Shown here piece by piece: positions 1 to 64,000 of a DNA stretch of 64,000 nucleotides (within the stretch, counting starts at the first letter, position 1; each line of letters begins with the position of its first letter). The translations under genes and the position numbers were made by a program. This DNA comes from Actinomycetes bacterium (lineage in GTDB: Bacteria; Actinomycetota; Thermoleophilia; Solirubrobacterales; 70-9), in assembly GCA_016861045.1 (NCBI GenBank), contig BOKP01000004.1:372001-436000 (forward strand), given 5' to 3'. The notes beneath the pieces were generated by a model. The model was not told the DNA's origin. It was given only the letters and a program-made list of their open reading frames with translations, and made no database searches.

Positions 1-86
1 CGGCCGCGGCGGCTCCCGGGTCCTTGGCCAGAACGCTCCCGCGCTCGCCAGAAGCGGGGCCGGTCGGCCGCGGCGGCTCCCGGGTC
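1..86. repeat. 22-bp direct repeat pair at window edge
   Basis: Bases 1-22 and 65-86 are identical (both begin cggccgcggcgg and end cccgggtc), a 64-bp period. The stretch 1-147 holds no recognisable gene; it lies downstream of the SRPBCC gene that ends at 148. Its role is unknown; it may continue to the left of the window. Confidence 0.6.
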
Positions 87-147
87 GCCTGACGCCTCCC
101 GGCGGGGCGCTTTCCCCCCGGTCGATCGCTGCCGCTGTCCGCTGCCG

Positions 148-570
148 CTACGCCGCGCTCTCGACGCTCGCCAGCCCCTTGGCGACGTTGCGCTTCAGGC
201 CCTGGGCGACGATGAAGTCGACGCCCGGGAGCTTCGAGGAGAAGGCGATCTCGTAGTGGAGGTGGGTGCCCTCGCCCTCGGGCGTGAAGCGCATCTCGCC
301 GTGATGGCCCTTCAGCGGCGATCCCTTCGTGATCTCGTAGGCGATCAGCTCGTTGGGGACGAACTCCGTCACCGTCTCCTCGAACGGAGGCGCCGGGCCG
401 ACCTTGAGCTCGCGCGCCGAGCCGACGCCGTTGCGGTGCCCGTCGGTGCCGTCGCGGAGCCGCAGGATCCTGGCGCCGAACAGGGGGCCCAGGTTCTCGT
501 GCTCGGACAGGTAGGCGAAGACCCGCTCCGGCGGCAGGGAGTAGTCGTGGTCGAAGATCAGTCGCTGCAT
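148..570 (-). CDS. SRPBCC-family (polyketide cyclase/START-like) protein
   Basis: A 140-aa protein beginning MQRLIFDHDYSLPPERVF, the usual opening of the polyketide_cyc2/SRPBCC fold, which binds a hydrophobic ligand in a helix-grip cavity. The pattern of alternating strands (ARELKVGPAPPFEE, LIAYEITKGSPL, GTHLHYEIAFSS) fits the family, as does the length. A longer in-frame reading exists up to 936, but its first 122 residues are Arg/Ala-rich and mirror the neighbouring DUF3817 gene in another frame, so the ATG at 568-570 is chosen. It lies 50 bp downstream of the DUF3817 gene on the same strand. The ligand cannot be told from sequence. Confidence 0.85.
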   Translation of the reverse strand: MQRLIFDHDYSLPPERVFAYLSEHENLGPLFGARILRLRDGTDGHRNGVGSARELKVGPAPPFEETVTEFVPNELIAYEITKGSPLKGHHGEMRFTPEGEGTHLHYEIAFSSKLPGVDFIVAQGLKRNVAKGLASVESAA

Positions 571-620
571 GGCGCGCAATCCAATCAGGTCGCGCCGGGC
601 GGCGTCTCGGACGGTGGGTA

Positions 621-995
621 TCACGCCTCGTTGGTCGGCGCCGGGGCCGGCGGCGGCATCGCGTGCTCCGGGCCCGATCCCCGCCGCTCGATCCACTCGA
701 TGCCGACCACGCTGCCGACCGGCCCGGCCGGGGTCAGCGTCGCGGCGAACAGCCAGAACGGCGCCTCGCGCCGCATGATCGCGACCCAGAGCAGAAGGCA
801 GAGGGCGATGTAGCCGATCCCGTGCGCCATCCCGAAGGCGAAGGTCGGCCCCTCGAGCCCGGGCGCGATCCAGACGACGAGCAGGCAGGCGAACACCGCG
901 AGCTCGACGAACGATGCCCGCTTCACCCATACCCACATCGCCCCCGGCGCCCGCGCCCGGAACTCCCGCTCGCCTTCGAGGGCCGTGTCGCTCAC
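621..995 (-). CDS. DUF3817-type small integral membrane protein
   Basis: Short membrane protein with three hydrophobic segments (around VELAVFACLLVVWIAPG, HGIGYIALCLLLWVAIM and FWLFAATLTPAGPVGSVVG), the layout and the conserved HG motif of the actinobacterial DUF3817 family. Function unknown in the family. The start is uncertain: GTG at 993-995 (124 aa) has a strong GGAGGTGA directly overlapping it, and ATG at 936-938 (105 aa) starts just before the first membrane segment. Longer readings to 1160 look non-coding. Possibly co-transcribed with the SRPBCC gene that follows. Confidence 0.75.
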   Translation of the reverse strand: MSDTALEGEREFRARAPGAMWVWVKRASFVELAVFACLLVVWIAPGLEGPTFAFGMAHGIGYIALCLLLWVAIMRREAPFWLFAATLTPAGPVGSVVGIEWIERRGSGPEHAMPPPAPAPTNEA

Positions 996-1123
996 CTCCG
1001 GGAGGCTAGATGACGCGAGGCTCGTGCCGAGGAGCGGAGATCGCCGGCCCGCCCACGTCCTCGAACGCGGGGTGAGATGCAGATCAGGTACCTGACAGGG
1101 ACCCGATTCGCACCTCACCCGGG

Positions 1124-1244
1124 CAGTCAGCGTTAGCGAAGCGATCCCCTCCCTCAACACCCCGACGGCCCGGAGCGGATCCGAGGGAACGTGGCAGGGG
1201 CGGCCGGGGGTGCGGCTCAGCGGCAGTCAGCGTTCGCGAAGCGA
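1124..1244. repeat. 21-bp near-identical direct repeat, 100 bp apart
   Basis: cagtcagcgttagcgaagcga at 1124-1144 recurs at 1224-1244 with a single substitution. The second copy forms the loop of the long hairpin at 1197-1277. No gene is seen between 996 and 1289; the area holds these repeats and a 12-bp palindrome (tcaggtacctga) near 1084-1095. Confidence 0.6.
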
Positions 1245-1277
1245 ATCGCGCCGCTGAGTCGTGCCCCCGGCCGCCCC
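1197..1277 (-). terminator. long GC-rich hairpin after kgd; possible terminator or REP-like element
   Basis: Bases 1197-1224 pair with 1250-1277 over 28 positions without a gap: 25 Watson-Crick pairs and three that are G-U wobbles in RNA of one strand. The 25-nt loop itself contains a small hairpin (ttcgc-gaa-gcgaa). It starts 12 bp past the kgd stop codon, where a terminator would be expected, but no T-run follows on either strand. It could be a repetitive extragenic palindrome rather than an intrinsic terminator. Confidence 0.5.
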
Positions 1278-1289
1278 CACCCCGGGACC

Positions 1290-4200
1290 TCAACCGGTCA
1301 GGGCCGTCAGCACGATCCGCTCCTGCTCGGTGCGGTGGGCCGCCGGGTAGCCCTCCGAGGGGCTCGCCCGCTCGGGCCGGCCGACGTAGCGGATCGGGGT
1401 CTCATCGCCGACCGCGTCCGGCAGGCGCCAGCGCATCGCCGGCCAGCAACCCATGTTCGCCGGCTCCTCCTGGACCCAGACGATCTCCTCGAGGTTCGGG
1501 TAGCCGGCGGCGAGCTCGGCGATGTAGGTCTTCGGGAACGGGTAGACGAGCTCGGTCCGGGCGATCGCCACGCCGGCGGCGTCGGCGCGGCGGTCGTGAC
1601 CTTGGAGGTCGTAGTAGATCCGCCCCGAGCAGAGGATCAGCCGCGTGATCTCGTCGGGGCGTCGCGAGGCCTCGGGGTCGTCGAGGACGTACTTGAAGGT
1701 GCCCTCGGTGAGGTCGTCGAGCCTCGAAGCCGCGTCGGCTAGCCGCAGGAGGCCCTTCGGGGTGAAGACGACCATCGGCCGCGCCTTCTTGATCCGCGCC
1801 TGGCGCCGCAAGAGGTGGAAGTACTGGGCGGCGGTCGTCGGGTTGGCGAGCCGCATGTTGCCCTCGGCGCCGAGCTGCATGAAGCGCTCGATCCGGGCGC
1901 TGGAGTGCTCGGGGCCGGCGCCCTCGTAGCCGTGGGGGAGGAGCAGCGTCAAGCGGGTCGTCTGTCCCCACTTCGACTCGCCGGCGGCGATGAACTGGTC
2001 GATGATCACCTGGGCGGAGTTGTCGAAGTCGCCGAACTGCGCCTCCCAGAGGATCAGGCTCTCGGGCGAGGCCGCCGCGTAGCCGTACTCGAAGCCGAGC
2101 GTCGCGATCTCCGACAGCGGGCTGTTGTGGATCTCGAACGGCGCCAGGGCGCCGGAGAGGTTCTGGATCGGCGCGTAGGTGAGGCCGGTCTTCTCGTCGT
2201 GGAGGACGAGGTGGCGATTCGAGAACGTGCCGCGCTCGCTGTCCTGGCCGGTGAGGCGGATGTGCGTCCCCTCGGTCAGCAGCGACGCGAACGCGAGCGC
2301 CTCGGCGTGGGCGAACTCGATCGGGCCCTCGTCGAGGACCTCGAGCCGGCGGTCGAGCGGCTTGCGGAGCTTGCGGTGGACGGTGAAGCTGTCGGGGAAC
2401 CTGGCCAGCTCCTCGTTCAGCGTTCGCAGCCGCTTCTCCGAGACCTTGGTCTCGACCGCGGGGCTCTTCGAGCGGTCGAGCTCGCCGGTGCCGCCGGTGA
2501 TCGTCGGGTCCTCGAACTCGCCCGCCTCGATCTTCGCCCGCAGCGACTTGAGGATGGCGCTGAGCTGCTCGTGGCGCTCGGCGGCGGCCGTCTCGACCTC
2601 CTCGCCGCTGATCACGCCCTCCTCCAGCAGCCGCTTCGCGTAGATCTCGCTCAGCGGCGGGTGCTGCCTGATCTTCGCCGCCTGCTCCGGCTGCGTGTAG
2701 GCGGGCTCGTCGGTCTCGTTGTGGCCGTAGCGGCGGTAGCCGATCAGGTCGATGACGACGTCGCGCGAGAACTCCGCCCGGTAGGCCATCGCCAGCCGGA
2801 TCGCGGCGATGCAGGCCTCGACGTCGTCGGCGTTGACGTGGATGATCGGGACGTTGAAGCCCTTCGCCATGTCCGCCGCGTAGGGGGTCGAGCGGCCGTC
2901 CTGGGGATCGGTCGTGAAGCCCACCTGGTTGTCCTGGATGAGGTGGATCGTGCCGCCGGTCGCGTAGCCGTCGAGCGACTGCAGGTTGAACGTCTCGGCG
3001 ACGACGCCCTGGCCGGGGAACGCGGCATCGCCGTGCAGGAGCAGCGGCACGGCGACCTTGGTGTCGTGGTGGATCTCGGGGCCGGCGCGCTCGGTCTGGG
3101 CGGCGCGGGCGCCGCCGGTGACGACCGGGTCGACGAACTCGAGGTGGGAGGGGTTCGGGTAGAGGCGCATCCGCACGTCACCCTCGGCCGACTCGAACAG
3201 GCCCTCGGCGCCGTGGTGGTACTTGACGTCGCCGGTGCCGCCGTGACGGAGGGCGTCGGTGCGCTTGACCGCGTCCAGCGCCTTCGCGCCCTCGAACTCG
3301 GCCATGATCGACTCCAGCGAGCGCCCGAGGTTGTGGGCGAGGACCGAGAGCCGACCGCGGTGGGCCATCCCGATCACGATCTGCTCGCCCCCGTCCTTGC
3401 GGGCGATCGTCGCCATCTCGTCGATCATCGGCACCGTCGAGTCGAGACCCTCGATCGAGAACATCTTCTGCCCCAGGTAGGCCTTCTGGAGGAAGCGCTC
3501 GAACTGGAAGACCTGGATCAGCCGGCGCAGGAGCACGCGCTTCTCCTCGTTGGCGAGCGGCGCCCGGTGGGCGCCGGTCTCGATCATCTCGCGCAGCCAG
3601 ATTCGCTGGCGGTGCGAGGAGAGGTGCTCGATCTGGTAGGCGATCGTCCCGCAGTAGGCGTCGCGCATCCGCGGCAGCGCCTCGAGCAGGGTCTCCCCGG
3701 GGACGCCGATCCGCAGGATCGAGGCCGGGATCCGGCCCATCAGCTCAGGGGTCAGGTTGAGGTTCTCGGGCTCCAGCGCCGGGTCCCCCTTGCCGTCGCC
3801 GCCGAGCGGGTTCAGCCGCGCCGAGAGGTGGCCGTGGGTCCGGTAGGCCTTGAGCAGCGAGGTCGCCGCCTGCACGGCCTGCAGCAGCTCCTCGCCGGGC
3901 GCCTCGTGGACAGCGCTCGGGGGCGCGGCGGTCGTCGGCGCGGAGGCCAGCGGCGGGGCGGACGCCGAGGCGGCGTGGGCCTTGGTGACGACCCCAGCGT
4001 CGAGCCCGAGCGCCCGGGCGACGTCCTCGTAGAACTCGTCGGCGCCGCTCAGAAGCTCGTCGATCCGGCGCAGGAACGACCCCGACTCGGCCCCCTGGAT
4101 GATCCGGTGGTCGTAGGTGGAGGTCATCGTCATCACCTTCGAGACGCCGAGCGTCCTGACCCGCTCCGGCGGCGAGTGCGACCACTCCGGCGGGTAGGCG

Positions 4201-5549
4201 ATCGACCCGGTGGCGACGATCGTGCCCTGGCCGGCCATCAGCCGCGGCACCGAGGCGGCGGTGCCGAGCCCGCCCGGGTTTGTGAGCGTGATGTTGGTGC
4301 CGACGAAGTCGTCGGCGGTGAGCGCGTTCTCGCGCGTCCTGCGGATCAGCTCCTCGTAGCGGGAGTGGAAGGCGGCGAAGTCGAGCTCGTCGGCGCCGTG
4401 GATGCAGGGCACCATCAGGCTCCGGGAGCCGTCCTTCTTCTCGACGTCGACGGCGATCCCGAGGTTGATCGCGCCGTGGTCGACGACGTTCGGCTTGCCG
4501 TCGCGCTCCTCGAAGCTGCGGGCCATCGACCGCCACTGCCTGCCGGCCGCGACGATCGCCCAGGCGATCAGGTGGGTGAACGAGACCTTCGTCCCGCGCT
4601 CGGCGAGCGCTCCGTTCAGCGCCTTGCGCTTCGCGTCGAGCGTGTCGACGGCGAGCGTCCGGAACGAGGTCGCGGTCGGGATCGACCGGCTCTCCTCCAT
4701 CGCCTTGGCGAGCATCCCGGCCGGGCCGCGCAGCACGGTCGCCTCGCCGGCTGACGCCGGGCCGGCGCCGTTGCCCGCCTCCTTCGCCGCCAGCACGTCC
4801 GCCTTCATCACCCGCCCGCCGGCCCCGGTTCCGCTGACCGCGCCCAGATCGACCCCCTCCGCCGCCGCGACGCGCCGCGCCACCGGCGAGGCCTTGGCCC
4901 CGTCGCCGGCCACTGCCGCGCCGCCGCCGGCGGCTCCGTCCTCCGTCCTCGGTCCCCTGTCCTCTCCGCCCCCGGCCCCCGCCTGGATCCGCGCCAGCAC
5001 CTGCCCGACGGCGACCACGTCGTCGGGCGCGACGAGCGTCTCGAGCAGCGTCCCAGCGACCGGCGCCGGCACCTCGGCATCGACCTTGTCGGTCGAGACC
5101 TCGACCACGCCCTCGCCCTCGGCCACCGCGTCGCCGGCCTGCTTCAGCCACTCGAGCACCGTGCCCTCGGTCACCGACTCGCCCATCTCGGGCATCGCCA
5201 GCTCGACCGTCCTGCCGCCCTCATCCCCCGGCGCGGGGGCGGCCAGGTCCGCGTCGCCCTCGGTCGTCTCGGTCCCCGCCGTCGCGGAGGAGCCGTTGCC
5301 GCTCGGCTCGAGCTCGGCGAGCGCCTCGCCGATCTTGACGACGTCGTCGGGCGCCTTGAGGATCTTCGTCAGCACGCCGGCGGCGGGCGCCGGCACCTCG
5401 GCATCGACCTTGTCGGTCGAGACCTCGACCAGGCCCTCGCCCTCGGCGACCGCGTCCCCCTCCTGCTTGAGCCATTCGAGGACCGTCCCCTCGGTCACCG
5501 ACTCGCCCATCGCGGGCATCTCGATCCGGACGGTCTCGGTAGTGGCCAC
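1290..5549 (-). CDS. kgd: Multifunctional 2-oxoglutarate dehydrogenase (E2-E1 fusion) with two N-terminal lipoyl domains
   Basis: A 1419-aa protein combining the E2 and E1 activities of the 2-oxoglutarate dehydrogenase complex (TCA cycle, 2-oxoglutarate to succinyl-CoA). Domain order: lipoyl domain 1 (about 6-83, lipoyl lysine K47 in STDKVDAEV), acidic/Ala linker, lipoyl domain 2 (about 114-190, K155 in an identical STDKVDAEV), peripheral-subunit-binding domain (about 219-255, SPVARRVAAAEGVDLG), succinyltransferase domain (about 275-510, catalytic TYDHRIIQGAESG), then the thiamine-diphosphate E1 part (about 560-1419, with GMAHRGRLSVLAHNLG and GDAAFPGQGVVAETFN). Mycobacterial Kgd and corynebacterial OdhA (about 1230 aa) keep the E2-E1 core but lack lipoyl domains and borrow them from another E2; here they are built in. 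No E3 gene is seen in the window. Start is GTG 5547-5549. Confidence 0.97.
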   Translation of the reverse strand: MATTETVRIEMPAMGESVTEGTVLEWLKQEGDAVAEGEGLVEVSTDKVDAEVPAPAAGVLTKILKAPDDVVKIGEALAELEPSGNGSSATAGTETTEGDADLAAPAPGDEGGRTVELAMPEMGESVTEGTVLEWLKQAGDAVAEGEGVVEVSTDKVDAEVPAPVAGTLLETLVAPDDVVAVGQVLARIQAGAGGGEDRGPRTEDGAAGGGAAVAGDGAKASPVARRVAAAEGVDLGAVSGTGAGGRVMKADVLAAKEAGNGAGPASAGEATVLRGPAGMLAKAMEESRSIPTATSFRTLAVDTLDAKRKALNGALAERGTKVSFTHLIAWAIVAAGRQWRSMARSFEERDGKPNVVDHGAINLGIAVDVEKKDGSRSLMVPCIHGADELDFAAFHSRYEELIRRTRENALTADDFVGTNITLTNPGGLGTAASVPRLMAGQGTIVATGSIAYPPEWSHSPPERVRTLGVSKVMTMTSTYDHRIIQGAESGSFLRRIDELLSGADEFYEDVARALGLDAGVVTKAHAASASAPPLASAPTTAAPPSAVHEAPGEELLQAVQAATSLLKAYRTHGHLSARLNPLGGDGKGDPALEPENLNLTPELMGRIPASILRIGVPGETLLEALPRMRDAYCGTIAYQIEHLSSHRQRIWLREMIETGAHRAPLANEEKRVLLRRLIQVFQFERFLQKAYLGQKMFSIEGLDSTVPMIDEMATIARKDGGEQIVIGMAHRGRLSVLAHNLGRSLESIMAEFEGAKALDAVKRTDALRHGGTGDVKYHHGAEGLFESAEGDVRMRLYPNPSHLEFVDPVVTGGARAAQTERAGPEIHHDTKVAVPLLLHGDAAFPGQGVVAETFNLQSLDGYATGGTIHLIQDNQVGFTTDPQDGRSTPYAADMAKGFNVPIIHVNADDVEACIAAIRLAMAYRAEFSRDVVIDLIGYRRYGHNETDEPAYTQPEQAAKIRQHPPLSEIYAKRLLEEGVISGEEVETAAAERHEQLSAILKSLRAKIEAGEFEDPTITGGTGELDRSKSPAVETKVSEKRLRTLNEELARFPDSFTVHRKLRKPLDRRLEVLDEGPIEFAHAEALAFASLLTEGTHIRLTGQDSERGTFSNRHLVLHDEKTGLTYAPIQNLSGALAPFEIHNSPLSEIATLGFEYGYAAASPESLILWEAQFGDFDNSAQVIIDQFIAAGESKWGQTTRLTLLLPHGYEGAGPEHSSARIERFMQLGAEGNMRLANPTTAAQYFHLLRRQARIKKARPMVVFTPKGLLRLADAASRLDDLTEGTFKYVLDDPEASRRPDEITRLILCSGRIYYDLQGHDRRADAAGVAIARTELVYPFPKTYIAELAAGYPNLEEIVWVQEEPANMGCWPAMRWRLPDAVGDETPIRYVGRPERASPSEGYPAAHRTEQERIVLTALTG

Positions 5550-5841
5550 CGGGCTAGGACGGTGTCGATGCTGCGATCACGGGTTCCGCATTGAGTGTAT
5601 GCACCTCGCCGCCCCGGCGATGGCGGGCGGGCCGGCGGGTCTGCGGGGGCGCCGCCTCTCAGCGCCTGCGGAGAGCGCCACTTCGATCCGCTCGGCCGTT
5701 GCAATCGCGAGGAGGTCCGGATCAGCCGTCACGATCGAGTCGCCGATCGCGGCCACTCCGTCGTTCGGCGTGGCTCCGAGGCCGGATCGTCCTTGGCGCG
5801 AGGCGGCGCAACTCGGCCTCGTCGCCTCGCGATGTCGGTTC
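5550..5841. other. intergenic region carrying the probable kgd promoter
   Basis: No convincing gene. On the minus strand TACACT (complement at 5594-5599) is a plausible -10 element, giving a 5' leader of roughly 35-40 nt before the kgd GTG. The left part is very GC-rich; composition drops towards 5842 where the lower-GC segment begins. Short readings across it are arginine/proline-rich and look like shadows. Confidence 0.4.
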
Positions 5842-6855
5842 TCAGCCGCCGGTGACGACGTATCGGCCGCCCGGTTTGCCGATCTCGATGCACACGCCGT
5901 CCGAATTGACTCCCAGGCTCTTGCAGCTCACGCGCCTCTGTCGAAGGGACGGGCGTACGACCTTCTCAGCTGGGTGCGTTACGCGTTGCCCGATCACGGC
6001 CTCGTGACCTGCCGCGGTGAGCCAATCCTGGAGGCTCGGTTCAGTTGTAGCGGTCAGGATGGTGCGCGAAGCCCGTATGTCGAACGACCGAGGTGAGAGG
6101 TACAAGTCTTGTCGAAGCCGTATGTCGGAGAGGTCGTAGAGGTTCGGGCCGATTGCGATCCTCTTCACCCGAGCCCTGTCGTTCATCGTGAGCAACATCG
6201 AGGAACGACCTCGCGGGTCCTCTTGCTTCGCCGATGCGCCGTCCGCGACTCTGTCCTCCAGGAACCTGACTACGGCTCTGCGAGTTGCTCGCGATGACAA
6301 CGGATTCTCGAGCAACCCGAGGCCCGCATCCCAGATCATGGCCGAACGCCTGGCATCCGGGTTCTGCTTTCGCAGGACCTGGGCCATGCTTTCGATCGCC
6401 CTGCTCACTGACCCGCGCCGTCCGGCCAGGTTATCTGCGCCCCGGCCCAACGCGCTGAACTTGGGAGGCGTCGAAACGGGTTTGAACGGAACGAGGCGCT
6501 GGTCAATGAGCGTGAGTGTCTGCTCGCCCCGTGCCGGGTAGCAGGCGCCGCTGCCGTAGGCGGCGGTGAAGGCGAGCTCCTCGGGGAGCGTGCATCCACC
6601 GGGCCGGGGTCGTTTCAAGGTTGCGATCTTGTACTGACCGCCGCCCCACTGGTTTGTGATGATCGCAAGTCGAGCCTTGCGGCTGGTCCGTTGTTGCGCG
6701 AGGGGCTCACTGCTTATGGGGAACGACGTCCAAACGACATCGCGGCTTGAGAAAGTGCCCCCACTTCTTGTCGTGGCCATTGCAGTGGCGTGACAGACGC
6801 ACGCCGCCGCAATAGCCACCAAGAAGATCTCGACCCGGAGCCGGCTACCTAGCAA
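5842..6855 (-). CDS. secreted protein of unknown function
   Basis: A 337-aa protein starting at TTG 6853-6855 with a hydrophobic signal-like segment (EIFLVAIAAACVCHATAMA). The middle part (SRAIESMAQVLRKQNPDA, then WDAGLGLLENPLSSRATRRA) has the feel of the helical region of CU044_5270-like secreted actinobacterial proteins, followed by a strand-rich C-terminus with RASRTILTATTEPS and a final CKSLGVNSDGVCIEIGKPGG. That resemblance is weak, so no function is given. Its start overlaps the stop of the RTX gene upstream by seven bases, so the two are probably translated together. No Shine-Dalgarno is visible. Base composition is clearly lower in GC than the flanks, suggesting transfer. Confidence 0.65.
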   Translation of the reverse strand: MLGSRLRVEIFLVAIAAACVCHATAMATTRSGGTFSSRDVVWTSFPISSEPLAQQRTSRKARLAIITNQWGGGQYKIATLKRPRPGGCTLPEELAFTAAYGSGACYPARGEQTLTLIDQRLVPFKPVSTPPKFSALGRGADNLAGRRGSVSRAIESMAQVLRKQNPDARRSAMIWDAGLGLLENPLSSRATRRAVVRFLEDRVADGASAKQEDPRGRSSMLLTMNDRARVKRIAIGPNLYDLSDIRLRQDLYLSPRSFDIRASRTILTATTEPSLQDWLTAAGHEAVIGQRVTHPAEKVVRPSLRQRRVSCKSLGVNSDGVCIEIGKPGGRYVVTGG

Positions 6856-7616
6856 TTGCTGACCGTGTCATTCACGCCGGGATCGCAATCGTCGTTCCCT
6901 CCGCCTCCATTGAGCGTGTCCGGGTCGCCGCCATCGCCCGTACCGATCAGGATGTCGTCCCCCTCCGCTCCGGCCATGTCGTCGTTGCCGAGGCCGCCGC
7001 TGAGGAAATCATTGCCCTCGCCACCGTCGAGATCATCCCAGCCGTCAGATCCGAGGATGCCGAGTACGTAGTTGCTTCCCCCGCTCTTCGCGCGATCCCA
7101 GCCACCTTGGCCGAAGATTACGTCAGCGCCGCCATTGCCGTTGTTGGTGTCGGCCCCTTCGCCGGCTCGAATGTCGTCGTCGCCACCCTCGCCGTTGACG
7201 ATGTCGTCGCCTTGACCGCCAGTGACGACGTCGTTCGCTGCCTTGGCTTCGATCTTGGTCCCGGCCATCGGCCGACCAGTAATGTCGTCACGATCCGGCG
7301 TTCCGAGGCACAGGTAGCTCTGGCAGACGATCGTGTTGATCCGAAGCGCCTCCCCGACCTCCCGCTTCGTTCCGCCCGCGATCTTGCGACCAGCATCGGA
7401 GCGGACCGTAGCGAGGATCGCTTGGCATCCTTCACCGGGGCTCGCTTGGTCCCGGCAGAACGCGGCGACTTCGCTGATCGGCACCGCGCCGTCTTCCATC
7501 GTCGCATCGGTTTCTACCGTCGGCAAGACCGCCTGCTTCTTCGCGCCGTCTGCCGTGCCAGCGAGCACGAAGGTGGCGACGGTGGCCATCGCGATCGAAG
7601 TCATCAGAACCTTCAT
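6849..7616 (-). CDS. secreted RTX (hemolysin-type calcium-binding repeat) protein
   Basis: A 255-aa protein with a signal peptide (MKVLMTSIAMATVATFVLAG, ending near TADGA), a Cys-containing spacer (about 25-125) and then about seven glycine/aspartate nonapeptides of the GGxGxDxxx type (GGQGDDIVN, GEGGDDDIR, GNGGADVIF, GGEGNDFLS, GGLGNDDMA, GAEGDDILI, GGGGNDDCD). These bind calcium as a parallel beta-roll outside the cell. It ends right after the repeats with a Cys pair and no enzymatic domain, so it is probably a structural or surface protein, not a toxin. ATG 7614-7616 is preceded by GGAGG at ideal spacing; a second ATG at 7628 lies before it. It sits in the lower-GC insert. Confidence 0.85.
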   Translation of the reverse strand: MKVLMTSIAMATVATFVLAGTADGAKKQAVLPTVETDATMEDGAVPISEVAAFCRDQASPGEGCQAILATVRSDAGRKIAGGTKREVGEALRINTIVCQSYLCLGTPDRDDITGRPMAGTKIEAKAANDVVTGGQGDDIVNGEGGDDDIRAGEGADTNNGNGGADVIFGQGGWDRAKSGGSNYVLGILGSDGWDDLDGGEGNDFLSGGLGNDDMAGAEGDDILIGTGDGGDPDTLNGGGGNDDCDPGVNDTVSNC

Positions 7617-7628
7617 GAGCGCCTCCAT

Positions 7629-7754
7629 GCGTTGATGTGTGGCGAAAGTAGCTTGGGGGGGGGCGCGGAAGTCAAGATCTCTGGCCGAATGTCCATTGAT
7701 CCAAAGGACCTGTAGGGTCCGAGCCGGGTTTCGCGACTTCGGAGGAACGTGACC
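7629..7754. other. divergent intergenic region between RTX and double-SDR genes
   Basis: Holds a run of nine G (around 7657-7665) and the ggagga ribosome-binding site (7741-7746) of the rightward gene. A ttgatc/tagggt pair near 7698-7720 resembles promoter hexamers but is too closely spaced to be convincing. Confidence 0.3.
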
Positions 7755-9893
7755 ATGGCCTACTTCGTCACCGGCGCAACCGGCTTCATCGGGCGCAACC
7801 TGGTCGAGCTCCTGCTCGAGCGCGAGGGGACGATCTACGTGCTCGTTCGCGAGGGCTCGCAGGGCCGGCTGGCCGAGCTCCGCAACCGCTGGGGGGTCGA
7901 CGAGGAGCGGGTGGTCGGGATCGTCGGCGACCTCTCGCAGCGCCGCCTCGGGGTCTCCGACGAGGACGTGAAGCGGCTGCGGGGGAAGGTGGATCACCTC
8001 TTCCACCTCGCCGCGATCTACGACATGAAGGCGGACGCGGAGTCGCAGCGGGTCGCCAACGTCGAGGGAACGCGGCACATGGTCGAGCTCGCCGAGGCGG
8101 TCGAGGCCGGACGGGTCCACATGGTCAGCTCGATCGCCGCCGCCGGCCTCTACCGCGGCACCTGGCGCGAGGACATGTTCGACGAGGCCCAGGATCTCGA
8201 CACCCATCCCTACTTCCGGACCAAGCACGAGTCGGAGCGGGTCGTCCGCGAGGAGTGCCCGCGGCCGTGGCGGGTCTACCGCCCGGGAATCGTCGTCGGC
8301 GACTCCGAGACCGGCGAGATGGACAAGATCGACGGCCCCTACTACTTCTTCAAGCTGATCCGGCGGATCCGCCAGGTCGTGCCGGCGTGGATGCCGGTGC
8401 CGGGCGTCGAGGGCCGCGAGATCAACATCGTCCCGGTCGACTTCGTCGTCAGGGCGATGGACCACATCGCCCACCTCGACGGGCTCGACGGCCGCGCCTT
8501 CAGCCTCACCGACCCCGACCCGCTCAGCGCCGGCGAGGTGATCGACGTCTTCGCCCGCGCCGCGCACGCGCCGCAGTCGACGCTGCGCGCGCCGGCGGGG
8601 GCGACCGAAGCCATGGCGCCGCTGCTCTCGTTCGCCCTCGGCAACGTCCCGCTCGCCGACGCGCTCGCCGATCGCGCCCTCGGGGACTTCGGGATCCCGC
8701 GCTCTGTCCTGATGTACCTCAACTACCCGACCCACTTCGACTCGCGCCGCACCCAGGCGGCGCTGGCCGGGACCGGGATCAAGGTGCCGCCGCTGGAGGC
8801 CTACGCCGGCAAGCTCTGGGACTACTGGGCCCGCCACCTCGACCCCGACCTCTACCGCGACAACACGCTCGTCGGCGCCGCCCGCGGCCGGGCCGGGATC
8901 GTCGGCGGGATCGCCCAGATCCTCGAGCACCAGATCCCCGACGAGCTCGTCCGCTTCGGACGGCGCCTGCAGGGCAACGCCTCGCTCGAGAAGGAGGTCG
9001 AGGGCAGGGTGGTGCTCGTCACCGGCGCCTCCTCAGGGATCGGCAAGGCGGCGGCGATGAAGATCGCCGACGCCGGCGGGACCGTCCTGCTCGTCGCGCG
9101 GACGCCGGAGAAGCTCGAGGAGACGCGGGACCAGATCGTCGACGGCGGCGGGGTGGCGCACATCCACCGCTGCGACCTCTCCGACGTCGACGACATCGAC
9201 CGGATGGCCCGGGAGGTCCTCGACCAGCACGGCGCCGTCGATGTGCTGATCAACAACGCGGGACGCTCGATCCGGCGCTCGATCGCGCTCTCCTACGACC
9301 GCTTCCACGACTTCGAGCGGACGATGCAGCTCAACTACTTCGGGCCGGTGCGGCTGATCCTGCGGCTGTTGCCGGTGATGCGCCAGCGCCGCTCCGGGCA
9401 GATCATCAACGTCAGCTCGATCGGGGTGCAGACGAACATGCCGCGCTTCTCCGCCTACGTCGCCTCGAAGTCGGCGCTCGACGCGTTCTCGCGCTGCATC
9501 GCCTCCGAGGTGATCGACGACAAGGTCAACATCACGACGATCCACATGCCGCTCGTGCGGACGCCGATGATCGCGCCGACGAAGATGTACGACCGCTTCC
9601 CGACGATCACGCCGGACGAGGCGGCCGACATGCTCTGCGACGCGATCACCTTCAAGCCGAAGCGGATCGCGACGCCGGTCGGGACGCTCGGGCAGATCCT
9701 CTACGCGATCAACCCGAAGTCGATGGACTACGTCCTCAACAGCGCCTACCACATGTTCCCGGACTCGACCGCGGCCAAGGGCGGCAAGCCGAAGCAGCCG
9801 GGCTCCCGGGCAGAGCACGCGGAGGCGACCGAGGAGCAGGCGTCCAACCGGCAGCTCGCCCTCGCCTACCTGATGCGCGGCGTCCACTGGTAG
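7755..9893 (+). CDS. two-domain SDR oxidoreductase, fatty acyl reductase-like
   Basis: A 712-aa fusion of two Rossmann-fold reductases. Residues 1 to about 370 form an extended SDR (NAD-binding VTGATGFIG at the N-terminus, catalytic-type YFRTK near 155), and about 410-660 a classical SDR (LVTGASSGIG, NNAG, YVASK). This architecture matches mycobacterial AcrA1/Fcr1-type proteins (Rv3391, Rv1543), which reduce fatty acyl-CoA to aldehyde or alcohol for wax ester and lipid synthesis; substrate here is inferred only. ATG 7755 sits 8 bases after ggagga; a GTG six bases earlier is too close to it. Transcribed alone, with a small unknown gene convergent to it. Confidence 0.88.
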   Translation: MAYFVTGATGFIGRNLVELLLEREGTIYVLVREGSQGRLAELRNRWGVDEERVVGIVGDLSQRRLGVSDEDVKRLRGKVDHLFHLAAIYDMKADAESQRVANVEGTRHMVELAEAVEAGRVHMVSSIAAAGLYRGTWREDMFDEAQDLDTHPYFRTKHESERVVREECPRPWRVYRPGIVVGDSETGEMDKIDGPYYFFKLIRRIRQVVPAWMPVPGVEGREINIVPVDFVVRAMDHIAHLDGLDGRAFSLTDPDPLSAGEVIDVFARAAHAPQSTLRAPAGATEAMAPLLSFALGNVPLADALADRALGDFGIPRSVLMYLNYPTHFDSRRTQAALAGTGIKVPPLEAYAGKLWDYWARHLDPDLYRDNTLVGAARGRAGIVGGIAQILEHQIPDELVRFGRRLQGNASLEKEVEGRVVLVTGASSGIGKAAAMKIADAGGTVLLVARTPEKLEETRDQIVDGGGVAHIHRCDLSDVDDIDRMAREVLDQHGAVDVLINNAGRSIRRSIALSYDRFHDFERTMQLNYFGPVRLILRLLPVMRQRRSGQIINVSSIGVQTNMPRFSAYVASKSALDAFSRCIASEVIDDKVNITTIHMPLVRTPMIAPTKMYDRFPTITPDEAADMLCDAITFKPKRIATPVGTLGQILYAINPKSMDYVLNSAYHMFPDSTAAKGGKPKQPGSRAEHAEATEEQASNRQLALAYLMRGVHW

Positions 9894-9965
9894 GGCGCCG
9901 CCGCGACCCTCAGCGCCGTCCCGGCTCCGCCGGCGCCAGCCCGGACTCGCCCGGCCCCGGGCCGC

Positions 9966-10193
9966 CTACGCCGCGAGGTCGTCGTAGCGGCGGCGGCGGC
10001 GGCGCGCCTCCGAGATCCCGGACCAGCCCGCGTTGAACGCGAGGGCCCGGGCGAACCTGACGGCCTCCGGCGAGGCCTCGCGGCGGCGACCGTCGATCGC
10101 GCTGATCCTGGTCGGCAGGACGGCGTCATCGTGGTCGAACTCGTCATGCAGGTCCATGAGCGCTTGCCAGCGGTCGTTGCTGCTCTCGTGCAT
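9966..10193 (-). CDS. small hypothetical protein (75 aa)
   Basis: A charged soluble peptide, MHESSNDRWQALMDLHDEFD at the start and an Arg-rich tail (EARRRRRRYDDLAA). No family recognised. The ATG at 10191-10193 is preceded by GGAG/GGAGG on the minus strand, and third codon positions are almost all G or C, which supports it as a gene. It is divergent from the flavoenzyme gene at 10341. Confidence 0.55.
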   Translation of the reverse strand: MHESSNDRWQALMDLHDEFDHDDAVLPTRISAIDGRRREASPEAVRFARALAFNAGWSGISEARRRRRRYDDLAA

Positions 10194-10326
10194 GCCTCCA
10201 CTCCCGTCGACGGGGTCTGCTGCGCGGAACCTACGCCTCGTGGCAGACGTAACGACTGGATCGCCGCGCGGGCCCCGCGCCGACCCCGGAAACTGCGTCG
10301 TAATCGCGTCCCGGGCGATCCGCGGG

Positions 10327-10332
10327 TAGGGT
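10327..10332 (+). promoter_or_regulatory. -10 hexamer TAGGGT, 8 nt before a start codon
   Basis: TAGGGT followed by eight G/C-rich bases and the ATG at 10341; no ribosome-binding site fits between. Suggests a leaderless transcript. No good -35 is seen. Confidence 0.5.
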
Positions 10333-10340
10333 CGCGGCTG

Positions 10341-11981
10341 ATGAGCGGCGGCCGAGGCGCGCGACGTGAACGCAGCCACTGGGGCTGGGGTTGGGCGGGC
10401 CGGCAGCCCGACCGTGGCGCGCTGGCGGCGCTGGCGCCGGCGGTCCGCGAGCGGCTCGGCTTCGGCGGCGAGCGGGTCGAAGAGCCGGTGCCGCTGGAGG
10501 CGGTCGATCTCGCGCCGCCGCGGGCACGGCCGCCGGCCGCGCTCGGCGGGGTCGTCAGCGCCGATCCCCCGGACCGGATCCGGCACGCGATGGGCCGCGC
10601 CTACAGAGACGTCGTCCGCGGGTTTCGCGGCCGCTTCGACCGGACGCCCGACCTCGTCGCCTTCCCGGGCGACGAGGAGGACGTGCGCCGGGTCCTCGAG
10701 CTCTGCGCCGACCGCGGCTTCGCAGCGGTCCCGTTCGGCGGCGGCACCAGCGTCGTCGGCGGCGTCGAGCCCCGCGTCGGCCACGGCTACCGCGGCGTCG
10801 TCTCGCTCGACCTCGGCGGGCTCAGCGGCGTCGTCGCGGTCGACGAGGTCTCGGGCGCGGCGCTGATCCGGGCCGGGACGCTCGGCCCCGACCTCGAGGA
10901 CGGACTGCGCCCGCACGGCCTCACGCTGCGCCATTTCCCGCAGTCGTTCGAGCTCTCGACGCTCGGCGGCTGGATCGCGACCAGGGCCGGGGGCCACTTC
11001 GCGATGCTTCAGACCCACATCGACGACCTCGTCCTCTCGGCCCGGGCCCTGACCCCGACCGGTCCCTGGGAGAGCCGCCGGCTGCCCGGCTCCGGCGCCG
11101 GCCCGAGCCCCGACCGGATGCTGCTCGGCTCCGAGGGCATCCTCGGAGTCATCACCGAGGCCTGGGTCCAGGTCCGCCCGCGGCCGGCGTTCAAGGCGTC
11201 GCGGCCGGTGCTGTTCGAGAGCTTCGCCGCCGGCGCCGAGGCCGTCCGCGCGCTCTCCCGGTCGGGCCTGAACCCGTCCAACTGCCGGCTTCTCGACCCG
11301 CTCGAGGCGGGGACGACCGGAGCCGGCGCCGGCGATCGCGCCGTGCTCATCATCGGCTTCGAGTCGGCCTTCGCCCCGGTCGACGAGCAGCTTCGGCTCG
11401 CGGTCGGGTGCGCCGCCGACCACGGCGGCGAGCCGGAGCCGGATTCCGGGGACGATCGGCCCGCCTCCGCGGCGGAGAGCTGGCGCTCGGCCTTCCTCGG
11501 CGCCCCCTACCTCCGCGACAGCCTGGTCGCGCTCGGGGTCCTCAGCGAGACGTTCGAGACCGCGATCACCTGGGACCGCTTCGGCGAGTTCCACGCCCGG
11601 GTGACCGAGGCAGCGCGGCGCGCGGTCGCCGAGGCGTGCGACGGGCCCGCCGAGGGCCCGGGGTCGCCGCGGGTGACGTGCCGTTTCACCCACGTCTATC
11701 CGACCGGCCCGGCCCCCTACTACACGGTCCTGGCGCCGGCCCGCCGCGGGTCCGAGGTCGAGCAGTGGGACGAGATCAAGGCCGCGGTCTCGGAGGCGAT
11801 CATCTCGGCCGGCGGCACGATCACCCACCACCACGCGGTCGGGCGCGACCACCGTCCCTGGTATGAGCTGCAGCGGCCGGACCGCTTCGCGGCGGCGCTC
11901 GCCGGGGCGAAGGCGGCGGTCGATCCGGCCGCGATCATGAACCCGGGCGTCCTGATCGACCCCGCCGCGCCGCCGGTGTAG
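10341..11981 (+). CDS. FAD-binding oxidase of the alkyldihydroxyacetonephosphate synthase type
   Basis: A 546-aa VAO/PCMH-family flavoprotein. The N-terminus has the aromatic HWGWGWAG signature of this subfamily; residues about 95-280 are the FAD-binding domain with the PFGGGTSVVGGVE nucleotide loop, and the C-terminal cap contains FTHVYPTGPAPYYT and the THHHAVGRDH histidine cluster that is catalytic in alkyl-DHAP synthases. Those enzymes swap an acyl for an alkyl chain to start ether lipid synthesis; bacterial relatives (such as the M. tuberculosis AgpS) are often of unproven substrate and may act as D-lactate/glycolate-type oxidases. Followed 38 bp later by two acyl-CoA dehydrogenases, so a lipid role is likely. 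Confidence 0.85.
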   Translation: MSGGRGARRERSHWGWGWAGRQPDRGALAALAPAVRERLGFGGERVEEPVPLEAVDLAPPRARPPAALGGVVSADPPDRIRHAMGRAYRDVVRGFRGRFDRTPDLVAFPGDEEDVRRVLELCADRGFAAVPFGGGTSVVGGVEPRVGHGYRGVVSLDLGGLSGVVAVDEVSGAALIRAGTLGPDLEDGLRPHGLTLRHFPQSFELSTLGGWIATRAGGHFAMLQTHIDDLVLSARALTPTGPWESRRLPGSGAGPSPDRMLLGSEGILGVITEAWVQVRPRPAFKASRPVLFESFAAGAEAVRALSRSGLNPSNCRLLDPLEAGTTGAGAGDRAVLIIGFESAFAPVDEQLRLAVGCAADHGGEPEPDSGDDRPASAAESWRSAFLGAPYLRDSLVALGVLSETFETAITWDRFGEFHARVTEAARRAVAEACDGPAEGPGSPRVTCRFTHVYPTGPAPYYTVLAPARRGSEVEQWDEIKAAVSEAIISAGGTITHHHAVGRDHRPWYELQRPDRFAAALAGAKAAVDPAAIMNPGVLIDPAAPPV

Positions 11982-12019
11982 GTTTCTGCGGCCCGACCAC
12001 CCTCCGGAGGAGCAGAGAA

Positions 12020-13156
12020 GTGGACCTGACGCTGACCGAGTCGGAAGCGGCCTTCCGCGACGAGGTCCGCGCCTGGCTCGAGGCGAACCATCCCGGCCCC
12101 GAGCCGCACGGCGACGAGGCCGTGTTCGCGTTCCGCCGCGATTGGCAGCGGCGGATGCACGAGGCCGGCTGGGCCGGGATCTCGTGGCCGCGGGAGTTCG
12201 GCGGTCGCGGGGCGACGCTGATCGAGCAGGCGATCTTCTCGGACGAGATGGCGCGGGCCGACGCGCCGGCGCCGGCGAACGTGCTCGGCCTCGTGATGGG
12301 CGGCCCGGTGATCATGGCCCACGGCACCGACGAGCAGAAGGAGCGCTGGCTGGAGCCGATCCTCAGCGCCGAGGAGATCTGGTGCCAGGGGTTCTCCGAG
12401 CCCGAGTCGGGCTCCGACCTCGCCTCGCTGAAGACCCGGGCAGTCAGGGCCGACGGCGGCTGGCGGGTGAGCGGCCAGAAGGTCTGGACGACGTTCGCGC
12501 ACGAGTCGAAGTGGTGCATGCTCGTTGCCCGCTCCGACCCCGAGGCGCCGAAGCACAAGGGGCTGACCTACTTCATCTGCGACATGGAGCAGGACGCCGT
12601 CGAGGTCCGGCCGCTCGCCCAGATCACCGGCGAGGCCGAGTTCAACGAGGTCTTCTTCGAGGACGCGTTCATCCCCGACGAGAACCTCGTCGGCGGTGAG
12701 GGCAACGGCTGGATGGTCGCGATCACGACGCTGATGAACGAGCGCGCCGGCCTCGGCGGCGGCGCCGCGGTCTCCGTCTCGCGCGACCTCGCCGACCTGA
12801 TCTCGCTGATCAACGAGCGGGGCCGGGGCGAGGACCCGGTGATCCGCGCCCGGGTCGCGGACCTGCTGATCGGCTGCGAGGCGCTGCGGCTCGGCGCGAT
12901 GCGGGCGATGACCGCGCAGATGAAGACCGGAACCCCCGGGCCGGAGGGGTCGATCGGCAAGTGGCAGTGGGCGACGCTGAACCAGTCGCTGACCGAGCTC
13001 GCCTGCGACGTCCTCGGTCCCGAGGGCCTCGAGCGCGGCGCGCCGTGGCCCTACCGGATGCTGCGCAGCCGCGCCAACTCGATCGAGGGCGGCACGACCG
13101 AGGTGATGAAGAACATCGTCGCCGAGCGGGTGCTCGGCCTGCCGCGGCTCAGGTAG
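12020..13156 (+). CDS. acyl-CoA dehydrogenase, large-subunit type
   Basis: A 378-aa flavin-dependent acyl-CoA dehydrogenase: all-helical N-domain (LTESEAAFRDEVRAWLEANH), FAD/substrate contacts (WCQGFSEPESGSDLASLKT, KVWTTFAHES) and C-terminal ANSIEGGTTEVMKNIVAERV, where the EGGTTE segment aligns with the IxEGTxEI region of the family. Such proteins in Actinobacteria often act in side-chain or steroid degradation. GTG start at 12020 follows cctccggaggagcag. The next gene is a shorter acyl-CoA dehydrogenase 12 bp on; adjacent pairs of this kind form alpha2beta2 enzymes such as ChsE1-ChsE2 of M. tuberculosis. Confidence 0.93.
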   Translation: MDLTLTESEAAFRDEVRAWLEANHPGPEPHGDEAVFAFRRDWQRRMHEAGWAGISWPREFGGRGATLIEQAIFSDEMARADAPAPANVLGLVMGGPVIMAHGTDEQKERWLEPILSAEEIWCQGFSEPESGSDLASLKTRAVRADGGWRVSGQKVWTTFAHESKWCMLVARSDPEAPKHKGLTYFICDMEQDAVEVRPLAQITGEAEFNEVFFEDAFIPDENLVGGEGNGWMVAITTLMNERAGLGGGAAVSVSRDLADLISLINERGRGEDPVIRARVADLLIGCEALRLGAMRAMTAQMKTGTPGPEGSIGKWQWATLNQSLTELACDVLGPEGLERGAPWPYRMLRSRANSIEGGTTEVMKNIVAERVLGLPRLR

Positions 13157-13168
13157 GAGGAGACGGGG

Positions 13169-14158
13169 ATGCGCTTCGACTTCGACGACGAGCAGGCCGA
13201 GATCAAGGAGACGGCCCGGCAGCTCCTCGCCGCCCGCTTCACCCCCGAGAAGGTCCGGGCGCTGGCCGAGGCCGGCGGCTATGAGGACGGGCTGTGGACC
13301 GAGGTCTCCGAGCTCGGCTGGCCCGGGATCGCGATCGCCACCGAGCACGGCGGCCAGGGGCTCGGGATGGTCGAGCTCGCAGTCCTCTGCGAGGAGCTCG
13401 GCTACGCGTGCGCGCCGTTGCCCTTCCTCGCCAACGCCTGCGCCGGCCTGGTGATCGAGGGGGCGGGGTCGGAGGAGCAGAAGGGCCGGTGGCTGGCCGG
13501 GATCGCCTCGGGCGAGGCTCGCGGGGCCTTCGGCGACCACGAGGTGCTGATCGACGCCGCCGGCGCCGCCTGCGCCGTCGTCCGCGCGGCTGACGGCGGG
13601 GTCCGGATCGCCGACCTCGCGGGGGTCGAGCCCGAGGCGCTGGAGCTGATCGACGCGACCCGTGGCTACTCGGCGCCGCTGGAGGCCGGGGTCGGGGAGG
13701 CCGCGCCCGGAGACGGCGGGCCGGCGACCGACCGGGTCCTCGTCGCCGTCGCGGCCGAGCTCGTCGGGATCGGGCAGCGGGCGCTCGACATGGCGGTGGG
13801 CTACGCGAAGGAGCGGGAGCAGTTCGGACGCCCGATCGGCGCCTATCAGGGGGTCTCGCACGCCTGCGCGAGGATGCTCTACGACGTCGAGGAGGCGCGC
13901 TCGCTGGCGTACGCCGCAGCCTGGGCGGCCGACGCGGCGCCGGACGCGCTGCCGCTCGCTGCGGCGATGGCGAAGGCGCGGGCGTCGGAGGCGGCCTGGG
14001 AGGCTTGCAAGGCGTCGATCCAGGTCCACGGCGGCGTCGGCTTCACCTGGGAGCACGACCTCCACTTCCTGCTCAAGCGGGCGCGCGCCGACGCGCAGCT
14101 CTTCGGCGCCGCCCGAGAGCACAAGGAGCGGGTCGCGGCGCTCTCGGGGCTCGGCTGA
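13169..14158 (+). CDS. acyl-CoA dehydrogenase, short-subunit type
   Basis: A 329-aa protein of the acyl-CoA dehydrogenase fold, shorter than the usual 380 aa. It keeps the N-terminal helical domain (DDEQAEIKETARQLLAARF), the EREQFGRPIGAYQGVSH motif and the C-terminal QVHGGVGFTWEHDLHF, but lacks an IxEGTxEI-like segment and much of the middle beta domain. This is the pattern of the partner subunit in heteromeric acyl-CoA dehydrogenases. ATG 13169 is preceded by ggaggagacgggg. Almost certainly co-transcribed with the 12020 gene. Confidence 0.9.
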   Translation: MRFDFDDEQAEIKETARQLLAARFTPEKVRALAEAGGYEDGLWTEVSELGWPGIAIATEHGGQGLGMVELAVLCEELGYACAPLPFLANACAGLVIEGAGSEEQKGRWLAGIASGEARGAFGDHEVLIDAAGAACAVVRAADGGVRIADLAGVEPEALELIDATRGYSAPLEAGVGEAAPGDGGPATDRVLVAVAAELVGIGQRALDMAVGYAKEREQFGRPIGAYQGVSHACARMLYDVEEARSLAYAAAWAADAAPDALPLAAAMAKARASEAAWEACKASIQVHGGVGFTWEHDLHFLLKRARADAQLFGAAREHKERVAALSGLG

Positions 14159-14192
14159 GCCGCGCCACGGCCGCCGGGGCGGTCGGCGGGAA

Positions 14193-14531
14193 TCAGTCGG
14201 CGATCACGTCGAGGTCGGACGCGAGCCGCGCCCGGCCCTCGATCCGGTACTCGACGTCGACGACCTCGTGCCGCTGGTAGCTGCCGACGAGGCCGAGGCC
14301 GAGGACGATCTTGCGGACGGCTCCGAGCTCGCGGAGGTCCTCCTTGAAGATCGGCTCGCGGAAGACGATGAGATCGTCGGCGAGCTCGTAGTCGGTGCCC
14401 TCGAGCTGCTCGGTGCCGTTGATGAAGACGGCGATCGGCGGCTCGGCCCCCCGCGGCAGCCGGACCCGGCGGCCGACCGGCTTGCCGCCGCGCTCGGAGA
14501 GGCCGTGGCCGCGTCCGCTGCCGGCGCTCAC
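14193..14531 (-). CDS. small conserved hypothetical protein (112 aa)
   Basis: Glycine/arginine-rich first 30 residues, then a beta-rich core (PPIAVFINGTEQLEGTDY, LADDLIVFREPIFKED, GSYQRHEVVDVEYRIEG). The core reads like a small structural or phage-tail-like beta domain, but no family is claimed. GTG start 14529-14531 overlaps the TGA of the upstream gene (GTGA), so the pair is translationally coupled. Converges with the acyl-CoA dehydrogenase operon, 34 bp apart. Confidence 0.7.
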   Translation of the reverse strand: MSAGSGRGHGLSERGGKPVGRRVRLPRGAEPPIAVFINGTEQLEGTDYELADDLIVFREPIFKEDLRELGAVRKIVLGLGLVGSYQRHEVVDVEYRIEGRARLASDLDVIAD

Positions 14532-14872
14532 AGGGCCTCCCCGGCGAGCGCCCGCTCGACCGCCTCGTAGGGGCTTTCGCCACCGGTCTCGAGCTCCTTG
14601 CGGAAGACGCCCCCGCGGTAGGGCACGAGGGTGCCGTCGCCCATCACGTCGATGCCGGCGTCCCGGCCGCGGAGCGGGCCCCCGGTCGAGACCTCGAGCC
14701 GCGCCTCGACCCGGTCGGCGGGCTCGTAGGTGCGGAACATCGACACCTCCTCCAGCCCGCCCTCGGCCCGGATCGACTCCGCGTGCGACCGCAGCGCCGC
14801 GATCGCCTCGCCGAGGTCCTCGTGCTTCTCCCGCGACACCCTCGGCCCGTGCCTGATCGTGAGCCTGAACAC
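14528..14872 (-). CDS. small hypothetical protein (114 aa)
   Basis: A compact alpha/beta protein starting VFRLTIRHGPRVSREKHEDL from GTG 14870-14872, with RTYEPADRVEARLEVSTGG, DGTLVPYRGGVFRKEL and an acidic C-terminus (SPYEAVERALAGEAL). No family recognised, but it has a well-ordered, plausible composition and is coupled by a GTGA overlap to the 112-aa gene downstream. It is divergent from murB, 67 bp apart. A longer reading to 15190 runs antisense to murB and is rejected. Confidence 0.65.
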   Translation of the reverse strand: MFRLTIRHGPRVSREKHEDLGEAIAALRSHAESIRAEGGLEEVSMFRTYEPADRVEARLEVSTGGPLRGRDAGIDVMGDGTLVPYRGGVFRKELETGGESPYEAVERALAGEAL

Positions 14873-14924
14873 GGTGCCGAGGCTACCGCCGGGAGGCGTC
14901 CGGCGGCCGGCCCCGGTCGCTGCG

Positions 14925-14930
14925 TACGCT
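14925..14930 (+). promoter_or_regulatory. -10 hexamer TACGCT before murB
   Basis: TACGCT, nine bases, then ATG 14940. No Shine-Dalgarno between them; probably leaderless. Confidence 0.5.
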
Positions 14931-14939
14931 TGCGGCGCG

Positions 14940-15992
14940 ATGTCCGCGGTCCCACTCGCCGAGCTGACCACGCTCCGCCTCGGCGGCCCGGCCCGGCGCC
15001 TCGTCGAGGCCGGAAGCGGCGCCGACCTGATCGCCGCGGTCAGCGCCGCCGACCGCGGCGGCGAGCCGCTTTTGCTCGTCGCCGGGGGCTCCAACCTCGT
15101 GGTCGCCGACGCCGGGTTCGACGGCGTCGCCGTGCGCGTCCGCACCCGGGGGGTCGAGGCGGCCCGCGCCGGCGATCGCGTCCGGCTCACGGTCGCCGCC
15201 GGGGAGCCCTGGGACGAGCTGGTCGCCCGCTGCGTCGCCGACGGGCTGGCGGGGATCGAGTGCCTGTCGGGGATCCCGGGCTCGGCCGGGGCGACCCCGG
15301 TCCAGAACGTGGGCGCCTACGGGCAGGAGGTCGCGCGGGCCCTCGTCTCGGTCCGGGCCTACGACCGCGAGGCGGGGGAGACGGTCGTCCTCGACCGCGG
15401 GCGGTGCGGCTTCGGCTACCGCTCGAGCGCCTTCAGGGGCTCGGCCAGGTTCGTGATCCTCGAGCTGACGCTGGAGCTCGAGGCGACGTCGACGGCGCGA
15501 CCGGTCGCCTACGCGCAGCTCGCCGCCGAGCTCGGAGTCGAGGCCGGGGCGCGCCCGCCGCTCGGCGCGGTCCGCGAGGCGGTCCTCGCCCTCCGCCGCG
15601 CCAAGGGCATGGTGGTCGATCCCGCCGACCCCGATTCGGTCAGCGCCGGGTCGTTCTTCACCAACCCGATCCTCGACGCCGCGGCCTTCGCCGAGCTCGA
15701 GCGCCGCGCGGCCGCCCGGCTCGGCGCCGGGAACCGGCCGCCGGCCTGGCCGGCTCCGGGCGGCGCGGTGAAGACATCGGCGGCCTGGCTGATCGAGCGG
15801 GCCGGCTTCGGACGCGGGTACGGGGCCGGAGCCGTCGGCGTCTCCGCCAAGCACACGCTCGCCCTCGTCAATCGCGGCGGCGGCACGACCACCGAGCTGC
15901 TCGAGCTGGCGCGGGAGCTTCGCGACGGGGTCCGAGCCGCCTTCGGCGTCACCCTCGCGGTCGAGCCGACCCTGGTCGGCGTCGCGCTCTGA
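14940..15992 (+). CDS. murB: UDP-N-acetylenolpyruvoylglucosamine reductase (MurB)
   Basis: A 350-aa FAD enzyme that reduces UDP-GlcNAc-enolpyruvate to UDP-MurNAc in cytosolic peptidoglycan synthesis. Visible signatures: TTLRLGGPARRLVEAG at the N-terminus, FAD loop VAGGSNLVVAD, GIPGSAGATPVQNVGAYGQE, the SAGSFFTNPI segment with the catalytic serine, and C-terminal SAKHTLALVNRGGG. Length is normal for the actinobacterial enzyme. The ATG at 14940 is preferred because homologues start right before ELTTLRLGG; earlier in-frame residues cover the divergent promoter. It is monocistronic and followed by a DUF2249 operon with its own promoter. Confidence 0.95.
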   Translation: MSAVPLAELTTLRLGGPARRLVEAGSGADLIAAVSAADRGGEPLLLVAGGSNLVVADAGFDGVAVRVRTRGVEAARAGDRVRLTVAAGEPWDELVARCVADGLAGIECLSGIPGSAGATPVQNVGAYGQEVARALVSVRAYDREAGETVVLDRGRCGFGYRSSAFRGSARFVILELTLELEATSTARPVAYAQLAAELGVEAGARPPLGAVREAVLALRRAKGMVVDPADPDSVSAGSFFTNPILDAAAFAELERRAAARLGAGNRPPAWPAPGGAVKTSAAWLIERAGFGRGYGAGAVGVSAKHTLALVNRGGGTTTELLELARELRDGVRAAFGVTLAVEPTLVGVAL

Positions 15993-16016
15993 GCGGCGCC
16001 GGTCCGGGCGGGCGTG

Positions 16017-16045
16017 GATTTTACCCACGGCGAGTGTTATAAATC
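16017..16045 (+). promoter_or_regulatory. AT-rich dyad and probable promoter of the DUF2249 operon
   Basis: GATTTTA (16017-16023) faces TATAAATC (16038-16045), an imperfect inverted repeat with 14 bases between arms. It is an isolated AT-rich patch in very GC-rich DNA, 42 bp upstream of the start codon. ttataaatc could also serve as the -10. A proper aggagg ribosome-binding site follows at 16075-16080. The regulator is not known. Confidence 0.45.
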
Positions 16046-16087
16046 AGTCCGTCCGACGAGTCGCCACTACGCCCAGGAGGCACCGAG

Positions 16088-16339
16088 ATGACCGATCAGA
16101 CCGACGCAGAGCTCGACGTCCGCAGCGAGCCGCCGCCCCGCCGCCACGAGCTGATCTTCGACACCTGGGGGCGGCTGCAGCCGGGCGCCGCGTTCGTGCT
16201 CGTCAACGATCACGATCCGAAGCCGCTCTACTACCAGTTCGAGGCCGAGCACGGCGGCGCATTCAGCTGGGAGTACCTGGAGGAGGGGCCCGAGGTCTGG
16301 CGCGTCCGGATCGGCCGCAGCGAGGCAACCGCGGCATGA
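16088..16339 (+). CDS. DUF2249 domain protein
   Basis: An 83-aa single-domain protein: RRHELIFDTWGRLQPGAAF, then VNDHDPKPLYYQFEAEHGG and FSWEYLEEGPEVWRVRIG, matching the DUF2249 family. These small proteins are often found beside nitric-oxide or anaerobic respiration functions and hemerythrin-like domains; the biochemical role is unsettled. First gene of a three-gene operon; its TGA overlaps the ATG of the MIP18-type gene (ATGA). Confidence 0.85.
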   Translation: MTDQTDAELDVRSEPPPRRHELIFDTWGRLQPGAAFVLVNDHDPKPLYYQFEAEHGGAFSWEYLEEGPEVWRVRIGRSEATAA

Positions 16340-16719
16340 GGGCACCGGCGCCGGCCGCAGGGGTCGGGGCCGCGGCGGCCGCCGGGCCGCCGGATCCGAT
16401 CGACGTCCTCGCCGCCGCACCCGGTCCGGAGGCGATCCGCGAGCTCCTGCACGCCGTGATCGACCCCGAGATCGGCATCGACATCGTCGAGCTCGGCCTG
16501 CTGCGCGAGGTCGAGGTGGACGGCGCCGCCGCCCGCGTGCTGTTCACCGTGACGACGCCGGCCTGCCCGCTCTCGAGCTACATCGAGGATGAGATCCGCG
16601 CCTGCCTCTGGGGCCTGCCGGGGCTGACCGAGATCAACGTCGAGCTCACCCACGATCCCCCCTGGCACCCGGAGCAGATGAGCGACCTCGCCCGCGAGGA
16701 GCTCGGGTGGCCGAGCTGA
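16336..16719 (+). CDS. MIP18/DUF59-family iron-sulfur assembly factor
   Basis: A 127-aa protein: Ala/Pro-rich lead of about 25 residues, then the MIP18 fold with the family DPEIGIDIVELGLL motif and the TTPACPLSSYIEDEIR segment bearing the conserved cysteine. Relatives (SufT, PaaD) help deliver Fe-S clusters. Here it is sandwiched, with overlaps at both ends (ATGA with DUF2249; 13 bp with the membrane protein), so it probably matures or metallates a partner of this operon rather than the general Suf system. Confidence 0.85.
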   Translation: MRAPAPAAGVGAAAAAGPPDPIDVLAAAPGPEAIRELLHAVIDPEIGIDIVELGLLREVEVDGAAARVLFTVTTPACPLSSYIEDEIRACLWGLPGLTEINVELTHDPPWHPEQMSDLAREELGWPS

Positions 16720-17933
16720 GCGAGGCGGGGCCGTCCGCGTCGGCCGCGTCCGGCTTCGGCGCCCTCGCCGCCGCCGACATCGGCGCTGCGACCGCCGTCG
16801 CCCCGGCCCGGGGGCGGGCCCCGTCGAGGCTCGCGCGCCGCCTGCCGCTGCTCGCGCTGGCGCTGGTGGCGCTGCTGGCGGGCCTGTGGGCGGGCCTGCT
16901 GCGGCTCGGGCTCGACCTGCCGGAGCTGCGGCCGGCGCTGGCGGGCCTGCACGGCCCGCTGCTCGTGCTCGGGTTCCTGGGCACCCAGATCGGCCTCGAG
17001 CGCGCCGTCGCGCTGCGCCGCCGTTGGCCCTACCTCGCGCCGGCCGCGGCCGGCGCCGGGTCGCTGTGGCTGCTTCTCGGTCTGCCGCTCGCCGCCGGCC
17101 AGGTCCTGCTCGCCGCCGCCGGGCTCGCGCTGACCGCGGTCTCGGTGTCGATCCATCGCCTGGCGCCGGATCTGCACAACGCCGTCATGGGGCTCGGCGC
17201 CGTCGCCTGGCTGGCCGGCGCGGTCGCCTGGCTGGCCGGCGAGCAGATCAGCCGGGTGATGCCGCTTCTCGCGGCATTCCTGGTCCTGACGATCGTCGGC
17301 GAGCGGCTCGAGCTCTCACGCCTGCGTCGCCCGCCGGCGAGCGCGCGCCTGCTCCTCCTCGGGCCCGTTCTCGCCTTCGCCGCCGGCGCCCTCCTCGTCC
17401 TGGCCGACCCCGCCGCCGGGGTCAGGCTCGCCGGCGCCGGCCTGCTCGGGCAGGCGCTCTGGCTGGCCCGCTACGACGTCGCGCGTCGCACGATCCGGGT
17501 CCCGGGTGCGACGAGGTACATGGCGGTTGCGCTCCTCTGCGGCTACGCGTGGCTCGCCGTCGCCGGCATCGTCTGGATCATCCGGGGCGACCTGCTCGGC
17601 GCCGGGTTCGCCTACGACGCGATGGTCCACGCGATCTTCATCGGCTTCGTCTTCTCGATGGTCTTCGCGCATGCGCCGGTGATCGTCCCGGCGGTCCTCG
17701 GCGTCGCGCTTCCCTACCGTCCGAGCTTCTACGCGCCGCTGGCGCTGCTTCACGCCGGCCTCCTGCTGCGGCTGGCCGGGGGCGCGCTCGGCAGCGTCGA
17801 GGCCTGGCGCTGGGGCGGCGTCGCCGGCGAGGTCGCGATCGTCGCCTTCCTCGCCCTCGCCGCGGCCTCCGCCCTCCGGGCCCGGCGATCGAGCCCGGCG
17901 TCGCGCGGGCCGGCGGGCCCGGAGCCCGCCTAG
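16707..17933 (+). CDS. polytopic membrane protein, NnrS-like
   Basis: A 408-aa protein with a 40-residue Ala-rich lead and about 12 hydrophobic segments. Histidines lie in or near membrane helices: GLHGPLLVLGFLGTQIGLER, SIHRLAPDLHNAVMG and DAMVHAIFIGFVFSMVFAHAP; this spacing recalls the heme/copper NnrS family linked to nitric-oxide stress, though similarity is by layout only. GTG 16707 start overlaps the preceding gene by 13 bp. Its TAG stop shares a CTAG with the convergent citrate synthase gene. With DUF2249 and a MIP18-type assembly factor it makes a plausible small metal- or NO-related respiratory module. Confidence 0.6.
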   Translation: MAELSEAGPSASAASGFGALAAADIGAATAVAPARGRAPSRLARRLPLLALALVALLAGLWAGLLRLGLDLPELRPALAGLHGPLLVLGFLGTQIGLERAVALRRRWPYLAPAAAGAGSLWLLLGLPLAAGQVLLAAAGLALTAVSVSIHRLAPDLHNAVMGLGAVAWLAGAVAWLAGEQISRVMPLLAAFLVLTIVGERLELSRLRRPPASARLLLLGPVLAFAAGALLVLADPAAGVRLAGAGLLGQALWLARYDVARRTIRVPGATRYMAVALLCGYAWLAVAGIVWIIRGDLLGAGFAYDAMVHAIFIGFVFSMVFAHAPVIVPAVLGVALPYRPSFYAPLALLHAGLLLRLAGGALGSVEAWRWGGVAGEVAIVAFLALAAASALRARRSSPASRGPAGPEPA

Positions 17934-19276
17934 GCCCCGCGGCGTGCCCGCACCGGCCGCCGCGCGGGCGGGCCGGTGATCTTCTCCGGGCCCTCGCGGT
18001 CGGCGACGTCGACGTAGGTGCGGTCGCGCTCGCCGGTGTAGATCTGCCGCGGCCGCGCGATCCGCTGCTCGGAATCGCCGTGCATCTCCATCCACTGCGC
18101 GATCCAGCCGGAGGTCCGCGGGATCGCGAAGATCACCGTGAACATCTCGCTCGGGATCCCGAGCGCCTCGTAGATCAGCCCCGAGTAGTAGTCGACGTTC
18201 GGGTAGAGCCTGCGCGACGTGAAGTACTCGTCCTCGAGGGCGCGCTTCTCGAGCTCGGTGGCGATGTCGAGCAGCGGGTTGTCGCCGGTCAGCGCCAGGA
18301 CCTCGTCGACGTGCTTTTTGATGATCCGCGCCCGCGGGTCGTAGTTCTTGTAGACGCGGTGGCCGAAGCCCATCAGCTTCTCCTCCCGGCTCTTCACGCC
18401 CTCGAGGAAGTCGGGGACGTTCTCGACCTTCTCGATCCGGCGCAGCATCCGCAGCACCGCCTCGTTGGCACCGCCGTGGAGGGGTCCGTAGAGCGCCGCC
18501 ACGCCCGCCGCCACGGCCGAGTACGGGTCGACCTGCGAGGAGCCGACCGCGCGGACCGCGGCCGTCGAGCAGTTCTGCTCGTGGTCGGCGTGGAGGATGA
18601 AGAGGACGTCGAGCGCCTTCGCGAGCCGCTCGTCCGGCGCGTACTTGATCTCGGTCATCCGCCGCATCATCGCCAGGAAGTTGGCGGCGTAGCCGAGGTC
18701 GTTGTCCGGGTAGACGTAAGGGAGCCCGAGGCTGTGGCGGTAGGAGAAGGCGGCGAGGGTCGGCATCTTGGCGATCAGCCGGATCGCCGCCATGTAGCGC
18801 TCCTCCTCGTCTTCGATCTGCTTGCCGTCGGGATAGAAGGTCGACATCGCGCCGACTCCGGCGAGGAGGATGCCCATCGGGTGGGCGTCGTGGCGGAAGC
18901 CGCGGTAGAAGGCCTTCATGTCCTCGTGGACGAAGGTGTGGTGGGTGACGTCGTAGACCCAGCGCTCGAGCTGCGGGCCGGTCGGCAGCTCGCCGAAGAC
19001 CAGCAGGTAGGCGACCTCGAGATAGCTGGACTTCTCGCACAGCTCCTCGATCGGGTAGCCGCGATGCTGGAGGACCCCCGCCTCACCGTCGATGTAGGTG
19101 ATCGCCGACCGGCACGAGGCCGTGTTCGTGTAGCCGGGGTCGTAGACCATCAGGCCGAAGTCGTCCTCCTCGACCTTGATCTGGCGCAGGTCCAGGCCGC
19201 GGACCGTCTCGTCGGTGACGTCGATCTCGTAGGACTTGCCGGTGCGGTTGTCGGTGATGGTGAGGGTGTCTGCCAC
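17930..19276 (-). CDS. gltA: citrate synthase
   Basis: A 448-aa type II citrate synthase (oxaloacetate + acetyl-CoA to citrate). Catalytic residues are visible: His in GPLHGGANEAV, His in MGFGHRVYKNYDPRA and Asp in YPNVDYYSG, plus the HADHEQNCST motif. Length and the N-terminal beta domain (TITDNRTGKSYEIDVTDETV) match the hexameric bacterial form. A basic tail (GPPARRPVRARRGA) is extra. GTG 19274-19276 is preceded by GAGGAGAGGA. Together with Kgd it supplies two TCA steps in this window, though they are not in one operon. Confidence 0.97.
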   Translation of the reverse strand: MADTLTITDNRTGKSYEIDVTDETVRGLDLRQIKVEEDDFGLMVYDPGYTNTASCRSAITYIDGEAGVLQHRGYPIEELCEKSSYLEVAYLLVFGELPTGPQLERWVYDVTHHTFVHEDMKAFYRGFRHDAHPMGILLAGVGAMSTFYPDGKQIEDEEERYMAAIRLIAKMPTLAAFSYRHSLGLPYVYPDNDLGYAANFLAMMRRMTEIKYAPDERLAKALDVLFILHADHEQNCSTAAVRAVGSSQVDPYSAVAAGVAALYGPLHGGANEAVLRMLRRIEKVENVPDFLEGVKSREEKLMGFGHRVYKNYDPRARIIKKHVDEVLALTGDNPLLDIATELEKRALEDEYFTSRRLYPNVDYYSGLIYEALGIPSEMFTVIFAIPRTSGWIAQWMEMHGDSEQRIARPRQIYTGERDRTYVDVADREGPEKITGPPARRPVRARRGA

Positions 19277-19312
19277 TAGTCCTCTCCTCGCTCGATCTCC
19301 AGTTCTCGGGGC

Positions 19313-19510
19313 CTAGTATCCCAGCAACCCGCGCTCGCCCCGCTCGATCGGGGTCGACGCCGGCTCCGCCGCCGCCGCGCCGCGGTCGCGGGCGGCGTCG
19401 GAGCCGTGGCGGCGGACGAGGTAGCGGGCCCGCAGCAGCCCCGCGTCGTGCTCGTCGTCGCGGTCGCCGCGGGCTGCCCGAACGCGATGGGACTCCGGCC
19501 TGCGCGACAC
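19313..19510 (-). CDS. possible small Arg/Asp-rich protein (65 aa)
   Basis: Highly charged reading from GTG 19508-19510 (DRDDEHDAGLLRARYLVRRH, ending ERGERGLLGY) between pfkB-type and citrate synthase genes, same strand. Third positions are almost all G/C, but other frames here also look biased, and no family or ribosome-binding site is evident. Listed as uncertain because it fills an otherwise empty 270-bp gap. Confidence 0.25.
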   Translation of the reverse strand: MSRRPESHRVRAARGDRDDEHDAGLLRARYLVRRHGSDAARDRGAAAAEPASTPIERGERGLLGY

Positions 19511-19545
19511 GGCACCGTGCCGTCCGCGATCCCGGCGGTGTCCGC

Positions 19546-20454
19546 TCAGAAGTGCGTCAGGTCCTTGAAGGCGGCGACGCGGGCGTCGATCTCGTCGCGA
19601 TCGAGGCGGCGGACCCGGTCGGTGCCGAAGTCCTCGACGTTGAACGAGGCCATCGCCGAGCCGCGGACCATCGCCTGGCGGAGCTCGTCGTTGCTGGGGC
19701 TGTGGGCGCCGGCGCCGTCGAGGAAGCCGAGGAACCCGCCGGCGAAGGAGTCGCCGGCGCCGGTCGGGTCGCGGACCTCGGCGATCGGCAGCGCCGGCAT
19801 CGCGAACGTGTCGTCGCCGGTGAACAGGGCGGCGCCGTACTCGCCGCGCTTGGCGACGACGATCGAGGGCCCGAGCGCCATGATCGCGCGGGCGGCGACG
19901 ACGAGGTTCGGCTCGGCGGTCAGCATCCTCAGCTCGGCGTCGTTGAGGAGCACGCAGTCGATCTCGGAGATCACCGCCAGCAGCGCGTCCTTCGCCGTCT
20001 CGATCCAGAGGTTCATCGAGTCGAGCGCGACGAACCTCGCGCCACGCGCCTCGGCCCGGACCTGCCGCTGCAGCTCGGGCTGGATGTTGCCGAGGAAGAG
20101 CATCTCGGCGTCGCGGTTGTCGTCGCAGAGCTTCGGGACGAAGTCGGCGAAGACGTTGAGCCGCGTGTCGTCGGTGTGGGCGACGTTCATGTCGTGGTCG
20201 TAGTGGCCGCGCCAGAAGAAGGTGCTGCCGCCCTCGACCCGCTCGATGTCGGCGGTCGAGACGCCGTGCGCCTCGAGCACGCCGATCTCCTCGGGCCCGA
20301 AGTCCTCGCCGACCGGTCCGACGACGCGGACGTCGGTGAAGAAGCTGGCGGCGAGCGCGAAATGGCTCGCCGAGCCGCCGAGCATGCGCTCGCGCTCACC
20401 GAACGGCGTCCGCACGGCGTCGAAGGCGATCGATCCGACGACGGTCAGGGCCAC
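19546..20454 (-). CDS. PfkB-family sugar/nucleoside kinase
   Basis: A 302-aa ribokinase-fold kinase. The substrate glycine motif (MLGGSASHFALAASFF) is at about 24-39 and the anion-hole/catalytic signature DPTGAGDSFAGGF near 240, with the catalytic Asp. The sugar specificity cannot be read; related actinobacterial proteins are annotated as adenosine or ribokinase-like. GTG start 20452-20454 has a TAGAGT hexamer nine bases upstream and no ribosome-binding site. Divergent from the FG-GAP gene. Confidence 0.9.
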   Translation of the reverse strand: MALTVVGSIAFDAVRTPFGERERMLGGSASHFALAASFFTDVRVVGPVGEDFGPEEIGVLEAHGVSTADIERVEGGSTFFWRGHYDHDMNVAHTDDTRLNVFADFVPKLCDDNRDAEMLFLGNIQPELQRQVRAEARGARFVALDSMNLWIETAKDALLAVISEIDCVLLNDAELRMLTAEPNLVVAARAIMALGPSIVVAKRGEYGAALFTGDDTFAMPALPIAEVRDPTGAGDSFAGGFLGFLDGAGAHSPSNDELRQAMVRGSAMASFNVEDFGTDRVRRLDRDEIDARVAAFKDLTHF

Positions 20455-20463
20455 GGCCGCGGG

Positions 20464-20469
20464 ACTCTA
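20464..20469 (-). promoter_or_regulatory. -10 hexamer TAGAGT before the PfkB gene
   Basis: On the minus strand TAGAGT, nine bases, then the GTG at 20454. Fits the leaderless pattern seen elsewhere in the window. Confidence 0.5.
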
Positions 20470-20503
20470 CCCGTCGAGCGGCCCCGCGGGCGCCGCAGCC
20501 GCA

Positions 20504-20509
20504 TACCCT
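20504..20509 (+). promoter_or_regulatory. -10 hexamer TACCCT before the FG-GAP gene
   Basis: TACCCT, six bases (tgcggg), then GTG 20516. Leaderless arrangement; it is back to back with the PfkB promoter 35 bp away. Confidence 0.45.
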
Positions 20510-20515
20510 TGCGGG

Positions 20516-22378
20516 GTGGGATGGAGGCGGTTGGCCACGTGCATCGCCGCAGCCGCGCTCGCGGGGCCGGCGGCCGCGCCGGCCGCGCAGCCGCGCCTGG
20601 TCCCCGCCCCGCGCGTCGACTTCCTGACGAAGCGGCTCTACGACATCGGGGTCGCCGACCCCGACCGAGACGGCCGCCAGGACATCTTCACGACCAACCA
20701 CAAGTTCCGCTCGGTCTTCCTCCGCAACCACGGCGGCCGGTTCGAGAACGCGATCAACGAGGTCGGCCTGGGCCCCGACAGCCGCTTCCCCGGCCTCGAC
20801 CTGATGCGGCCGCCCGCCGACACCTCCGCCCCCGGCGTCTACGTCTGGCCCAGCGACGAGCCCGGGGACGCCGGCAGGCTCCACGTGGCATCGACCGGCA
20901 TCACCGTCGGCGGTCGGGTCCGGCTGATGACCCGGAAGCTCGCGGTCCGCTCGCAGCGGTCGGCGTCGGCGATGCTCGGGCGCGACGAGAACGGCCGCCC
21001 CTACGCCGATTTCACGATCGCCCCCGGCGGCGAGGTCGTCGTCGCGTCGAACGGGCTCGCCGACCTGCCGATCCAGTTCGAGCTCGACGAGTCGGGGCCG
21101 GGCGCCGTCACCGGCGATGAGATCCACGTCGGCTCCGAGGGCGTCTCGCCCGAGTCGCCGCTGTTTCAGATCATGCTCCGCGATCGCCACGGGATCGCCT
21201 TCGCCGACGTCGCCGGAAACCGCGAGCAGGACGCGTTCGTCGTCACCGGCGGGCTCGGGGGCGGGATCGCCTCGCCGCTGTTCCTCGGCGCCGTCCGCGA
21301 CCAGCTCCTCGTCGCCGGCGCCGGCCCGGGCGGCGGCTACGGGGACGAGATCGTCGCCAGCGGCGTCGTCAAGGGGAGATGCCGGGGGCGGTCGGTCTCC
21401 TACGCGGACGCCGACGGCCGCGGCAACCTCGATCTGCTGACCACCTGCGAGGGGGGTCCGCCGCAGATGTACGCGCAGACGCTGCGCGGCGGCTTCGTCG
21501 GGGTCGTGGGGCCGCCGGTCGTCGGCCGCGCCTTCCGCTGGGCCCCCCTCGGCGGCGGGCGCCCGACGCTGCTCGCATCGACGCGGCGCGGGCTCGAGTC
21601 CTGGAAGCTCGATCGCGGCGGCTGGGATCGGGTCGCGACCCTCCGCTCCGTCCGCGAGGTCGAGCAGATCGCGCTCGGCGACTTCGACAACTCGGGGGCG
21701 CTCGACGCCGTCGTCACCGGGGCCGACGGCCTCACCCTGCTCGGCAACCGCGGCGGGCGCCTGCGGCCGGTCCGATCGCGGCTCGGGCTGCCCGGCGATG
21801 CCGCCGCCGCCTCGTTCGTCGACTACGACAACGACGGACGCCTCGACGTCAGCCTCGCGCCGCAGGGGATCTACCGCTGGGACCGCCGTCGCGACCGCTT
21901 CCGCCGCACCGGCGCGCTGACGATGCGGCGCACCGGCTACGCGATCGTCCAGTGGATGGACTACGACAACGACGGCCGCCGCGATCCGCTGATCGCGGCC
22001 TCGGCGCGGGAGTTCTCGCCGAGCGCGCACGTGATCCGCAAGCGCAACGTGACGCGGGCCGGGCACTGGCTCGAGATCGACCTGACGGGCTCATCTCGCA
22101 ACCGCGAGGCGATCGGGGCGAGCGTCCGCGCCCGGCTCGGACGCGGACGAGCGGTGACCCAGTGGGTCGGCCAGAACGACGACTCACGCCACTCCCAGGG
22201 CCATTACCGCCTCTACTTCGGGCTCGGCGGCAAGCGGGTCGTCAGACGCCTGATCGTGCGCTGGCCGGGCGGCGGCGAGACCCGGCTGCGCCGCGTCCGC
22301 GGCGACCGGATCCTGCGGATCTCCCGGGCCGGGCGGCGGATCGTGCCGCCGCGGGCGGGCCGGTCCGCCGCCCGCTGA
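20516..22378 (+). CDS. secreted FG-GAP/ASPIC-UnbV repeat protein
   Basis: A 620-aa exported protein: signal peptide (RRLATCIAAAALAGPAAAPAA), then beta-propeller FG-GAP/VCBS-type repeats with calcium loops (DPDRDGRQDIF near 47, DFDNSGALDAV, DYDNDGRLDVS, DYDNDGRRDPL) and a C-terminal ASPIC/UnbV domain (NREAIGASVRARLG through FGLGGKRVVRRLIVRWPGG). Such proteins bind extracellular ligands or surfaces; enzymatic activity is not established for the family. Start GTG 20516 places the signal peptide at the N-terminus; the longer reading begins inside the divergent gene. Confidence 0.9.
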   Translation: MGWRRLATCIAAAALAGPAAAPAAQPRLVPAPRVDFLTKRLYDIGVADPDRDGRQDIFTTNHKFRSVFLRNHGGRFENAINEVGLGPDSRFPGLDLMRPPADTSAPGVYVWPSDEPGDAGRLHVASTGITVGGRVRLMTRKLAVRSQRSASAMLGRDENGRPYADFTIAPGGEVVVASNGLADLPIQFELDESGPGAVTGDEIHVGSEGVSPESPLFQIMLRDRHGIAFADVAGNREQDAFVVTGGLGGGIASPLFLGAVRDQLLVAGAGPGGGYGDEIVASGVVKGRCRGRSVSYADADGRGNLDLLTTCEGGPPQMYAQTLRGGFVGVVGPPVVGRAFRWAPLGGGRPTLLASTRRGLESWKLDRGGWDRVATLRSVREVEQIALGDFDNSGALDAVVTGADGLTLLGNRGGRLRPVRSRLGLPGDAAAASFVDYDNDGRLDVSLAPQGIYRWDRRRDRFRRTGALTMRRTGYAIVQWMDYDNDGRRDPLIAASAREFSPSAHVIRKRNVTRAGHWLEIDLTGSSRNREAIGASVRARLGRGRAVTQWVGQNDDSRHSQGHYRLYFGLGGKRVVRRLIVRWPGGGETRLRRVRGDRILRISRAGRRIVPPRAGRSAAR

Positions 22379-22461
22379 GGCGGACGCCGGGGGCGGGGCC
22401 GCCGGCGCCGCCATCGGGGCGTGACCCGCCCGCGGCCGCGACTCGTCAAACTGCAGCGCCG

Positions 22462-23412
22462 ATGCGCGCCGTCCAGATCCAGGAGTTCGGGGGCCCCGAG
22501 GTGCTCGAGCTGGTCGAGCTCCCCGAGCCCGAGGCCGGGCCGGACGAGGTCGTCGTCGAGGTCGCCCGCGCCGGCATGAACTTCGCCGACACCCACCAGC
22601 GCGAGAACGACTACCTCGCGAAAGCCGAGTTGCCCCTGGTCCCCGGCGGCGAGATCGCCGGCCGCACCGGCGACGGCCGCCGCGTCGCCGCGATGCTCGC
22701 CAACGGCGGTTACGCCGAGCGGGCGGCGGTGCCGCGGGCGGCGCTGGTCCCGATCCCCGACGAGGTCTCCGACGACCAGGCCGCGGGCGTGCTCCTGCAG
22801 GGGCTCACGGCGTGGGCGCTGCTCAACGTCAGCGCCGGGCTGCGGCGCGGCGAGAGCATCGTCGTCGGTGCCGCCGCCGGCGGCACCGGCACCCTCGCCG
22901 TCCAGCTGGCGAAGCGGGCCGGTGCCGGCCGCGTCATCGCCCTCGCCTCGACCGCCGAGAAGCGGTCGCTCGCCGAGCGGCTCGGCGCCGATGCGACGGT
23001 CGACTCGCGGGCCGGGGACCTCGGGGAGGCGATCCTCGCCGCCAACGACGGAGAGCAGGTCGACGTCGTCCTCGAGATGTCGGGCGGCGCGGCCTTCGAC
23101 GCCTGCCTGTCGGCGCTGGCGCCGTTCGGGCGCCTCGTCAGCTTCGGGATCGCCTCGCGCGAGCCGAACCAGGTGATGTCGCAGAAGCTGATGCGGACGA
23201 GCCGCGCCGTCGTCGGGTTCTGGCTCGTCCACCTGCTGCGCCGGCCGGACCTGCTCGGGCAGGGCATCACCGAGCTGCTCGAGGCGGTCGCATCGGGCAA
23301 GCTCGAGGTCGTGATCGGCCGCACCTACGCGCTCTCGGAGGTCGCCGATGCCCACCGCGCCCTCCAGGGCCGCGCGACCCACGGCAAGCTCCTGCTGGAC
23401 CCGTCGCGGTGA
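22462..23412 (+). CDS. NADPH:quinone oxidoreductase-like MDR protein
   Basis: A 316-aa zinc-independent medium-chain dehydrogenase/reductase: GroES-like N-domain (MRAVQIQEFGGPEVLEL, MNFADTHQRENDYL) and Rossmann domain with the AAAGGTGTLAVQLAKRAGA cofactor loop. No zinc-ligand cysteines are present. Typical of quinone oxidoreductase or enoyl reductase relatives that use NADPH. Its TGA overlaps the GTG of the DEAD-box gene (GTGA), so both are expressed together, an uncommon partnership. Confidence 0.9.
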   Translation: MRAVQIQEFGGPEVLELVELPEPEAGPDEVVVEVARAGMNFADTHQRENDYLAKAELPLVPGGEIAGRTGDGRRVAAMLANGGYAERAAVPRAALVPIPDEVSDDQAAGVLLQGLTAWALLNVSAGLRRGESIVVGAAAGGTGTLAVQLAKRAGAGRVIALASTAEKRSLAERLGADATVDSRAGDLGEAILAANDGEQVDVVLEMSGGAAFDACLSALAPFGRLVSFGIASREPNQVMSQKLMRTSRAVVGFWLVHLLRRPDLLGQGITELLEAVASGKLEVVIGRTYALSEVADAHRALQGRATHGKLLLDPSR

Positions 23413-24878
23413 CCGCCTTCCGCGACCTCGGCCTCGCCGGGGGCATCGTCACGGCGCTCGACGAGCTCGGCTACGAGGAGCCCTCGCCGATCCAGGAGAG
23501 GGCGATCCCGGAGCTGCTCGCCGGCCACGACGTGATCGGCCAGGCGCAGACCGGCACCGGCAAGACGGCCGCCTTCGGGCTGCCGCTCCTGCAGTACCTC
23601 GATCCCGGCAGCGACGAGACCCAGGCGATCGTGCTGACGCCGACCCGGGAGCTCTGCATCCAGGTGACCCAGGCCCTGCGCTCCTACGCCGAGCACCTCG
23701 ACGTCAACGTCGTCGCCGTCTTCGGCGGCACATCCGTCCGCGACCAGGCGGCTCGCGTCCGCTCCGGTGCCCACGTCGTCGTCGCCACGGTCGGCCGGAT
23801 GATGGACCTGATCTCGCGCGGGGCGCTCGTTCTCACCGGCGCCCGCTACGTCGTCCTCGACGAAGCCGACGAGATGCTCGATCTCGGCTTCATCGAGGAC
23901 GTCGAGCGGATCCTGCGGATGTGCCCGAACGGGCGTCAGACGATGCTCTTCAGCGCGACGATGCCGCCGCCGATCGCCCGTCTCGCCGAGCGCTACATGT
24001 ACGACCCGGTGACGATCTCGATCACGCCGAAGAAGCTGACGGTGGACGCGATCGAGCAGGCGTTCGTCGAGGTCGAGCCGAAGCGCAAGACCGACCGCCT
24101 CGTCGAGGTGCTTCGCGCCGAGGAGCCCGAGCAGGCGATCGTCTTCTGCCGGACCAAGATCGGGACCGCGCGCCTCGATCGGGCGCTGCGCGACCGCGGG
24201 CTCCGCTCGAAGGCCCTGCACGGCGACATGAGCCAGGGCCAGCGCGACGGCGTGATGATCTCGTTCAAGGAGCACAAGTCGCCGCTGCTGGTCGCAACCG
24301 ACGTCGCCGCCCGCGGGCTCGACATCGACCACGTGACCCACGTCATCAACTACGACCTCCCGAACAACAGCGAGATCTACGTGCACCGGATCGGCCGCAC
24401 CGGCCGCGTCGGCCGCACCGGGCGGGCGATCACGTTCGTGACCCCGAAGGAGCGCGGCGAGATCGAGCGGATCGAGCGGGAGGTCAGGACCTCGATCGGC
24501 GAGTGGGAGCCGCCGGAGGAGCGCCTCGACCACGCGCCGCGCCCGAAGCGCCGCCACGAGCGTCGCGGCCCGGGCGGGCCCGGGGTCGCCGGGGAGGCCC
24601 CCGCGGAGGCCGGGCCGGAGCCGCCGCGGCCACCCGGCGACGGCCACGTGAAGCTCTTCATCAACCGCGGCTCGCGCAGCGGCATCGACGAGGACGACGT
24701 TCGCTGGGCGTTGCGCGAGGGCGCCGTCATCCCCGCCGACTCGATCCACGACGTGCGGGTGCTCGAGCGGTTCACGTTCGTCGACCTCGACGACCAGCAG
24801 GCGGAGAAGGCGCTCGACCGGCTCGACGGCACGAAGCTCAGGGGCAAGCAGATCCGGCTCGAGTACGCGAACCGGTAG
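23409..24878 (+). CDS. DEAD-box ATP-dependent RNA helicase with DbpA-type C-terminal domain
   Basis: A 489-aa RNA helicase. Motifs in order: Q motif (PSPIQERAIPELL), I (AQTGTGKT, about 46-53), Ia (PTREL), II (DEAD in VVLDEADEMLD), III (SAT), IV (AIVFCRTK), V (ATDVAARGLDI), VI (HRIGRTGRVGR). After a basic/proline-rich linker (about 375-415) comes an RRM-like DbpA RNA-binding domain (VKLFINRGSRSGIDEDDVRW). DbpA/CsdA-type enzymes act in ribosome assembly and mRNA remodelling. GTG 23409 start overlaps the preceding stop. The DbpA domain does not by itself show 23S rRNA specificity. Confidence 0.95.
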   Translation: MTAFRDLGLAGGIVTALDELGYEEPSPIQERAIPELLAGHDVIGQAQTGTGKTAAFGLPLLQYLDPGSDETQAIVLTPTRELCIQVTQALRSYAEHLDVNVVAVFGGTSVRDQAARVRSGAHVVVATVGRMMDLISRGALVLTGARYVVLDEADEMLDLGFIEDVERILRMCPNGRQTMLFSATMPPPIARLAERYMYDPVTISITPKKLTVDAIEQAFVEVEPKRKTDRLVEVLRAEEPEQAIVFCRTKIGTARLDRALRDRGLRSKALHGDMSQGQRDGVMISFKEHKSPLLVATDVAARGLDIDHVTHVINYDLPNNSEIYVHRIGRTGRVGRTGRAITFVTPKERGEIERIEREVRTSIGEWEPPEERLDHAPRPKRRHERRGPGGPGVAGEAPAEAGPEPPRPPGDGHVKLFINRGSRSGIDEDDVRWALREGAVIPADSIHDVRVLERFTFVDLDDQQAEKALDRLDGTKLRGKQIRLEYANR

Positions 24879-24884
24879 GAGCCC

Positions 24885-26498
24885 GTGGGGGTCGCGAGGA
24901 GCCGTCCCGCGCCCGTCGTGCTGCTGGCCGCCGCCCTCGCGGCGGCGCTGAGCGGCGTCTACCTGGCCTGGCAGCCGCAGCCGCTCGACCTCTCGGCCCA
25001 GGTGTTCCGGGCCGACCTCTGGGCCGAGCACGGCTGGGTCATCTACAACGACGCCTGGTACGGGGGCCACACGATCCCCGGCTACAGCCTCCTCTATCCG
25101 CCGCTCGGAGCGTGGATCGGGCCGGAGTTGCTCGGGGCGTTCTGTGCGGTGGTCGCCGCCCTCGCCTTCGGCGCGATCGCCGTTCGCGCCTACGGCGAGC
25201 GGGCCTGGCTCGGCGCCGTCTGGTTCGGCCTCGGCGCGACCGTCTCCCTGTACGGAGGCAGGACGACCTTCGGCCTCGGGCTCGCGCTCGGCCTGCTCGC
25301 GCTGCTGGCCCTGCAGCGCCGCCGCCCCGGTCGGGCGGCCCTCGCCGCCGCCGCCGCCGGCCTGGCGAGCCCGGTCGCCGGCCTGTTCACGGCCCTCGCC
25401 GCGGCCGCGGTGCTCGTCGCTTCGCGGCTGCAGCCGGTCGCAACCGCGGCGGCCCGGCGGCGCGAGCGGGCCGCCCTCGCCGCCCTTGCCGCCGCCGTCA
25501 TCGCGACCGCGGCCCTCGCCGCCGCCTTCCCGACCCCCGGCCATCAGCCGTTCACCGCCGACACGTTCGTGTGGGTGCCGCTCGCCTGCGCGGTCTGCTT
25601 CGCGGTGCTGCCGGTCGGGGAGACGACGCTGCGGGTCGGGATCGTCCTCTACGCGATCGTCGCGATCGTTGCGTTCGCCGTGGCGACGCCGCTCGGCAGC
25701 AACGTGATCAGGCTCGGCGCGATCTTCGCCGGCCCGGTGATGGCGCTGGCCCTCTACCGGCGCCGCCCCGTCGCCCTCCTCCTGCTCGCCGCTCCGCTGC
25801 TCTGGTGGCAGTGGTCGGCGACGATCCGCGACCTCGCCGCCGCGGCCGGAGACCCCGCCGTCGAGGCCGCCTACTACGAGCCCCTGGTCGCCGAGCTCGA
25901 AGCGCGTGAAGGCGGCGGGCCGATCCGGATCGAGATCCCGCCGACGAGGAGCCGCTGGGAGTCGGTCTACGTGGCCGAGCGGGTCCCGATCGCGCGCGGA
26001 TGGCTGCGGCAGATGGAGTCGGACGACCTGCATCGCTTCACCGGCGGCCGGCTCACCCCGACCTCCTACGCGAGCTGGCTGCGCTCCGAGGGCGTCGACT
26101 ACGTGGCGCTTCCCGACGCCGAGCTCGACTTCCTCGCCGAGGACGAGGCGGCGCTGCTGGCCGCCGGCGGGCTCGATTTCCTCCGGCCCGTCTGGTCGAA
26201 CGAGCACTGGCGGCTGTGGGAGGTCGAGCCCGGCGACCGCCAGTCGATCCGCCCCGACGCCGTCGCCCCCGACGGCTATGACGTCTCCGTTCCCGGTCCC
26301 GGCAGCTACCTGATCCGGATGCGCTGGTCCCCGTACCTCCGAATCGTCTCCGGCCGGGGCTGCCTGCAGGAGCGGGGCCGGGAGTCGACGCTGCTGACGG
26401 TCCCGGCCGGCGCCGGTGCCGAGCGGGTCGAGGTGCGGGCCTCGTTCACGCTCGCCGGCCTGCTGCGCCGCGAGCCCGCCTGCGCCGACCCCGGCTAG
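24885..26498 (+). CDS. polytopic membrane protein with large extracytoplasmic C-terminal domain
   Basis: A 537-aa protein: about 8-9 hydrophobic helices up to residue 310, including an early extracellular loop (VIYNDAWYGGHTIPGYSLL) typical of a family of actinobacterial GT-C-like or 6-PTPS-related membrane proteins, and then a soluble C-terminal part of about 220 residues (WESVYVAERVPIARGWLRQM, YASWLRSEGVDYVALPD). Function not recognised. GTG start lies six bp after the helicase stop with ggagcc upstream, so it may be the last gene of that operon. It ends in a CTAG shared with the convergent HAD gene. Confidence 0.7.
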   Translation: MGVARSRPAPVVLLAAALAAALSGVYLAWQPQPLDLSAQVFRADLWAEHGWVIYNDAWYGGHTIPGYSLLYPPLGAWIGPELLGAFCAVVAALAFGAIAVRAYGERAWLGAVWFGLGATVSLYGGRTTFGLGLALGLLALLALQRRRPGRAALAAAAAGLASPVAGLFTALAAAAVLVASRLQPVATAAARRRERAALAALAAAVIATAALAAAFPTPGHQPFTADTFVWVPLACAVCFAVLPVGETTLRVGIVLYAIVAIVAFAVATPLGSNVIRLGAIFAGPVMALALYRRRPVALLLLAAPLLWWQWSATIRDLAAAAGDPAVEAAYYEPLVAELEAREGGGPIRIEIPPTRSRWESVYVAERVPIARGWLRQMESDDLHRFTGGRLTPTSYASWLRSEGVDYVALPDAELDFLAEDEAALLAAGGLDFLRPVWSNEHWRLWEVEPGDRQSIRPDAVAPDGYDVSVPGPGSYLIRMRWSPYLRIVSGRGCLQERGRESTLLTVPAGAGAERVEVRASFTLAGLLRREPACADPG

Positions 26499-27247
26499 TC
26501 AAGCCGACGGGAAGATCCGGGCTTCGCCCGTCCGCTTCCGCCGGACCGTCGCCGGGGCCGGGGCGGCGCCGGGGCCGCCGCACCCCTCACGGGGCCCTCG
26601 GAGCCGCCGCGCCCCGGCGGGGGCTCGAGGCGCAGTCCCAGCAGGCGCTCGAGGCCGGCGATCGTCGTGGCCGGGTCGCGGTGGAGGATCGCGGCCATGC
26701 CGACGGCCTCGGCGCCGGCGACGTTCTCGCGCAGGTCGTCGACGAAGACGCAGCGGTCGGCCGGGACGCCGATCCGCTCGGCGCCGAGCAGGTAGATCTC
26801 CGGCTGCGGCTTGTGCAGGCCGACGTCGCCGGAGATCACGGTCGCGTCGAACCGGTCGAGCGGCGCCCGGTCGTAGATCCCCATCCCCCACGAGTTCGTG
26901 ATCAGCCCGGTCCGGATGCCGGCGGCCCGTGCCGATCCGACGGCGTCGATCATCCGCCGCTCGGGGCGGAGGCCGCCGAACAGGCGCTCGATCAGCCCCT
27001 CGGGCTCGACCCCGAGCATCTCCGCGAAGTCGCGCTCGAAGACGTGGTCGGCTACGGCGCCGCGCTCGAGCGAGCGCAGCAGCGCCAGCGCCTCGCCGTC
27101 ACCGCGGAACAGCTCGAGAACGGTCCCGCGCTCGAGCCCCTCGCGGTCGCAGAAGCGGTCGAAGCTCGCCCAGATGTTGGTCGTCAGCACCCCGCCGAAA
27201 TCGACCAGGAGCCCCCGCGGTTCCCGCTCGGCCATGTCGGGACTCAT
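26495..27247 (-). CDS. HAD-superfamily hydrolase, ACAD10 N-domain type
   Basis: A 250-aa HAD-IA phosphatase-like protein. Motif I is LLVDFGGVLTTN (first Asp as nucleophile), II ITNSWG, III the lysine of GLHKPQPEIYLLG, IV VFVDDLRENV. The FGGVL form is shared with the HAD domain of ACAD10 and of soluble epoxide hydrolase. A Pro/Arg-rich tail of about 40 residues follows. Start is ATG 27247 or ATG 27235; no ribosome-binding site marks either. It stands head to head (33 bp) with the APH kinase gene, and a matching acyl-CoA dehydrogenase follows that. Confidence 0.85.
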   Translation of the reverse strand: MSPDMAEREPRGLLVDFGGVLTTNIWASFDRFCDREGLERGTVLELFRGDGEALALLRSLERGAVADHVFERDFAEMLGVEPEGLIERLFGGLRPERRMIDAVGSARAAGIRTGLITNSWGMGIYDRAPLDRFDATVISGDVGLHKPQPEIYLLGAERIGVPADRCVFVDDLRENVAGAEAVGMAAILHRDPATTIAGLERLLGLRLEPPPGRGGSEGPVRGAAAPAPPRPRRRSGGSGRAKPGSSRRLD

Positions 27248-27265
27248 ATCAGCAGGGCTCGGCAA

Positions 27266-27271
27266 TAGGGT
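27266..27271 (+). promoter_or_regulatory. -10 hexamer TAGGGT before the APH kinase gene
   Basis: TAGGGT, eight bases (gcggagcc), then ATG 27280. Leaderless pattern; the ggag in the spacer is too close to the start to be a normal ribosome-binding site. Confidence 0.5.
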
Positions 27272-27279
27272 GCGGAGCC

Positions 27280-28317
27280 ATGGCCGCGGAGGCGGAGATC
27301 GAGGGGATCGACGGCGCTCGCGTCGGCGCCTGGCTCGAGGCGAACGTCGCCGGCGCGACCCCGCCGTTCGGCTACGAGCGGATCGCCGGCGGGCGCTCGA
27401 ACCTGACCTACGCCGTCACCGATGCCGGCGGGGGCAAGTGGGCCCTGCGGCGGCCGCCGCTCGGCAAGGCGCTCGGCTCCGCGCACGACATGGGCCGCGA
27501 GCACCGGGTCGTCTCCGCGCTCGGGCCGACCCCGGTCCCGGTCGCGCCGATCGCCGGCTACTGCCCCGACGAGGCCGTCAACGGCGCCCCGTTCTACGTG
27601 ATGGAGTTCGTCGAGGGGCCGATCCTGCGGCTGCGCGGCGACGCGGAGGCGTTCGACGAGGCCGGGCGCGGTGCGGTCGGCGAGCGGGTCGTCGACACCC
27701 TGGTCGAGATCCACGCCCTCTCCCCCGACGGGGTCGGGCTCGGCGATCTCGGCCGCAAGGAGGACTACGTCGCCCGTCAGCTCAACCGCTGGAGCCGCCA
27801 GTGGGTCGGCTCGAAGACGCGCGAGGTCCCGCTCGTCGACGCGGTCGGCGAGCGGCTCGCGGCGCGGATCCCCGAGCAGGGACCGGCCACCCTCGTCCAC
27901 GGCGACTACCGGCTCGACAACATGATCCTCACCGCGGCCGGCGAGGTAGCGGCCGTCGTCGACTGGGAGCTCTGCACGCTCGGCGACCCGCTCGCCGACG
28001 TCGGCCTGCTGCTCGTCTACTGGGCCGAGGAGGGCGACTCGCTCCTACCCCTGTTCGAGCCGGCGACGATGGCGCCCGGCTTCCCCTCCCGGGCCGAGGT
28101 CCGCGACCGCTACGCCGAGCGCTCCGGCCGCGACCTGGCCGCGATCGACTTCTTCGTCGCGCTCGGCTACTGGAAGCTGGCGATCATCCTCGAGGGGGTC
28201 TTCTCGCGCTACGCGAAGGGCCAGTACGGCAAGCCCGAGGACGGCTTCGAGGAGTTCGGCCGTAACGTCGACCGGCTCGCCGAGGCGGCCGACGAGGCGG
28301 TCTCGCGCCTGGACTGA
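27280..28317 (+). CDS. APH-family kinase, ACAD10/11 kinase-domain type
   Basis: A 345-aa phosphotransferase with the aminoglycoside/choline kinase fold: ATP-binding N-lobe (YERIAGGRSNLTYAVTDAGG), catalytic loop LVHGDYRLDNMIL and metal-binding VVDWELCTLGDPLADVG. The GGRSNLTY and GREHRVVSAL forms are those of the kinase domains of ACAD10/11 and of LvaA, which phosphorylate 4-hydroxyacyl-CoAs. Since the HAD and acyl-CoA dehydrogenase neighbours are the other parts of ACAD10, gamma-hydroxy acid catabolism is the best guess. It is not likely to be an antibiotic kinase. Confidence 0.88.
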   Translation: MAAEAEIEGIDGARVGAWLEANVAGATPPFGYERIAGGRSNLTYAVTDAGGGKWALRRPPLGKALGSAHDMGREHRVVSALGPTPVPVAPIAGYCPDEAVNGAPFYVMEFVEGPILRLRGDAEAFDEAGRGAVGERVVDTLVEIHALSPDGVGLGDLGRKEDYVARQLNRWSRQWVGSKTREVPLVDAVGERLAARIPEQGPATLVHGDYRLDNMILTAAGEVAAVVDWELCTLGDPLADVGLLLVYWAEEGDSLLPLFEPATMAPGFPSRAEVRDRYAERSGRDLAAIDFFVALGYWKLAIILEGVFSRYAKGQYGKPEDGFEEFGRNVDRLAEAADEAVSRLD

Positions 28318-28487
28318 GCCGAGGGCGCGGCCCGGCGCCGCCGCGGATCTCGCACGCGACCGGCATGGATGGCCGGCTCTGGCCGGATGGCGATGCCACC
28401 GGCTCGCGCGCGAGCGGTCCAGGTCGCGGGATTCGATGGCGAGGCCCCGGCGGCTCTCGCACGGCTCGCGGCGCCACGGCCGGATGG

Positions 28488-29696
28488 CTAGGCGTAGCGG
28501 TTGAGCTCGCGGCGGGCGACCACCATCTTGTGGACCTCGTCGGGGCCGTCGGCGACCTTGAGCATGCGGCTGAAGCGCCACATCGCCGCGAGCGGCGTGT
28601 CGTCGGACATGCCGAGGGCCCCGTGGACCTGGATCGCGCGATCGAGGACGTCCATGACGACGTTGGCGGCGACGACCTTGATCATCGAGATCTCGCGCCG
28701 GGCCTCGCGCTTGCCGGCGGTGTCCATCAGCCACGCCGCCTTCAGGGTGAGCAGTCGCGCCTGCTCGGTCTCGATCCGGCTCTTGGCGATGAAGTCCTGG
28801 ACGAACTGCTTGTCGGCGAGCTTCGAGCCGAAGGCCTCGCGCTCGCTCGCGCGCCGCGACATCAGCTCGATCGCCCGCTCGCAGGTCCCGATCGCCCGCA
28901 TGCAGTGGTGGATCCGGCCCGGCCCGAGGCGATCCTGGGCGATCACGAAGCCGGCGCCGCGCGGGCCGAGCAGGTTCGCCTCCGGGACGCGGCAGTCCTC
29001 GTAGCGGATCTCGCAGTGGCCCGGTCCCCGCTCGTGGCCCATGACCGGGACCGAGCGGACCAGCTCGAACCCGGGCTGGTCGGTCGGGACGATGATCATC
29101 GACGCCTTCGCGTAGGGAGCGGCGTCGGGATCGGTGACGACCATCGCGATCGCGAGGTCGGCGCCGACCGCGCCCGAGGTGAACCACTTGTGGCCGTTGA
29201 TGACCCACTCCCCGGACCCCTCGTCGAGCTCGGCGCGGGCCCGCAGCGTCGTCGGGTCGGAGCCCGCCACCTCCGGCTCGGTCATCGAGAAGCAGGAGCG
29301 CGAGTGCTCGTTGAGCAGCGGCTCGAGCCAGCGCCGCTTCTGCTCGTCGGTCCCGTGCTCGACGAGGATCTCCATGTTGCCGGTGTCGGGCGCGGCGCAG
29401 TTGAAGGCCATCGGCGCCACCACCGGGCTGCGGCCCATCTCCTCGCAGAGCATCCCGTACTCCCAGTTGGTCAGCCCGGCGCCGTGCTCGTCGCCGGGGA
29501 GGAACAGGTTCCAGAGCCCCTCGGCGCGCGCCTTCTCGCGGATCCCGACGAGGATCTCCGGGTAGGCGACCCCGGGCCGGACCTCCTCGTCGATCGCGGC
29601 GATCGCCTCCGCCTCGACCGGATAGACGTGCTCGTCCATGAACCCTCGGACGCGCCCGAGCAACTCCTCGAGCCGGTCTCCGAGGGCGAAGTCCAT
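28488..29696 (-). CDS. acyl-CoA dehydrogenase, ACAD10/11 type
   Basis: A 402-aa flavoprotein. The usual regions are present (SCFSMTEPEVAGSDPTTLRA, INGHKWFTSGAVGADLAIAM, ASEREAFGSKLADKQFV), and the C-terminus reads MLKVADGPDEVHKMVVARRE: the ADGPDEVH motif replaces the IxEGTxEI of ordinary acyl-CoA dehydrogenases and is typical of ACAD10/11, which eliminate phosphate from a 4-phospho-acyl-CoA rather than simply oxidise. The gene converges on the APH kinase gene, with a 170-bp gap between them that shows no gene. ATG 29694-29696 lies nine bases after a TAGGCT hexamer. Confidence 0.93.
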   Translation of the reverse strand: MDFALGDRLEELLGRVRGFMDEHVYPVEAEAIAAIDEEVRPGVAYPEILVGIREKARAEGLWNLFLPGDEHGAGLTNWEYGMLCEEMGRSPVVAPMAFNCAAPDTGNMEILVEHGTDEQKRRWLEPLLNEHSRSCFSMTEPEVAGSDPTTLRARAELDEGSGEWVINGHKWFTSGAVGADLAIAMVVTDPDAAPYAKASMIIVPTDQPGFELVRSVPVMGHERGPGHCEIRYEDCRVPEANLLGPRGAGFVIAQDRLGPGRIHHCMRAIGTCERAIELMSRRASEREAFGSKLADKQFVQDFIAKSRIETEQARLLTLKAAWLMDTAGKREARREISMIKVVAANVVMDVLDRAIQVHGALGMSDDTPLAAMWRFSRMLKVADGPDEVHKMVVARRELNRYA

Positions 29697-29705
29697 CGGG
29701 TCCGG

Positions 29706-29711
29706 AGCCTA
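29706..29711 (-). promoter_or_regulatory. -10 hexamer TAGGCT overlapping the upstream stop codon
   Basis: On the minus strand TAGGCT, nine bases, then ATG 29696. The TAG of the hexamer is also the stop codon of the TSUP gene. Suggests an internal leaderless promoter rather than simple read-through. Confidence 0.45.
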
Positions 29712-30755
29712 TCTGAGCGCGGGATCGTCGCGGGCCTCGGAGCCGTCGCGGTCGGCTCGCGGGCTTGCTCGGTCCGCGGCCGGGGGGGTCGCGCCGTCCG
29801 CGGACCGATCGACCTCGATCAGGTGGGTCGGCCGCCGCCACGGCACGCTGACGAGCTTCCAGGCGCGGATGCCGACCCCGTGCGGGAGCTTGACCTCGCG
29901 CCGCAGGACGTAGGTGAAGACGACTCCGAACATCAGCGACACGAAGGCGGCGGTGACCATGACGACGGCGCCGTCGCCCTTCGTGATCAGCGTGATCCCG
30001 GATGCGATCAGGACCACCGAGAGCAGGCTCCGCAGCAGGTTCTTCCCGCTCTTGAACGCGAGCCTGCCGCCGATCAGCACGCCGGGGACGGAGCCGAGCA
30101 GGATGTTGCCGGCGAGCCCGAAGTCGACGTTCCCGGTCACCCAGTGGGCGATGCCGGCGGCCCAGAGCAGGACCGCGGCGTGGAAGATGTCGGTGCCGAC
30201 GACGCGCTGCGGGGTGAGCCGGAAGACCGCGATCAGGATGATCGCGATCAGCGTGCCCGAGCCGGCGGAGGTGAGGCCGATCACGAACCCCGTCGTGACC
30301 CCGGTCGCGACCGCGGCGACGATGTGACGGTGGTAGAGGTGGAGGGCGTAGCGCTCCTTGATCACGTCGGGGATGAAGATCGTCCGCAGCGCCGTCGCGA
30401 CGCCGACCACGAGCAGCGTCGCGCCGAGGATCCCGAACACGATCCCGTCGAGCTCCTGCTCGCCGACGGTGCTCTTCAGGTACTCGATGACGCCGACGCC
30501 GGCGAGCGCGGCGGGCACGCTGCCGACCGCCATCCAGAACGCGAGCCCCTTGTGGACGGTGCCGGCGCGCAGGTGCTGGACGCCGCCGACCGTCTTGGTC
30601 ACGGCGGCGTAGAAGATGTCGGTGCCGATCGCGGTCACCGGCTGGACGCCGAAGATCAGGATCAGAAGCGGCGTCATCAGCGAGGCGCCGCCCATCCCGG
30701 TCATCCCGACCAGGAGGCCGATGCCGAATCCGAAGGCGACGATCGCGGGGTCCAT
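29709..30755 (-). CDS. TSUP-family (TauE/SafE) anion transporter
   Basis: A 348-aa membrane protein with two repeats of about four helices, each starting with a glycine-rich TSUP signature (GFGIGLLVGMTGMGGASLMT and TGFVIGLTSAGSGTLIAI), each followed by a TDIF motif (AIGTDIFYAAVTK, VVGTDIFHAAVL). Family members export sulfite, sulfoacetate or related anions. The C-terminal 50 residues are hydrophilic. It follows the Rrf2 regulator gene on the same strand (103 bp), and the sulfate assimilation operon is 5 kb away, so sulfite or sulfate-related transport is a reasonable inference. Confidence 0.9.
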   Translation of the reverse strand: MDPAIVAFGFGIGLLVGMTGMGGASLMTPLLILIFGVQPVTAIGTDIFYAAVTKTVGGVQHLRAGTVHKGLAFWMAVGSVPAALAGVGVIEYLKSTVGEQELDGIVFGILGATLLVVGVATALRTIFIPDVIKERYALHLYHRHIVAAVATGVTTGFVIGLTSAGSGTLIAIILIAVFRLTPQRVVGTDIFHAAVLLWAAGIAHWVTGNVDFGLAGNILLGSVPGVLIGGRLAFKSGKNLLRSLLSVVLIASGITLITKGDGAVVMVTAAFVSLMFGVVFTYVLRREVKLPHGVGIRAWKLVSVPWRRPTHLIEVDRSADGATPPAADRASPRADRDGSEARDDPALR

Positions 30756-30822
30756 GGCGTGGGTGTGGGCTCGGGAGGGGGACCGCCGTGCGGGCCGGTG
30801 AGCCCTTTCTCGACTAGATCGG

Positions 30823-30835
30823 TCCTAAATCAGGG
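30823..30835 (-). promoter_or_regulatory. candidate Rrf2 operator upstream of the TSUP gene
   Basis: On the minus strand CCCTGATTTAGGA, in the 103-bp gap ahead of the TSUP gene. CCTGATT followed shortly by GGA recurs in the palindrome upstream of the sulfite reductase operon (40468-40485). Weak statistical support, but such AT-rich cores are rare here. Confidence 0.35.
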
Positions 30836-30858
30836 CGCGATGGTAGCGCAAGTGGCGG

Positions 30859-31344
30859 TCAACCGACAACATCGTGGCTGCCGGTCTCACGAACCACCCA
30901 GGCCTCGGGCTCGTCGAGCAGGGAGGTGACCGCGTCGGGGAGCCGCTTCGCCGCGAGGTCCGCGAGCGAGACGCTCTCGAGCACCACGCGGAGGTTCTGG
31001 CGGACCGCGATCCAGACGTCGCGGAGCCGCTCGGCGGCGCCGCCGTAGTGCGTCTCCTCGGGCGGCAGGTCCTGGATGTTGGCGAGCGGCCCCTCGACGG
31101 CGCGGATCACGTCGGCGACCGAGACCGCTCCCGGGTCCTCCGCGAGCCAGTAGCCGCCGCGGGCGCCGCGCTTGGTGCGGATCAGTCCCGCCCGCTTCAG
31201 GTCGAGCAGGATGTGCTCGAGGAACTGCAGGGGGATCGCCTGGGCGTCGGCCAGCTGCGTGCCCTTGACCGGCATGCCGCCCGGCGAGGCGGCGAGCTCG
31301 ACCGCCGCGCGGACGGCGTAGTCGGCTTTCGCTGAGATGCGCAT
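30859..31344 (-). CDS. Rrf2-family transcriptional regulator without cysteines
   Basis: A 161-aa winged-helix regulator: MRISAKADYAVRAAVELAAS start, recognition helix region IPLQFLEHILLDLKRAGLI and wing RTKRGARGGYWLAEDP. No cysteine occurs anywhere in the protein, so it cannot hold the Fe-S cluster of IscR or NsrR; that points to the CymR/CysR branch that controls sulfur metabolism, often through a protein or metabolite partner. It precedes the TSUP exporter and is divergent from a PHP gene. ATG at 31342-31344; a longer reading to 31545 is antisense to the PHP gene. Confidence 0.92.
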   Translation of the reverse strand: MRISAKADYAVRAAVELAASPGGMPVKGTQLADAQAIPLQFLEHILLDLKRAGLIRTKRGARGGYWLAEDPGAVSVADVIRAVEGPLANIQDLPPEETHYGGAAERLRDVWIAVRQNLRVVLESVSLADLAAKRLPDAVTSLLDEPEAWVVRETGSHDVVG

Positions 31345-31353
31345 CCGGCTTTC

Positions 31354-31371
31354 TTGACCTCGATAGGTAAG
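31354..31371. promoter_or_regulatory. short dyad in the 28-bp Rrf2/PHP intergenic region
   Basis: TTGACC (31354-31359) and GGTAAG (31366-31371) form an imperfect inverted repeat around TCGATA. The whole gap between the two divergent start codons is 28 bp, so any protein bound here would cover both promoters. Autoregulation by the Rrf2 protein is possible. Confidence 0.35.
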
Positions 31372-31372
31372 A

Positions 31373-32200
31373 ATGGCAGACATGATCGATCTCCAGTCCC
31401 ACTCGACCGTCTCCGACGGCCAGCTCGCTCCCGCCGATGTCGTCCGCTCCGCCGCCGAGGCCGGGGTGAGTGTGATGGCGCTGACCGACCACGACGGCGT
31501 CGCCGGCGTCGAGGAGGCGAACCGGGTCGCCGCCGAGCTCGGCATCGAGAACGTCCCCGCGGTCGAGATGTCCTGCGTCCACCGCTACTCCGAGGACCTC
31601 CACATCTGCGGCTACTGGGTCGACGTCGCCGGGATCCAGCCGGCCTGCGACCGTGCCCAGCAGGAGCGGGTCGACCGCGCCAGGCAGATCATCCGGCGGC
31701 TCAACGAGCACGGGGTCGAGGTCAGCTTCGAGGACGCCGTCGCCAAGGCCGGGGCCGCCGACGCGATCGGACGCCCCCACATCGCCAGGGCGGCCGGCGC
31801 CGGCCCCGACCTCGGCCCGTTCTTCGAGGAGTACCTGGTCCCCGGCGCCAAGGCGTTCGTCTCGCGGAGCTGGCCGAGCGCCGAGCAGGCGGTCGAGCTG
31901 ATCCACGAGGCCGGCGGAGTCGCGGTCGTCGCCCATCCCTACTGGGACGTCAAGGACCCCGTCCAGGTCCGCGACCTCGTCGCCAGCCTCGTCCGCGACG
32001 TCGGCCTCGACGGGATCGAGGCCTTCTACCCGCCCCACACCGAGGAGCAGACCCGTCACTGCCTCGAGCTCTGCGAGGAGTTCGGCCTCGTCCCGACGGC
32101 GTCGTCGGACTTCCACGGCCCCACCCACAAGACGTTCTCGAAGTGGGGCGACTACGACACCTACGGGCTCGGCGAGCCGCAGGTGCCGCCGCGGCCGTGA
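31373..32200 (+). CDS. PHP-domain metal-dependent phosphoesterase
   Basis: A 275-aa PHP protein related to TrpH/YciV-type 3',5'-nucleotide bisphosphate phosphatases. Metal ligands are visible: DLQSHSTVSDG (HxH), LTDHDGVAGVEEA, VEMSC, GRPHIA, VAHPYWD and ASSDFHGPTHK (DxH). Yeast and bacterial relatives remove 3'-phosphate from pAp, a by-product of PAPS use in sulfate metabolism; the Rrf2 and sulfate genes nearby make that attractive, but nucleic acid 5' trimming (RNase AM) is equally known. ATG 31373 or ATG 31382. Confidence 0.85.
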   Translation: MADMIDLQSHSTVSDGQLAPADVVRSAAEAGVSVMALTDHDGVAGVEEANRVAAELGIENVPAVEMSCVHRYSEDLHICGYWVDVAGIQPACDRAQQERVDRARQIIRRLNEHGVEVSFEDAVAKAGAADAIGRPHIARAAGAGPDLGPFFEEYLVPGAKAFVSRSWPSAEQAVELIHEAGGVAVVAHPYWDVKDPVQVRDLVASLVRDVGLDGIEAFYPPHTEEQTRHCLELCEEFGLVPTASSDFHGPTHKTFSKWGDYDTYGLGEPQVPPRP

Positions 32201-32315
32201 CGCAGCCGCCGCCCGTGGTGGCGGACGTCTCCCCTGCATGGAGGCGACCCTGTCCGCCGCCGTCGCGCCGGCCTCCGCCGAGGCCCTGACGCCGGTCACG
32301 GTCGCACGTCCCGAA

Positions 32316-32321
32316 TAGGAT
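32316..32321 (+). promoter_or_regulatory. -10 hexamer TAGGAT before the LLM oxidoreductase gene
   Basis: TAGGAT, seven bases (cgcggcc), then GTG 32329; leaderless arrangement. Confidence 0.5.
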
Positions 32322-32328
32322 CGCGGCC

Positions 32329-33354
32329 GTGCGGATCGACCTCTCCGTCCTCTACTGGCCCTGGTACCCGCTCGAGGAGCAGGTGGCGCTGGCGGCCTGC
32401 GCCGACGAGGCCGGTCTCGGCAACGTCTGGGTCTCGGAGGCATGGGGGCAGGACGTCGTCTCGGTCCTCGCGGTGATCGCCGACCGCACCGAGCGGATCG
32501 GGGTCGGCTCGGGGCTGATGCAGATCCCGGCCCGCCGGCCGACCGCGGCGGCGATGGCGGCGGCCTCGATCGACACGATCTCCGGCGGCCGGATGCGGCT
32601 CGGCCTCGGGGTCTCCGGGCCGCAGGTCTCCGAGGGCTGGTACGGGGTCCCGTTCGAGCGCTCGCTCGGCCGGATCCGCGAGTACGTCGAGATCGTCCGG
32701 ATGGCCTGGGCGCGGGAGCCGGTCGTCCACCAGGGGCGCAACTTCCAGATCCCGACGAGCGAGGGGATGGGCCTCGGCAAGCCGCTGAAGCTGATGGCGA
32801 AGCCGCCGCAGGAGCGGCTGCCGATCTACCTCGGCGCGATCGGCCCGAAGTCGGTCGAGCTCGCCGGCGAGATCGCCGACGGCTGGATCCCCGCCTTCTT
32901 CGACCCCGGGGACGGGGCCGGGCTGCTCGCGGCGCTTCGGGCCGGGCTCGTGAAGGCAGGCCGCGACCGCGGCGAGATCGACGTCGCGCCGACCGTCCCG
33001 GTCGCGGTCGAGGACGACCTCGACGAGGCCCGCAACGCGCTGCGGCCGCTGATCTCGTTCTACCTCGGGGGCATGGGCGCCAAGGACAAGAACTTCTACG
33101 TCGACCTGCTCGCCGCCAACGGCCTCGCCGACGAGGCCCACGAGGTCCAGGACCGCTTCCTCTCGGGCGACCGGATCGGCGCCGCGATGGCGCTCTCGAC
33201 CGAGGTGATCGACATGTGCGGCATCGCCTGCACCCCGGGCGACCTCGAGTCCCGCGTCGGCCGCTTCGCCGACTCCGGCGCCGACTCGATGATCGCGATC
33301 GTCTTCGGCTCCGACCGCGAGGCCACGATCCGGCGGCTCGCGGCGCTCCGGTAG
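32329..33354 (+). CDS. LLM-class F420-dependent oxidoreductase
   Basis: A 341-aa TIM-barrel protein of the bacterial luciferase-like family. Typical landmarks: LAACADEAGLGNVWVSEAW, the GVGSGLMQIPARRPTAAAM segment, RMRLGLGVSGPQ and IYLGAIGPKSVELAGEIADG. Actinobacterial members mostly use coenzyme F420 to transfer hydride to diverse substrates. The physiological substrate is not recognisable. The gene ends with a TAG that lies inside the -10 hexamer of ctaA, 10 bp before the next start. Confidence 0.9.
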   Translation: MRIDLSVLYWPWYPLEEQVALAACADEAGLGNVWVSEAWGQDVVSVLAVIADRTERIGVGSGLMQIPARRPTAAAMAAASIDTISGGRMRLGLGVSGPQVSEGWYGVPFERSLGRIREYVEIVRMAWAREPVVHQGRNFQIPTSEGMGLGKPLKLMAKPPQERLPIYLGAIGPKSVELAGEIADGWIPAFFDPGDGAGLLAALRAGLVKAGRDRGEIDVAPTVPVAVEDDLDEARNALRPLISFYLGGMGAKDKNFYVDLLAANGLADEAHEVQDRFLSGDRIGAAMALSTEVIDMCGIACTPGDLESRVGRFADSGADSMIAIVFGSDREATIRRLAALR

Positions 33355-33357
33355 CCT
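33352..33357 (+). promoter_or_regulatory. -10 hexamer TAGCCT overlapping the upstream stop codon
   Basis: TAGCCT, seven bases (cgcggcc), then ATG 33365. The TAG doubles as the stop codon of the LLM gene; same layout as at 29706-29711 on the other strand. Confidence 0.45.
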
Positions 33358-33364
33358 CGCGGCC

Positions 33365-34381
33365 ATGCCGAACCCGACCCACAGCGGCGCGAGCGACGAT
33401 CTCAGCCGGTTCCGCCGCCTCACCGGCGCGACCGCGATCGCCACGTTCGCGCTGATCGTCATCGGGGGCGTCGTGCGGATCAGCGACTCGGGGCTCGGCT
33501 GCGGACCCGCCGGAAGCGGCACCCACGGCTGGCCGCTCTGCGACGGCCAGGTGGTCCCGTTCGTCGGCGGAAGCACGCTGATCGAGTTCACCCACCGGGT
33601 CGTGGCCGGCGTCGTCGCCGTGCTGATCCTGCTGCTCGCCTGGCGCGCGTGGCGCAGCCTGCGGGACAACTCCTGGCTCGTCCGCGGCTCGTTCTCCGCC
33701 CTCGGCCTCGTCCTCTTCCAGGCGGCGCTCGGGGGGCTCACCGTCGAGCACAACCTCCACGCCACGCTCGTCGCGATCCACCTCGGCGTGGCGATGGTGC
33801 TGCTGGCGATCCTGCTCGCCATGTACCGGGCCACGGCGCCCGAGCCGGAGCCGGCAGCCGCGGCCGCGACGCCGGGGCTCCGGATCGCCGCCTGGCTGGC
33901 GGCGGTCCTGGTGCTGGCGACGATCGTCGCCGGCGGCTACGTGGCCGGCACCGAGGGCGAGGGCACCGCGGTCGAGCCGGTGGCCGGCGCCCACCTGGCC
34001 TGCGGGCAGGAGTTCCCGGGCTGCGGCGACTCGCTTCTGCCGTTCGGCCGCGACAGCCTGCTCGACGCCCAGCTCACCCATCGCGTCCTCATGTTCGTCG
34101 CCACGATCGCGGTCCTCTGCTTCGTCGGCCTCGCTCTCCGCCGCGGGATCCGCGGCTGGCCGATCCTCACCGCCGGCGGGCTGGTGCTGCTCCAGGTCCT
34201 GCTCGGCGCGCTGAACGTCTGGCTCGGAAAGCACGCCGGCCTGATCGTCGGCCACCTGACGCTCGGCACGCTGCTCTGGGCGACCGTCGTCTGGGCGGGC
34301 CTGACCCTCGTCGAGGTGCCCGGCCGCGTCGGCGACGCGGCTCCCGCCCCGGAAGCCGGGGCGGAGGGCGCGACCGCTTGA
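33365..34381 (+). CDS. ctaA: heme A synthase (COX15/CtaA)
   Basis: A 338-aa membrane protein with eight predicted helices that oxidises heme O to heme A for cytochrome c oxidase. Heme-ligand histidines appear in IEFTHRVVAGVV, LVAIHLGVAM, LDAQLTHRVLMF and IVGHLTLGTLLW; cysteine pairs lie in the first (GLGCGPAGSGTHGWPLC) and third (LACGQEFPGCGD) extracellular loops, as in the Bacillus-type CtaA. Other oxidase genes (ctaB, subunits) are not in the window. Acidic/Ala-rich tail. Confidence 0.93.
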   Translation: MPNPTHSGASDDLSRFRRLTGATAIATFALIVIGGVVRISDSGLGCGPAGSGTHGWPLCDGQVVPFVGGSTLIEFTHRVVAGVVAVLILLLAWRAWRSLRDNSWLVRGSFSALGLVLFQAALGGLTVEHNLHATLVAIHLGVAMVLLAILLAMYRATAPEPEPAAAAATPGLRIAAWLAAVLVLATIVAGGYVAGTEGEGTAVEPVAGAHLACGQEFPGCGDSLLPFGRDSLLDAQLTHRVLMFVATIAVLCFVGLALRRGIRGWPILTAGGLVLLQVLLGALNVWLGKHAGLIVGHLTLGTLLWATVVWAGLTLVEVPGRVGDAAPAPEAGAEGATA

Positions 34382-34437
34382 GCGTGCTGCCCGGTCCGGC
34401 ACGATGACGGCCCCGACCTGACGGCACCCGTCGCCCG

Positions 34438-35616
34438 ATGAGCGAGACGGACTGGAGCCCCACGTCGGAGGCCGTGGCCGCCGATCAGCGCGCCGCCTAC
34501 GACGCGATGCGCGAGCGCTGCCCGGTTGCCCGCGACGGGACCGGCGCCTGGACGCTGTTCCGCCACGACGATGTCGTCGCCGCCGCGCTCGACCCGGCCA
34601 CGTTCTCCAGCCGGGTGTCCCGCCACCTCAACGTGCCGAACGGGATGGACGGAGAAGAGCACGCGCGCTTCCGGGCGCTGATCGACCCCTACCTCGCGCC
34701 CGGGGCGGTTGCCCGGCTCGAGCCCCGCTTCCGCGGGCTCGCCGCTCGTCTCGTCGCGTCGCTGCCCGGCGACCGCTCGGTCGAGGCGGTGAGCGAGCTC
34801 GGCGCCCGCTTCGCGGTCAGGGCCCAGAGCGCCTGGCTCGGCTGGCCGGCCGAGCTCGAGGACACGCTCCTGGGGTGGATGGACGACAACCTCGAGGCGA
34901 CCCGCTCACGACGGCTCTCCCGAACCGCCGCGGTCGCGGAGCGCTTCGACGCGATCGTCCGCTCGCTGATCGAGGCCCGTCGCAGGGCCGGAGCCGACGC
35001 GCCCGACGACGTCACCACGCAGCTGCTCGGCGAGCGGATCGACGGCAGGCCGCTGAGCGACGAGGAGGTCATCAGCATCCTCCGCAACTGGACCGCGGGC
35101 GACCTCGGGTCGATCGCCGCCTGCATCGGCGTCGTCGTCCACCGCCTGGCCGTCGACGCCGGCCTCCAGGAGCGCCTGCGCGGGAGCGGCCGCGGCGGCG
35201 ATGAGCTCGAGGCGGAGATCGACGAGATCCTTCGCATCGACGATCCGTTCGTGTCGAACCGGCGGCTGGCCACGGTCGACGTCGAGGTCGGCGGCCGCAC
35301 GGTCCGCGCCGGTGAGCGGGTCGTGCTCAACTGGACCGCGGCCAACCGCGATCCGCGGGTGATGGGCGACCCCGATTCGCGCCGCCCGGCGGAGAACGCT
35401 CTCCGCAACGTCGTCTACGGGATCGGCGTCCACGAGTGCCCGGGTCGCGGGCTCGCGACCCTCGAGCTGCGTGTGGCGATCGAGGAGCTGCTCGCGGCCA
35501 CGAGCGCGATCGAGCTCGCGCCCGGCGCCGATCCGGTCCGGGAGGCGCCGCCGCGCGGCGGCTACCGGACCGTCCCGGTCATGCTCAGGCCCGGGCCCGG
35601 CCGCCCGACCGGGTAG
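34438..35616 (+). CDS. cytochrome P450
   Basis: A 392-aa bacterial class I P450. I-helix WTAGDLGSIAA, K-helix ExxR (EILR), and heme loop YGIGVHECPGRGLATLE with Cys334 as thiolate ligand. The usual I-helix acid/threonine pair (AGxDT) is altered to AGDLGS, missing the oxygen-activating threonine; this is seen in some atypical P450s including peroxide-using or non-hydroxylating forms. The length is normal. ATG 34438 is used. No ferredoxin partner is adjacent. Confidence 0.93.
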   Translation: MSETDWSPTSEAVAADQRAAYDAMRERCPVARDGTGAWTLFRHDDVVAAALDPATFSSRVSRHLNVPNGMDGEEHARFRALIDPYLAPGAVARLEPRFRGLAARLVASLPGDRSVEAVSELGARFAVRAQSAWLGWPAELEDTLLGWMDDNLEATRSRRLSRTAAVAERFDAIVRSLIEARRRAGADAPDDVTTQLLGERIDGRPLSDEEVISILRNWTAGDLGSIAACIGVVVHRLAVDAGLQERLRGSGRGGDELEAEIDEILRIDDPFVSNRRLATVDVEVGGRTVRAGERVVLNWTAANRDPRVMGDPDSRRPAENALRNVVYGIGVHECPGRGLATLELRVAIEELLAATSAIELAPGADPVREAPPRGGYRTVPVMLRPGPGRPTG

Positions 35617-35631
35617 CGGGCGACGGCGAGG

Positions 35632-36189
35632 TCAGCCCCTGGCCGGGATCAGCTCCCGCTGCTCGAGGTAGGCGAGGATCTGCTCGGCGCTCTCCACCGG
35701 CGTCTTGCCGTGGGTCTCGACCCGGATCTCGGGGCTCTCGGGCTCCTCGTAAGGGTCGGAGATGCCGGTGAACTCCTTGATCTCGCCGGAGCGCGCCTTC
35801 GCGTAGAGGCCCTTGGTGTCGCGCGCCTCGCAATCCTCGAGCGAGGTGGCGACGAAGACCTCGACGAAAGCCGCGCCGGTCTCCTCGTGCATCGTCCGCG
35901 CCTCGTCGCGGATCGCCCGGTAGGGGGAGATCGCGGCGGTGATCACCGGAACGCCGTTGCGCGAGAGCAGGTCGGCGACGAAGGCGATCCTGCGGATGTT
36001 GATGTCGCGGTCCTCCTTCGAGAAGCCGAGCCCCTTCGAGAGGTTCTCGCGAACGACGTCGCCGTCGAGCACCTCGAGCGGGATCCCGCGCTCGTCGAAC
36101 TCGTCGATCAGCACCTCGGTGATCGTCGACTTGCCCGAGCCCGAGAGCCCGGTCATCCAGAGCGTGAATCCCTTGTGGTCGTTTGCCAT
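35632..36189 (-). CDS. cysC: adenylylsulfate kinase (CysC)
   Basis: A 185-aa kinase making PAPS from APS and ATP. P-loop WMTGLSGSGKST at about 11-22, the LDGDVVRENLSKGLGFS APS-binding region, RRIAFVADLLSRNG, ISPYRAIRDEAR and GLYAKARSGEIKEFTGISDPYE lid. Last gene of the leftward sulfate assimilation operon, 99 bp after sat. Because the CysH of this operon is of the Fe-S type that can reduce APS directly, the PAPS made here may serve sulfation as well as, or instead of, reduction. Confidence 0.97.
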   Translation of the reverse strand: MANDHKGFTLWMTGLSGSGKSTITEVLIDEFDERGIPLEVLDGDVVRENLSKGLGFSKEDRDINIRRIAFVADLLSRNGVPVITAAISPYRAIRDEARTMHEETGAAFVEVFVATSLEDCEARDTKGLYAKARSGEIKEFTGISDPYEEPESPEIRVETHGKTPVESAEQILAYLEQRELIPARG

Positions 36190-36208
36190 CGCTAGCGGTT
36201 TCTCCTTG

Positions 36209-36250
36209 TTGCTGCTTGCTGCCTGCTGCCTGCTGCCTGCTGCCCGCTGC
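36209..36250. repeat. heptanucleotide tandem repeat between sat and cysC
   Basis: Six head-to-tail units of YYGCTGC (ttgctgc twice, ctgctgc three times, ccgctgc once) fill 42 of the 99 bases between the two genes. It lies just upstream of the cysC start, on the template side, so copy number could change spacing or translation of cysC. Confidence 0.8.
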
Positions 36251-36288
36251 CCGACCGGCGGCGAGCGGAAGTCCGGCTCGATCCGCGC

Positions 36289-37356
36289 CTACATCTCCCT
36301 GTAGGCCTCGATCAGGATCTCGGCCACCTCGGGCCGCGAGAACTCGTGCGGGGGCGCCTCGCCGTCCTCGAGCATCCCGCGCACCTTGGTCCCGCTGAGG
36401 AAGAGGCGGTCGTCGGGGGTGTGCGGGCAGGTCTTGTTCGAGCCCAGCCCCTCGCATTCGTAGCACCAGAACGTGTGCTCGAACATCAGCGGCCGGATCC
36501 CGAGCTTGTCGATGTCGATCTCGCCGAAGATCTCCTGGGCGTCGTAGGTGCCGTAGTAGTCGCCGACGCCGGCGTGGTCGCGGCCGACGATGAAGTGGGT
36601 CGCCCCGTAGTTGCGGCGGACGATCGCGTGGAAGATCGCCTCCCGCGGGCCGGCATAGCGCATCGCCGCCGGGTTGACGCCGAGCACGACCCGGTCGTTG
36701 GGGTAGTACTTCTCCATCAGCACCTCGTAGCAGCGCATCCGCACGTCGGCCGGGATGTCCCCCTTCTTCGTCTCGCCGATCAGCGGATGCAGGAAGAGCC
36801 CGTCGGAGACCTCGAGCGCGGCCTTCGTCAGGTACTCGTGGGCGCGGTGGATCGGGTTCCGGGTCTGGAAGGCGACGATCCGCTTCCAGCCGCGGTCGGC
36901 GAACTCCTTGCGCGACTGCTCCGGGGTGAAGTAGCGGCGCATGAAGGCTGCCTCGTGATCGGGCATGTCGTCGGCCTCGATCTCGCCGGCGATGCAGCGG
37001 CTGCCCTCGGCCTTGGTCGCGGCGACGCCGGGGTGGGCGTCGTCGGTCGTCCGGTAGACGTTCTCGCACTCGGAATCGACGTCGCGCTCGAAGACCTCGG
37101 AGACGCGGATCCGCCCGAGCGGCTTGCCGTCGTCGGCGCTGAGCGCGACGACGTCGCCCTCGCTCGCTTCGAGGTCGGTGGCGAGCGTGACCGGGATCGA
37201 CCAGACCTCCTCGCCGTCGGCGAGGGTCATGCTCTCGACGCTCGCGCGCCAGTCCTCGGAGCCCATGAAGCCCGTGAGCGGGGCGAAGCCACCGTTGGCG
37301 AGCAGCTCGAAGTCGGCGGTCTGGCGGGCGGACAGCGTCAGGGACTTGTCACTCAT
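36289..37356 (-). CDS. sat: sulfate adenylyltransferase (ATP sulfurylase)
   Basis: A 355-aa monofunctional ATP sulfurylase (sulfate + ATP to APS). Active-site motifs: QTRNPIHRAHEYL (sulfate and ATP contacts), GVNPAAMRYAGPREAIFHAI and GRDHAGVGDYYG; a CYECEGLGSNKTCPH zinc-type cluster follows, common in the bacterial Sat-type enzymes. Shorter than the 390-aa average because the C-terminal domain is trimmed. Middle of the operon, 84 bp after cysH. Confidence 0.97.
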   Translation of the reverse strand: MSDKSLTLSARQTADFELLANGGFAPLTGFMGSEDWRASVESMTLADGEEVWSIPVTLATDLEASEGDVVALSADDGKPLGRIRVSEVFERDVDSECENVYRTTDDAHPGVAATKAEGSRCIAGEIEADDMPDHEAAFMRRYFTPEQSRKEFADRGWKRIVAFQTRNPIHRAHEYLTKAALEVSDGLFLHPLIGETKKGDIPADVRMRCYEVLMEKYYPNDRVVLGVNPAAMRYAGPREAIFHAIVRRNYGATHFIVGRDHAGVGDYYGTYDAQEIFGEIDIDKLGIRPLMFEHTFWCYECEGLGSNKTCPHTPDDRLFLSGTKVRGMLEDGEAPPHEFSRPEVAEILIEAYREM

Positions 37357-37440
37357 CGGTGGGGTCGCTCCTCTGGGGGTCGAAGAATCGGTCTGTGGCT
37401 TCGTGGCGGACGGGAAAGCTACAGGTGAGCCGCGATCCCG

Positions 37441-38310
37441 TCAGCCGTGCAGGCCGCACTCGGTCTTGTGGGCGTCGGCCCAGCGACCCGAGCGGGCGTC
37501 GTCGGCGGCTCCCGGCGGGCGGGTGCAGGGGGCGCACCCGATCGATGGGTAGCCGGCGTCGTGAAGCGGGTTGTAGGGGACCCCGCGCTCGTTCACGTAG
37601 TCCCAGACCTCGGCCTCGGTCCAGTCGGCGAGCGGGTTCAGCTTCCAGAGGCCGAAGCGCTTGTCCCAGCCGAACTTCGCGGCCCCGGCCCGGGTCCGGG
37701 AGTCCTCGCGACGGATCCCCGAGACCCAGCAGTCGGTCCCGCGCAGCGCCGCTCGCATCGGCTCGACCTTGCGGATCCCGCAGCAGGCGTCGGGCTGGCG
37801 AGCCCAGAGGCTATCGCCGTAGAGCTGCTCCTGCTCGGCGAGCGGGATCGGGGCGAAGCGCTCGAACTCGACCCCGTAGCGGGCGGCGAGGGCATCGCGC
37901 GTCGCGTAGGTCTCCTCGAACAGCAGGTCGGTGTCGAGGTAGAAGAAGCCGGCGCCGACGTCGCCTCCGGTCAGCCGGTGGACGATGTCGATCGTGACCG
38001 AGGTCGTCTTCTGGAACGAGCAGGCGAACCGGAGCCGCGGCCGGAACGTCGCCAGCGCCCAGGCGATCGCCTCCTCCGCCCCGAGCGCCTCGAGGTGGGC
38101 GCTGACCTCGCGCGGGTCGATCGGATCGCCGGCTGCCGTCCGCAGGGCCGATGCCCGGGCACGCGGCGACGCCTCGCGCGGCACCCGCTCGGCCTCGATC
38201 GCCGGCAGCGGGGTACTGCTCGCGGAGGCCGGCAAGCTCACCTCAGCGACGGCCGGCAGCCGCGCCGGCGGAGCCGGGCGGGCGGCGAAGGGACGTGTCC
38301 GCCCCGGCAA
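37441..38310 (-). CDS. cysH: APS/PAPS reductase with Fe-S cysteine motif (CysH)
   Basis: A reductase producing sulfite from adenylylsulfate. The PP-loop-like core (FACSFQKTTSVTIDI) and the cysteine pattern DACCGIRKVEP, GCAPCTR, and ECGLHG at the C-terminus are those of the 4Fe-4S type that reduces APS (some also take PAPS). Cys of the final ECGLHG is the catalytic residue. The TTG start at 38310 gives 289 aa with a Pro/Ala-rich lead; GTG 38241 (266 aa) is a plausible alternative. Lies 48 bp after the sulfite reductase gene. Confidence 0.95.
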   Translation of the reverse strand: MPGRTRPFAARPAPPARLPAVAEVSLPASASSTPLPAIEAERVPREASPRARASALRTAAGDPIDPREVSAHLEALGAEEAIAWALATFRPRLRFACSFQKTTSVTIDIVHRLTGGDVGAGFFYLDTDLLFEETYATRDALAARYGVEFERFAPIPLAEQEQLYGDSLWARQPDACCGIRKVEPMRAALRGTDCWVSGIRREDSRTRAGAAKFGWDKRFGLWKLNPLADWTEAEVWDYVNERGVPYNPLHDAGYPSIGCAPCTRPPGAADDARSGRWADAHKTECGLHG

Positions 38311-38358
38311 CGCCCCGGGCGGTACCGGACGGGCGGCGGGGGAGCGCGCCGGTTTCGC

Positions 38359-40398
38359 CTAGACCGCGCACTCGCCCTCGCCGCGGATCACCTGGTAGGG
38401 CTCGCGCCTGCTCCAGTCGATGAACTGGAGCATGTTCTCGAGGTTGAACTCGGCCGGGATCGAGAGATCGCGGATCTCGTCCTCGAAGCGGCCGGTCCCG
38501 ACCCGGGCCGCGAAGTCGGTGAACTCCTCGCCCTCGTCGCGCTCGGCCTCGTACATGCGCAGCCAGCGCTCGACCGCGTCGGGGACCCGCTTCGCCGGCA
38601 GCCGCACCTTGAGGCGGGCGCCGTAGACGACCTCGCCCGCCTCGGCGACGCCGCCGATGTGGGGGATGTAGGCCGGCATCGTGTGCCCGCCGACCTTGAT
38701 CGAGGCGCCGTAGAAGCCGATCGTGCCGATGTGGTGCTGGCCGCATCCGTTCGGGCAGCCGCTCATCTTGAGGTGGATCCGGCGCGTCAGCGGGTCGGTG
38801 ATGCCCATCGCCTCGACCCGCTCCTGCAGCGCCCGGTTGAGGCCCATGGAGGCCGTGATCCCGAGCTTGCAGGAGTCGGTGCCGGGGCATGAGATGACGT
38901 CGGTGAGGGTCCCGACGCCGGCGTCGGCGAGGCCGATCTCGCGCAGCGCCGCGTAGACGTCGTAGAGCGACTCGTCGCGGACCCAGCGCAGCACGAGGTT
39001 CTGGTCGATCGTCGTGCGCGCGTTGCCGCCGCAGAACTCGCGCATGATCCGGCCGAGCCCGCGGAACTGCTCCGGCGTCAGATCGCCGCGGGTGATCTTC
39101 ACGTGCACGGTCGAGAAGCCCGGCTGCCGCTGCGCCTCGACGCCGTCGGCAAGGAAGCGGTCGAAGTCGCTGCGATCTCCGTTCGGGGAGCCGGCGTTCA
39201 GCGGCGCCGCCGGCGCCTCCGCCTCCTCGTCGATCTCCGGCAGCAGCCGCTCGATCGAGAAGTCGCGCTCGCCGGCCCAGGAGCCTTCGAGCTCACGGTC
39301 GACCATCGCCCGGAAGGCGTCGATGCCGATCTTGTCGACCAGGACCTTGATCCGCGCCCGGGCGCGGTTCGGCCGCAGCCAGTCCTGGCGGTCGAAGATC
39401 CGCAGCACGGCCTCGGTCACCTTCAGGTACTCGCCGTCGTCGGCGGCCACGAAGCCGTACAGGGTCGGCGCGATCCGCGGCATGATCGAGGTGCCGCCGC
39501 CGACCCGGACCTCGAAACCGCGGACGCCGTCGCGGACCCGCGGGATGAAGCCGATGTCGTGGATGCCGGTGATCGCCCGGTCCGCATCCGAGCAGGAGAA
39601 CGCGGTCTTGACCTTGCGCGGCATCAGCTGCGTCGTCGGGTGGCGGACGAAGTAGCGGACGTAGGCGATCGCGTAGGGGGTCGGGTCGAAGGTCTCGTCG
39701 GCGGCGACGCCGGCCCAGGGGTCGCCCGTGACGTTGCGGATCGTGTTGCCGCAGCCCTCGCGGCTCGACAGGCCCGCCGCCGCGATCTCACGGATCAGCT
39801 CGGCGGCGTCGGGCAGCGGCACGTGGTGCATCTGCACGTTCTGGCGCGTCGTGATGTGGCCCTTGCCGAGCGGGACGTACTTCTCGATCACGCTCGCGAA
39901 CGCGTCCATCTGCTCCGGGGTGACGCCGCCGATCGGCAGCTTCACCCGGATCATCTGAACGCCCGGCTGGCGCTGGCCGTAGACGCCCTGCTTGAGCCGG
40001 AAGCCGATGAACTGCTCCTCCGACGTCTCGCCGTCGAGGAACCTCCCGGCCTCGGTGTCGAAGTCGTCGAACTCGTCCTCGAGGATCGGGATCACATGGC
40101 CGGGAACGTCCTCGTAGACCTCGGGGTTCTCCCGCGACCCGACCGGCCCCTTCCCCCTCTGGACCTTGTCGTGGCTCTGCTCGAGGTCCGCTTCGGTCGC
40201 CTTCGGCCCGGCGGCCTTCGACGCCCCCTTCGGCTTCGCGGCCTTCGACGCCCCCTTCGGCTTCGCGGCCTTCGACGCGGCGGCCTTCGTGGCCCCCTTG
40301 GTCCTGGCGGGCTTCGACGCCGCCTTGGCCCTGGCGGCCTTCGACGCGGCGGCCTTCGAGGCCTCCTTGGTCCTGGCGGGCGCTGAGGTCGGCTCCAT
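38359..40398 (-). CDS. siroheme sulfite (nitrite/sulfite) reductase with Ala/Lys-rich N-terminal tail
   Basis: A 679-aa ferredoxin-dependent reductase reducing sulfite to sulfide. Two ferrodoxin-like/siroheme repeats are visible (RLKQGVYGQRQPGVQMIRVK and RQPGFSTVHVKITRG), with the 4Fe-4S-siroheme ligands in CPGTDSCKLGI and SGCPNGCGQHH. Genomic position beside cysH, sat and cysC argues for sulfite rather than nitrite. Residues 1 to about 68 are a low-complexity tail of SKAA, KPKGASK and TKGATK units, resembling histone H1 or mycobacterial basic tails, that the core enzyme does not need. ATG 40396-40398. Confidence 0.94.
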   Translation of the reverse strand: MEPTSAPARTKEASKAAASKAARAKAASKPARTKGATKAAASKAAKPKGASKAAKPKGASKAAGPKATEADLEQSHDKVQRGKGPVGSRENPEVYEDVPGHVIPILEDEFDDFDTEAGRFLDGETSEEQFIGFRLKQGVYGQRQPGVQMIRVKLPIGGVTPEQMDAFASVIEKYVPLGKGHITTRQNVQMHHVPLPDAAELIREIAAAGLSSREGCGNTIRNVTGDPWAGVAADETFDPTPYAIAYVRYFVRHPTTQLMPRKVKTAFSCSDADRAITGIHDIGFIPRVRDGVRGFEVRVGGGTSIMPRIAPTLYGFVAADDGEYLKVTEAVLRIFDRQDWLRPNRARARIKVLVDKIGIDAFRAMVDRELEGSWAGERDFSIERLLPEIDEEAEAPAAPLNAGSPNGDRSDFDRFLADGVEAQRQPGFSTVHVKITRGDLTPEQFRGLGRIMREFCGGNARTTIDQNLVLRWVRDESLYDVYAALREIGLADAGVGTLTDVISCPGTDSCKLGITASMGLNRALQERVEAMGITDPLTRRIHLKMSGCPNGCGQHHIGTIGFYGASIKVGGHTMPAYIPHIGGVAEAGEVVYGARLKVRLPAKRVPDAVERWLRMYEAERDEGEEFTDFAARVGTGRFEDEIRDLSIPAEFNLENMLQFIDWSRREPYQVIRGEGECAV
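40195..40398 (-). repeat. in-frame repeats encoding the basic tail of sulfite reductase
   Basis: Two identical 27-bp copies (40213-40239 and 40240-40266) encode a nine-residue AAKPKGASK-type unit; looser copies extend to the start codon. Because 27 is a multiple of three, expansion or contraction keeps the reading frame. Confidence 0.75.
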
Positions 40399-40467
40399 GG
40401 TCCCTTTCCGGTGGCCCCCGGGCCGGCGCCCGGGGTTCGCTCGTTACGTCCCGCCCCTGAAAGTAGC

Positions 40468-40485
40468 AAATCCTGATTGGGATTT
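40468..40485 (-). promoter_or_regulatory. palindromic operator candidate ahead of the sulfate operon
   Basis: AAATCC-tgattg-GGATTT, a perfect 6+6 inverted repeat about 70 bp upstream of the sulfite reductase start, inside the only AT-rich patch of this region. Its CCTGATT core resembles a site ahead of the TSUP gene. A sulfur-responsive Rrf2 regulator is encoded at 30859-31344, making it the first candidate to bind here; a promoter of the operon should overlap it. Confidence 0.45.
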
Positions 40486-40557
40486 TGGTATTTATGCGCC
40501 GCGACCGCCGCCGCCGGATCGCCCCACGGCGGCGCGCGAGCCCACCATCCCGCCGCC

Positions 40558-40686
40558 GGATCTCTCATCGCCGCCGCCGGATCTCCTCCACCGCGCCGCC
40601 GGATCTCTCATCGCCGCCGCCGGATCTCCTCCACCGCGCCGCCGGATCTCTCATCGCCGCCGCCGGATCTCCTCCACCGCGCCGCC
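40558..40686. repeat. 43-bp minisatellite
   Basis: Three exact 43-bp units start at 40558, 40601 and 40644, with a diverged fourth from 40687 and partial copies to the left from about 40510. Each unit is two related halves of 21 and 22 bp, both containing gccgccggatctc. The right end of the array encodes the C-terminus and stop codon of the DUF559-type gene (ERSGGAVERSGGAVEEI). Not a CRISPR: no unique spacers. Confidence 0.9.
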
Positions 40687-41691
40687 GGATCTCTCCACTG
40701 CGCCGCCGGATCGCTCAGCGAGGATCTCGCGAATCTCGCCGGCGACCGCTCGCGGCCGCCGCAGCGCCGCAGCCGAGTACCGCCGCGTCAGGTAGCCGGC
40801 CCGAGCGAGCTCGGCGTCGCGCTCGTTGTCCCGGTCACGCTGCCGTCCCCGGTGCCGGCCCCCATCGGCCTCGACGATGAATCGCTTTCGTACCCACAGC
40901 AGATCCACCTCGTAACCGCGGACGGGAGCGTTCGCGACCGGCAGTGGCAGGCGATGCTCGCGGCAGATCGCCATCACGAGCGCTTCCAGCCGCGACCGCA
41001 CGTCCCGCAGCGACAGGGCCGGCTCGCCGAGGAGAGCGCGCAGCGCAGCGACGTTGCGATGCCCGCGACCCCCGGCGCAGAGCACCTCGAGGCGGGCGCG
41101 GTCGAGGATCTCCAGGTATTCGGCCTCCTCGAACGCCCGACGCAGCTCGCGCGGCGTCCGGTCCGGCGCGATGTCGAACAGGGTGCGCGCGGCGGTCGTC
41201 GCGGGGATGCCCGCGACCTCGACGACATCGATCCTCGCCAGGGGGCCCGAGTGGATGATGAGCCCGTCGCGGCGAGCCGACCTGCCCGGCCGCGTCAGGT
41301 GGATGGGAGAGCGATGCCATTGCAGCTCGTCGACAGCGAGGATGTGCTGGAGCTCGCCCGAGCTGCGGCGGCTGATCGCCGCGCCCGCGCCGGCGGCCAG
41401 AGCCGCGGCCAGCCAGGCGGTCTCCATGTCGGACCGCCTGTGGCCGACCGCGAGGACGCCACGATGGACCCGGTGGAGATGGCCGCGGCGAACCCAGTCG
41501 TGAATCGTCGCGTCGGAGAGCCCGCCGGCGACCAGCTGGCGTCGCGTGACCAAGCCACGCTGCCGTGCCGCCACCCCCGCGATACCGACTGCAGCCGGGC
41601 CCGCTTTCTTCGGAATACCGAAGTTTCCAGCCTCTGGACCGTGGATCTCACCGCGCCGACAGGGCTCGTTTCCGGCTGCGACACCTCCCAT
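40651..41691 (-). CDS. AbiEi antitoxin-like/DUF559 nuclease-fold protein
   Basis: A protein of about 346 aa. Winged-helix N-part of the type IV TA AbiEi/PF13338 kind (VAARQRGLVTRRQLVAGGL, HRVHRGVLAVGH), middle domain, and C-terminal DUF559 (Vsr/PD-(D/E)XK-like) with NAPVRGYEVDLLWVRKRFIV, EADGGRHRGRQRDRDNERD and AGYLTRRYS; D, E and the conserved acidic pair are present. Such fusions are common in Actinobacteria with unproven function; no AbiEii toxin gene is adjacent. The start is uncertain: ATG 41691 is taken, but the recognisable domain begins about 40 residues later. The C-terminal end lies inside a minisatellite. Confidence 0.75.
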   Translation of the reverse strand: MGGVAAGNEPCRRGEIHGPEAGNFGIPKKAGPAAVGIAGVAARQRGLVTRRQLVAGGLSDATIHDWVRRGHLHRVHRGVLAVGHRRSDMETAWLAAALAAGAGAAISRRSSGELQHILAVDELQWHRSPIHLTRPGRSARRDGLIIHSGPLARIDVVEVAGIPATTAARTLFDIAPDRTPRELRRAFEEAEYLEILDRARLEVLCAGGRGHRNVAALRALLGEPALSLRDVRSRLEALVMAICREHRLPLPVANAPVRGYEVDLLWVRKRFIVEADGGRHRGRQRDRDNERDAELARAGYLTRRYSAAALRRPRAVAGEIREILAERSGGAVERSGGAVEEIRRRR

Positions 41692-41796
41692 CGGTCGAGG
41701 ATCGAGCCGTCGGGCGCACCGATCAAGCCGCGGACGTGTCGTTCCGAGCCGAAGGTGCAGCGGAGGAGTGTCGGCCGCGGGTCCGCGACCCGACCG

Positions 41797-42006
41797 GATC
41801 GGACGGACCGGGACGGACCGGGCATCGGACGGACCGGGACGGACCGGGCATCGGACGGACCGGGACGGACCGGGCATCGGACGGACCGGGACGGACCGGG
41901 CATCGGACGGACCGGGCATCGGACGGACCGGGGATCGGACGGACCGGGGGATCGGACGGACCGGGACGGACCGGAGATCGGACGGACCGGAGATCGGACG
42001 GACCGG
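41797..42006. repeat. 16/26-bp minisatellite array
   Basis: Tandem units built from catcggacggaccggg (16 bp) with or without an added acggaccggg (making 26 bp): one gatc-led 26-bp copy and three exact catc-led copies up to 41900, then mainly 16-bp units with g/c/a variants to about 42006. It occupies most of the 411-bp gap between the DUF559-type gene and the dodecin gene. All six frames read through it, giving spurious long ORFs rich in Arg, Pro, Ser and Gly. No gene is recognised in 41692-42102. Confidence 0.9.
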
Positions 42007-42102
42007 GCCCGCCGGCTGCGACGCGCTCGCTCACCCCGCCTTCATCGCGGGGTGCCGGCCTATGGCTGTTGACCCGGTCGGATGTTCACCGGGACAGATG
42101 GG

Positions 42103-42324
42103 CTAGTCCACATCGTCGCCGAGCTCTGAGCTCTCGACGACGAAGGCGACGCGGACGTGGGCGCGGTACTCGTCGAGGTCCTCGCCGCGGAGGCCGGTGC
42201 TGACGATGTCGACCGCGCGGATGTTGCGGATCTTCCGCTGGGCGCTCTTCAGCGCCTGGCGGGCGGCGTCGTCGGTCGAGACCTTGGAGCTGCCGACCAG
42301 CTCGATGATCTTCACCACTGCCAT
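42103..42324 (-). CDS. dodecin-family flavin-binding protein
   Basis: A 73-aa dodecin: MAVVKIIELVGSSKVSTDDA, then ALKSAQRKIRNIRAVDIVST and YRAHVRVAFVVES. The strand-helix-strand-strand order and length match. Dodecins assemble into hollow dodecamers that store flavin or coenzyme A. The aromatic residue that stacks on flavin in archaeal or mycobacterial forms (Trp in SPTSW) is replaced here (SKVSTDD), so ligand preference may differ. ATG 42324 overlaps the end of the preceding gene; GGAGAGGAGAG serves as ribosome-binding site. Confidence 0.9.
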   Translation of the reverse strand: MAVVKIIELVGSSKVSTDDAARQALKSAQRKIRNIRAVDIVSTGLRGEDLDEYRAHVRVAFVVESSELGDDVD

Positions 42325-42545
42325 CCGTCTCTCCTCTCCGGCCCGAAGGCCTGCTTGGCCGAGACGCCCTCGACGAGGGCGGCCCGCTGCCAGGGGCTCG
42401 GCGCCGGCGCCGCGACGGGTGCCGGCGTGGTGTCGGCCAGGAACCGCTCGACGGCGGCGACGATCGCCGCGGCCTCGCGCGGGTCGGCGGGGGCGAGCAT
42501 CTCGATCCGCGGACGCGGCGGCCGCCTGTTCCCGTTGCCCGGCAT
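42312..42545 (-). CDS. small acyl-CoA carboxylase epsilon-like protein (77 aa)
   Basis: Gly/Pro/Arg-rich start (MPGNGNRRPPRPR), a short strand (IEMLAPADP), a helix rich in Ala (REAAAIVAAVERFLAD) and an ending SPWQRAALVEGVSAKQAFGP. The Ala-rich helix followed by WQRAAL is what the epsilon subunits of actinobacterial acyl-CoA carboxylases look like, so it could assist the beta subunit encoded at 51142-52710, though it is not adjacent. Its last 13 bases overlap dodecin. The functional call is tentative; the reading frame itself looks sound. Confidence 0.55.
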   Translation of the reverse strand: MPGNGNRRPPRPRIEMLAPADPREAAAIVAAVERFLADTTPAPVAAPAPSPWQRAALVEGVSAKQAFGPERRDGWQW

Positions 42546-42556
42546 GCGTTATGCGA

Positions 42557-42562
42557 ACCCTA
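42557..42562 (-). promoter_or_regulatory. -10 hexamer TAGGGT before the epsilon-like/dodecin pair
   Basis: On the minus strand TAGGGT, 11 bases, then ATG 42545: a very short leader at most. Confidence 0.4.
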
Positions 42563-42639
42563 GCCGCGGGACGCCGATGCCGCCGGCCGAGACGCCGGCG
42601 GTGGCGCGGGCGACCGCGCCTTGCGGTTGACTGTGGGCC

Positions 42640-44061
42640 GTGCGAGCCGGGAAGAGGTGGATCTGCGTGGCGCTCCTCGCCGCTGTCGGGGGCGCCCTCG
42701 TGCCGGCGACGGCGGTGGGCGAGCGTCCGGGCCTGGCGGTCTCCCCGCAGGGCCAGATGCGCCCCGCGTTCCGGTTCGATCGCCACGACTACGCGGTTCG
42801 CTGCGAGCCCGGCGCGAGCCGGCTCGAGGTCGACGGCGCCCGCGGCTGGCGGTCACGGATCGACGGCTCCCGGTTCCGGGCCGGGAACCGGTCGCGGCCC
42901 CTGCGCGCCGGCTCGGCCCGCCGCGTCCGGGTCGTGTTCCGGAAGCCCCGAAGCGGGAAGCGGAGCGCCTTCAACCTCCGCTGCCTGCCCGCGGGCTTCC
43001 CCGCGTACTCGTTCCATCGCCTCGCGCCGGGCGGGCCGAAGCTGTTCACGATGCAGCTCGGCTCGCACTACGCGGCGGTCTTCGATCGCAACGGGGTCCC
43101 GGTCTGGTGGTACCGCGCCGACGGCGAGCCCGACAACTTCCAGATCCTCGCCGACGGCACGATCGCCTTCGACCCGGTCGACGAGATCACCCTCCAGACC
43201 GGTGACTACGAGATCCGGACCCTCCGCGGGCGCCTGCTGCGGGTGGTCGGCGGCGTAAACGGGGCGGCCGCCGACATCCACGAGATCCAGCTCCTCCCCA
43301 ACGGCAACTACCTGATCGGGGCCCAGGTCGTGTACGAGGCCGATGCGAGCGCCTACGGCGGCAGCGCCGACTCGCAGGTGATCGGGATCGAGATCCAGGA
43401 GGTGTCGCCCGCCGGCGAGGCCGTCTGGACCTGGGCCTCGCGCGATCACATCGGCCTCGAGGAGACCGGTCGCTGGTGGGAGCAGCCGATCCTCGACGAC
43501 GAGCCCTACGACGTCGTCCACTGGAACTCGGCCGAGCTCACCGGGAACCGCCTGCTGCTCTCCTTCCGCCACCTCGACGCCGTCTACGAGATCGACCGCC
43601 GCACCGGCGAGGTCGTCTGGAAGCTCGGCGGCACCGAGACCCCGGCGAGCCTCGACGTCCGCAACGACCCGCACGGCGACCACCCGCTCGGCGCCCAGCA
43701 CGACGCCCGTCTGCAGCCCGACGGGTCGGTCACCGTCTACGACAACCGGACCGGCCTCGGCGACGCCCCGCGCGCGGTGCGCTACCGCATCGACCGCGAC
43801 CGCGGCACCGCGCGGCTCGTCCAGTCGATCGCCGACCCGGACGTGCCGAGCTCGTTCTGCTGCGGCTCGGCCCGGCGCCTCGACTCGGGCGACTGGCTGA
43901 TCGGCTGGGGGGCCAACCCGACGGTCGTCGGCTACGACGGCGAGGGAGCGCGCCTCTTCAACCTCAGGCTCGACGCCGGCTTCAGCTACCGGGCGATCCC
44001 CGTGCCCCGCGGGGCGGTGACCATGCGCCAGCTCCGCCGCGCGATGGACGCGATCGGATGA
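42640..44061 (+). CDS. secreted arylsulfotransferase (ASST)-fold protein
   Basis: A 473-aa exported protein: signal peptide (RWICVALLAAVGGALVPATA), an N-terminal beta domain with two cysteines, and from about 125 a beta-propeller of the arylsulfotransferase family (FDRNGVPVWWYRADGEPDNF, DIHEIQLLPNGNYLIGAQVV, WKLGGTETPASLDV, LGAQHDARLQPDGSVTVYDN). ASSTs move sulfate between phenolic esters, but many members of this branch are of unknown activity; histidines of DIHEIQ and GAQHDA are candidates for the active site. A paralogue with the same layout lies at 49648-51102. GTG start. Confidence 0.85.
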   Translation: MRAGKRWICVALLAAVGGALVPATAVGERPGLAVSPQGQMRPAFRFDRHDYAVRCEPGASRLEVDGARGWRSRIDGSRFRAGNRSRPLRAGSARRVRVVFRKPRSGKRSAFNLRCLPAGFPAYSFHRLAPGGPKLFTMQLGSHYAAVFDRNGVPVWWYRADGEPDNFQILADGTIAFDPVDEITLQTGDYEIRTLRGRLLRVVGGVNGAAADIHEIQLLPNGNYLIGAQVVYEADASAYGGSADSQVIGIEIQEVSPAGEAVWTWASRDHIGLEETGRWWEQPILDDEPYDVVHWNSAELTGNRLLLSFRHLDAVYEIDRRTGEVVWKLGGTETPASLDVRNDPHGDHPLGAQHDARLQPDGSVTVYDNRTGLGDAPRAVRYRIDRDRGTARLVQSIADPDVPSSFCCGSARRLDSGDWLIGWGANPTVVGYDGEGARLFNLRLDAGFSYRAIPVPRGAVTMRQLRRAMDAIG

Positions 44062-44137
44062 GCAGCCGGCCGGCCGCGGCGAGGCCCGGGTGAGGCGGGT
44101 GGCACCGGCCCCGGAGGCCGGGCCGCCCGGGCGCCGC

Positions 44138-44797
44138 ATGCGGCGCCTGCTGCTCGCCGCGCTCGCGGCCACGCTCCTCGCGGCGGCGCCGGCCGGCGCG
44201 GCCAAGCCGGTGGTGCTGACGATCCACGGCGGGGGCTACTACATGTACGACGCCGCCTCGATGGCGACCCAGGTCGCGTCCTTTCGCGCCCAGGGCTTCA
44301 AGGTCGAGTCGGTCGAGTACCGGCTCGGAAACATCCGCGCCGGGTGGCGCGACGTGCGGGCGGCCGTGCGCCGCTACCCGCGCCGGCACGTCTACGCCTA
44401 CGGCGAGTCGGCCGGCGCCGGTTACGCCGGGCTGCTGGCCACCACCGGGCTGATCGACGGGGCCGTGCTGCAGTCGCCGCTGATCGACCTCCGTCCATAC
44501 TGGGGCCCGGAGCGGGGGCATCTGTTCTCGTGCACGAGGAGGGCCTGCTGGGATCGCTTCTCCGCCGTCGAGAAGCGGGCGCTGCAGCCGATCCTGATGT
44601 TCGTGCCGCTCGACGACCCCTTCGCGAGCTCGGCCTCCTCGCTGCGGTGGGAGCGGCGCAACCCGAGCGTGCGGGCGATCAGCTACCACGGCTGGCACGG
44701 GATGCCGTCGCCGAAGGGGATGGCCGCCGACCTGCGCCGGGCCGGCCGCTACTTCTGGCGCAAGCACTGCGACGCGGTCGGCTGCGAGCGGGGCTAG
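44138..44797 (+). CDS. secreted alpha/beta-hydrolase
   Basis: A 219-aa protein with signal peptide (MRRLLLAALAATLLAAAPAG). Esterase features: oxyanion HGGGYYMYD after the first strand, nucleophile Ser in YGESAGAGYAGLL, probable acid in PLDDPF and catalytic His in YHGWHGMPSP. This is the hormone-sensitive-lipase-like pattern, of short overall length. Two cysteines pairs (CTRRAC, C...CERG) may form disulfides. GTG 44090 is an alternative start 48 bases earlier, but the signal peptide fits ATG 44138. Follows the ASST gene, same strand. Confidence 0.8.
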   Translation: MRRLLLAALAATLLAAAPAGAAKPVVLTIHGGGYYMYDAASMATQVASFRAQGFKVESVEYRLGNIRAGWRDVRAAVRRYPRRHVYAYGESAGAGYAGLLATTGLIDGAVLQSPLIDLRPYWGPERGHLFSCTRRACWDRFSAVEKRALQPILMFVPLDDPFASSASSLRWERRNPSVRAISYHGWHGMPSPKGMAADLRRAGRYFWRKHCDAVGCERG

Positions 44798-44816
44798 CCG
44801 GCCGCCGCCTCCTTCG

Positions 44817-45419
44817 ATGGCCGGGCCACGAGCCGAACGCCCCTCGAACGAGCTCAAGTTCGAGACCGCCAATCCGGTCGTGCGGGCGATGATCGGCGGG
44901 TTCTTCTCGCGCCTCGGCGCCCTCGTCGCGCCGCTCGCGCCGGCGAGCACGCTCGACGCCGGCTGCGGCGAGGGCGAGACGCTGGTCCGCCTCGGCCCGC
45001 TGCTCGGCGGGCGGGTCAGCGCCGTCGACCTCTCCGCCTACAGCGTCGGCCGGGTCGGCGAGCGGCTGCCGGCGGTCGACGCGCGGGTCGCCAGCGTCAC
45101 CGATCTCCCGTTCGCCGGCGCGAGCTTCGACCTCGTCCTCTGCCTCGAGGTCCTCGAGCATCTCGACGAGCCCGCCGCCGCGGTTCGCGAGCTCGCCCGC
45201 GTGGCGGCTTCCGACGTCGTCGTCTCCGTTCCCCACGAGCCCTGGTTCCGGATCGGCAGCCTGCTACGCGGCAAGCACGTGCGGGCGCTCGGAAACCACC
45301 CCGAGCACGTAAACCACTACAACCGCCGCAGCCTGGCGGCGCTGCTCGAGCCGGCCCTCGGGGTCGCGACGATCACGACCGCCTTCCCGTGGCTGATCGC
45401 CCACGGAAGGCCACGCTGA
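44817..45419 (+). CDS. class I SAM-dependent methyltransferase
   Basis: A 200-aa methyltransferase of the Methyltransf_11 kind: motif I LDAGCGEGETLVRLG, motif II acidic VDLSAY, and LVLCLEVLEHLDEPAAAVRE (post-motif II). The product or substrate is unknown. Same direction as the ASST and hydrolase genes, with 19 bp to the hydrolase, so probably one operon. Confidence 0.88.
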   Translation: MAGPRAERPSNELKFETANPVVRAMIGGFFSRLGALVAPLAPASTLDAGCGEGETLVRLGPLLGGRVSAVDLSAYSVGRVGERLPAVDARVASVTDLPFAGASFDLVLCLEVLEHLDEPAAAVRELARVAASDVVVSVPHEPWFRIGSLLRGKHVRALGNHPEHVNHYNRRSLAALLEPALGVATITTAFPWLIAHGRPR

Positions 45420-45502
45420 GGAGCCGTGCGTGGTCTCGAGCCCCTCATCCTCGCCCCCCGCCGGCCCCGCCGCTGGCGGCCGCCGGGGTCCCGGGACGGG
45501 TC

Positions 45503-47215
45503 CTATCGCGCCGGCGGCGGGCAGACCGTGGCGCCGGGGCCGCTCAACGTCGCCCGCCACGGGTCCGGGTCTCGATCGGCTCCGACCGCGACCAGCGACC
45601 ACCGACCCGGCTCGAGCGAGCCGAGCGCGACCCCCGGGGGGTCCGAGAACCGGGAGACGGAGACCTCGGCCGGCGCGCCGGCCGGCTTCATCGCCGTGAT
45701 TCCGGCGGCCAGCGGGAAGCCCGTCCCGGCTTCGACGCGCCCGCACGGCACCCGGTTCGGCGGGCGCTCGTCGACGGGGAGGATCGCGACGCCGCCGGCG
45801 GCGACGAGCGTCGCGTCGGCGGTTGCGCGCACCGGTGGCGGCTGCGCGCGGACCTCGGCGAGGTCCATCGCCGGCGAGCCGTAGCGGGGGACCGAGTTGA
45901 AGTACTCGAGCCCGGCTCCGAGCGGGATCGGAGCCCCGGGGCGAACCGCGGTGAAGTCCGGGGCGCCGCCGCCGGCGGCGCCCGGCTCGAGCCCGAGCCG
46001 CAGCTCCATCATCGCCAGCGCCAGCCGGCTCTCGGCTCCGCGAGCCCGCAGGAACGATGCGCCGTCACGGAGGACGACGAGGTTCATCGCGAGGCTGAAG
46101 GCGAATGCGGCGAGCAGGGCGTAGGCCCAGCCGGCGCGGATCCTCAGGCCGCGGGCCGCATCGACGAGGACCAGCAGCAGCGCCGAGGAGCCCGGGAACA
46201 GGTAGCGGACCGCGTAGACCTGGGTGCCCTCGGGTCGGGTGTCGGCGAGCGCGGCGGCGAGCCAGAAGGTGACGAGGACGCCGAGCGAGGCCCAGAACGA
46301 ACGCGGCAGGCCGCCGCGGAGGACGCGCCAGGCGAGCCCGGCGACCAGCGCCAGCCCGGCGAGCCAGCCGATCACGGTCGGGCTCGCGTCCTCGACGGGG
46401 CGCGGCTCGATGATCCGGGTCCAGGGGACGTCGACGCCGGTGATGCCGGTCGCGTTGACGGCCATCGAGCGGGCGTAGAAGGTGACGATGTCGATCAGCC
46501 CGCCGACCTCGGTCCGTCCCTGGTCGAACCGCTGCGCCCAAAGCCACCAGGCGGCGTAGAGCAGCAGCGGGATCAGGAAGATCCAGACCCGGCGGAGGCG
46601 GCCGCGGCGGAGCAGGACCGCGATCGCGACCCCGACCAGGTAGGCGAGGCCGACCGTGTAGGTGAAGACTGAGCAGGCGAGAAGGCCGCAGGCGAGCAGG
46701 TCGCCGCGGCGGTCGCCCCGCTCGACCGCGATCAGGGCTCCGAGGCCGAGCGCGATGCTGAAGGTCACGGTGAACCCGATCGGGCCGACGACGTGCTGCC
46801 AGGCCGAGCCGTAGAACAGCAGCAGCACCGCGGGCAGGAGCGCCCAGCCGGGGCCGATCCGCCGCTTCGCCCAGACGAAGAAGAGCGTCCCGACCAGCAG
46901 CACGCTGGCCACCCCGAGCACCCGCATCACGACGTAGTCCGGCCCGAGCAGGTCGATGCTGGCCAGATAGAGGAGCCGCGTCGTGCCGATCAGGTGCGAG
47001 TTGTGGGGGGTGAGCACCGCCTCGAGGCCGTGGAGGCTGGAGAGGTTGCCGAACCAGGTCAGCTCGTCGTTCCAGAAGCTCGTGCCGCGGTTGAGCCAGA
47101 GCAGCAGCGCCCCGGCGAGGAGGACGGCGATCGCCAGCAGCCGGCGGGCGAGCCGCTCGCCGCCCGCGCCAGCGAACGCGGCGCCGACCTTCGCCTCGGC
47201 GGCGGCCACCCTCAC
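45503..47215 (-). CDS. GT-C-fold membrane glycosyltransferase (PMT/ArnT-like)
   Basis: A 570-aa polytopic protein starting with a short cytoplasmic lead and about 11-12 helices. The first extracellular loop has FWNDELTWFGN, with the acidic pair that is the metal/catalytic site in GT39/ArnT-type enzymes, which take sugars from polyprenyl phosphates. The C-terminal 130 residues are hydrophilic and outside. GTG 47215 overlaps the GT2 gene's TGA (GTGA), and GT2 makes just the polyprenyl-phosphate sugar it would need. Longer reading to 47770 is antisense-like and rejected. Confidence 0.85.
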   Translation of the reverse strand: MRVAAAEAKVGAAFAGAGGERLARRLLAIAVLLAGALLLWLNRGTSFWNDELTWFGNLSSLHGLEAVLTPHNSHLIGTTRLLYLASIDLLGPDYVVMRVLGVASVLLVGTLFFVWAKRRIGPGWALLPAVLLLFYGSAWQHVVGPIGFTVTFSIALGLGALIAVERGDRRGDLLACGLLACSVFTYTVGLAYLVGVAIAVLLRRGRLRRVWIFLIPLLLYAAWWLWAQRFDQGRTEVGGLIDIVTFYARSMAVNATGITGVDVPWTRIIEPRPVEDASPTVIGWLAGLALVAGLAWRVLRGGLPRSFWASLGVLVTFWLAAALADTRPEGTQVYAVRYLFPGSSALLLVLVDAARGLRIRAGWAYALLAAFAFSLAMNLVVLRDGASFLRARGAESRLALAMMELRLGLEPGAAGGGAPDFTAVRPGAPIPLGAGLEYFNSVPRYGSPAMDLAEVRAQPPPVRATADATLVAAGGVAILPVDERPPNRVPCGRVEAGTGFPLAAGITAMKPAGAPAEVSVSRFSDPPGVALGSLEPGRWSLVAVGADRDPDPWRATLSGPGATVCPPPAR

Positions 47216-48150
47216 CGGCGATCGCGCGGCGTGCGCTCGTTGCGCATCGCGACGACCATCTGCGCGAGCAGCCCGAACGTGAACAGCTGGATGCCGATGA
47301 CGATCAGGAGCACCCCGAGCAGCAGCAGCGGGCGGTCGCCGATCGCCTCGCCGGCGATCTTCTCGATCGTCAGGTAGATCCCGATCGCGAGGCCGACGAG
47401 GAAGAAGCAGATCCCGATCCCCCCGAACAGGTGCAGCGGCCGGTTGCCATAGCGGCCCATGAAGATGACCGCGAGCAGATCGAGCATCCCCCGCGCGTAG
47501 CGCTCGAGCCCGAACTTCGTCCGGCCGTGGACCCGCGGCCGGTGGTTGACCGGCACCTCGGTGACCTTCCAGCCCCGCTGGACGCCGAGGACGGGGATGA
47601 AGCGGTGCATCTCCCCGTAGACGTCGAGCGCGCGGACGCGATCGCCCCGGTACGCCTTGAGCCCGTTGTTGAAGTCGTGGAGATCGACCCCCGAGATCAT
47701 CGCCGTGGCGCGGTTGAACACCCGCGAGGCGAATCGGCGCCGGATCGGGTCCCGGCGCGTCCGCTTCCACCCCGAGACGAGGTCGTAGCCCTCGTCGAGC
47801 TTGGCGAGCAGCGCCGGGATCTCGGCCGGATCGTCCTGGCCGTCGCCGTCGAGGGTGACGACGACCTCGCCGCGGCTGCGCTCGAAGCCGGCGGCGAGCG
47901 CCGCCGACTTGCCGGCGTTGCGCCCGAGGTCGACGACGATCAGGTCGTCGCGGCCGGCGCCGCGGTCGCGGAGGTAGTCGCCGGAGCCGTCGGTCGATCC
48001 GTCGTCGACGAAGATCAGCTCGCTGCGCCGGCCGAGCGAGGCGAGGGCGGCGTCGATCTCGTCGATCAGCCCCGGCAGCGCGTCGCGCTCGTCGAAGACC
48101 GGGACGACGATCGAGACGTCCGGCGCCGCCGAGGTGCCCGAGACCGTCAA
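47212..48150 (-). CDS. GT2-family polyprenyl-phosphate glycosyltransferase
   Basis: A 312-aa protein of the DPM1/GtrB type: GT2 domain with VSIVVPVFDERDALPGLIDE, FVDDGSTDGS, the DGDGQDDPAEIP DxD region, GLKAYRGDRVRAL and RPRVHGRTKFG, then two C-terminal membrane helices (GGIGICFFLVGLAIGIYL, LLLLGVLLIVIGIQLFTFG). Transfers a sugar from a nucleotide to a lipid carrier on the inner membrane face. TTG 48150 is the best start in frame; upstream sequence looks non-coding. Coupled with the GT-C gene downstream. Confidence 0.9.
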   Translation of the reverse strand: MTVSGTSAAPDVSIVVPVFDERDALPGLIDEIDAALASLGRRSELIFVDDGSTDGSGDYLRDRGAGRDDLIVVDLGRNAGKSAALAAGFERSRGEVVVTLDGDGQDDPAEIPALLAKLDEGYDLVSGWKRTRRDPIRRRFASRVFNRATAMISGVDLHDFNNGLKAYRGDRVRALDVYGEMHRFIPVLGVQRGWKVTEVPVNHRPRVHGRTKFGLERYARGMLDLLAVIFMGRYGNRPLHLFGGIGICFFLVGLAIGIYLTIEKIAGEAIGDRPLLLLGVLLIVIGIQLFTFGLLAQMVVAMRNERTPRDRR

Positions 48151-48239
48151 GGGGCCGGGCGGGCCTCGCCCCGATCCCGCCGGCCGCCGGCCCCGTCCGC
48201 GGACATCTCCGGGCTCTCCCTGGGCATCGGCGCGGCAGT

Positions 48240-49538
48240 CTACGGGGCCGCCTCGGGGGTCGCCCGCTCGGGCGCGGCGGAGCCGAACCGCCGCTTTCCC
48301 CACCTCATCAGCGGTCGCTCGAGCGCATAGAAGCTGATCGCCGCGCAGGCGATCGTCCCCGCCAGGGTCATCACCGCGACGAGCGGGAACTGCCGCGCCG
48401 GCCACCAGCCGGGGACGCCGGCGTCGAACAGGGCGATCAGGACCGGGAACTGCCAGAGGAAGATCCCGTAGGAGATCAACCCGAGCCAGGTCAGGATCGG
48501 GTGGGCGAGAAGGCGTCGCACGGGATCGCGGCGGTGGGAGCCGAACGTGGCCGGCAGGACCACGAGCAGCGCGATCACCCCGAACGCGACGTACTGGATC
48601 CGGTACTGGCCGAGGTCGCCGAGCGGGAAGGCCGAGCTCGGCGCGGGATCCATCACCACCCACGCGAGCCAGAGATAGGCGGCGAGGGCGCCGAGCCATG
48701 GAACCCAGGGATGGGCGGTGACGAGCGCCACCGCCCGCGGCTCGCGGTCGCGCTCCTGCGCCCACACCGACAGGGCCGCGAGGCCGAGGCCGAGCGCGAA
48801 CCACCAGCCGCGGCCGACCGGCGAGTAGAACAGGACCGTCTCGAGGTCGGTGATCGGGACCCGGCTCTGGATGGCGAGCGAGGCGACCGAGATCAGCGCC
48901 AGCACGGCGATCTCCGGAACGAGCCAGCTGCGCCCCCGCCACAGCTTCGCCAGCGACGCCATGCCGATGACGAAGAACGGCAGCAGCGCGTAGAAGAAGA
49001 CCTCCAGCGAGAGGCTCCACGCGGGCGGTATCGCGCAGCGATAGGGGTCGACCGCGCAGGTTCCCTCCGGCGTGAAGACCGGGTAGTTCTGCAGCAGCCC
49101 GTAGTAGACCCACCAGTTGCCGCTGAACGCCCCGGCCATGCCGGGCACGATCGCGGCGATCGTCAGCACGGCCCAGTAGCCGGGAGCGATGCGGAGGAAG
49201 CGCCGCCGCGCGTAGCCCGAGAACGCGGGACGGTCGGCGTGCCGGCGCCGGGCGGCGACGAACGGCCTGTAGAGCAGGAACGCCGAGAGCAGGAAGAAGA
49301 ACGCGACGCCGATGTCGAGATGCGCGACCAGCCGCCCGTGCCAGGTGTCGCTGTAGCCGCCGGTGAAGATCGCGACGTGGACGACGAGGATCGCGATCGC
49401 GGCCACCGCGCGCAGGGAGTCGAAGAGCGGGAACCTGGCGTGGGAGCGCGGCGGTGCCATCGCCGCCGCGACCTCGTCGAGCAGCGCCTCCTCGCGGTGT
49501 CCGCCGGGACCGGTGGAGCCCCGAGCCACTTCGACCAT
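48240..49538 (-). CDS. acyltransferase-3 (OafA/YrhL) membrane protein
   Basis: A 432-aa protein with about ten membrane helices that O-acetylates or acylates cell-surface sugars. The conserved arginine-containing first helix region is ARFPLFDSLRAVAAIAIL and the family histidine is in LVVHVAIFTGG; FFFLLSAFLLYRPF and YARRRFLRIAPGYW are also typical. A close paralogue is at 60202-61488 (both contain IVPGMAGAFSGNWW and YYGLLQNYP). Promoter TAGGAT at 49569-49574 and an AGGAGGG ribosome-binding site precede ATG 49538. Heads the operon acyltransferase-GT2-GT-C. Confidence 0.9.
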   Translation of the reverse strand: MVEVARGSTGPGGHREEALLDEVAAAMAPPRSHARFPLFDSLRAVAAIAILVVHVAIFTGGYSDTWHGRLVAHLDIGVAFFFLLSAFLLYRPFVAARRRHADRPAFSGYARRRFLRIAPGYWAVLTIAAIVPGMAGAFSGNWWVYYGLLQNYPVFTPEGTCAVDPYRCAIPPAWSLSLEVFFYALLPFFVIGMASLAKLWRGRSWLVPEIAVLALISVASLAIQSRVPITDLETVLFYSPVGRGWWFALGLGLAALSVWAQERDREPRAVALVTAHPWVPWLGALAAYLWLAWVVMDPAPSSAFPLGDLGQYRIQYVAFGVIALLVVLPATFGSHRRDPVRRLLAHPILTWLGLISYGIFLWQFPVLIALFDAGVPGWWPARQFPLVAVMTLAGTIACAAISFYALERPLMRWGKRRFGSAAPERATPEAAP

Positions 49539-49568
49539 CGATCAAGCCCTCCTGACCTGAGCGCTGCG

Positions 49569-49574
49569 ATCCTA
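49569..49574 (-). promoter_or_regulatory. -10 hexamer TAGGAT of the acyltransferase/GT2/GT-C operon
   Basis: Minus-strand TAGGAT 30 bases before ATG 49538, with AGGAGGG in between; a leadered promoter. It is divergent from the ASST paralogue promoter at 49632. Confidence 0.4.
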
Positions 49575-49631
49575 CCCCGGCGAGCGCCACCGGCAGGCGG
49601 CTTCACCCGGTGGCGGTCCCGGCGCTGCGGC

Positions 49632-49637
49632 TACCAT
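49632..49637 (+). promoter_or_regulatory. -10 hexamer TACCAT before the second ASST gene
   Basis: TACCAT, ten bases, then GTG 49648 with no ribosome-binding site; likely leaderless. Confidence 0.45.
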
Positions 49638-49647
49638 CCGGGCCCGG

Positions 49648-51102
49648 GTGAGACGGAGGCTCGCGGGGACAGCAGCGCTGATGGCCGGGTGGTCCGTGCT
49701 CGTGGCCCCGGCCCTCGCCTCCGGCGGGCCCGGCATCAGGGCGCTCGGGGCCGACGAGCTCAGCCCCGGCTTCGCCTGGAAGACGCGAACCTACGGGGCC
49801 CGCTGTCGCGGCGGGGCGCTCGACATCAGGGTGCACGCCGGCCACGGCTGGCGGGCCGAGGCCGAGGGACGGAGCGCCCGCCGCGGGAGCCTGCGGCTGC
49901 GGGTGCGGCTCGCGGGCGGACAGGCGGCCTCGGTCTCCTTCGTGCGCCGCGACGGCCGTCGCCGCCGCTACTCGATCCGCTGCCTGCCTGCCGGCTTTCC
50001 CGAGTTCGCCTTCGAGCGGATCCGCGACGGAGGGCCGCGGCTCTTCTTCGTGGCCAACGACGGCTACCTCGCGATCTTCGACCGCAACGGCGCCCCGGTC
50101 TGGTGGTTGCGGGTCGAGGGCGCGGGCGCCGACGGGAAGCTGCTGCCCGACGGGACGATCTCGCTCAACACCGCCGCGGGCCTCGTTGCGGGGGAGTTCG
50201 AGATCCGCAGGCTCGACGGGCGGCTGGTGCGGACGGTCGGAAGCGACGAGAGCACCGACCTGCACGACCTCCAGCTGCTGCCCAACGGCAACTATGTGAT
50301 CGGGACGATGAGCTTCCGCAGCGGAATCGACGCAAGCGCCTTCGGGGGCGCGCCGGACGCGCTCGTGCTCGACATCGCGATCGAGGAGCTGACGCCGGCC
50401 GGCGACGTCGTCCGCCGCTGGGACTCGGGCGAGCACATCGGCCTCGACGAGACCGGTCGCTGGTGGAGCGAGATCGTCACCGACGGGGCGCTCTGGTACG
50501 ACGTCTCGCACTGGAACGCGGTCGAGGTCGACGGCCGCCACATGTACCTCTCGTTCCGCAACACGGACTCGATCTACAAGGTCGATCGCCGGACCGGCGC
50601 GATCATCTGGAAGCTCGGCGGCACCGAGACCCCGGAGAGCCTCGAGGTTCGCGGCGACCCCGGCGGCGGCGACCCGCTCGGCGCCCAGCACGACGTCCGC
50701 GTGCAGCCGAACGGGACGATCACCGTCTTCGACAACCGCACGGGGCTTCCCGACGAGGTCCCGAGGGCGAAGCGGTTCCGGATCGACGAGCGGGCCGGCA
50801 CCGCGACCCTGGTCGAGGCGATCGGCGACCGGCGGGTGACGAGCGCGTTCTGCTGCGGCTCGGCCCGCCGGCTGCCCTCGAAGGAGTGGCTCGTCTCGTG
50901 GGGCAACACCGGCGTCGTAGGGGCCTATGACCGCGACGGGCGGGTGATCTACCGGCTCCTGACCCCGCCGGGCCAGGGGTTCACCTACCGCGCCAACCCG
51001 GTGTCGGCGGGCGAGCTGGAGATCGGCGAGCTGCGTCGGGCGATGGACCGGATCTACGGTGGCCGGCGCGCGCCGGCGCCGTCCGACGGCCCGGCGCCGT
51101 AG
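49648..51102 (+). CDS. secreted arylsulfotransferase (ASST)-fold protein, paralogue
   Basis: A 484-aa protein with the same plan as the one at 42640: signal peptide (RLAGTAALMAGWSVLVAPAL), N-terminal domain with two conserved cysteines and beta-propeller from about 125 (FDRNGAPVWWLRVEGAG, DLHDLQLLPNGNYVIGTM, IWKLGGTETPESLEV, LGAQHDVRVQPNGTITVFDN). Both paralogues share CCGSARRL and the HIGLDETGRWW/HIGLEETGRWW segment. Divergent from the acyltransferase gene. Likely acts on surface polymer outside the membrane; sulfate transfer is an inference from the fold. Confidence 0.85.
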   Translation: MRRRLAGTAALMAGWSVLVAPALASGGPGIRALGADELSPGFAWKTRTYGARCRGGALDIRVHAGHGWRAEAEGRSARRGSLRLRVRLAGGQAASVSFVRRDGRRRRYSIRCLPAGFPEFAFERIRDGGPRLFFVANDGYLAIFDRNGAPVWWLRVEGAGADGKLLPDGTISLNTAAGLVAGEFEIRRLDGRLVRTVGSDESTDLHDLQLLPNGNYVIGTMSFRSGIDASAFGGAPDALVLDIAIEELTPAGDVVRRWDSGEHIGLDETGRWWSEIVTDGALWYDVSHWNAVEVDGRHMYLSFRNTDSIYKVDRRTGAIIWKLGGTETPESLEVRGDPGGGDPLGAQHDVRVQPNGTITVFDNRTGLPDEVPRAKRFRIDERAGTATLVEAIGDRRVTSAFCCGSARRLPSKEWLVSWGNTGVVGAYDRDGRVIYRLLTPPGQGFTYRANPVSAGELEIGELRRAMDRIYGGRRAPAPSDGPAP

Positions 51103-51118
51103 CCGCGGGCCCGCCCGA

Positions 51119-51155
51119 TCGGTCAGAGGGCGATGTGTCGGTCAGAGGGGGATGT
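51119..51155. repeat. imperfect 20-bp tandem duplication over the carboxylase stop codon
   Basis: cggtcagagggcgatgt and cggtcagagggggatgt are tandem with a period of 20 bp across the last codons and stop of the carboxylase beta gene. It duplicates the stop region only; the protein's own end is complete. Confidence 0.5.
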
Positions 51156-52710
51156 TGCCGTGCTTGCGCTGCGGCTGGGAGACCCGCTTGGTCTGCAGCG
51201 TGTGCAGGGCGCGAATCAGCTTCGGGCGGGTGTCACGGGGCTCGATCACGTCGTCGATGTAGCCGCGCTCGGCCGCCGAGTAGGGGTTCGCGAAGCGCGC
51301 CTTGTAGTCGTCCATCAGCTTTCGCCGGCGCTCCTCGGGGGTCGGCGACTGCGACAGGTCCTTGCGGTAGATGATGTTGACGGCGCCCTCGGGCCCCATC
51401 ACCGCGACCTCCGCCGTCGGCCAGGCGAAGTTGAAGTCGGCGAGCATGTGCTTGGAGTTCATGACGTCGTAGGCGCCGCCGTAGGCCTTGCGGGTGACGA
51501 CGGTCAGCTTCGGGACGGTCGCCTCGGTGAACGCGTAGAGGAGCTTGGCGCCGTGGCGGATGATCCCGTTCCACTCCTGCGAGGTGCCGGGGAGAAAGCC
51601 CGGGACGTCGGTGAACGTGACGAGCGGGACGTTGAAGGCGTCGCAGGTGCGGACGAACCGGGCCGCCTTCTCCGACGACTCGATGTCGAGGACGCCGGCG
51701 AGGTGCATCGGCTGGTTGCCGACGATCCCGACCGGGAAGCCGTCGAGGCGCGAGAAGCCGCAGATGATGTTGCGCGCGAAGTGCTCGTGGACCTCGAAGA
51801 ACTCGCCGTCGTCGACGATCAGCGAGATCACGTCGCGCATGTCGTACGGCTTCTGCGGGTCGGCGGGGACGATCGCGTCGAGGCCGGGATCGCGGCGCTC
51901 GGGGTCGTCGAACGGCTCGACCCGCGGCGGCGTCTCGAGGTTGTTCGACGGCAGGAACCCGAGCAGGTAGCGGACGTCCTCGAGGCAGCTCTCCTCGTCC
52001 TCGGCGGCGAAGTGGGCGACTCCCGACTTCGTGTTGTGGGTCATCGCGCCGCCGAGCTCCTCGAACTCGACCTCCTCGCCGGTCACCGTCCTGATCACGT
52101 CGGGACCGGTGATGAACATGTGCGAGGTCTCCTTGACCATGAAGATGAAGTCGGTCATCGCCGGCGAGTAGACGGCGCCGCCCGCGCACGGCCCCATGAT
52201 CACGCTGACCTGCGGGATCACGCCCGAGCACCGGACGTTGCGGACGAAGACGTCGCCGTAGCCTCCGAGCGAGACGACGCCCTCCTGGATCCGGGCGCCG
52301 CCGGAGTCGTTGAGGCCGATCACCGGCGCGCCGACCTTGGCCGCCATGTCCATCACCTTGACCATCTTCTCGGCCATCACCTCGCCGAGCGATCCGCCGA
52401 ACACCGTGAAGTCCTGGCTGAAGACGAACACGGTGCGGCCGTCGATCTGCCCGTAGCCGGTGACCACGGCGTCGCCCCAGGGCCGGTTCTTCTCCATGTC
52501 GAAGTCGGAGGTCCGGTGGCGGACGAAGGTGTCGAGCTCCTCGAAGCTGCCTGGGTCGAGCAGCTTCTCGATCCGCTCCCGCGCGGTCAGCTTCCCCTTC
52601 GCGTGCTGCTTCTCGACGGCGGCCTCCGAGGCCGAGTGGACCGCCGCCTCGCGGAGCTCGCGGAGGTGGTTGAGCTTCTCCTCGAAGGTCTCGGGGTTCG
52701 AAGCACGCAC
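51142..52710 (-). CDS. acyl-CoA carboxylase beta subunit (propionyl/acetyl-CoA carboxylase carboxyltransferase)
   Basis: A 522-aa carboxyltransferase subunit that moves the carboxyl group from biotin to acetyl- or propionyl-CoA. The N-terminal half has [40 protein letters not shown] and [20 protein letters not shown] (acyl-CoA and oxyanion glycines); the C-terminal half [39 protein letters not shown] and [13 protein letters not shown]. AccD5/PccB type. GTG 52710 is taken as start, giving the usual length. No biotinylated alpha subunit is seen; the small epsilon-like gene at 42312 could be its partner. Confidence 0.95.
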
Positions 52711-52757
52711 GGGAAGCGGCAGTCTAGCCCCAGGGAGAGGTCCGATCCGGCTCGGGC

Positions 52758-53468
52758 TCAGACGGGCGGCGGGGCCGTGCCGAGCAGGCTCGAGACGTCG
52801 AAGGCGCCCGGGCTCAGCGGCGCTTCGCCACGGGTGATGCTCACGTCCCTGCCGTCGGCGCTGAGGTCCGCTGCGAGCCCGGGAACCGTCGCGCTCGCGA
52901 GGACGATCTCGACGACCAGCCGGCTCAGGGGGATCTCGGGGACCCACTCCGCCGTCTCCTCCCTGCCGAGCGGCACGTGCCCCCAGCGCCAATCCTCGAT
53001 CACGTAGACCCCGCCCGCCCGGAGTCGCGGGAAGAGCTCGTTGAAGGACCGTCGCGCCGGCTCGTACAGGTGCGCGCAGTCATCGACCACGAGGTCGAGC
53101 GCCTCGTCGCCGAACTCCTCGTCGGCGATCCGCGCCAGCTCCGCCCGGTCGCCCTGGTCGACGCCGCCGAAGACCCTGACGGCGTCGCCGAGCCCGATCG
53201 CCGCCGCGCGCCGCTCGACGCGCTCGCGGACCTGGGCCAGCGGCTCGAGGTCGATCGAGACGAGCTTCCGGGGCCGGGCCAGCTCGGCGAAGAGGATCGT
53301 GCTGCCGCCGTCGTTCATTCCGAGCTCGAAGATCCGCTCGGGCTCGAGCCGGCGGAACAGCTCCACGTAGCCGTCGATCTCCGCCCGGAACTTGAAGACG
53401 AAGAAGTCGCTCCCGCCCTCGCTCCCGCCGCCGCCCCGATCGCCGCGCTCGAAGAAGTCCGCCGGCAT
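52758..53468 (-). CDS. CmcI-like SAM-dependent methyltransferase/hydroxylase family protein
   Basis: A 236-aa protein with the Rossmann-like core of the cephalosporin CmcI family: [53 protein letters not shown] and [13 protein letters not shown]. Substrate unknown. The ATG at 53466-53468 is the first standard start, but coding-like sequence (RWIGGDRFSLGRTTFQA) continues without a stop for about 30 codons upstream to a TAA, with no ATG, GTG or TTG available; an ATC or other rare start is possible. A related protein is encoded at 62891. Confidence 0.8.
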
Positions 53469-53611
53469 CGCCTGGAAGGTCGTCCGGCCGAGCGAGAAGC
53501 GGTCGCCGCCGATCCAGCGGGGCGCCCGGGGCCGCCTGGGTCTGATTCCGAACGGCGCGATGCCCGGACCTTAGTGCGAACCGGATCCGAGCAGGCCCCG
53601 GCCGCGGGCGC

Positions 53612-54511
53612 TCAGATCCTGCGGGCCTCGACGTAGACCGTGCCGCCGCGGCGGAGCGGGATCTCGGCCGCCGCCCCGGCGGCGGCGAGCGGGAGCAGGA
53701 TCGCGCCGGCCGCCAGGGAGGCGATGCGCCGGGCGGGGGTGAGGGGCGCGAGCCGGGCCTCGGGGCGGCGCAGCGCCTGGTAGAGGTCGAGCCCGCCGGG
53801 TAGGGAGGCGACGAGGCCGGCCAGCCAGCCGATCACGACCTGGCCGGCGCGCAGGTGGGAGACGGCCTCGACCCGGAACCCGTCGTCCCCGAGCCCGGTG
53901 GTGAGGGTCGCGGTGGAGAGGTGGACGAGGTGGCGGGGGATGTCGAGGTGGAGCCAGCGGTCGCCGAACAGGCGCGCCTGGATCGATCCGGTGTTCGGCA
54001 CGGCGACGATCAGGACGCCGCCCGGGGCCAGCAGGCGGGCCGCCTCGCGGATCGCGGCTCGCGGCCGCGGCAGGTGCTCGAGCGAGTGCCAGAAGACCAC
54101 CGCGGCCCATCCGTCCCCGCGCCGGACCGCCTCGATCGACCCATCGACGAAATCCCCGCGCTTCGCCCCGCGCTCGAGCCCGGTGACCTCCCGCCCGCGG
54201 GCGGCGAGCGCGTCGAGGAGCGTCCCCTCGCCGGCGCCGACGTCGAGGATCGGGCCCGGCGGCGCGATCTCGTCGAGGCGGCGTGCGAGCAGGCCGCGCG
54301 TCCGCCCGAGGATCGCGTCGCCGGCGAAGTTGAAGCGGCCGCCGCCCGCGGGCCTGTACCAGTCGCCGTAGGCGGCCTCGAGCTCGGCGTCGTCCGGGCG
54401 CGGGTCGGTCGTCGCGGCGCCGCAGCGGCGGCAGCCCGTGCGGCGGTCGAGGCGCTGGGAGCCGCCGTCGAACGGCGCCCCGCACCAGGCGCACGCCTCG
54501 GCGGGCCTCAT
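53612..54511 (-). CDS. zinc-ribbon SAM-dependent methyltransferase
   Basis: A 299-aa protein: N-terminal zinc ribbon (CAWCGAPF and CRRCGAATTDP), then a Methyltransf_23 domain with ILDVGAGEGTLLDAL, FWHSLEHLPRPRAAIREAAR and VPNTGSIQARLFGDRW, and one or two C-terminal hydrophobic helices (IASLAAGAILLPLAAAG). The plan matches methyltransferases found in polysaccharide and lipid gene sets. ATG 54509-54511 overlaps the upstream methyltransferase stop (ATGA). Confidence 0.88.
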   Translation of the reverse strand: MRPAEACAWCGAPFDGGSQRLDRRTGCRRCGAATTDPRPDDAELEAAYGDWYRPAGGGRFNFAGDAILGRTRGLLARRLDEIAPPGPILDVGAGEGTLLDALAARGREVTGLERGAKRGDFVDGSIEAVRRGDGWAAVVFWHSLEHLPRPRAAIREAARLLAPGGVLIVAVPNTGSIQARLFGDRWLHLDIPRHLVHLSTATLTTGLGDDGFRVEAVSHLRAGQVVIGWLAGLVASLPGGLDLYQALRRPEARLAPLTPARRIASLAAGAILLPLAAAGAAAEIPLRRGGTVYVEARRI

Positions 54512-55278
54512 CGCCGCGGGCCGCGGCAGACCGCGCAGACGTCGAGCGCGTCCGCGAGGTCGTCGCCGCGCAGCTCGAAGTCGTCGGCGTCGATCGCGGC
54601 GGCGCGGGGATCGTCGTCGCCGCGGTGGCGGTTGAGCATGATGTCGTAGAGGCGCCGCTTCGCCCGCAGCGGCACGAGCCGGCGCAGGCGCAGCGGGTCG
54701 AGGCGGAGGAGCCGGTCGAGGGTCGCCCGCTCGGAGTCGAAGATCTCCATGTAACGCTCGGAGCCGAAGATCCCGAGGATCTCGACCCGCTCGAACCGCC
54801 GCTCGCAGAGGGCCCGCAGCTCGTCGGAGTCGAACTCGACGTAGTGGTAGGGATCGATGATCTCGTCGGGCCGCCCCAGCGTCAGCCGGTTCGGCGTGAC
54901 GAAGACGGCGACGCCGTCGTCGGTCAGGACGCGGCAGACCTCGGCGAGGACGCGATCGGGGTCCGGCACGTGCTCGAGCGACTGGACCGAGAGCGCCGAG
55001 GGGAACGCGCGGTCGGCGAACGGGAGCTCGCGCATGTCGGCGACGACCGTCTCGCGGTCCTGCCCCGCGAGGGCGCCGGCGTCGATGTCGACGCCGACGG
55101 TCTCGCGCGGCGCCAGCAGGTGGAAGCTGTGGCCGACGCCGCAGCCGAGATCGAGGACCCGGCCGTCGCCCAGGTACGGCTCGCCGAGCTTGTAGGCGGC
55201 GACGTGGCGCTGCCAGGTCGGGTTGAAGCCGGCCTCGGGGCTCGCGACGCGCTCGCCGGTGACCTTCATCGGCGGCAT
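54508..55278 (-). CDS. SAM-dependent methyltransferase (Methyltransf_11 type)
   Basis: A 256-aa methyltransferase: VLDLGCGVGHSFHLLAP (motif I), VGVDIDAGAL, SALSVQSLEHVPDPDRVLAE and VFVTPNRLTLGRP with an AdoMet-binding C-lobe. The C-terminus ends ALDVCAVCRGPRR, a Cys pair. ATG 55278 is used (an internal ATG at 55269 is an alternative). It overlaps the zinc-ribbon methyltransferase gene by four bases, so the two act together, probably in polymer or glycolipid methylation. Confidence 0.88.
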   Translation of the reverse strand: MPPMKVTGERVASPEAGFNPTWQRHVAAYKLGEPYLGDGRVLDLGCGVGHSFHLLAPRETVGVDIDAGALAGQDRETVVADMRELPFADRAFPSALSVQSLEHVPDPDRVLAEVCRVLTDDGVAVFVTPNRLTLGRPDEIIDPYHYVEFDSDELRALCERRFERVEILGIFGSERYMEIFDSERATLDRLLRLDPLRLRRLVPLRAKRRLYDIMLNRHRGDDDPRAAAIDADDFELRGDDLADALDVCAVCRGPRR

Positions 55279-55355
55279 CGTCTCAGGTCCGCCCGCGAGC
55301 GGCAGCGACGCCGAGATCGGCGCAGCCTGCGCGCGTTGCGGATAACAATGTCGGC

Positions 55356-57731
55356 GTGGAGACGCACGCCACGGCCGCGGTGCCCCGGTCCGGGCCGGAC
55401 CCCCGACGGGACGCCCGCGGCCCCGCGACGCTCGCCGACGCGGCGGCGCTGACCGCGGCGGCGGTGCTGGCCGCGGCGCTGGCGCTGGCCTCGGCCGCCT
55501 ACGTCCTGCTGCCCCCGATCGAGCTTCCCGAGCCGTTCGAGGACCATCACCAGACGGCCGAGACGTTCGTCTTCCTGGTCACGCTCGTGCTCGTCCTGCC
55601 CTTGGCGGTGTGGGGGGTCCCGCCCCTGGCCGATCGCATCGCGGGCAGGTCCCGCTCCGCCGCCGCCGGGGCCGCCGCGCTGGCCTGCGCGACGCTGGCC
55701 GCGGGCCTCGTGCTCGTGCGCGTCTCGACGGCTCTGCCCTGGGGCGGCGGGATGCCGACGCTGCTCGTGGTGACGGCCCTGTGGTGGGTCGGCGTCGGGG
55801 TGCTCGTCGCAAGGGCCGCCGCCGCCGGCGTCGGGCCGCTCGAACGGGCCGGCGCCCGGGCCGGCGCCGTCTGGGCGGCGACCGCGGCGCTGATGCTCGC
55901 CGTGATCGCCTCCTTCGCGATCTGGAGCTCGGTCTCGCTCCTCGTGCTCGCGGCCGCGGTCGCGGCCGCGGCCGCGGGGCTGGGCGCGGTCGGGCGCCGC
56001 GTGCCGCCCGCGCCGACCCGGCTCGGGCGGCTGATCGATCTGGCGATGGTCGGGCTCCTGCTCTTGGCCGTGCCGAACCTCGTTGTCCTGCGGCCCGACG
56101 TCGCCGCGGAGAGCTTCCTCACCCTGACGATCGACATGCACCAGAACTTCTTCGTCGCGCCGGCGAGCGACCTGCTGGCCGGCGGCACCCTCCTCGTCGA
56201 CACCTTCTCCCAATACGGCGTGGTGTCGATCGCCTTCATCGCCGGCTGGTTCGACCTCGTCGGCGTCGGCAACGGCACGCTCGGCCTTCTCGAGGGCCTG
56301 ATGAGCGCCCTGGTCTTCGCCGCCGGCTACCTCGTGGTCCGGGCGTCCGGGGCCGGCAGGGCCCTCGCGATCACGGGCTTCGCGGTCGCGACCGTCGTCC
56401 TCGTCTTCGGCCTCGTCTACCCGGTCGGAGGCCTGCTTCAGCACGGGGCGATCCGCTTCGGGATGCCGATGGCGATCCTGGCGGCGGCGGCCGCCGAGCT
56501 CCGGTTCGAGCGATTCGCGGCGCCGGCCCGCGTGGCGGCCCTCGCGATCGTCGGGCTCTCGTCGGTCTGGGCGCTCGAGGCGTTCGGCTACACGGCCTTC
56601 ACCTTCGCCGCTGTGGTCGCCGCCGGGGCCGTCCTGGAGCCCGCGGGCGGGCGCCTCCGGCAGGCAGCCCGGCGCGCCGTCGCGGCGGTCGCCGCATGCA
56701 TCGCCGCGCACCTGATCCTCGCCGTGGCGACGCTCGCGATCGCGGGCAGCCTTCCCGACTGGGCCGTCTATCTCGCCACCCTGCGCGAGTTCCTGGGCGG
56801 ACGGATCGGGGAGCTGACCTACGACTTCTCGGCCTGGTCGCCGGGCCTGGCGGTGGGAGCCCTCTACGCCGTCTCCGCGATCGGCGTCGCGCTGCTCGTC
56901 CTGCGCCGGCCCGAGGTCGCTCTCGGGGAGCGGACCGCGGTCGTCCTGCTGGCCGGCTCGACGGCCTACGGGATCGCCCTGTTCAGCTACCTGGTCAACC
57001 GCTCGGCCGATCACATCGTCCCGTACGTCAGCCTCCCCGCGTTCATGGTCGTGATGATCTGGCTCGGCCTGCTCGGACGGACGGTCGGGGTCGACGCCAG
57101 GCCCGTGCGGGCGCTGCTGGCGCTCGCCCTCGGCGCGTCGGCGCTGATGGTCTCGACCTCCTGGTCCTCGGTCGATCTCAGGCTGTCGCAGTCGGCGCTG
57201 GCCCATCTCGTGCCCGGCGGGCAGTCGACCCGGGCCGCGCTCGCGCGCCTTCGACACATGCCGGAGCTGGCCCCGGGCGCGGACCAGGCGGAGCTCCTGC
57301 TCGCCCGCTACTGGGCGGGCAGGACCCGGGCCCTGGTGGTCACGGAGCCCGACCGCGGGATCGAGGCGCTCGCGCAGACGGGGCTCCGGAACCTGCTTCC
57401 GCTCACCAACCCGCTGGAGAGCAGCTTCGTCCCGGCCCAGAGCCTCGAGCGGCTCGACCAGGCCCTGGCGGAGATCGAGCCGGGCGAGCTGATGCTCACC
57501 GACGAGAACGCGCTGAGCACCTTCGTGAGGCTTCAACGGAACCCGGACCAGATGCCGCGAACCGCCGCCGAGCTCGATCCGCTCAGCCCGGAGGCGCTGC
57601 GGTTCGTCGCGCCCGGCGGGCTCGCCCTGCTTCAGAAGTACGCGCTCGGGCGGCTCGGCGAGCGCTTCGACGCGAAGGTCGTCGCGCGGAGCGAGGGCGG
57701 CCTGCTGGTCGTCGAGCTCGTCCCCCGCTGA
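55356..57731 (+). CDS. large polytopic membrane protein
   Basis: A 791-aa protein with about 14-16 hydrophobic helices, starting at GTG 55356, and an extracytoplasmic C-terminal domain of about 160 residues. The loop TIDMHQNFFVAPASDLLAGG followed by SQYGVVSIAFIAGWF is typical of hypothetical actinobacterial membrane proteins placed in glycan clusters; GT-C fold is plausible. No catalytic DE loop of the GT39 kind was seen. Function unassigned. Divergent from the methyltransferase pair. Confidence 0.7.
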   Translation: METHATAAVPRSGPDPRRDARGPATLADAAALTAAAVLAAALALASAAYVLLPPIELPEPFEDHHQTAETFVFLVTLVLVLPLAVWGVPPLADRIAGRSRSAAAGAAALACATLAAGLVLVRVSTALPWGGGMPTLLVVTALWWVGVGVLVARAAAAGVGPLERAGARAGAVWAATAALMLAVIASFAIWSSVSLLVLAAAVAAAAAGLGAVGRRVPPAPTRLGRLIDLAMVGLLLLAVPNLVVLRPDVAAESFLTLTIDMHQNFFVAPASDLLAGGTLLVDTFSQYGVVSIAFIAGWFDLVGVGNGTLGLLEGLMSALVFAAGYLVVRASGAGRALAITGFAVATVVLVFGLVYPVGGLLQHGAIRFGMPMAILAAAAAELRFERFAAPARVAALAIVGLSSVWALEAFGYTAFTFAAVVAAGAVLEPAGGRLRQAARRAVAAVAACIAAHLILAVATLAIAGSLPDWAVYLATLREFLGGRIGELTYDFSAWSPGLAVGALYAVSAIGVALLVLRRPEVALGERTAVVLLAGSTAYGIALFSYLVNRSADHIVPYVSLPAFMVVMIWLGLLGRTVGVDARPVRALLALALGASALMVSTSWSSVDLRLSQSALAHLVPGGQSTRAALARLRHMPELAPGADQAELLLARYWAGRTRALVVTEPDRGIEALAQTGLRNLLPLTNPLESSFVPAQSLERLDQALAEIEPGELMLTDENALSTFVRLQRNPDQMPRTAAELDPLSPEALRFVAPGGLALLQKYALGRLGERFDAKVVARSEGGLLVVELVPR

Positions 57732-57736
57732 GCGGG

Positions 57737-58462
57737 CTACGGCCGGTACTTGCGCGAGCGCACGATCCCGGCCCGATGCATCGCCAGCCGCAACCCCTGC
57801 CAGACGGTCTTCATCCCGTAGACGACGCCGGTGCGAAAGCCGACCGACGAAGCCTCCTCGAAATAGCGGCAGTTGGCCGGCACCTCGGTGATCCGGAAGC
57901 CGAGCTCGGCCGCCTGGTAGAGCATCTCCGAGTCGAAGCTGAAGTCGAGCGAGTTGCGGAGGAAGGGCACGCCGAGCAGGAGCTCCCGCGAGTAGGCGCG
58001 GTAGCCGGTGTGGGCCTCGCTCAGGTGCGTGCCCATGATCCGGTTCTGGATGCCGGTCAGGAAGCGGTTCGCGGCGAACTTCCAGCGCGGCATGCCCGCC
58101 GCCAGCGCGGCCCCGGGGGTCGCCAGCCGCGAGCCGAGGACGAGGTCGGCCTCGCCGGCGAGGATCGGCGCGGTCAGCTCGGGGATCAGCTCCGGCTCGT
58201 ACTGCCCGTCGGGGTGGAGCATCACGACGACGTCGGCGCCGCGGTGCAGGGCCTGCATGTAGCAGGTCTTCTGGTTGCCGCCGTAGCCGACCTGATGGGG
58301 GTGCCACATCACCTCGAGCGGCAGCTCGCGGGCGAGTCGCAGCGTGCTGTCGGTGGAGGAGTCGTCGACGAGGATGATCTCGTCGACGTGGTCGAGCGGG
58401 ATCGCGGCGACGGTCTCGCGCAGCGTCGCAGCCGCCTGCCGCGCCGGCATCACGACGACCAC
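57737..58462 (-). CDS. GT2-family glycosyltransferase
   Basis: A 241-aa soluble GT2 enzyme: MPARQAAATLRETVAAIP, ILVDDSSTDSTLRLAR, HPHQVGYGGNQKTCYM, VMLHPDGQYEPELIPEL with DPDG acting as the DxD analogue, and LGSRLATPGAALAAGMPRWK. It is the shape of UDP-glucose or mannose polyprenyl-phosphate transferases without membrane helices. GTG 58460-58462 is the first standard start, but coding-like residues (RLLAPEPNSASK) precede it in frame, possibly from a CTG start. Five bp from the convergent membrane-protein gene. Confidence 0.85.
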   Translation of the reverse strand: MVVVMPARQAAATLRETVAAIPLDHVDEIILVDDSSTDSTLRLARELPLEVMWHPHQVGYGGNQKTCYMQALHRGADVVVMLHPDGQYEPELIPELTAPILAGEADLVLGSRLATPGAALAAGMPRWKFAANRFLTGIQNRIMGTHLSEAHTGYRAYSRELLLGVPFLRNSLDFSFDSEMLYQAAELGFRITEVPANCRYFEEASSVGFRTGVVYGMKTVWQGLRLAMHRAGIVRSRKYRP

Positions 58463-58602
58463 CTTCGACGCGCTGTTCGGTTCCGGGGCCAGCAGCCGCT
58501 CATCGTGCCAGGTTTCACGGCTCCGGGCCGCAGGACCCGGGGTGGCTGGTAGGTTCCGGTGCCGAGGAGTGGGCGGCCGCGCGTAGGACGGGGAGCAGCG
58601 AC

Positions 58603-60189
58603 TTGAAGCAGACCCTTGCCGGCGCCCGCTGGGTGGCCCTCGCCGTCGCGGCCCTGACCGCGCTCGGGCTGGCGCTCCGCCTCGCCCGCTACCGGCAGGC
58701 GGTCTTCGGCGACGAGCTCTCGACCCTCTACATCGTCGAGGGCCGCTCGCTCGCGGAGATGATGGACTACGTCTCCGGCGACGCCGAGATCTCGCCGCCG
58801 CTCTACTTCATCCTCGCCTGGCTGGCGAGCAAGATCGGCTCCGCCCCCGAGCTCGTGCGGCTGCCGTCGCTGGTCGCGGGAACGATCTCGATCCCGCTCA
58901 CCTACCTGGTCGGCGCACGGGCGATCAACCGCCCGGCCGGGCTGATCGCCGCGGGGGCGATGGCGCTGAGCCCGTTCATGATCTTCTACTCGGCCGACGG
59001 CCGCGGGTACGCGGTCACGATCGCGCTCCTGCTCGGTTCGACCCTGGCGATGCTCGCGGCCGTGCGGAGCGGAAGCGGGCGCTGGTGGGTCGCCTACGGG
59101 GCGCTTTCGCTGCTTGCGATGTACACGCACTACACGGCGGCTTTCGTCCTCGCCGCCCAGCTCCTCTGGCTGCTGTGGGCGCACCCGGCGGCGCGCCGGC
59201 CGGCGCTGCTCGCCAACCTCGGCGCCGGCGTCCTCTACCTGCCCTGGATCGCGGGCCTCGCCGCCGACGTCGGCTCGCCGACGACGGACCTCCTCTACTC
59301 CATCCAGGGCGAGGGGCTGGCCGTGAAGCTGCGCTCGATCGGGAGCTGGGCGATTGGGTACCCGTACAAGACCCTCTCCGATTTCCTCGGGCCGGTCCCC
59401 GCCCTGCTGGCTGCCGCCGGTTTCGCGGCGGCGGCGACGGTCGGGCTGCTCAGGCACCTCCGTGCCCGCGCGTCGGGCTCGCCGCGGCCGCCGCCGGTCT
59501 CGCCCGGCATGGCGCTCGCGGTCGCGCTCGCGGCATCGAACATCGCCCTTGCGCTGCTGTTCCTGCTCGTCACCGGCAACGACCTGCTCAGCGCCCGTGG
59601 CCTGGTCACGGCGTCAGCCGGCCTCTCGCTGCTGGCCGGCGCCGTGCTCGCCTCCGCCGGCCGGCTCTGGGGCTCGGCCTGCACGGTGCTCGTGGCCGCA
59701 TGCCTGGCGTTCGGCGCCGGGCAGACGCTCGCGACCGAGAACCGGCTCCCCGATTTCAAGTCCGCCGCCGCCCGCATCGAGGCCGAAGCGGGGCCGGGCG
59801 ACGTCGTCGTCGACCTCTCGCTCGCGGCCGGGGCGACCCCGGTGCCGCTGACGCCGCTCGACGCCTACCTCGGGCAGGACCGGCCCGAGTACCGGATCGG
59901 GCTGCCGGAGGGCGAGCCGCCGTTTCTGCCGCAGACGCCGGTCCCCGACGCGGCCACGCTGCTGCGGAAGGCGGTGCGGCAGGCACGCGGCGGATCGCTG
60001 ATCGTCGTCGCCGGCGACGGGTCGCTGGCTCGCTCCGGCGACGAGGCGACCGCGATCGTCGCCGGGCCGGGGTCGGAGCCCGTCGGGCTGCCGCCGGGAT
60101 CGAAGGTGGTCGCCGAGGAGCGCTTCCCGGGCCTCGGGCCGGTCGACGTCATCACGATCGACGTCGGCCGGACCGCCGGGGCCGGGTAG
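58603..60189 (+). CDS. GT-C-fold membrane glycosyltransferase (GT39-like)
   Basis: A 528-aa polytopic protein with about ten helices: first loop RQAVFGDELSTLYIVEG contains the catalytic acidic DE of GT39/ArnT-like enzymes, followed by AEISPPLYFILAWLASK and SPFMIFYSADGRGYAVTI. The last 130 residues form an extracytoplasmic domain. TTG 58603 start has gggagcagcga just upstream. Works from a lipid-linked sugar outside the membrane, probably with one of the GT2 enzymes nearby. Confidence 0.85.
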   Translation: MKQTLAGARWVALAVAALTALGLALRLARYRQAVFGDELSTLYIVEGRSLAEMMDYVSGDAEISPPLYFILAWLASKIGSAPELVRLPSLVAGTISIPLTYLVGARAINRPAGLIAAGAMALSPFMIFYSADGRGYAVTIALLLGSTLAMLAAVRSGSGRWWVAYGALSLLAMYTHYTAAFVLAAQLLWLLWAHPAARRPALLANLGAGVLYLPWIAGLAADVGSPTTDLLYSIQGEGLAVKLRSIGSWAIGYPYKTLSDFLGPVPALLAAAGFAAAATVGLLRHLRARASGSPRPPPVSPGMALAVALAASNIALALLFLLVTGNDLLSARGLVTASAGLSLLAGAVLASAGRLWGSACTVLVAACLAFGAGQTLATENRLPDFKSAAARIEAEAGPGDVVVDLSLAAGATPVPLTPLDAYLGQDRPEYRIGLPEGEPPFLPQTPVPDAATLLRKAVRQARGGSLIVVAGDGSLARSGDEATAIVAGPGSEPVGLPPGSKVVAEERFPGLGPVDVITIDVGRTAGAG

Positions 60190-60201
60190 GGCATCGGCCG
60201 G

Positions 60202-61488
60202 TCAGGAACGATCGCGCTCGATCGCCGCCGGCGCAGAGGCGGCCGCGAGGACTCCCGCCTCGGCGCCGGGGGTTGGAGAGCCCCGCTCGGCCCGGCGCCG
60301 CGCCTGCCGGCGCCGGCCCCACCGCATCAGCGGTCGCTCGAGGGCGTAGTAGCTGACCGCGGCGCAGGCGACGGTGACCGCGAGCGTCGTCACCAGGAGC
60401 ACCGTGAAGCTCATCCCCGGCCACCAGTCGGCGGCGCCGAGGTCGAACATCAGGACCAGCGCCGGGAAGTGCCAGAGGAACATCCCGTAGGAGACGAGGC
60501 CGAGCCAGGTCGTGACCCGGTGGCGGAGGAAGCGGCGGTAGGCGCCGCCGCCCCCGGCGCCGAACGTCGCCGGCAGCAGGACGAGGAGGGCGATGAGGCC
60601 GAAGCTGGCGAACTCGAACGGGTAGATGTCGACGTCGCGGAGCGGGTAGGTCGCGAGCGGGTAGGGGACGAGGACGAAGAGGCTGACGGCCAGGTACAGG
60701 CCGAGGGCCGCGCTCAAGGGCGCCCACGGCCTGGTCCTCACCGTCCGCACCCACGCCGGCTCGCCGCCGCGCTGCTCGACCCAGACCGAGACCGAGGCGA
60801 GGCCGAGGCCGAGGGCGAACCACAGGCCGGTCCCGATCGGGGAGAAGTTGAGGACCTGGCCGATGCCGCCGATCGGCCAGACGACCGAGGCCGGCAAGGA
60901 GACGAGAGCCAGGGTCGAGATCGCGGCGAGCTCGGGCACCAGCCAGCTCCGGGTGCGCCGGTGGCGCCCGACCCAGGCCAGGGCGACGACGATGAGCGGC
61001 AGCATGGCGTAGAAGAGCACCTCGACGGCGAGGCTCCAGGCCGGGGGGATGGCGCAGCGGTAGGAGTCGGCGGCGCAGGCGCCCTCCGGCGTGAAGATCG
61101 GGTAGTTCTGGAGCAGCCCGTAGTACGCCCACCAGTTGCCGCTGAAGGCCCCCGCCATTCCGGGCACGATCGCGGTGACCGTCAGGGCCGCCCAGTACGC
61201 CGGCGCGATCCGCAGGAACCGGCGCTCGGCGTAGCCCGAGAAGGTCGGGCGATCCCGTCCCGCGACGCGGGCGGCGACGAACGGGCGGTAGAGGAGGAAG
61301 GCCGACAGGAGGAAGAAGAACGGAACCCCGATGTTCAGGTGGGCGAGGACCGCGCCCGCGACCGAGTCGACGGGACCACCGATGAACACCGTGAACAGGG
61401 CGACGTGGAAGACGAGGATCGAGAGCGCCGCGATCCCGCGCAGGGAGTCGAAGAGCGGGAACCGCAGGTGGCTTGGCGGTACTTCCAT
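60202..61488 (-). CDS. acyltransferase-3 (OafA/YrhL) membrane protein, paralogue
   Basis: A 428-aa ten-helix acyltransferase. Landmarks: RFPLFDSLRGIAALSILVFH (Arg and His), PFFFLLSAFLLYRPFVAAR, GYAERRFLRIAPAYWAAL, IVPGMAGAFSGNWWAYYG and YALERPLMRWG at the end. Strongly similar to the protein at 48240-49538, indicating a duplication within the region. ATG 61486-61488; minus-strand TACGAT lies 12 bases upstream. The basic tail differs from the paralogue. Confidence 0.9.
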   Translation of the reverse strand: MEVPPSHLRFPLFDSLRGIAALSILVFHVALFTVFIGGPVDSVAGAVLAHLNIGVPFFFLLSAFLLYRPFVAARVAGRDRPTFSGYAERRFLRIAPAYWAALTVTAIVPGMAGAFSGNWWAYYGLLQNYPIFTPEGACAADSYRCAIPPAWSLAVEVLFYAMLPLIVVALAWVGRHRRTRSWLVPELAAISTLALVSLPASVVWPIGGIGQVLNFSPIGTGLWFALGLGLASVSVWVEQRGGEPAWVRTVRTRPWAPLSAALGLYLAVSLFVLVPYPLATYPLRDVDIYPFEFASFGLIALLVLLPATFGAGGGGAYRRFLRHRVTTWLGLVSYGMFLWHFPALVLMFDLGAADWWPGMSFTVLLVTTLAVTVACAAVSYYALERPLMRWGRRRQARRRAERGSPTPGAEAGVLAAASAPAAIERDRS

Positions 61489-61500
61489 GCGCCCGGCTGG

Positions 61501-61506
61501 ATCGTA
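61501..61506 (-). promoter_or_regulatory. -10 hexamer TACGAT before the second acyltransferase gene
   Basis: Minus-strand TACGAT, 12 bases, then ATG 61488; at most a very short leader and no clear ribosome-binding site. Confidence 0.4.
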
Positions 61507-61552
61507 GACCGAATTCCGCGCCAGGCCGCCGATCGGGCCGGGCGCCCGACCA

Positions 61553-62812
61553 TCAGGGCCCGGTCGTGTCGCGCGTGGCCCGGCGCGCCCAGCGCGCCGC
61601 CCGGGCCCGGATCGGCCGCTCGATGACGCGGGCCGACATGTAGCCCCAGAGGATCGAGGCGGGGACGACGGCGAGCAGCCAGACCGCCGCCGCCCCGGCG
61701 GTTCCCGACGGCATCGAGACCAGCCGCGCGAGGCAGGTGATGATCACGAGGTGGATCAGGTAGATGCCGTAGCTGACGTCGCCGAGCCAGCGCACCGGGG
61801 CGTTGATGAAGGGCATCTGCCAGCGCTCGCCGGAGAAGATCGTCGCGGCGGCGAAGAGCCCGATCAGCGCCGTGTAGAGGAGCCCCACCAGCGGCGAGTA
61901 GTGGACCGACGCCGGCTGCACGACCGCGACCAGCGCGGCGATCGCGGCGAATCCGGCGACCGCCGCGAGCTGGGCCGCGCGGGCCCGCCCGGGGCCGAAG
62001 GCGGCCGCGATCGCCTGCCGCCGCGAGAACAGCAGGGCGACCGTCATGCCGACCCCGAACGAGAACGCCCAGTAGGGGAACTGGATCTCCCCGGCGAGGT
62101 AGAGCTCGTCGATCCGGGCGGCCGAGATGTCGATCGACAGCAGTGAGGCGATCGAGTCGAGGTTCGTCATCAACAGCCTCCAGGCGACCGCGATCGCGGC
62201 GCTGATCGCCAGCCCGATCAGCGGGTGCCGGAACCAGCGCGCCGCGAAGAAGACCAGCAGGATGTAGAAGATGACGTCCGAGGAGAGCGTCCAGATCGCC
62301 CGGTTCATCCCGAACCCGAGGAAGTACTGGAAGTTGACCAGCTCGGCCGGGACCTCGAAGGTCGTGAGGGTCAGGAAGATGTTGCCGAGGCCCGGGAACG
62401 CGAGCGGGGGCTCGAACGGCACCGTCGCGATCAGCAGCAGGCTGAGGGCGAGGACCAGGAAGTAGGCGGGAAACAGCCGCGCGGCCCGCCGGACCGCGAA
62501 GGCGCTGACCGACCCGAGCTCGCCGCCGCGCGCCGCCACCGGCAGGAACATCACGAACCCGCTGACGATGAACAGCGCGTTGAGCGAGCTCTGGCCGGGA
62601 TCGATCGCCCAGACGAAGCTGCCGATCGCGCCGTCCTCGGGCCCCATCCCGATCCGGGCGTTCTGCAGCGTGTGGAAGATCACGATCGCGAGGATCGCGA
62701 TCCCGCGAAAGCCGTCGAACGCGGGGACGACCGGGACCCCCGATGCGGCCCTGCGCATCTTGCCCGGGTCGATCGGCTCGTGGCGCGCGACATTGGTCGC
62801 GGATCCGCTCAA
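61553..62812 (-). CDS. acyltransferase-3 (OafA/YrhL) membrane protein, divergent
   Basis: A 419-aa member of the same family, less like the other two: PAFDGFRGIAILAIVIFHTL carries the arginine and histidine, followed by SLNALFIVSGFVMFLPVAAR, VRRAARLFPAYFLVLALSL and the closing ARVIERPIRARAARWA. Ten helices are expected. TTG 62812 start is preceded by GGGAGGAG; minus-strand TAGAGT (62845-62850) is a promoter candidate. Probably transfers acyl groups to a surface sugar or lipid. Confidence 0.88.
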   Translation of the reverse strand: MSGSATNVARHEPIDPGKMRRAASGVPVVPAFDGFRGIAILAIVIFHTLQNARIGMGPEDGAIGSFVWAIDPGQSSLNALFIVSGFVMFLPVAARGGELGSVSAFAVRRAARLFPAYFLVLALSLLLIATVPFEPPLAFPGLGNIFLTLTTFEVPAELVNFQYFLGFGMNRAIWTLSSDVIFYILLVFFAARWFRHPLIGLAISAAIAVAWRLLMTNLDSIASLLSIDISAARIDELYLAGEIQFPYWAFSFGVGMTVALLFSRRQAIAAAFGPGRARAAQLAAVAGFAAIAALVAVVQPASVHYSPLVGLLYTALIGLFAAATIFSGERWQMPFINAPVRWLGDVSYGIYLIHLVIITCLARLVSMPSGTAGAAAVWLLAVVPASILWGYMSARVIERPIRARAARWARRATRDTTGP

Positions 62813-62844
62813 GCTTGGGGTCTCCTCCCGTCGTGCGGGCGCGA

Positions 62845-62850
62845 ACTCTA
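62845..62850 (-). promoter_or_regulatory. -10 hexamer TAGAGT of the third acyltransferase gene
   Basis: Minus-strand TAGAGT 32 bases before TTG 62812, with GGGAGGAG in the leader. Confidence 0.4.
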
Positions 62851-62876
62851 AGCCACCCCCGCCCCCTGGATCGCTC

Positions 62877-62882
62877 TAGACT
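62877..62882 (+). promoter_or_regulatory. -10 hexamer TAGACT before the 62891 methyltransferase gene
   Basis: TAGACT, eight bases (ccccggcc), then TTG 62891; leaderless arrangement with a TTG start. Confidence 0.45.
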
Positions 62883-62890
62883 CCCCGGCC

Positions 62891-63907
62891 TTGGAGCGAT
62901 TCGAGACAGCCGTGCCGCTGCGCGGGGACGACCCGGGCCAGTGGGGTGCCTCGATGGCCAACATGTCCGAGATCATGTTCCCGGTCCTCGATGCGGCCGG
63001 GGTTCGCAGCCTGGCCGAGATCGGTGCCTACGCCGGCGACCTGACCGCCGTCCTGCTCGAGTGGGCGGGGCCCGCGGGCGCGACCGTGATCGCCGTCGAC
63101 CCGACGCCGCAGCAGGCGCTGCTCGACCTCGCGGAGGAGCGCGCGGAGCTGCGGCTCGAGCAGGCGACGAGCCTCGACGCGATCCCCCGGATGGATCTGC
63201 CCGACGCCTTCATCATCGACGGCGACCACAACTACTTCACGGTCAGCGAGGAGCTGAAGCTGATCGAGGAGCGTGCCGGCGAGGCTGCCATGCCGCTGCT
63301 CCTCTTCCACGACGTCTGCTGGCCCCACGCGCGCCGCGACGCCTATTACGCCCCCGATCGCATCCCCGAGGAGTACCGCTCGACGATCGCCTCCGGGGTT
63401 GGGATCGCGCCCGGTGAGCCGGGGCTCACCTACGGCGGGCTCCCGTACGTCCACGTGCAGGAGCGGGAGGGCGGCGAGCGCAACGGGGTGCTGACCGCGA
63501 TCGAGGACTTCCTCGAGGAGCGGCCCGGGCTCGAGTTCGCGCTGCTGCCGATGTTCTTCGGCTTCGGCGTCTGCTGGCGGCGGGACGCGCCCTACGCCGG
63601 GGCGCTGCGGTCGCTGACCGCGCCGCTGGATCGCAATCCGGTGATCGCGCGCCTCGAGTGGAACCGCGTCTGCACGCTGGCCGAGAGCCACGTGGCGCGA
63701 ACGCACCTCGCGGTCCTCAAGGAGAAGCACACCGAGCAACAGGCGCGCTGCCGGCGCCAGGAGGACCTCCTGCGCGAGGTCGAGCGATCGACCCGGCTCC
63801 GCATCGCCGAGAAGCTGGCGCGCTTCCGCCGCCGCGACCAGCCCGACATGCGCGCCCGGATCGCCGCCGAGCTCGATTCGGGCGCGAGCGCCACCGACCC
63901 CGCCTAG
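62891..63907 (+). CDS. CmcI-like class I SAM methyltransferase family protein
   Basis: A 338-aa protein: SLAEIGAYAGDLTAVLLEW, VIAVDPTPQQALLDLAEE, DAFIIDGDHNYFTVSEELK and LLLFHDVCWPHARRDAYY are the core of the Methyltransf_24/CmcI fold (AdoMet site and DGDH metal/substrate residues). The rest is helical, with a charged coiled-coil-like C-terminus (QQARCRRQEDLLREVER). Substrate unknown; methylation of a glycan in the surrounding cluster is the simplest guess. TTG start. Confidence 0.82.
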   Translation: MERFETAVPLRGDDPGQWGASMANMSEIMFPVLDAAGVRSLAEIGAYAGDLTAVLLEWAGPAGATVIAVDPTPQQALLDLAEERAELRLEQATSLDAIPRMDLPDAFIIDGDHNYFTVSEELKLIEERAGEAAMPLLLFHDVCWPHARRDAYYAPDRIPEEYRSTIASGVGIAPGEPGLTYGGLPYVHVQEREGGERNGVLTAIEDFLEERPGLEFALLPMFFGFGVCWRRDAPYAGALRSLTAPLDRNPVIARLEWNRVCTLAESHVARTHLAVLKEKHTEQQARCRRQEDLLREVERSTRLRIAEKLARFRRRDQPDMRARIAAELDSGASATDPA

Positions 63908-63916
63908 ACGGGACGG

Positions 63917-64000
63917 CTACTCGGCCTTGGCCGCGGGCCCGCGGCCGACCAGCGCCGCGAGGCGGTCCCGCACCGCCCGGTAGCGGTTGGCGAGGCGCCA
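63917..64000 (-). CDS. C-terminal end of a gene cut by the window edge
   Basis: Minus-strand reading enters at 64000 and ends at TAG 63917-63919: 27 residues, ending LVGRGPAAKAE. The Arg/Ala-rich tail resembles the helical C-termini of neighbouring methyltransferases and glycosyltransferases, but too little is present to name it. Confidence 0.5.
   Translation of the reverse strand, partial: WRLANRYRAVRDRLAALVGRGPAAKAE

Follow-up and report, generated by a model that had tools for sequence, protein, structure and literature searches.

A probable ACAD10-like module of separate HAD, kinase and acyl-CoA dehydrogenase proteins in an actinobacterium

Results

An ACAD10-like trio of separate genes

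Three neighbouring genes in the 64,000-nucleotide stretch of actinobacterial DNA analyzed here (the window) encode a HAD-superfamily protein, an APH-fold kinase and an acyl-CoA dehydrogenase. We propose that they probably constitute a free-standing ACAD10-like module, in which the kinase and dehydrogenase would turn 4-hydroxyacyl-CoA into enoyl-CoA and the HAD protein would limit the phosphorylated intermediate. The proposal draws on homology, retained residues, predicted fold and conserved gene association. The occurrence of the trio at this locus exceeds chance, since the trio or a pair of its members recurs in relatives and across the phylum. Animal ACAD10 contains the same three parts, fused in the order HAD-kinase-ACAD (PMC11342911, PMC12440821), whereas the bacterial parts are three separate genes, which lie in convergent or divergent pairs in the window and form operons elsewhere.

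The preliminary description had placed the three open reading frames on the minus, plus and minus strands, respectively, and all are present as described (Table 1), its end at 29711 lying slightly past the dehydrogenase ATG. The HAD and kinase genes are divergent and about 32-44 bp apart, while the kinase and dehydrogenase genes are convergent and separated by 170 bp. The HAD protein probably starts at the ATG at 27235 or 27247, rather than at the TTG at 27265; its same-genus orthologue starts MADHELQGLL. The kinase ATG is preceded by GGAG, and no sigma-70 consensus site was found between the HAD and kinase starts. A TauE/SafE gene lies 12 bp upstream of the dehydrogenase gene on the same strand, and the two probably share a transcript. 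The earlier suggestion of three transcripts fits the window with this one amendment; elsewhere the trio can form a single operon.

Table 1. Positions of the trio and of the HAD/kinase intergenic region in the window
Feature	Position	Strand	Basis
HAD-superfamily protein, sEH N-terminal phosphatase/YihX type, D-F-G-G motif I	26495..27265	-	PF00702, PF13419, sEH match
Putative APH-fold 4-hydroxyacyl-CoA kinase, LvaA/ACAD10-ACAD11 kinase-domain type	27280..28317	+	PF01636, PDB matches, aligned residues
Acyl-CoA dehydrogenase, assigned to the ACAD10/ACAD11/LvaC subgroup; ADGPDEVH holds the catalytic Asp	28488..29696	-	PDB matches, aligned residues
Short intergenic region from which HAD and kinase diverge; may hold a shared promoter	27236..27279	.	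Sequence read

Kinase and dehydrogenase

The profile comparison points to an LvaA/LvaC-ACAD10/11 type for both enzymes, as the preliminary description had supposed. The kinase matches the general APH family PF01636 (9.3e-50), as an antibiotic-modifying aminoglycoside kinase set in this neighbourhood by chance would also do. We consider such an identity extremely unlikely: the APH(3') NCBIfam models, whose cut-off is 205, score only about 22 bits, and the best solved relatives are the ACAD11 kinase and its bacterial counterparts (PDB 9o56, 1.4e-60; 3dxp, 2.9e-53; mouse ACAD11 8v3v, 2.8e-40). Moreover, of 76 kinases of the LvaA/ACAD10-11 type, 39 have an ACAD11-type dehydrogenase gene no more than 2 kb away. 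Residues D209, N214 and R166 align with D220, N225 and R176 of mouse ACAD11 and are invariant in 23 sequences. Profile matches, the nearest solved structures and the active-site residues together assign the kinase to the LvaA/ACAD10-ACAD11 type.

The same three kinds of evidence assign the dehydrogenase to the ACAD10/ACAD11/LvaC subgroup. Its best PDB matches are 4hr3 (6.1e-109) and ACAD11 8v3u (6.6e-107), the next ordinary ACAD following at 1.5e-49, and its bit score is 361 with ACAD11 but 172 with the ordinary ACAD that matches best. The ADGPDEVH motif noted earlier spans residues 382-389; mouse ACAD11 has the identical ADGPDEVH at the aligned position, and there the first Asp is the catalytic base, replacing Glu (PMC12440821). 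The equivalent of this residue (ACAD11 D753), D383, is invariant in 17 relatives. In addition, the dehydrogenase segment DRLGPGRIHHCMR aligns with ACAD11 GRLGPGRIHHCMR, with the equivalents of R626, H634 and R637 kept, such that all four residues proposed to handle 4-phosphoacyl-CoA in ACAD11 (R626, H634, R637 and D753; PMC12440821) are present. The motif was, however, originally read as a sign of ACAD10, and this specificity does not hold because ACAD11 and LvaC-type enzymes have it too.

The TauE/SafE sulfite exporter gene directly upstream raises the alternative that the dehydrogenase is a desulfinase-type ACAD tied to this exporter and that the kinase is unrelated. A TauE/SafE gene is found near the dehydrogenase gene in 8 relatives, and sulfate-assimilation genes occur in the window at 35.6-38.3 kb. 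Nevertheless, the 3-sulfinopropanoyl-CoA desulfinase model gives 130 bits where 600 are required, the set of ACAD11-type residues is complete, and many relatives lacking TauE keep kinase and dehydrogenase together, which makes this identity very improbable.

The HAD protein

The HAD protein matches Pfam families PF00702 and PF13419. It scores 88.3 bits with TIGR02247, under the curated cut-off of 125.4, which leaves it outside that family as the model defines it. The human sEH phosphatase (5mwa) is its best PDB sequence match (1.2e-9), and a Foldseek search with its AF2 model (pLDDT 82.5) returned sEH as the best hit and YihX next. The predicted fold is that of the sEH phosphatase domain and YihX, with the same type of cap. 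The sEH phosphatase is itself fused to an epoxide hydrolase.

The nucleophile D22 and residues K152, D176 and D177 are invariant in 16 aligned sequences. Motif I reads DFGG in the window, so that only the first Asp of DxD is present; the second is retained in the sEH phosphatase. All 25 relatives read have D-[FYW]-G-G without the second Asp. DxG was considered as a marker of kinase-linked HADs and dropped, as a paralogue at C1:660057, away from any kinase locus, carries it too and the pattern search of contigs had itself picked sequences by this motif.

The human ACAD10 HAD domain is likewise reported to have only the first Asp; its phosphatase activity is negligible, it has been proposed to restrain the kinase instead, and the D48A mutation in ACAD10 raises kinase output (PMC11342911). 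The likeness between the two HADs rests on this motif and the sEH-N-type fold. The window HAD may be an inactive phosphatase that serves to bind and restrain the kinase, although we consider this the less likely reading. A pure scaffold would not, however, need D22, K152 and D176/D177, and the DxG of the unlinked paralogue also speaks against this explanation. Furthermore, E. coli YihX, whose motif reads DLGN, is a working phosphatase with specificity for glucose-1-phosphate (PMC4251788); the absence of the second Asp is therefore no proof of inactivity.

Association of HAD and kinase

Co-occurrence of the trio in related genomes, a check suggested with the preliminary description, was borne out. 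In 61 related genomes, 24 of the 27 places that hold a HAD orthologue have an LvaA/ACAD10-11-type kinase gene no more than 1 kb away, compared to 0 of 49 for HAD paralogues (Fisher 8e-17), and every HAD-bearing genome also has the kinase. The converse does not apply: the kinase occurs without the kinase-linked HAD type in 28 of the 61 genomes, indicating that the HAD is dispensable. Most of the HAD-less relatives inspected for a substitute phosphatase have a sensor histidine kinase and response regulator there. The divergent HAD/kinase order is retained in 11 relatives.

Across Actinomycetota the pairing is found in many gene orders, among them single operons (ACAD-APH-HAD, HAD-ACAD-APH and HAD-APH-ACAD), and in one family the HAD-kinase pair is remote from the dehydrogenase. 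Nocardioides luteus is one cultured actinomycete that carries the trio. No fused HAD-kinase or kinase-ACAD open reading frame was seen in the fetched loci. The distances of adjacent HADs and kinases are correlated (r 0.59, 0 of 2000 permutations), to which shared descent also contributes. The HAD is truly a conserved partner of the kinase and not a chance neighbour.

The kinase and dehydrogenase could still form a 4-hydroxyacyl-CoA pathway beside a HAD with its own small-molecule phosphate substrate, e.g. a sugar phosphate as for YihX, which is among its nearest solved folds. Consistent with this idea, roughly half of the HAD loci collected phylum-wide lack a neighbouring kinase. On the other hand, we judge it rather unlikely in view of the contrast in kinase adjacency between orthologues and paralogues, the several independent gene orders and the finding that none of the 61 relatives has the HAD but not the kinase.

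Discussion

Proposed pathway

In the proposed module, a CoA ligase encoded elsewhere in the genome would provide 4-hydroxyacyl-CoA. The APH kinase would use ATP to phosphorylate the 4-hydroxyl, and the dehydrogenase, with its Asp base and FAD, would remove the phosphate, with no net oxidation, and so form 2-enoyl-CoA; both steps are suggested by homology and kept residues. The product would enter beta-oxidation. The genome itself encodes 10 AMP-binding ligases and has 18 enoyl-CoA hydratase and 6 thiolase matches. The HAD would act at the kinase step, holding the 4-phosphoacyl-CoA pool low. Hydrolysis is the most likely means, given the invariance of its nucleophile Asp, its Lys and the two Asp residues that bind metal. 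By analogy with ACAD10, non-catalytic restraint of the kinase would be the chief alternative. The HAD may, as first suggested, hydrolyse stray phospho-acyl intermediates, despite the missing second Asp and the negligible activity of its ACAD10 counterpart. The earlier idea of a substrate derived from oxidised lipids found no support in this analysis.

Comparison with known systems

The trio shares with animal ACAD10 the dehydrogenase residues for catalysis (Asp) and for phospho-substrate handling, as well as those of the kinase, and ACAD10 parts can be replaced by a kinase and dehydrogenase from B. pseudomallei (PMC11342911). Mouse ACAD11 (8v3u, 8v3v) is homologous to the window's kinase and dehydrogenase, with all key residues present; it is fused and has no HAD, and its HAD-free pathway resembles that of relatives lacking the HAD. 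The kinase and dehydrogenase types, together with the conserved HAD partner, uphold the analogy with the three domains of ACAD10. As to ancestry, the ACAD11 kinase falls among kinases of proteobacteria and in none of the actinobacterial clades, that of the window included. The earlier term "split ACAD10" would therefore fit as a functional description, not as a statement of descent.

The lva operon of Pseudomonas putida, as related in papers citing its original description (Rand 2017, cited in PMC6692424 and PMC12440821), encodes an LvaA/LvaC route via 4-phosphoacyl-CoA. Like the trio, it is there given separate kinase and ACAD proteins with a third small partner beside the kinase; in these accounts that partner is the 12-kDa LvaB, and not a HAD as in the window. 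In P. citronellolis a histidine phosphatase takes the LvaB position (PMC6692424), and we found one as kinase partner in Azospirillum thermophilum as well. The open reading frames read beside our trio include no lvaB, lvaD or lvaE and form no levulinate cluster. It is conceivable, if speculative, that LvaA/ACAD10-type kinases are commonly paired with a partner controlling the phospho-intermediate, and that unrelated proteins have filled this slot three times: LvaB in P. putida, the histidine phosphatase in both P. citronellolis and Azospirillum, and, in Actinomycetota, a HAD without the usual general acid, the counterpart of the ACAD10 HAD. The free HAD would then be a proofreading phosphatase or a switch for 4-phosphoacyl-CoA.

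The HAD domain is the sole part of ACAD10 without an accepted function. A free-standing bacterial HAD partner, undescribed in PMC11342911, PMC12440821 and the other openly available papers searched, can be purified, deleted or mixed with the kinase, making the question directly testable. Within one genomic family, some close relatives have the HAD and others lack it, which offers a natural comparison. The module also points to many actinobacteria, annotated so far only by general family names, as likely users of 4-hydroxy acids or gamma-lactones. Proteobacterial HAD matches in a plasmid search were weak (about 30 percent identity), and a Tsukamurella plasmid carries an operon for HAD, kinase and dehydrogenase together with a PTE-family (lactonase-related) enzyme, a CoA ligase, MaoC and FabG.

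Locus organization

In the window, the genes for the HAD protein and the APH-fold kinase point away from each other, their starts lying about 32-44 bp apart, and the kinase and acyl-CoA dehydrogenase genes are convergent. A simple scan of the locus revealed neither a sigma-70-type promoter nor a terminator. The source is a Thermoleophilia-like actinobacterium with a 2.7 Mb genome, whose nearest named relatives are Solirubrobacterales MAGs.

Features of the locus and its surroundings in the window
Feature	Position	Strand	Remark
ARAGORN tRNA-Gly(ccc) call	24452-24540	-	
HAD protein	26495-27265	-	ORF
APH-fold kinase	27280-28317	+	ORF
Acyl-CoA dehydrogenase	28488-29696	-	ORF
TauE/SafE sulfite-exporter family gene	29709-30755	-	
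Sulfate-assimilation genes	35632-38310		APS kinase, ATP sulfurylase, PAPS reductase type (by reading)

The kinase and dehydrogenase retain the key residues of ACAD10/11

The preliminary description read these three genes as a split ACAD10, and this main interpretation is sound: the fused animal protein is indeed matched by three separate bacterial genes, HAD included. In the literature searched, we found no prior description of a HAD partner in bacteria.

The closest solved relatives of the kinase are 9o56, 3dxp and ACAD11. The catalytic D220 and N225 of ACAD11 and its CoA-contacting R176 correspond to D209, N214 and R166 of the window kinase, all invariant in 23 kinases, and the Arg preceding the helix C Glu is also retained (R73, numbered differently from the published R86). 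Models of antibiotic-modifying APH enzymes fit badly.

For the dehydrogenase, the top solved relatives are 4hr3 (a bacterial putative acyl-CoA dehydrogenase) and mouse and human ACAD11, with 361 bits to mouse ACAD11 vs. 172 bits to the best ordinary acyl-CoA dehydrogenase. Residues R626, H634 and R637, candidates for binding the phospho-substrate, and D753, implicated in catalysis, are specific for ACAD10/11 and LvaC (PMC12440821). Equivalents of all four occur in the window dehydrogenase, within DRLGPGRIHHCMR and ADGPDEVH, and none of them varies among 17 related sequences. These include a second kinase-linked subgroup (loci L106, L108, L110 and L111 of other genomes) that has ADGASEVH for ADGPDEVH and LAGGRLAHAMR for LGPGRIHHCMR, and retains all four residues (R, H, R and D). 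Since the Burkholderia pseudomallei kinase and dehydrogenase homologues substitute for the corresponding parts of ACAD10 in vitro (PMC11342911), it is reasonable to expect that the window pair would function as their homologues do.

The HAD gene is associated with the kinase gene

The proposed co-occurrence in related genomes was borne out. Of 61 genomes (own, genus, family and order), 56 proved to have the dehydrogenase and 54 the kinase, with 53 having both. HAD orthologues lay within 1 kb of the kinase in 24/27 places, and near the kinase or dehydrogenase in 25/27, whereas none of 49 paralogous HADs of the same genomes lay within 1 kb of the kinase (Fisher 8e-17, a value that overstates independence as the genomes are related). 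Every HAD-bearing genome has the kinase, and 28 of the 61 have the kinase without the HAD. At HAD-less loci (L063, L067, L070, L076-L079, L083, L084), the place divergent to the kinase is mostly held by a sensor histidine kinase and response regulator.

Beyond the class, these genes are again found together, in varying order: several actinobacterial MAGs have ACAD-APH-HAD operons, Janibacter has HAD-ACAD-APH, Nocardioides luteus has HAD-APH-ACAD, and APH-HAD pairs occur in many other genomes. No fused gene was found among the loci retrieved. In a 100-genome phylum sample drawn without a motif filter, the kinase adjoined 8/15 of the strongest HAD matches and 0/12 of the weaker ones. Distances of neighboring HADs and kinases correlate (r 0.59, 0/2000 permutations), which shared descent explains in part. 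The HAD family is broader than the three-gene module: when 109 HAD loci were classed by the order of their genes, 50, many of them from streptomycetes, had no kinase or dehydrogenase nearby.

The P. putida kinase LvaA works with LvaB, in whose place P. citronellolis has a histidine phosphatase (PMC6692424). Similarly, a histidine phosphatase family protein directly follows an LvaA-type kinase on an Azospirillum thermophilum plasmid (L201:7369-8082). The most interesting reading is that one kinase type may have three unrelated partners, LvaB, a histidine phosphatase and the actinobacterial HAD, each association except LvaA-LvaB being one of gene neighborhood.

Properties of the HAD protein

By its sequence and an AlphaFold model (pLDDT 82.5), the HAD most resembles the N-terminal phosphatase domain of soluble epoxide hydrolase, followed by E. 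coli YihX; its TIGR02247 score is under the cut-off. Motif I is D-F-G-G, and D-[FYW]-G-G occurs in 25/25 relatives taken without motif-based selection, the second Asp, normally the general acid, being absent from all of them and from the HAD itself. An alignment of 16 sequences shows D22, K152, D176 and D177 unchanged throughout. A DxG motif was rejected as a mark of kinase-linked HADs, as an unlinked paralogue of the same genome also has it.

The HAD domain of human ACAD10 likewise keeps the first Asp alone; its phosphatase activity is negligible, and it holds the kinase back (PMC11342911). The bacterial HAD may still be active, because YihX has a motif of the same kind (D-L-G-N) and yet is a specific glucose-1-phosphatase (PMC4251788).

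Substrate and ancestry

The preliminary description had the cluster degrading gamma-hydroxy acids, possibly from oxidised lipids. Nothing in the window indicates the pathway substrate, and an oxidised-lipid origin is neither supported nor excluded. The genome that the window comes from contains ten AMP-binding ligases, along with 18 matches to enoyl-CoA hydratase and six to thiolase. A Tsukamurella plasmid operon (L202, 1-11045) encodes a HAD, FabG, a MaoC hydratase, the kinase, three acyl-CoA dehydrogenases, a phosphotriesterase-family enzyme and a CoA ligase. Its HAD has the motif DYGG, and truly starts upstream of the annotated start, which cuts off motif I. The phosphotriesterase-family enzyme is closest in the PDB to 4if2 (phosphotriesterase homology protein), then to aryldialkylphosphatases, e.g. 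2vc5; enzymes of this sort act as lactonases. The operon could plausibly take a gamma-lactone or 4-hydroxy acid all the way to beta-oxidation.

In a tree of 85 kinases, ACAD11 clusters with 3dxp and alphaproteobacterial kinases, and the window kinase falls in an actinobacterial clade where HAD-linked and HAD-free kinases are interspersed. The module thus appears to resemble ACAD10 in its working; given the different tree groups of ACAD11 and the window kinase, we see no evidence that ACAD10 descends from it.

Neighboring genes

The TauE/SafE and dehydrogenase genes share a strand, with TauE/SafE 12 bp upstream, and may therefore be on one transcript. In 8 relatives, too, TauE/SafE is close to the dehydrogenase, and it often has an Rrf2 regulator on its far side; the sulfate-assimilation genes of the window are a few kb away. 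The tRNA-Gly(ccc) call lies within a DEAD-box helicase coding region of the opposite strand and is probably a false positive.
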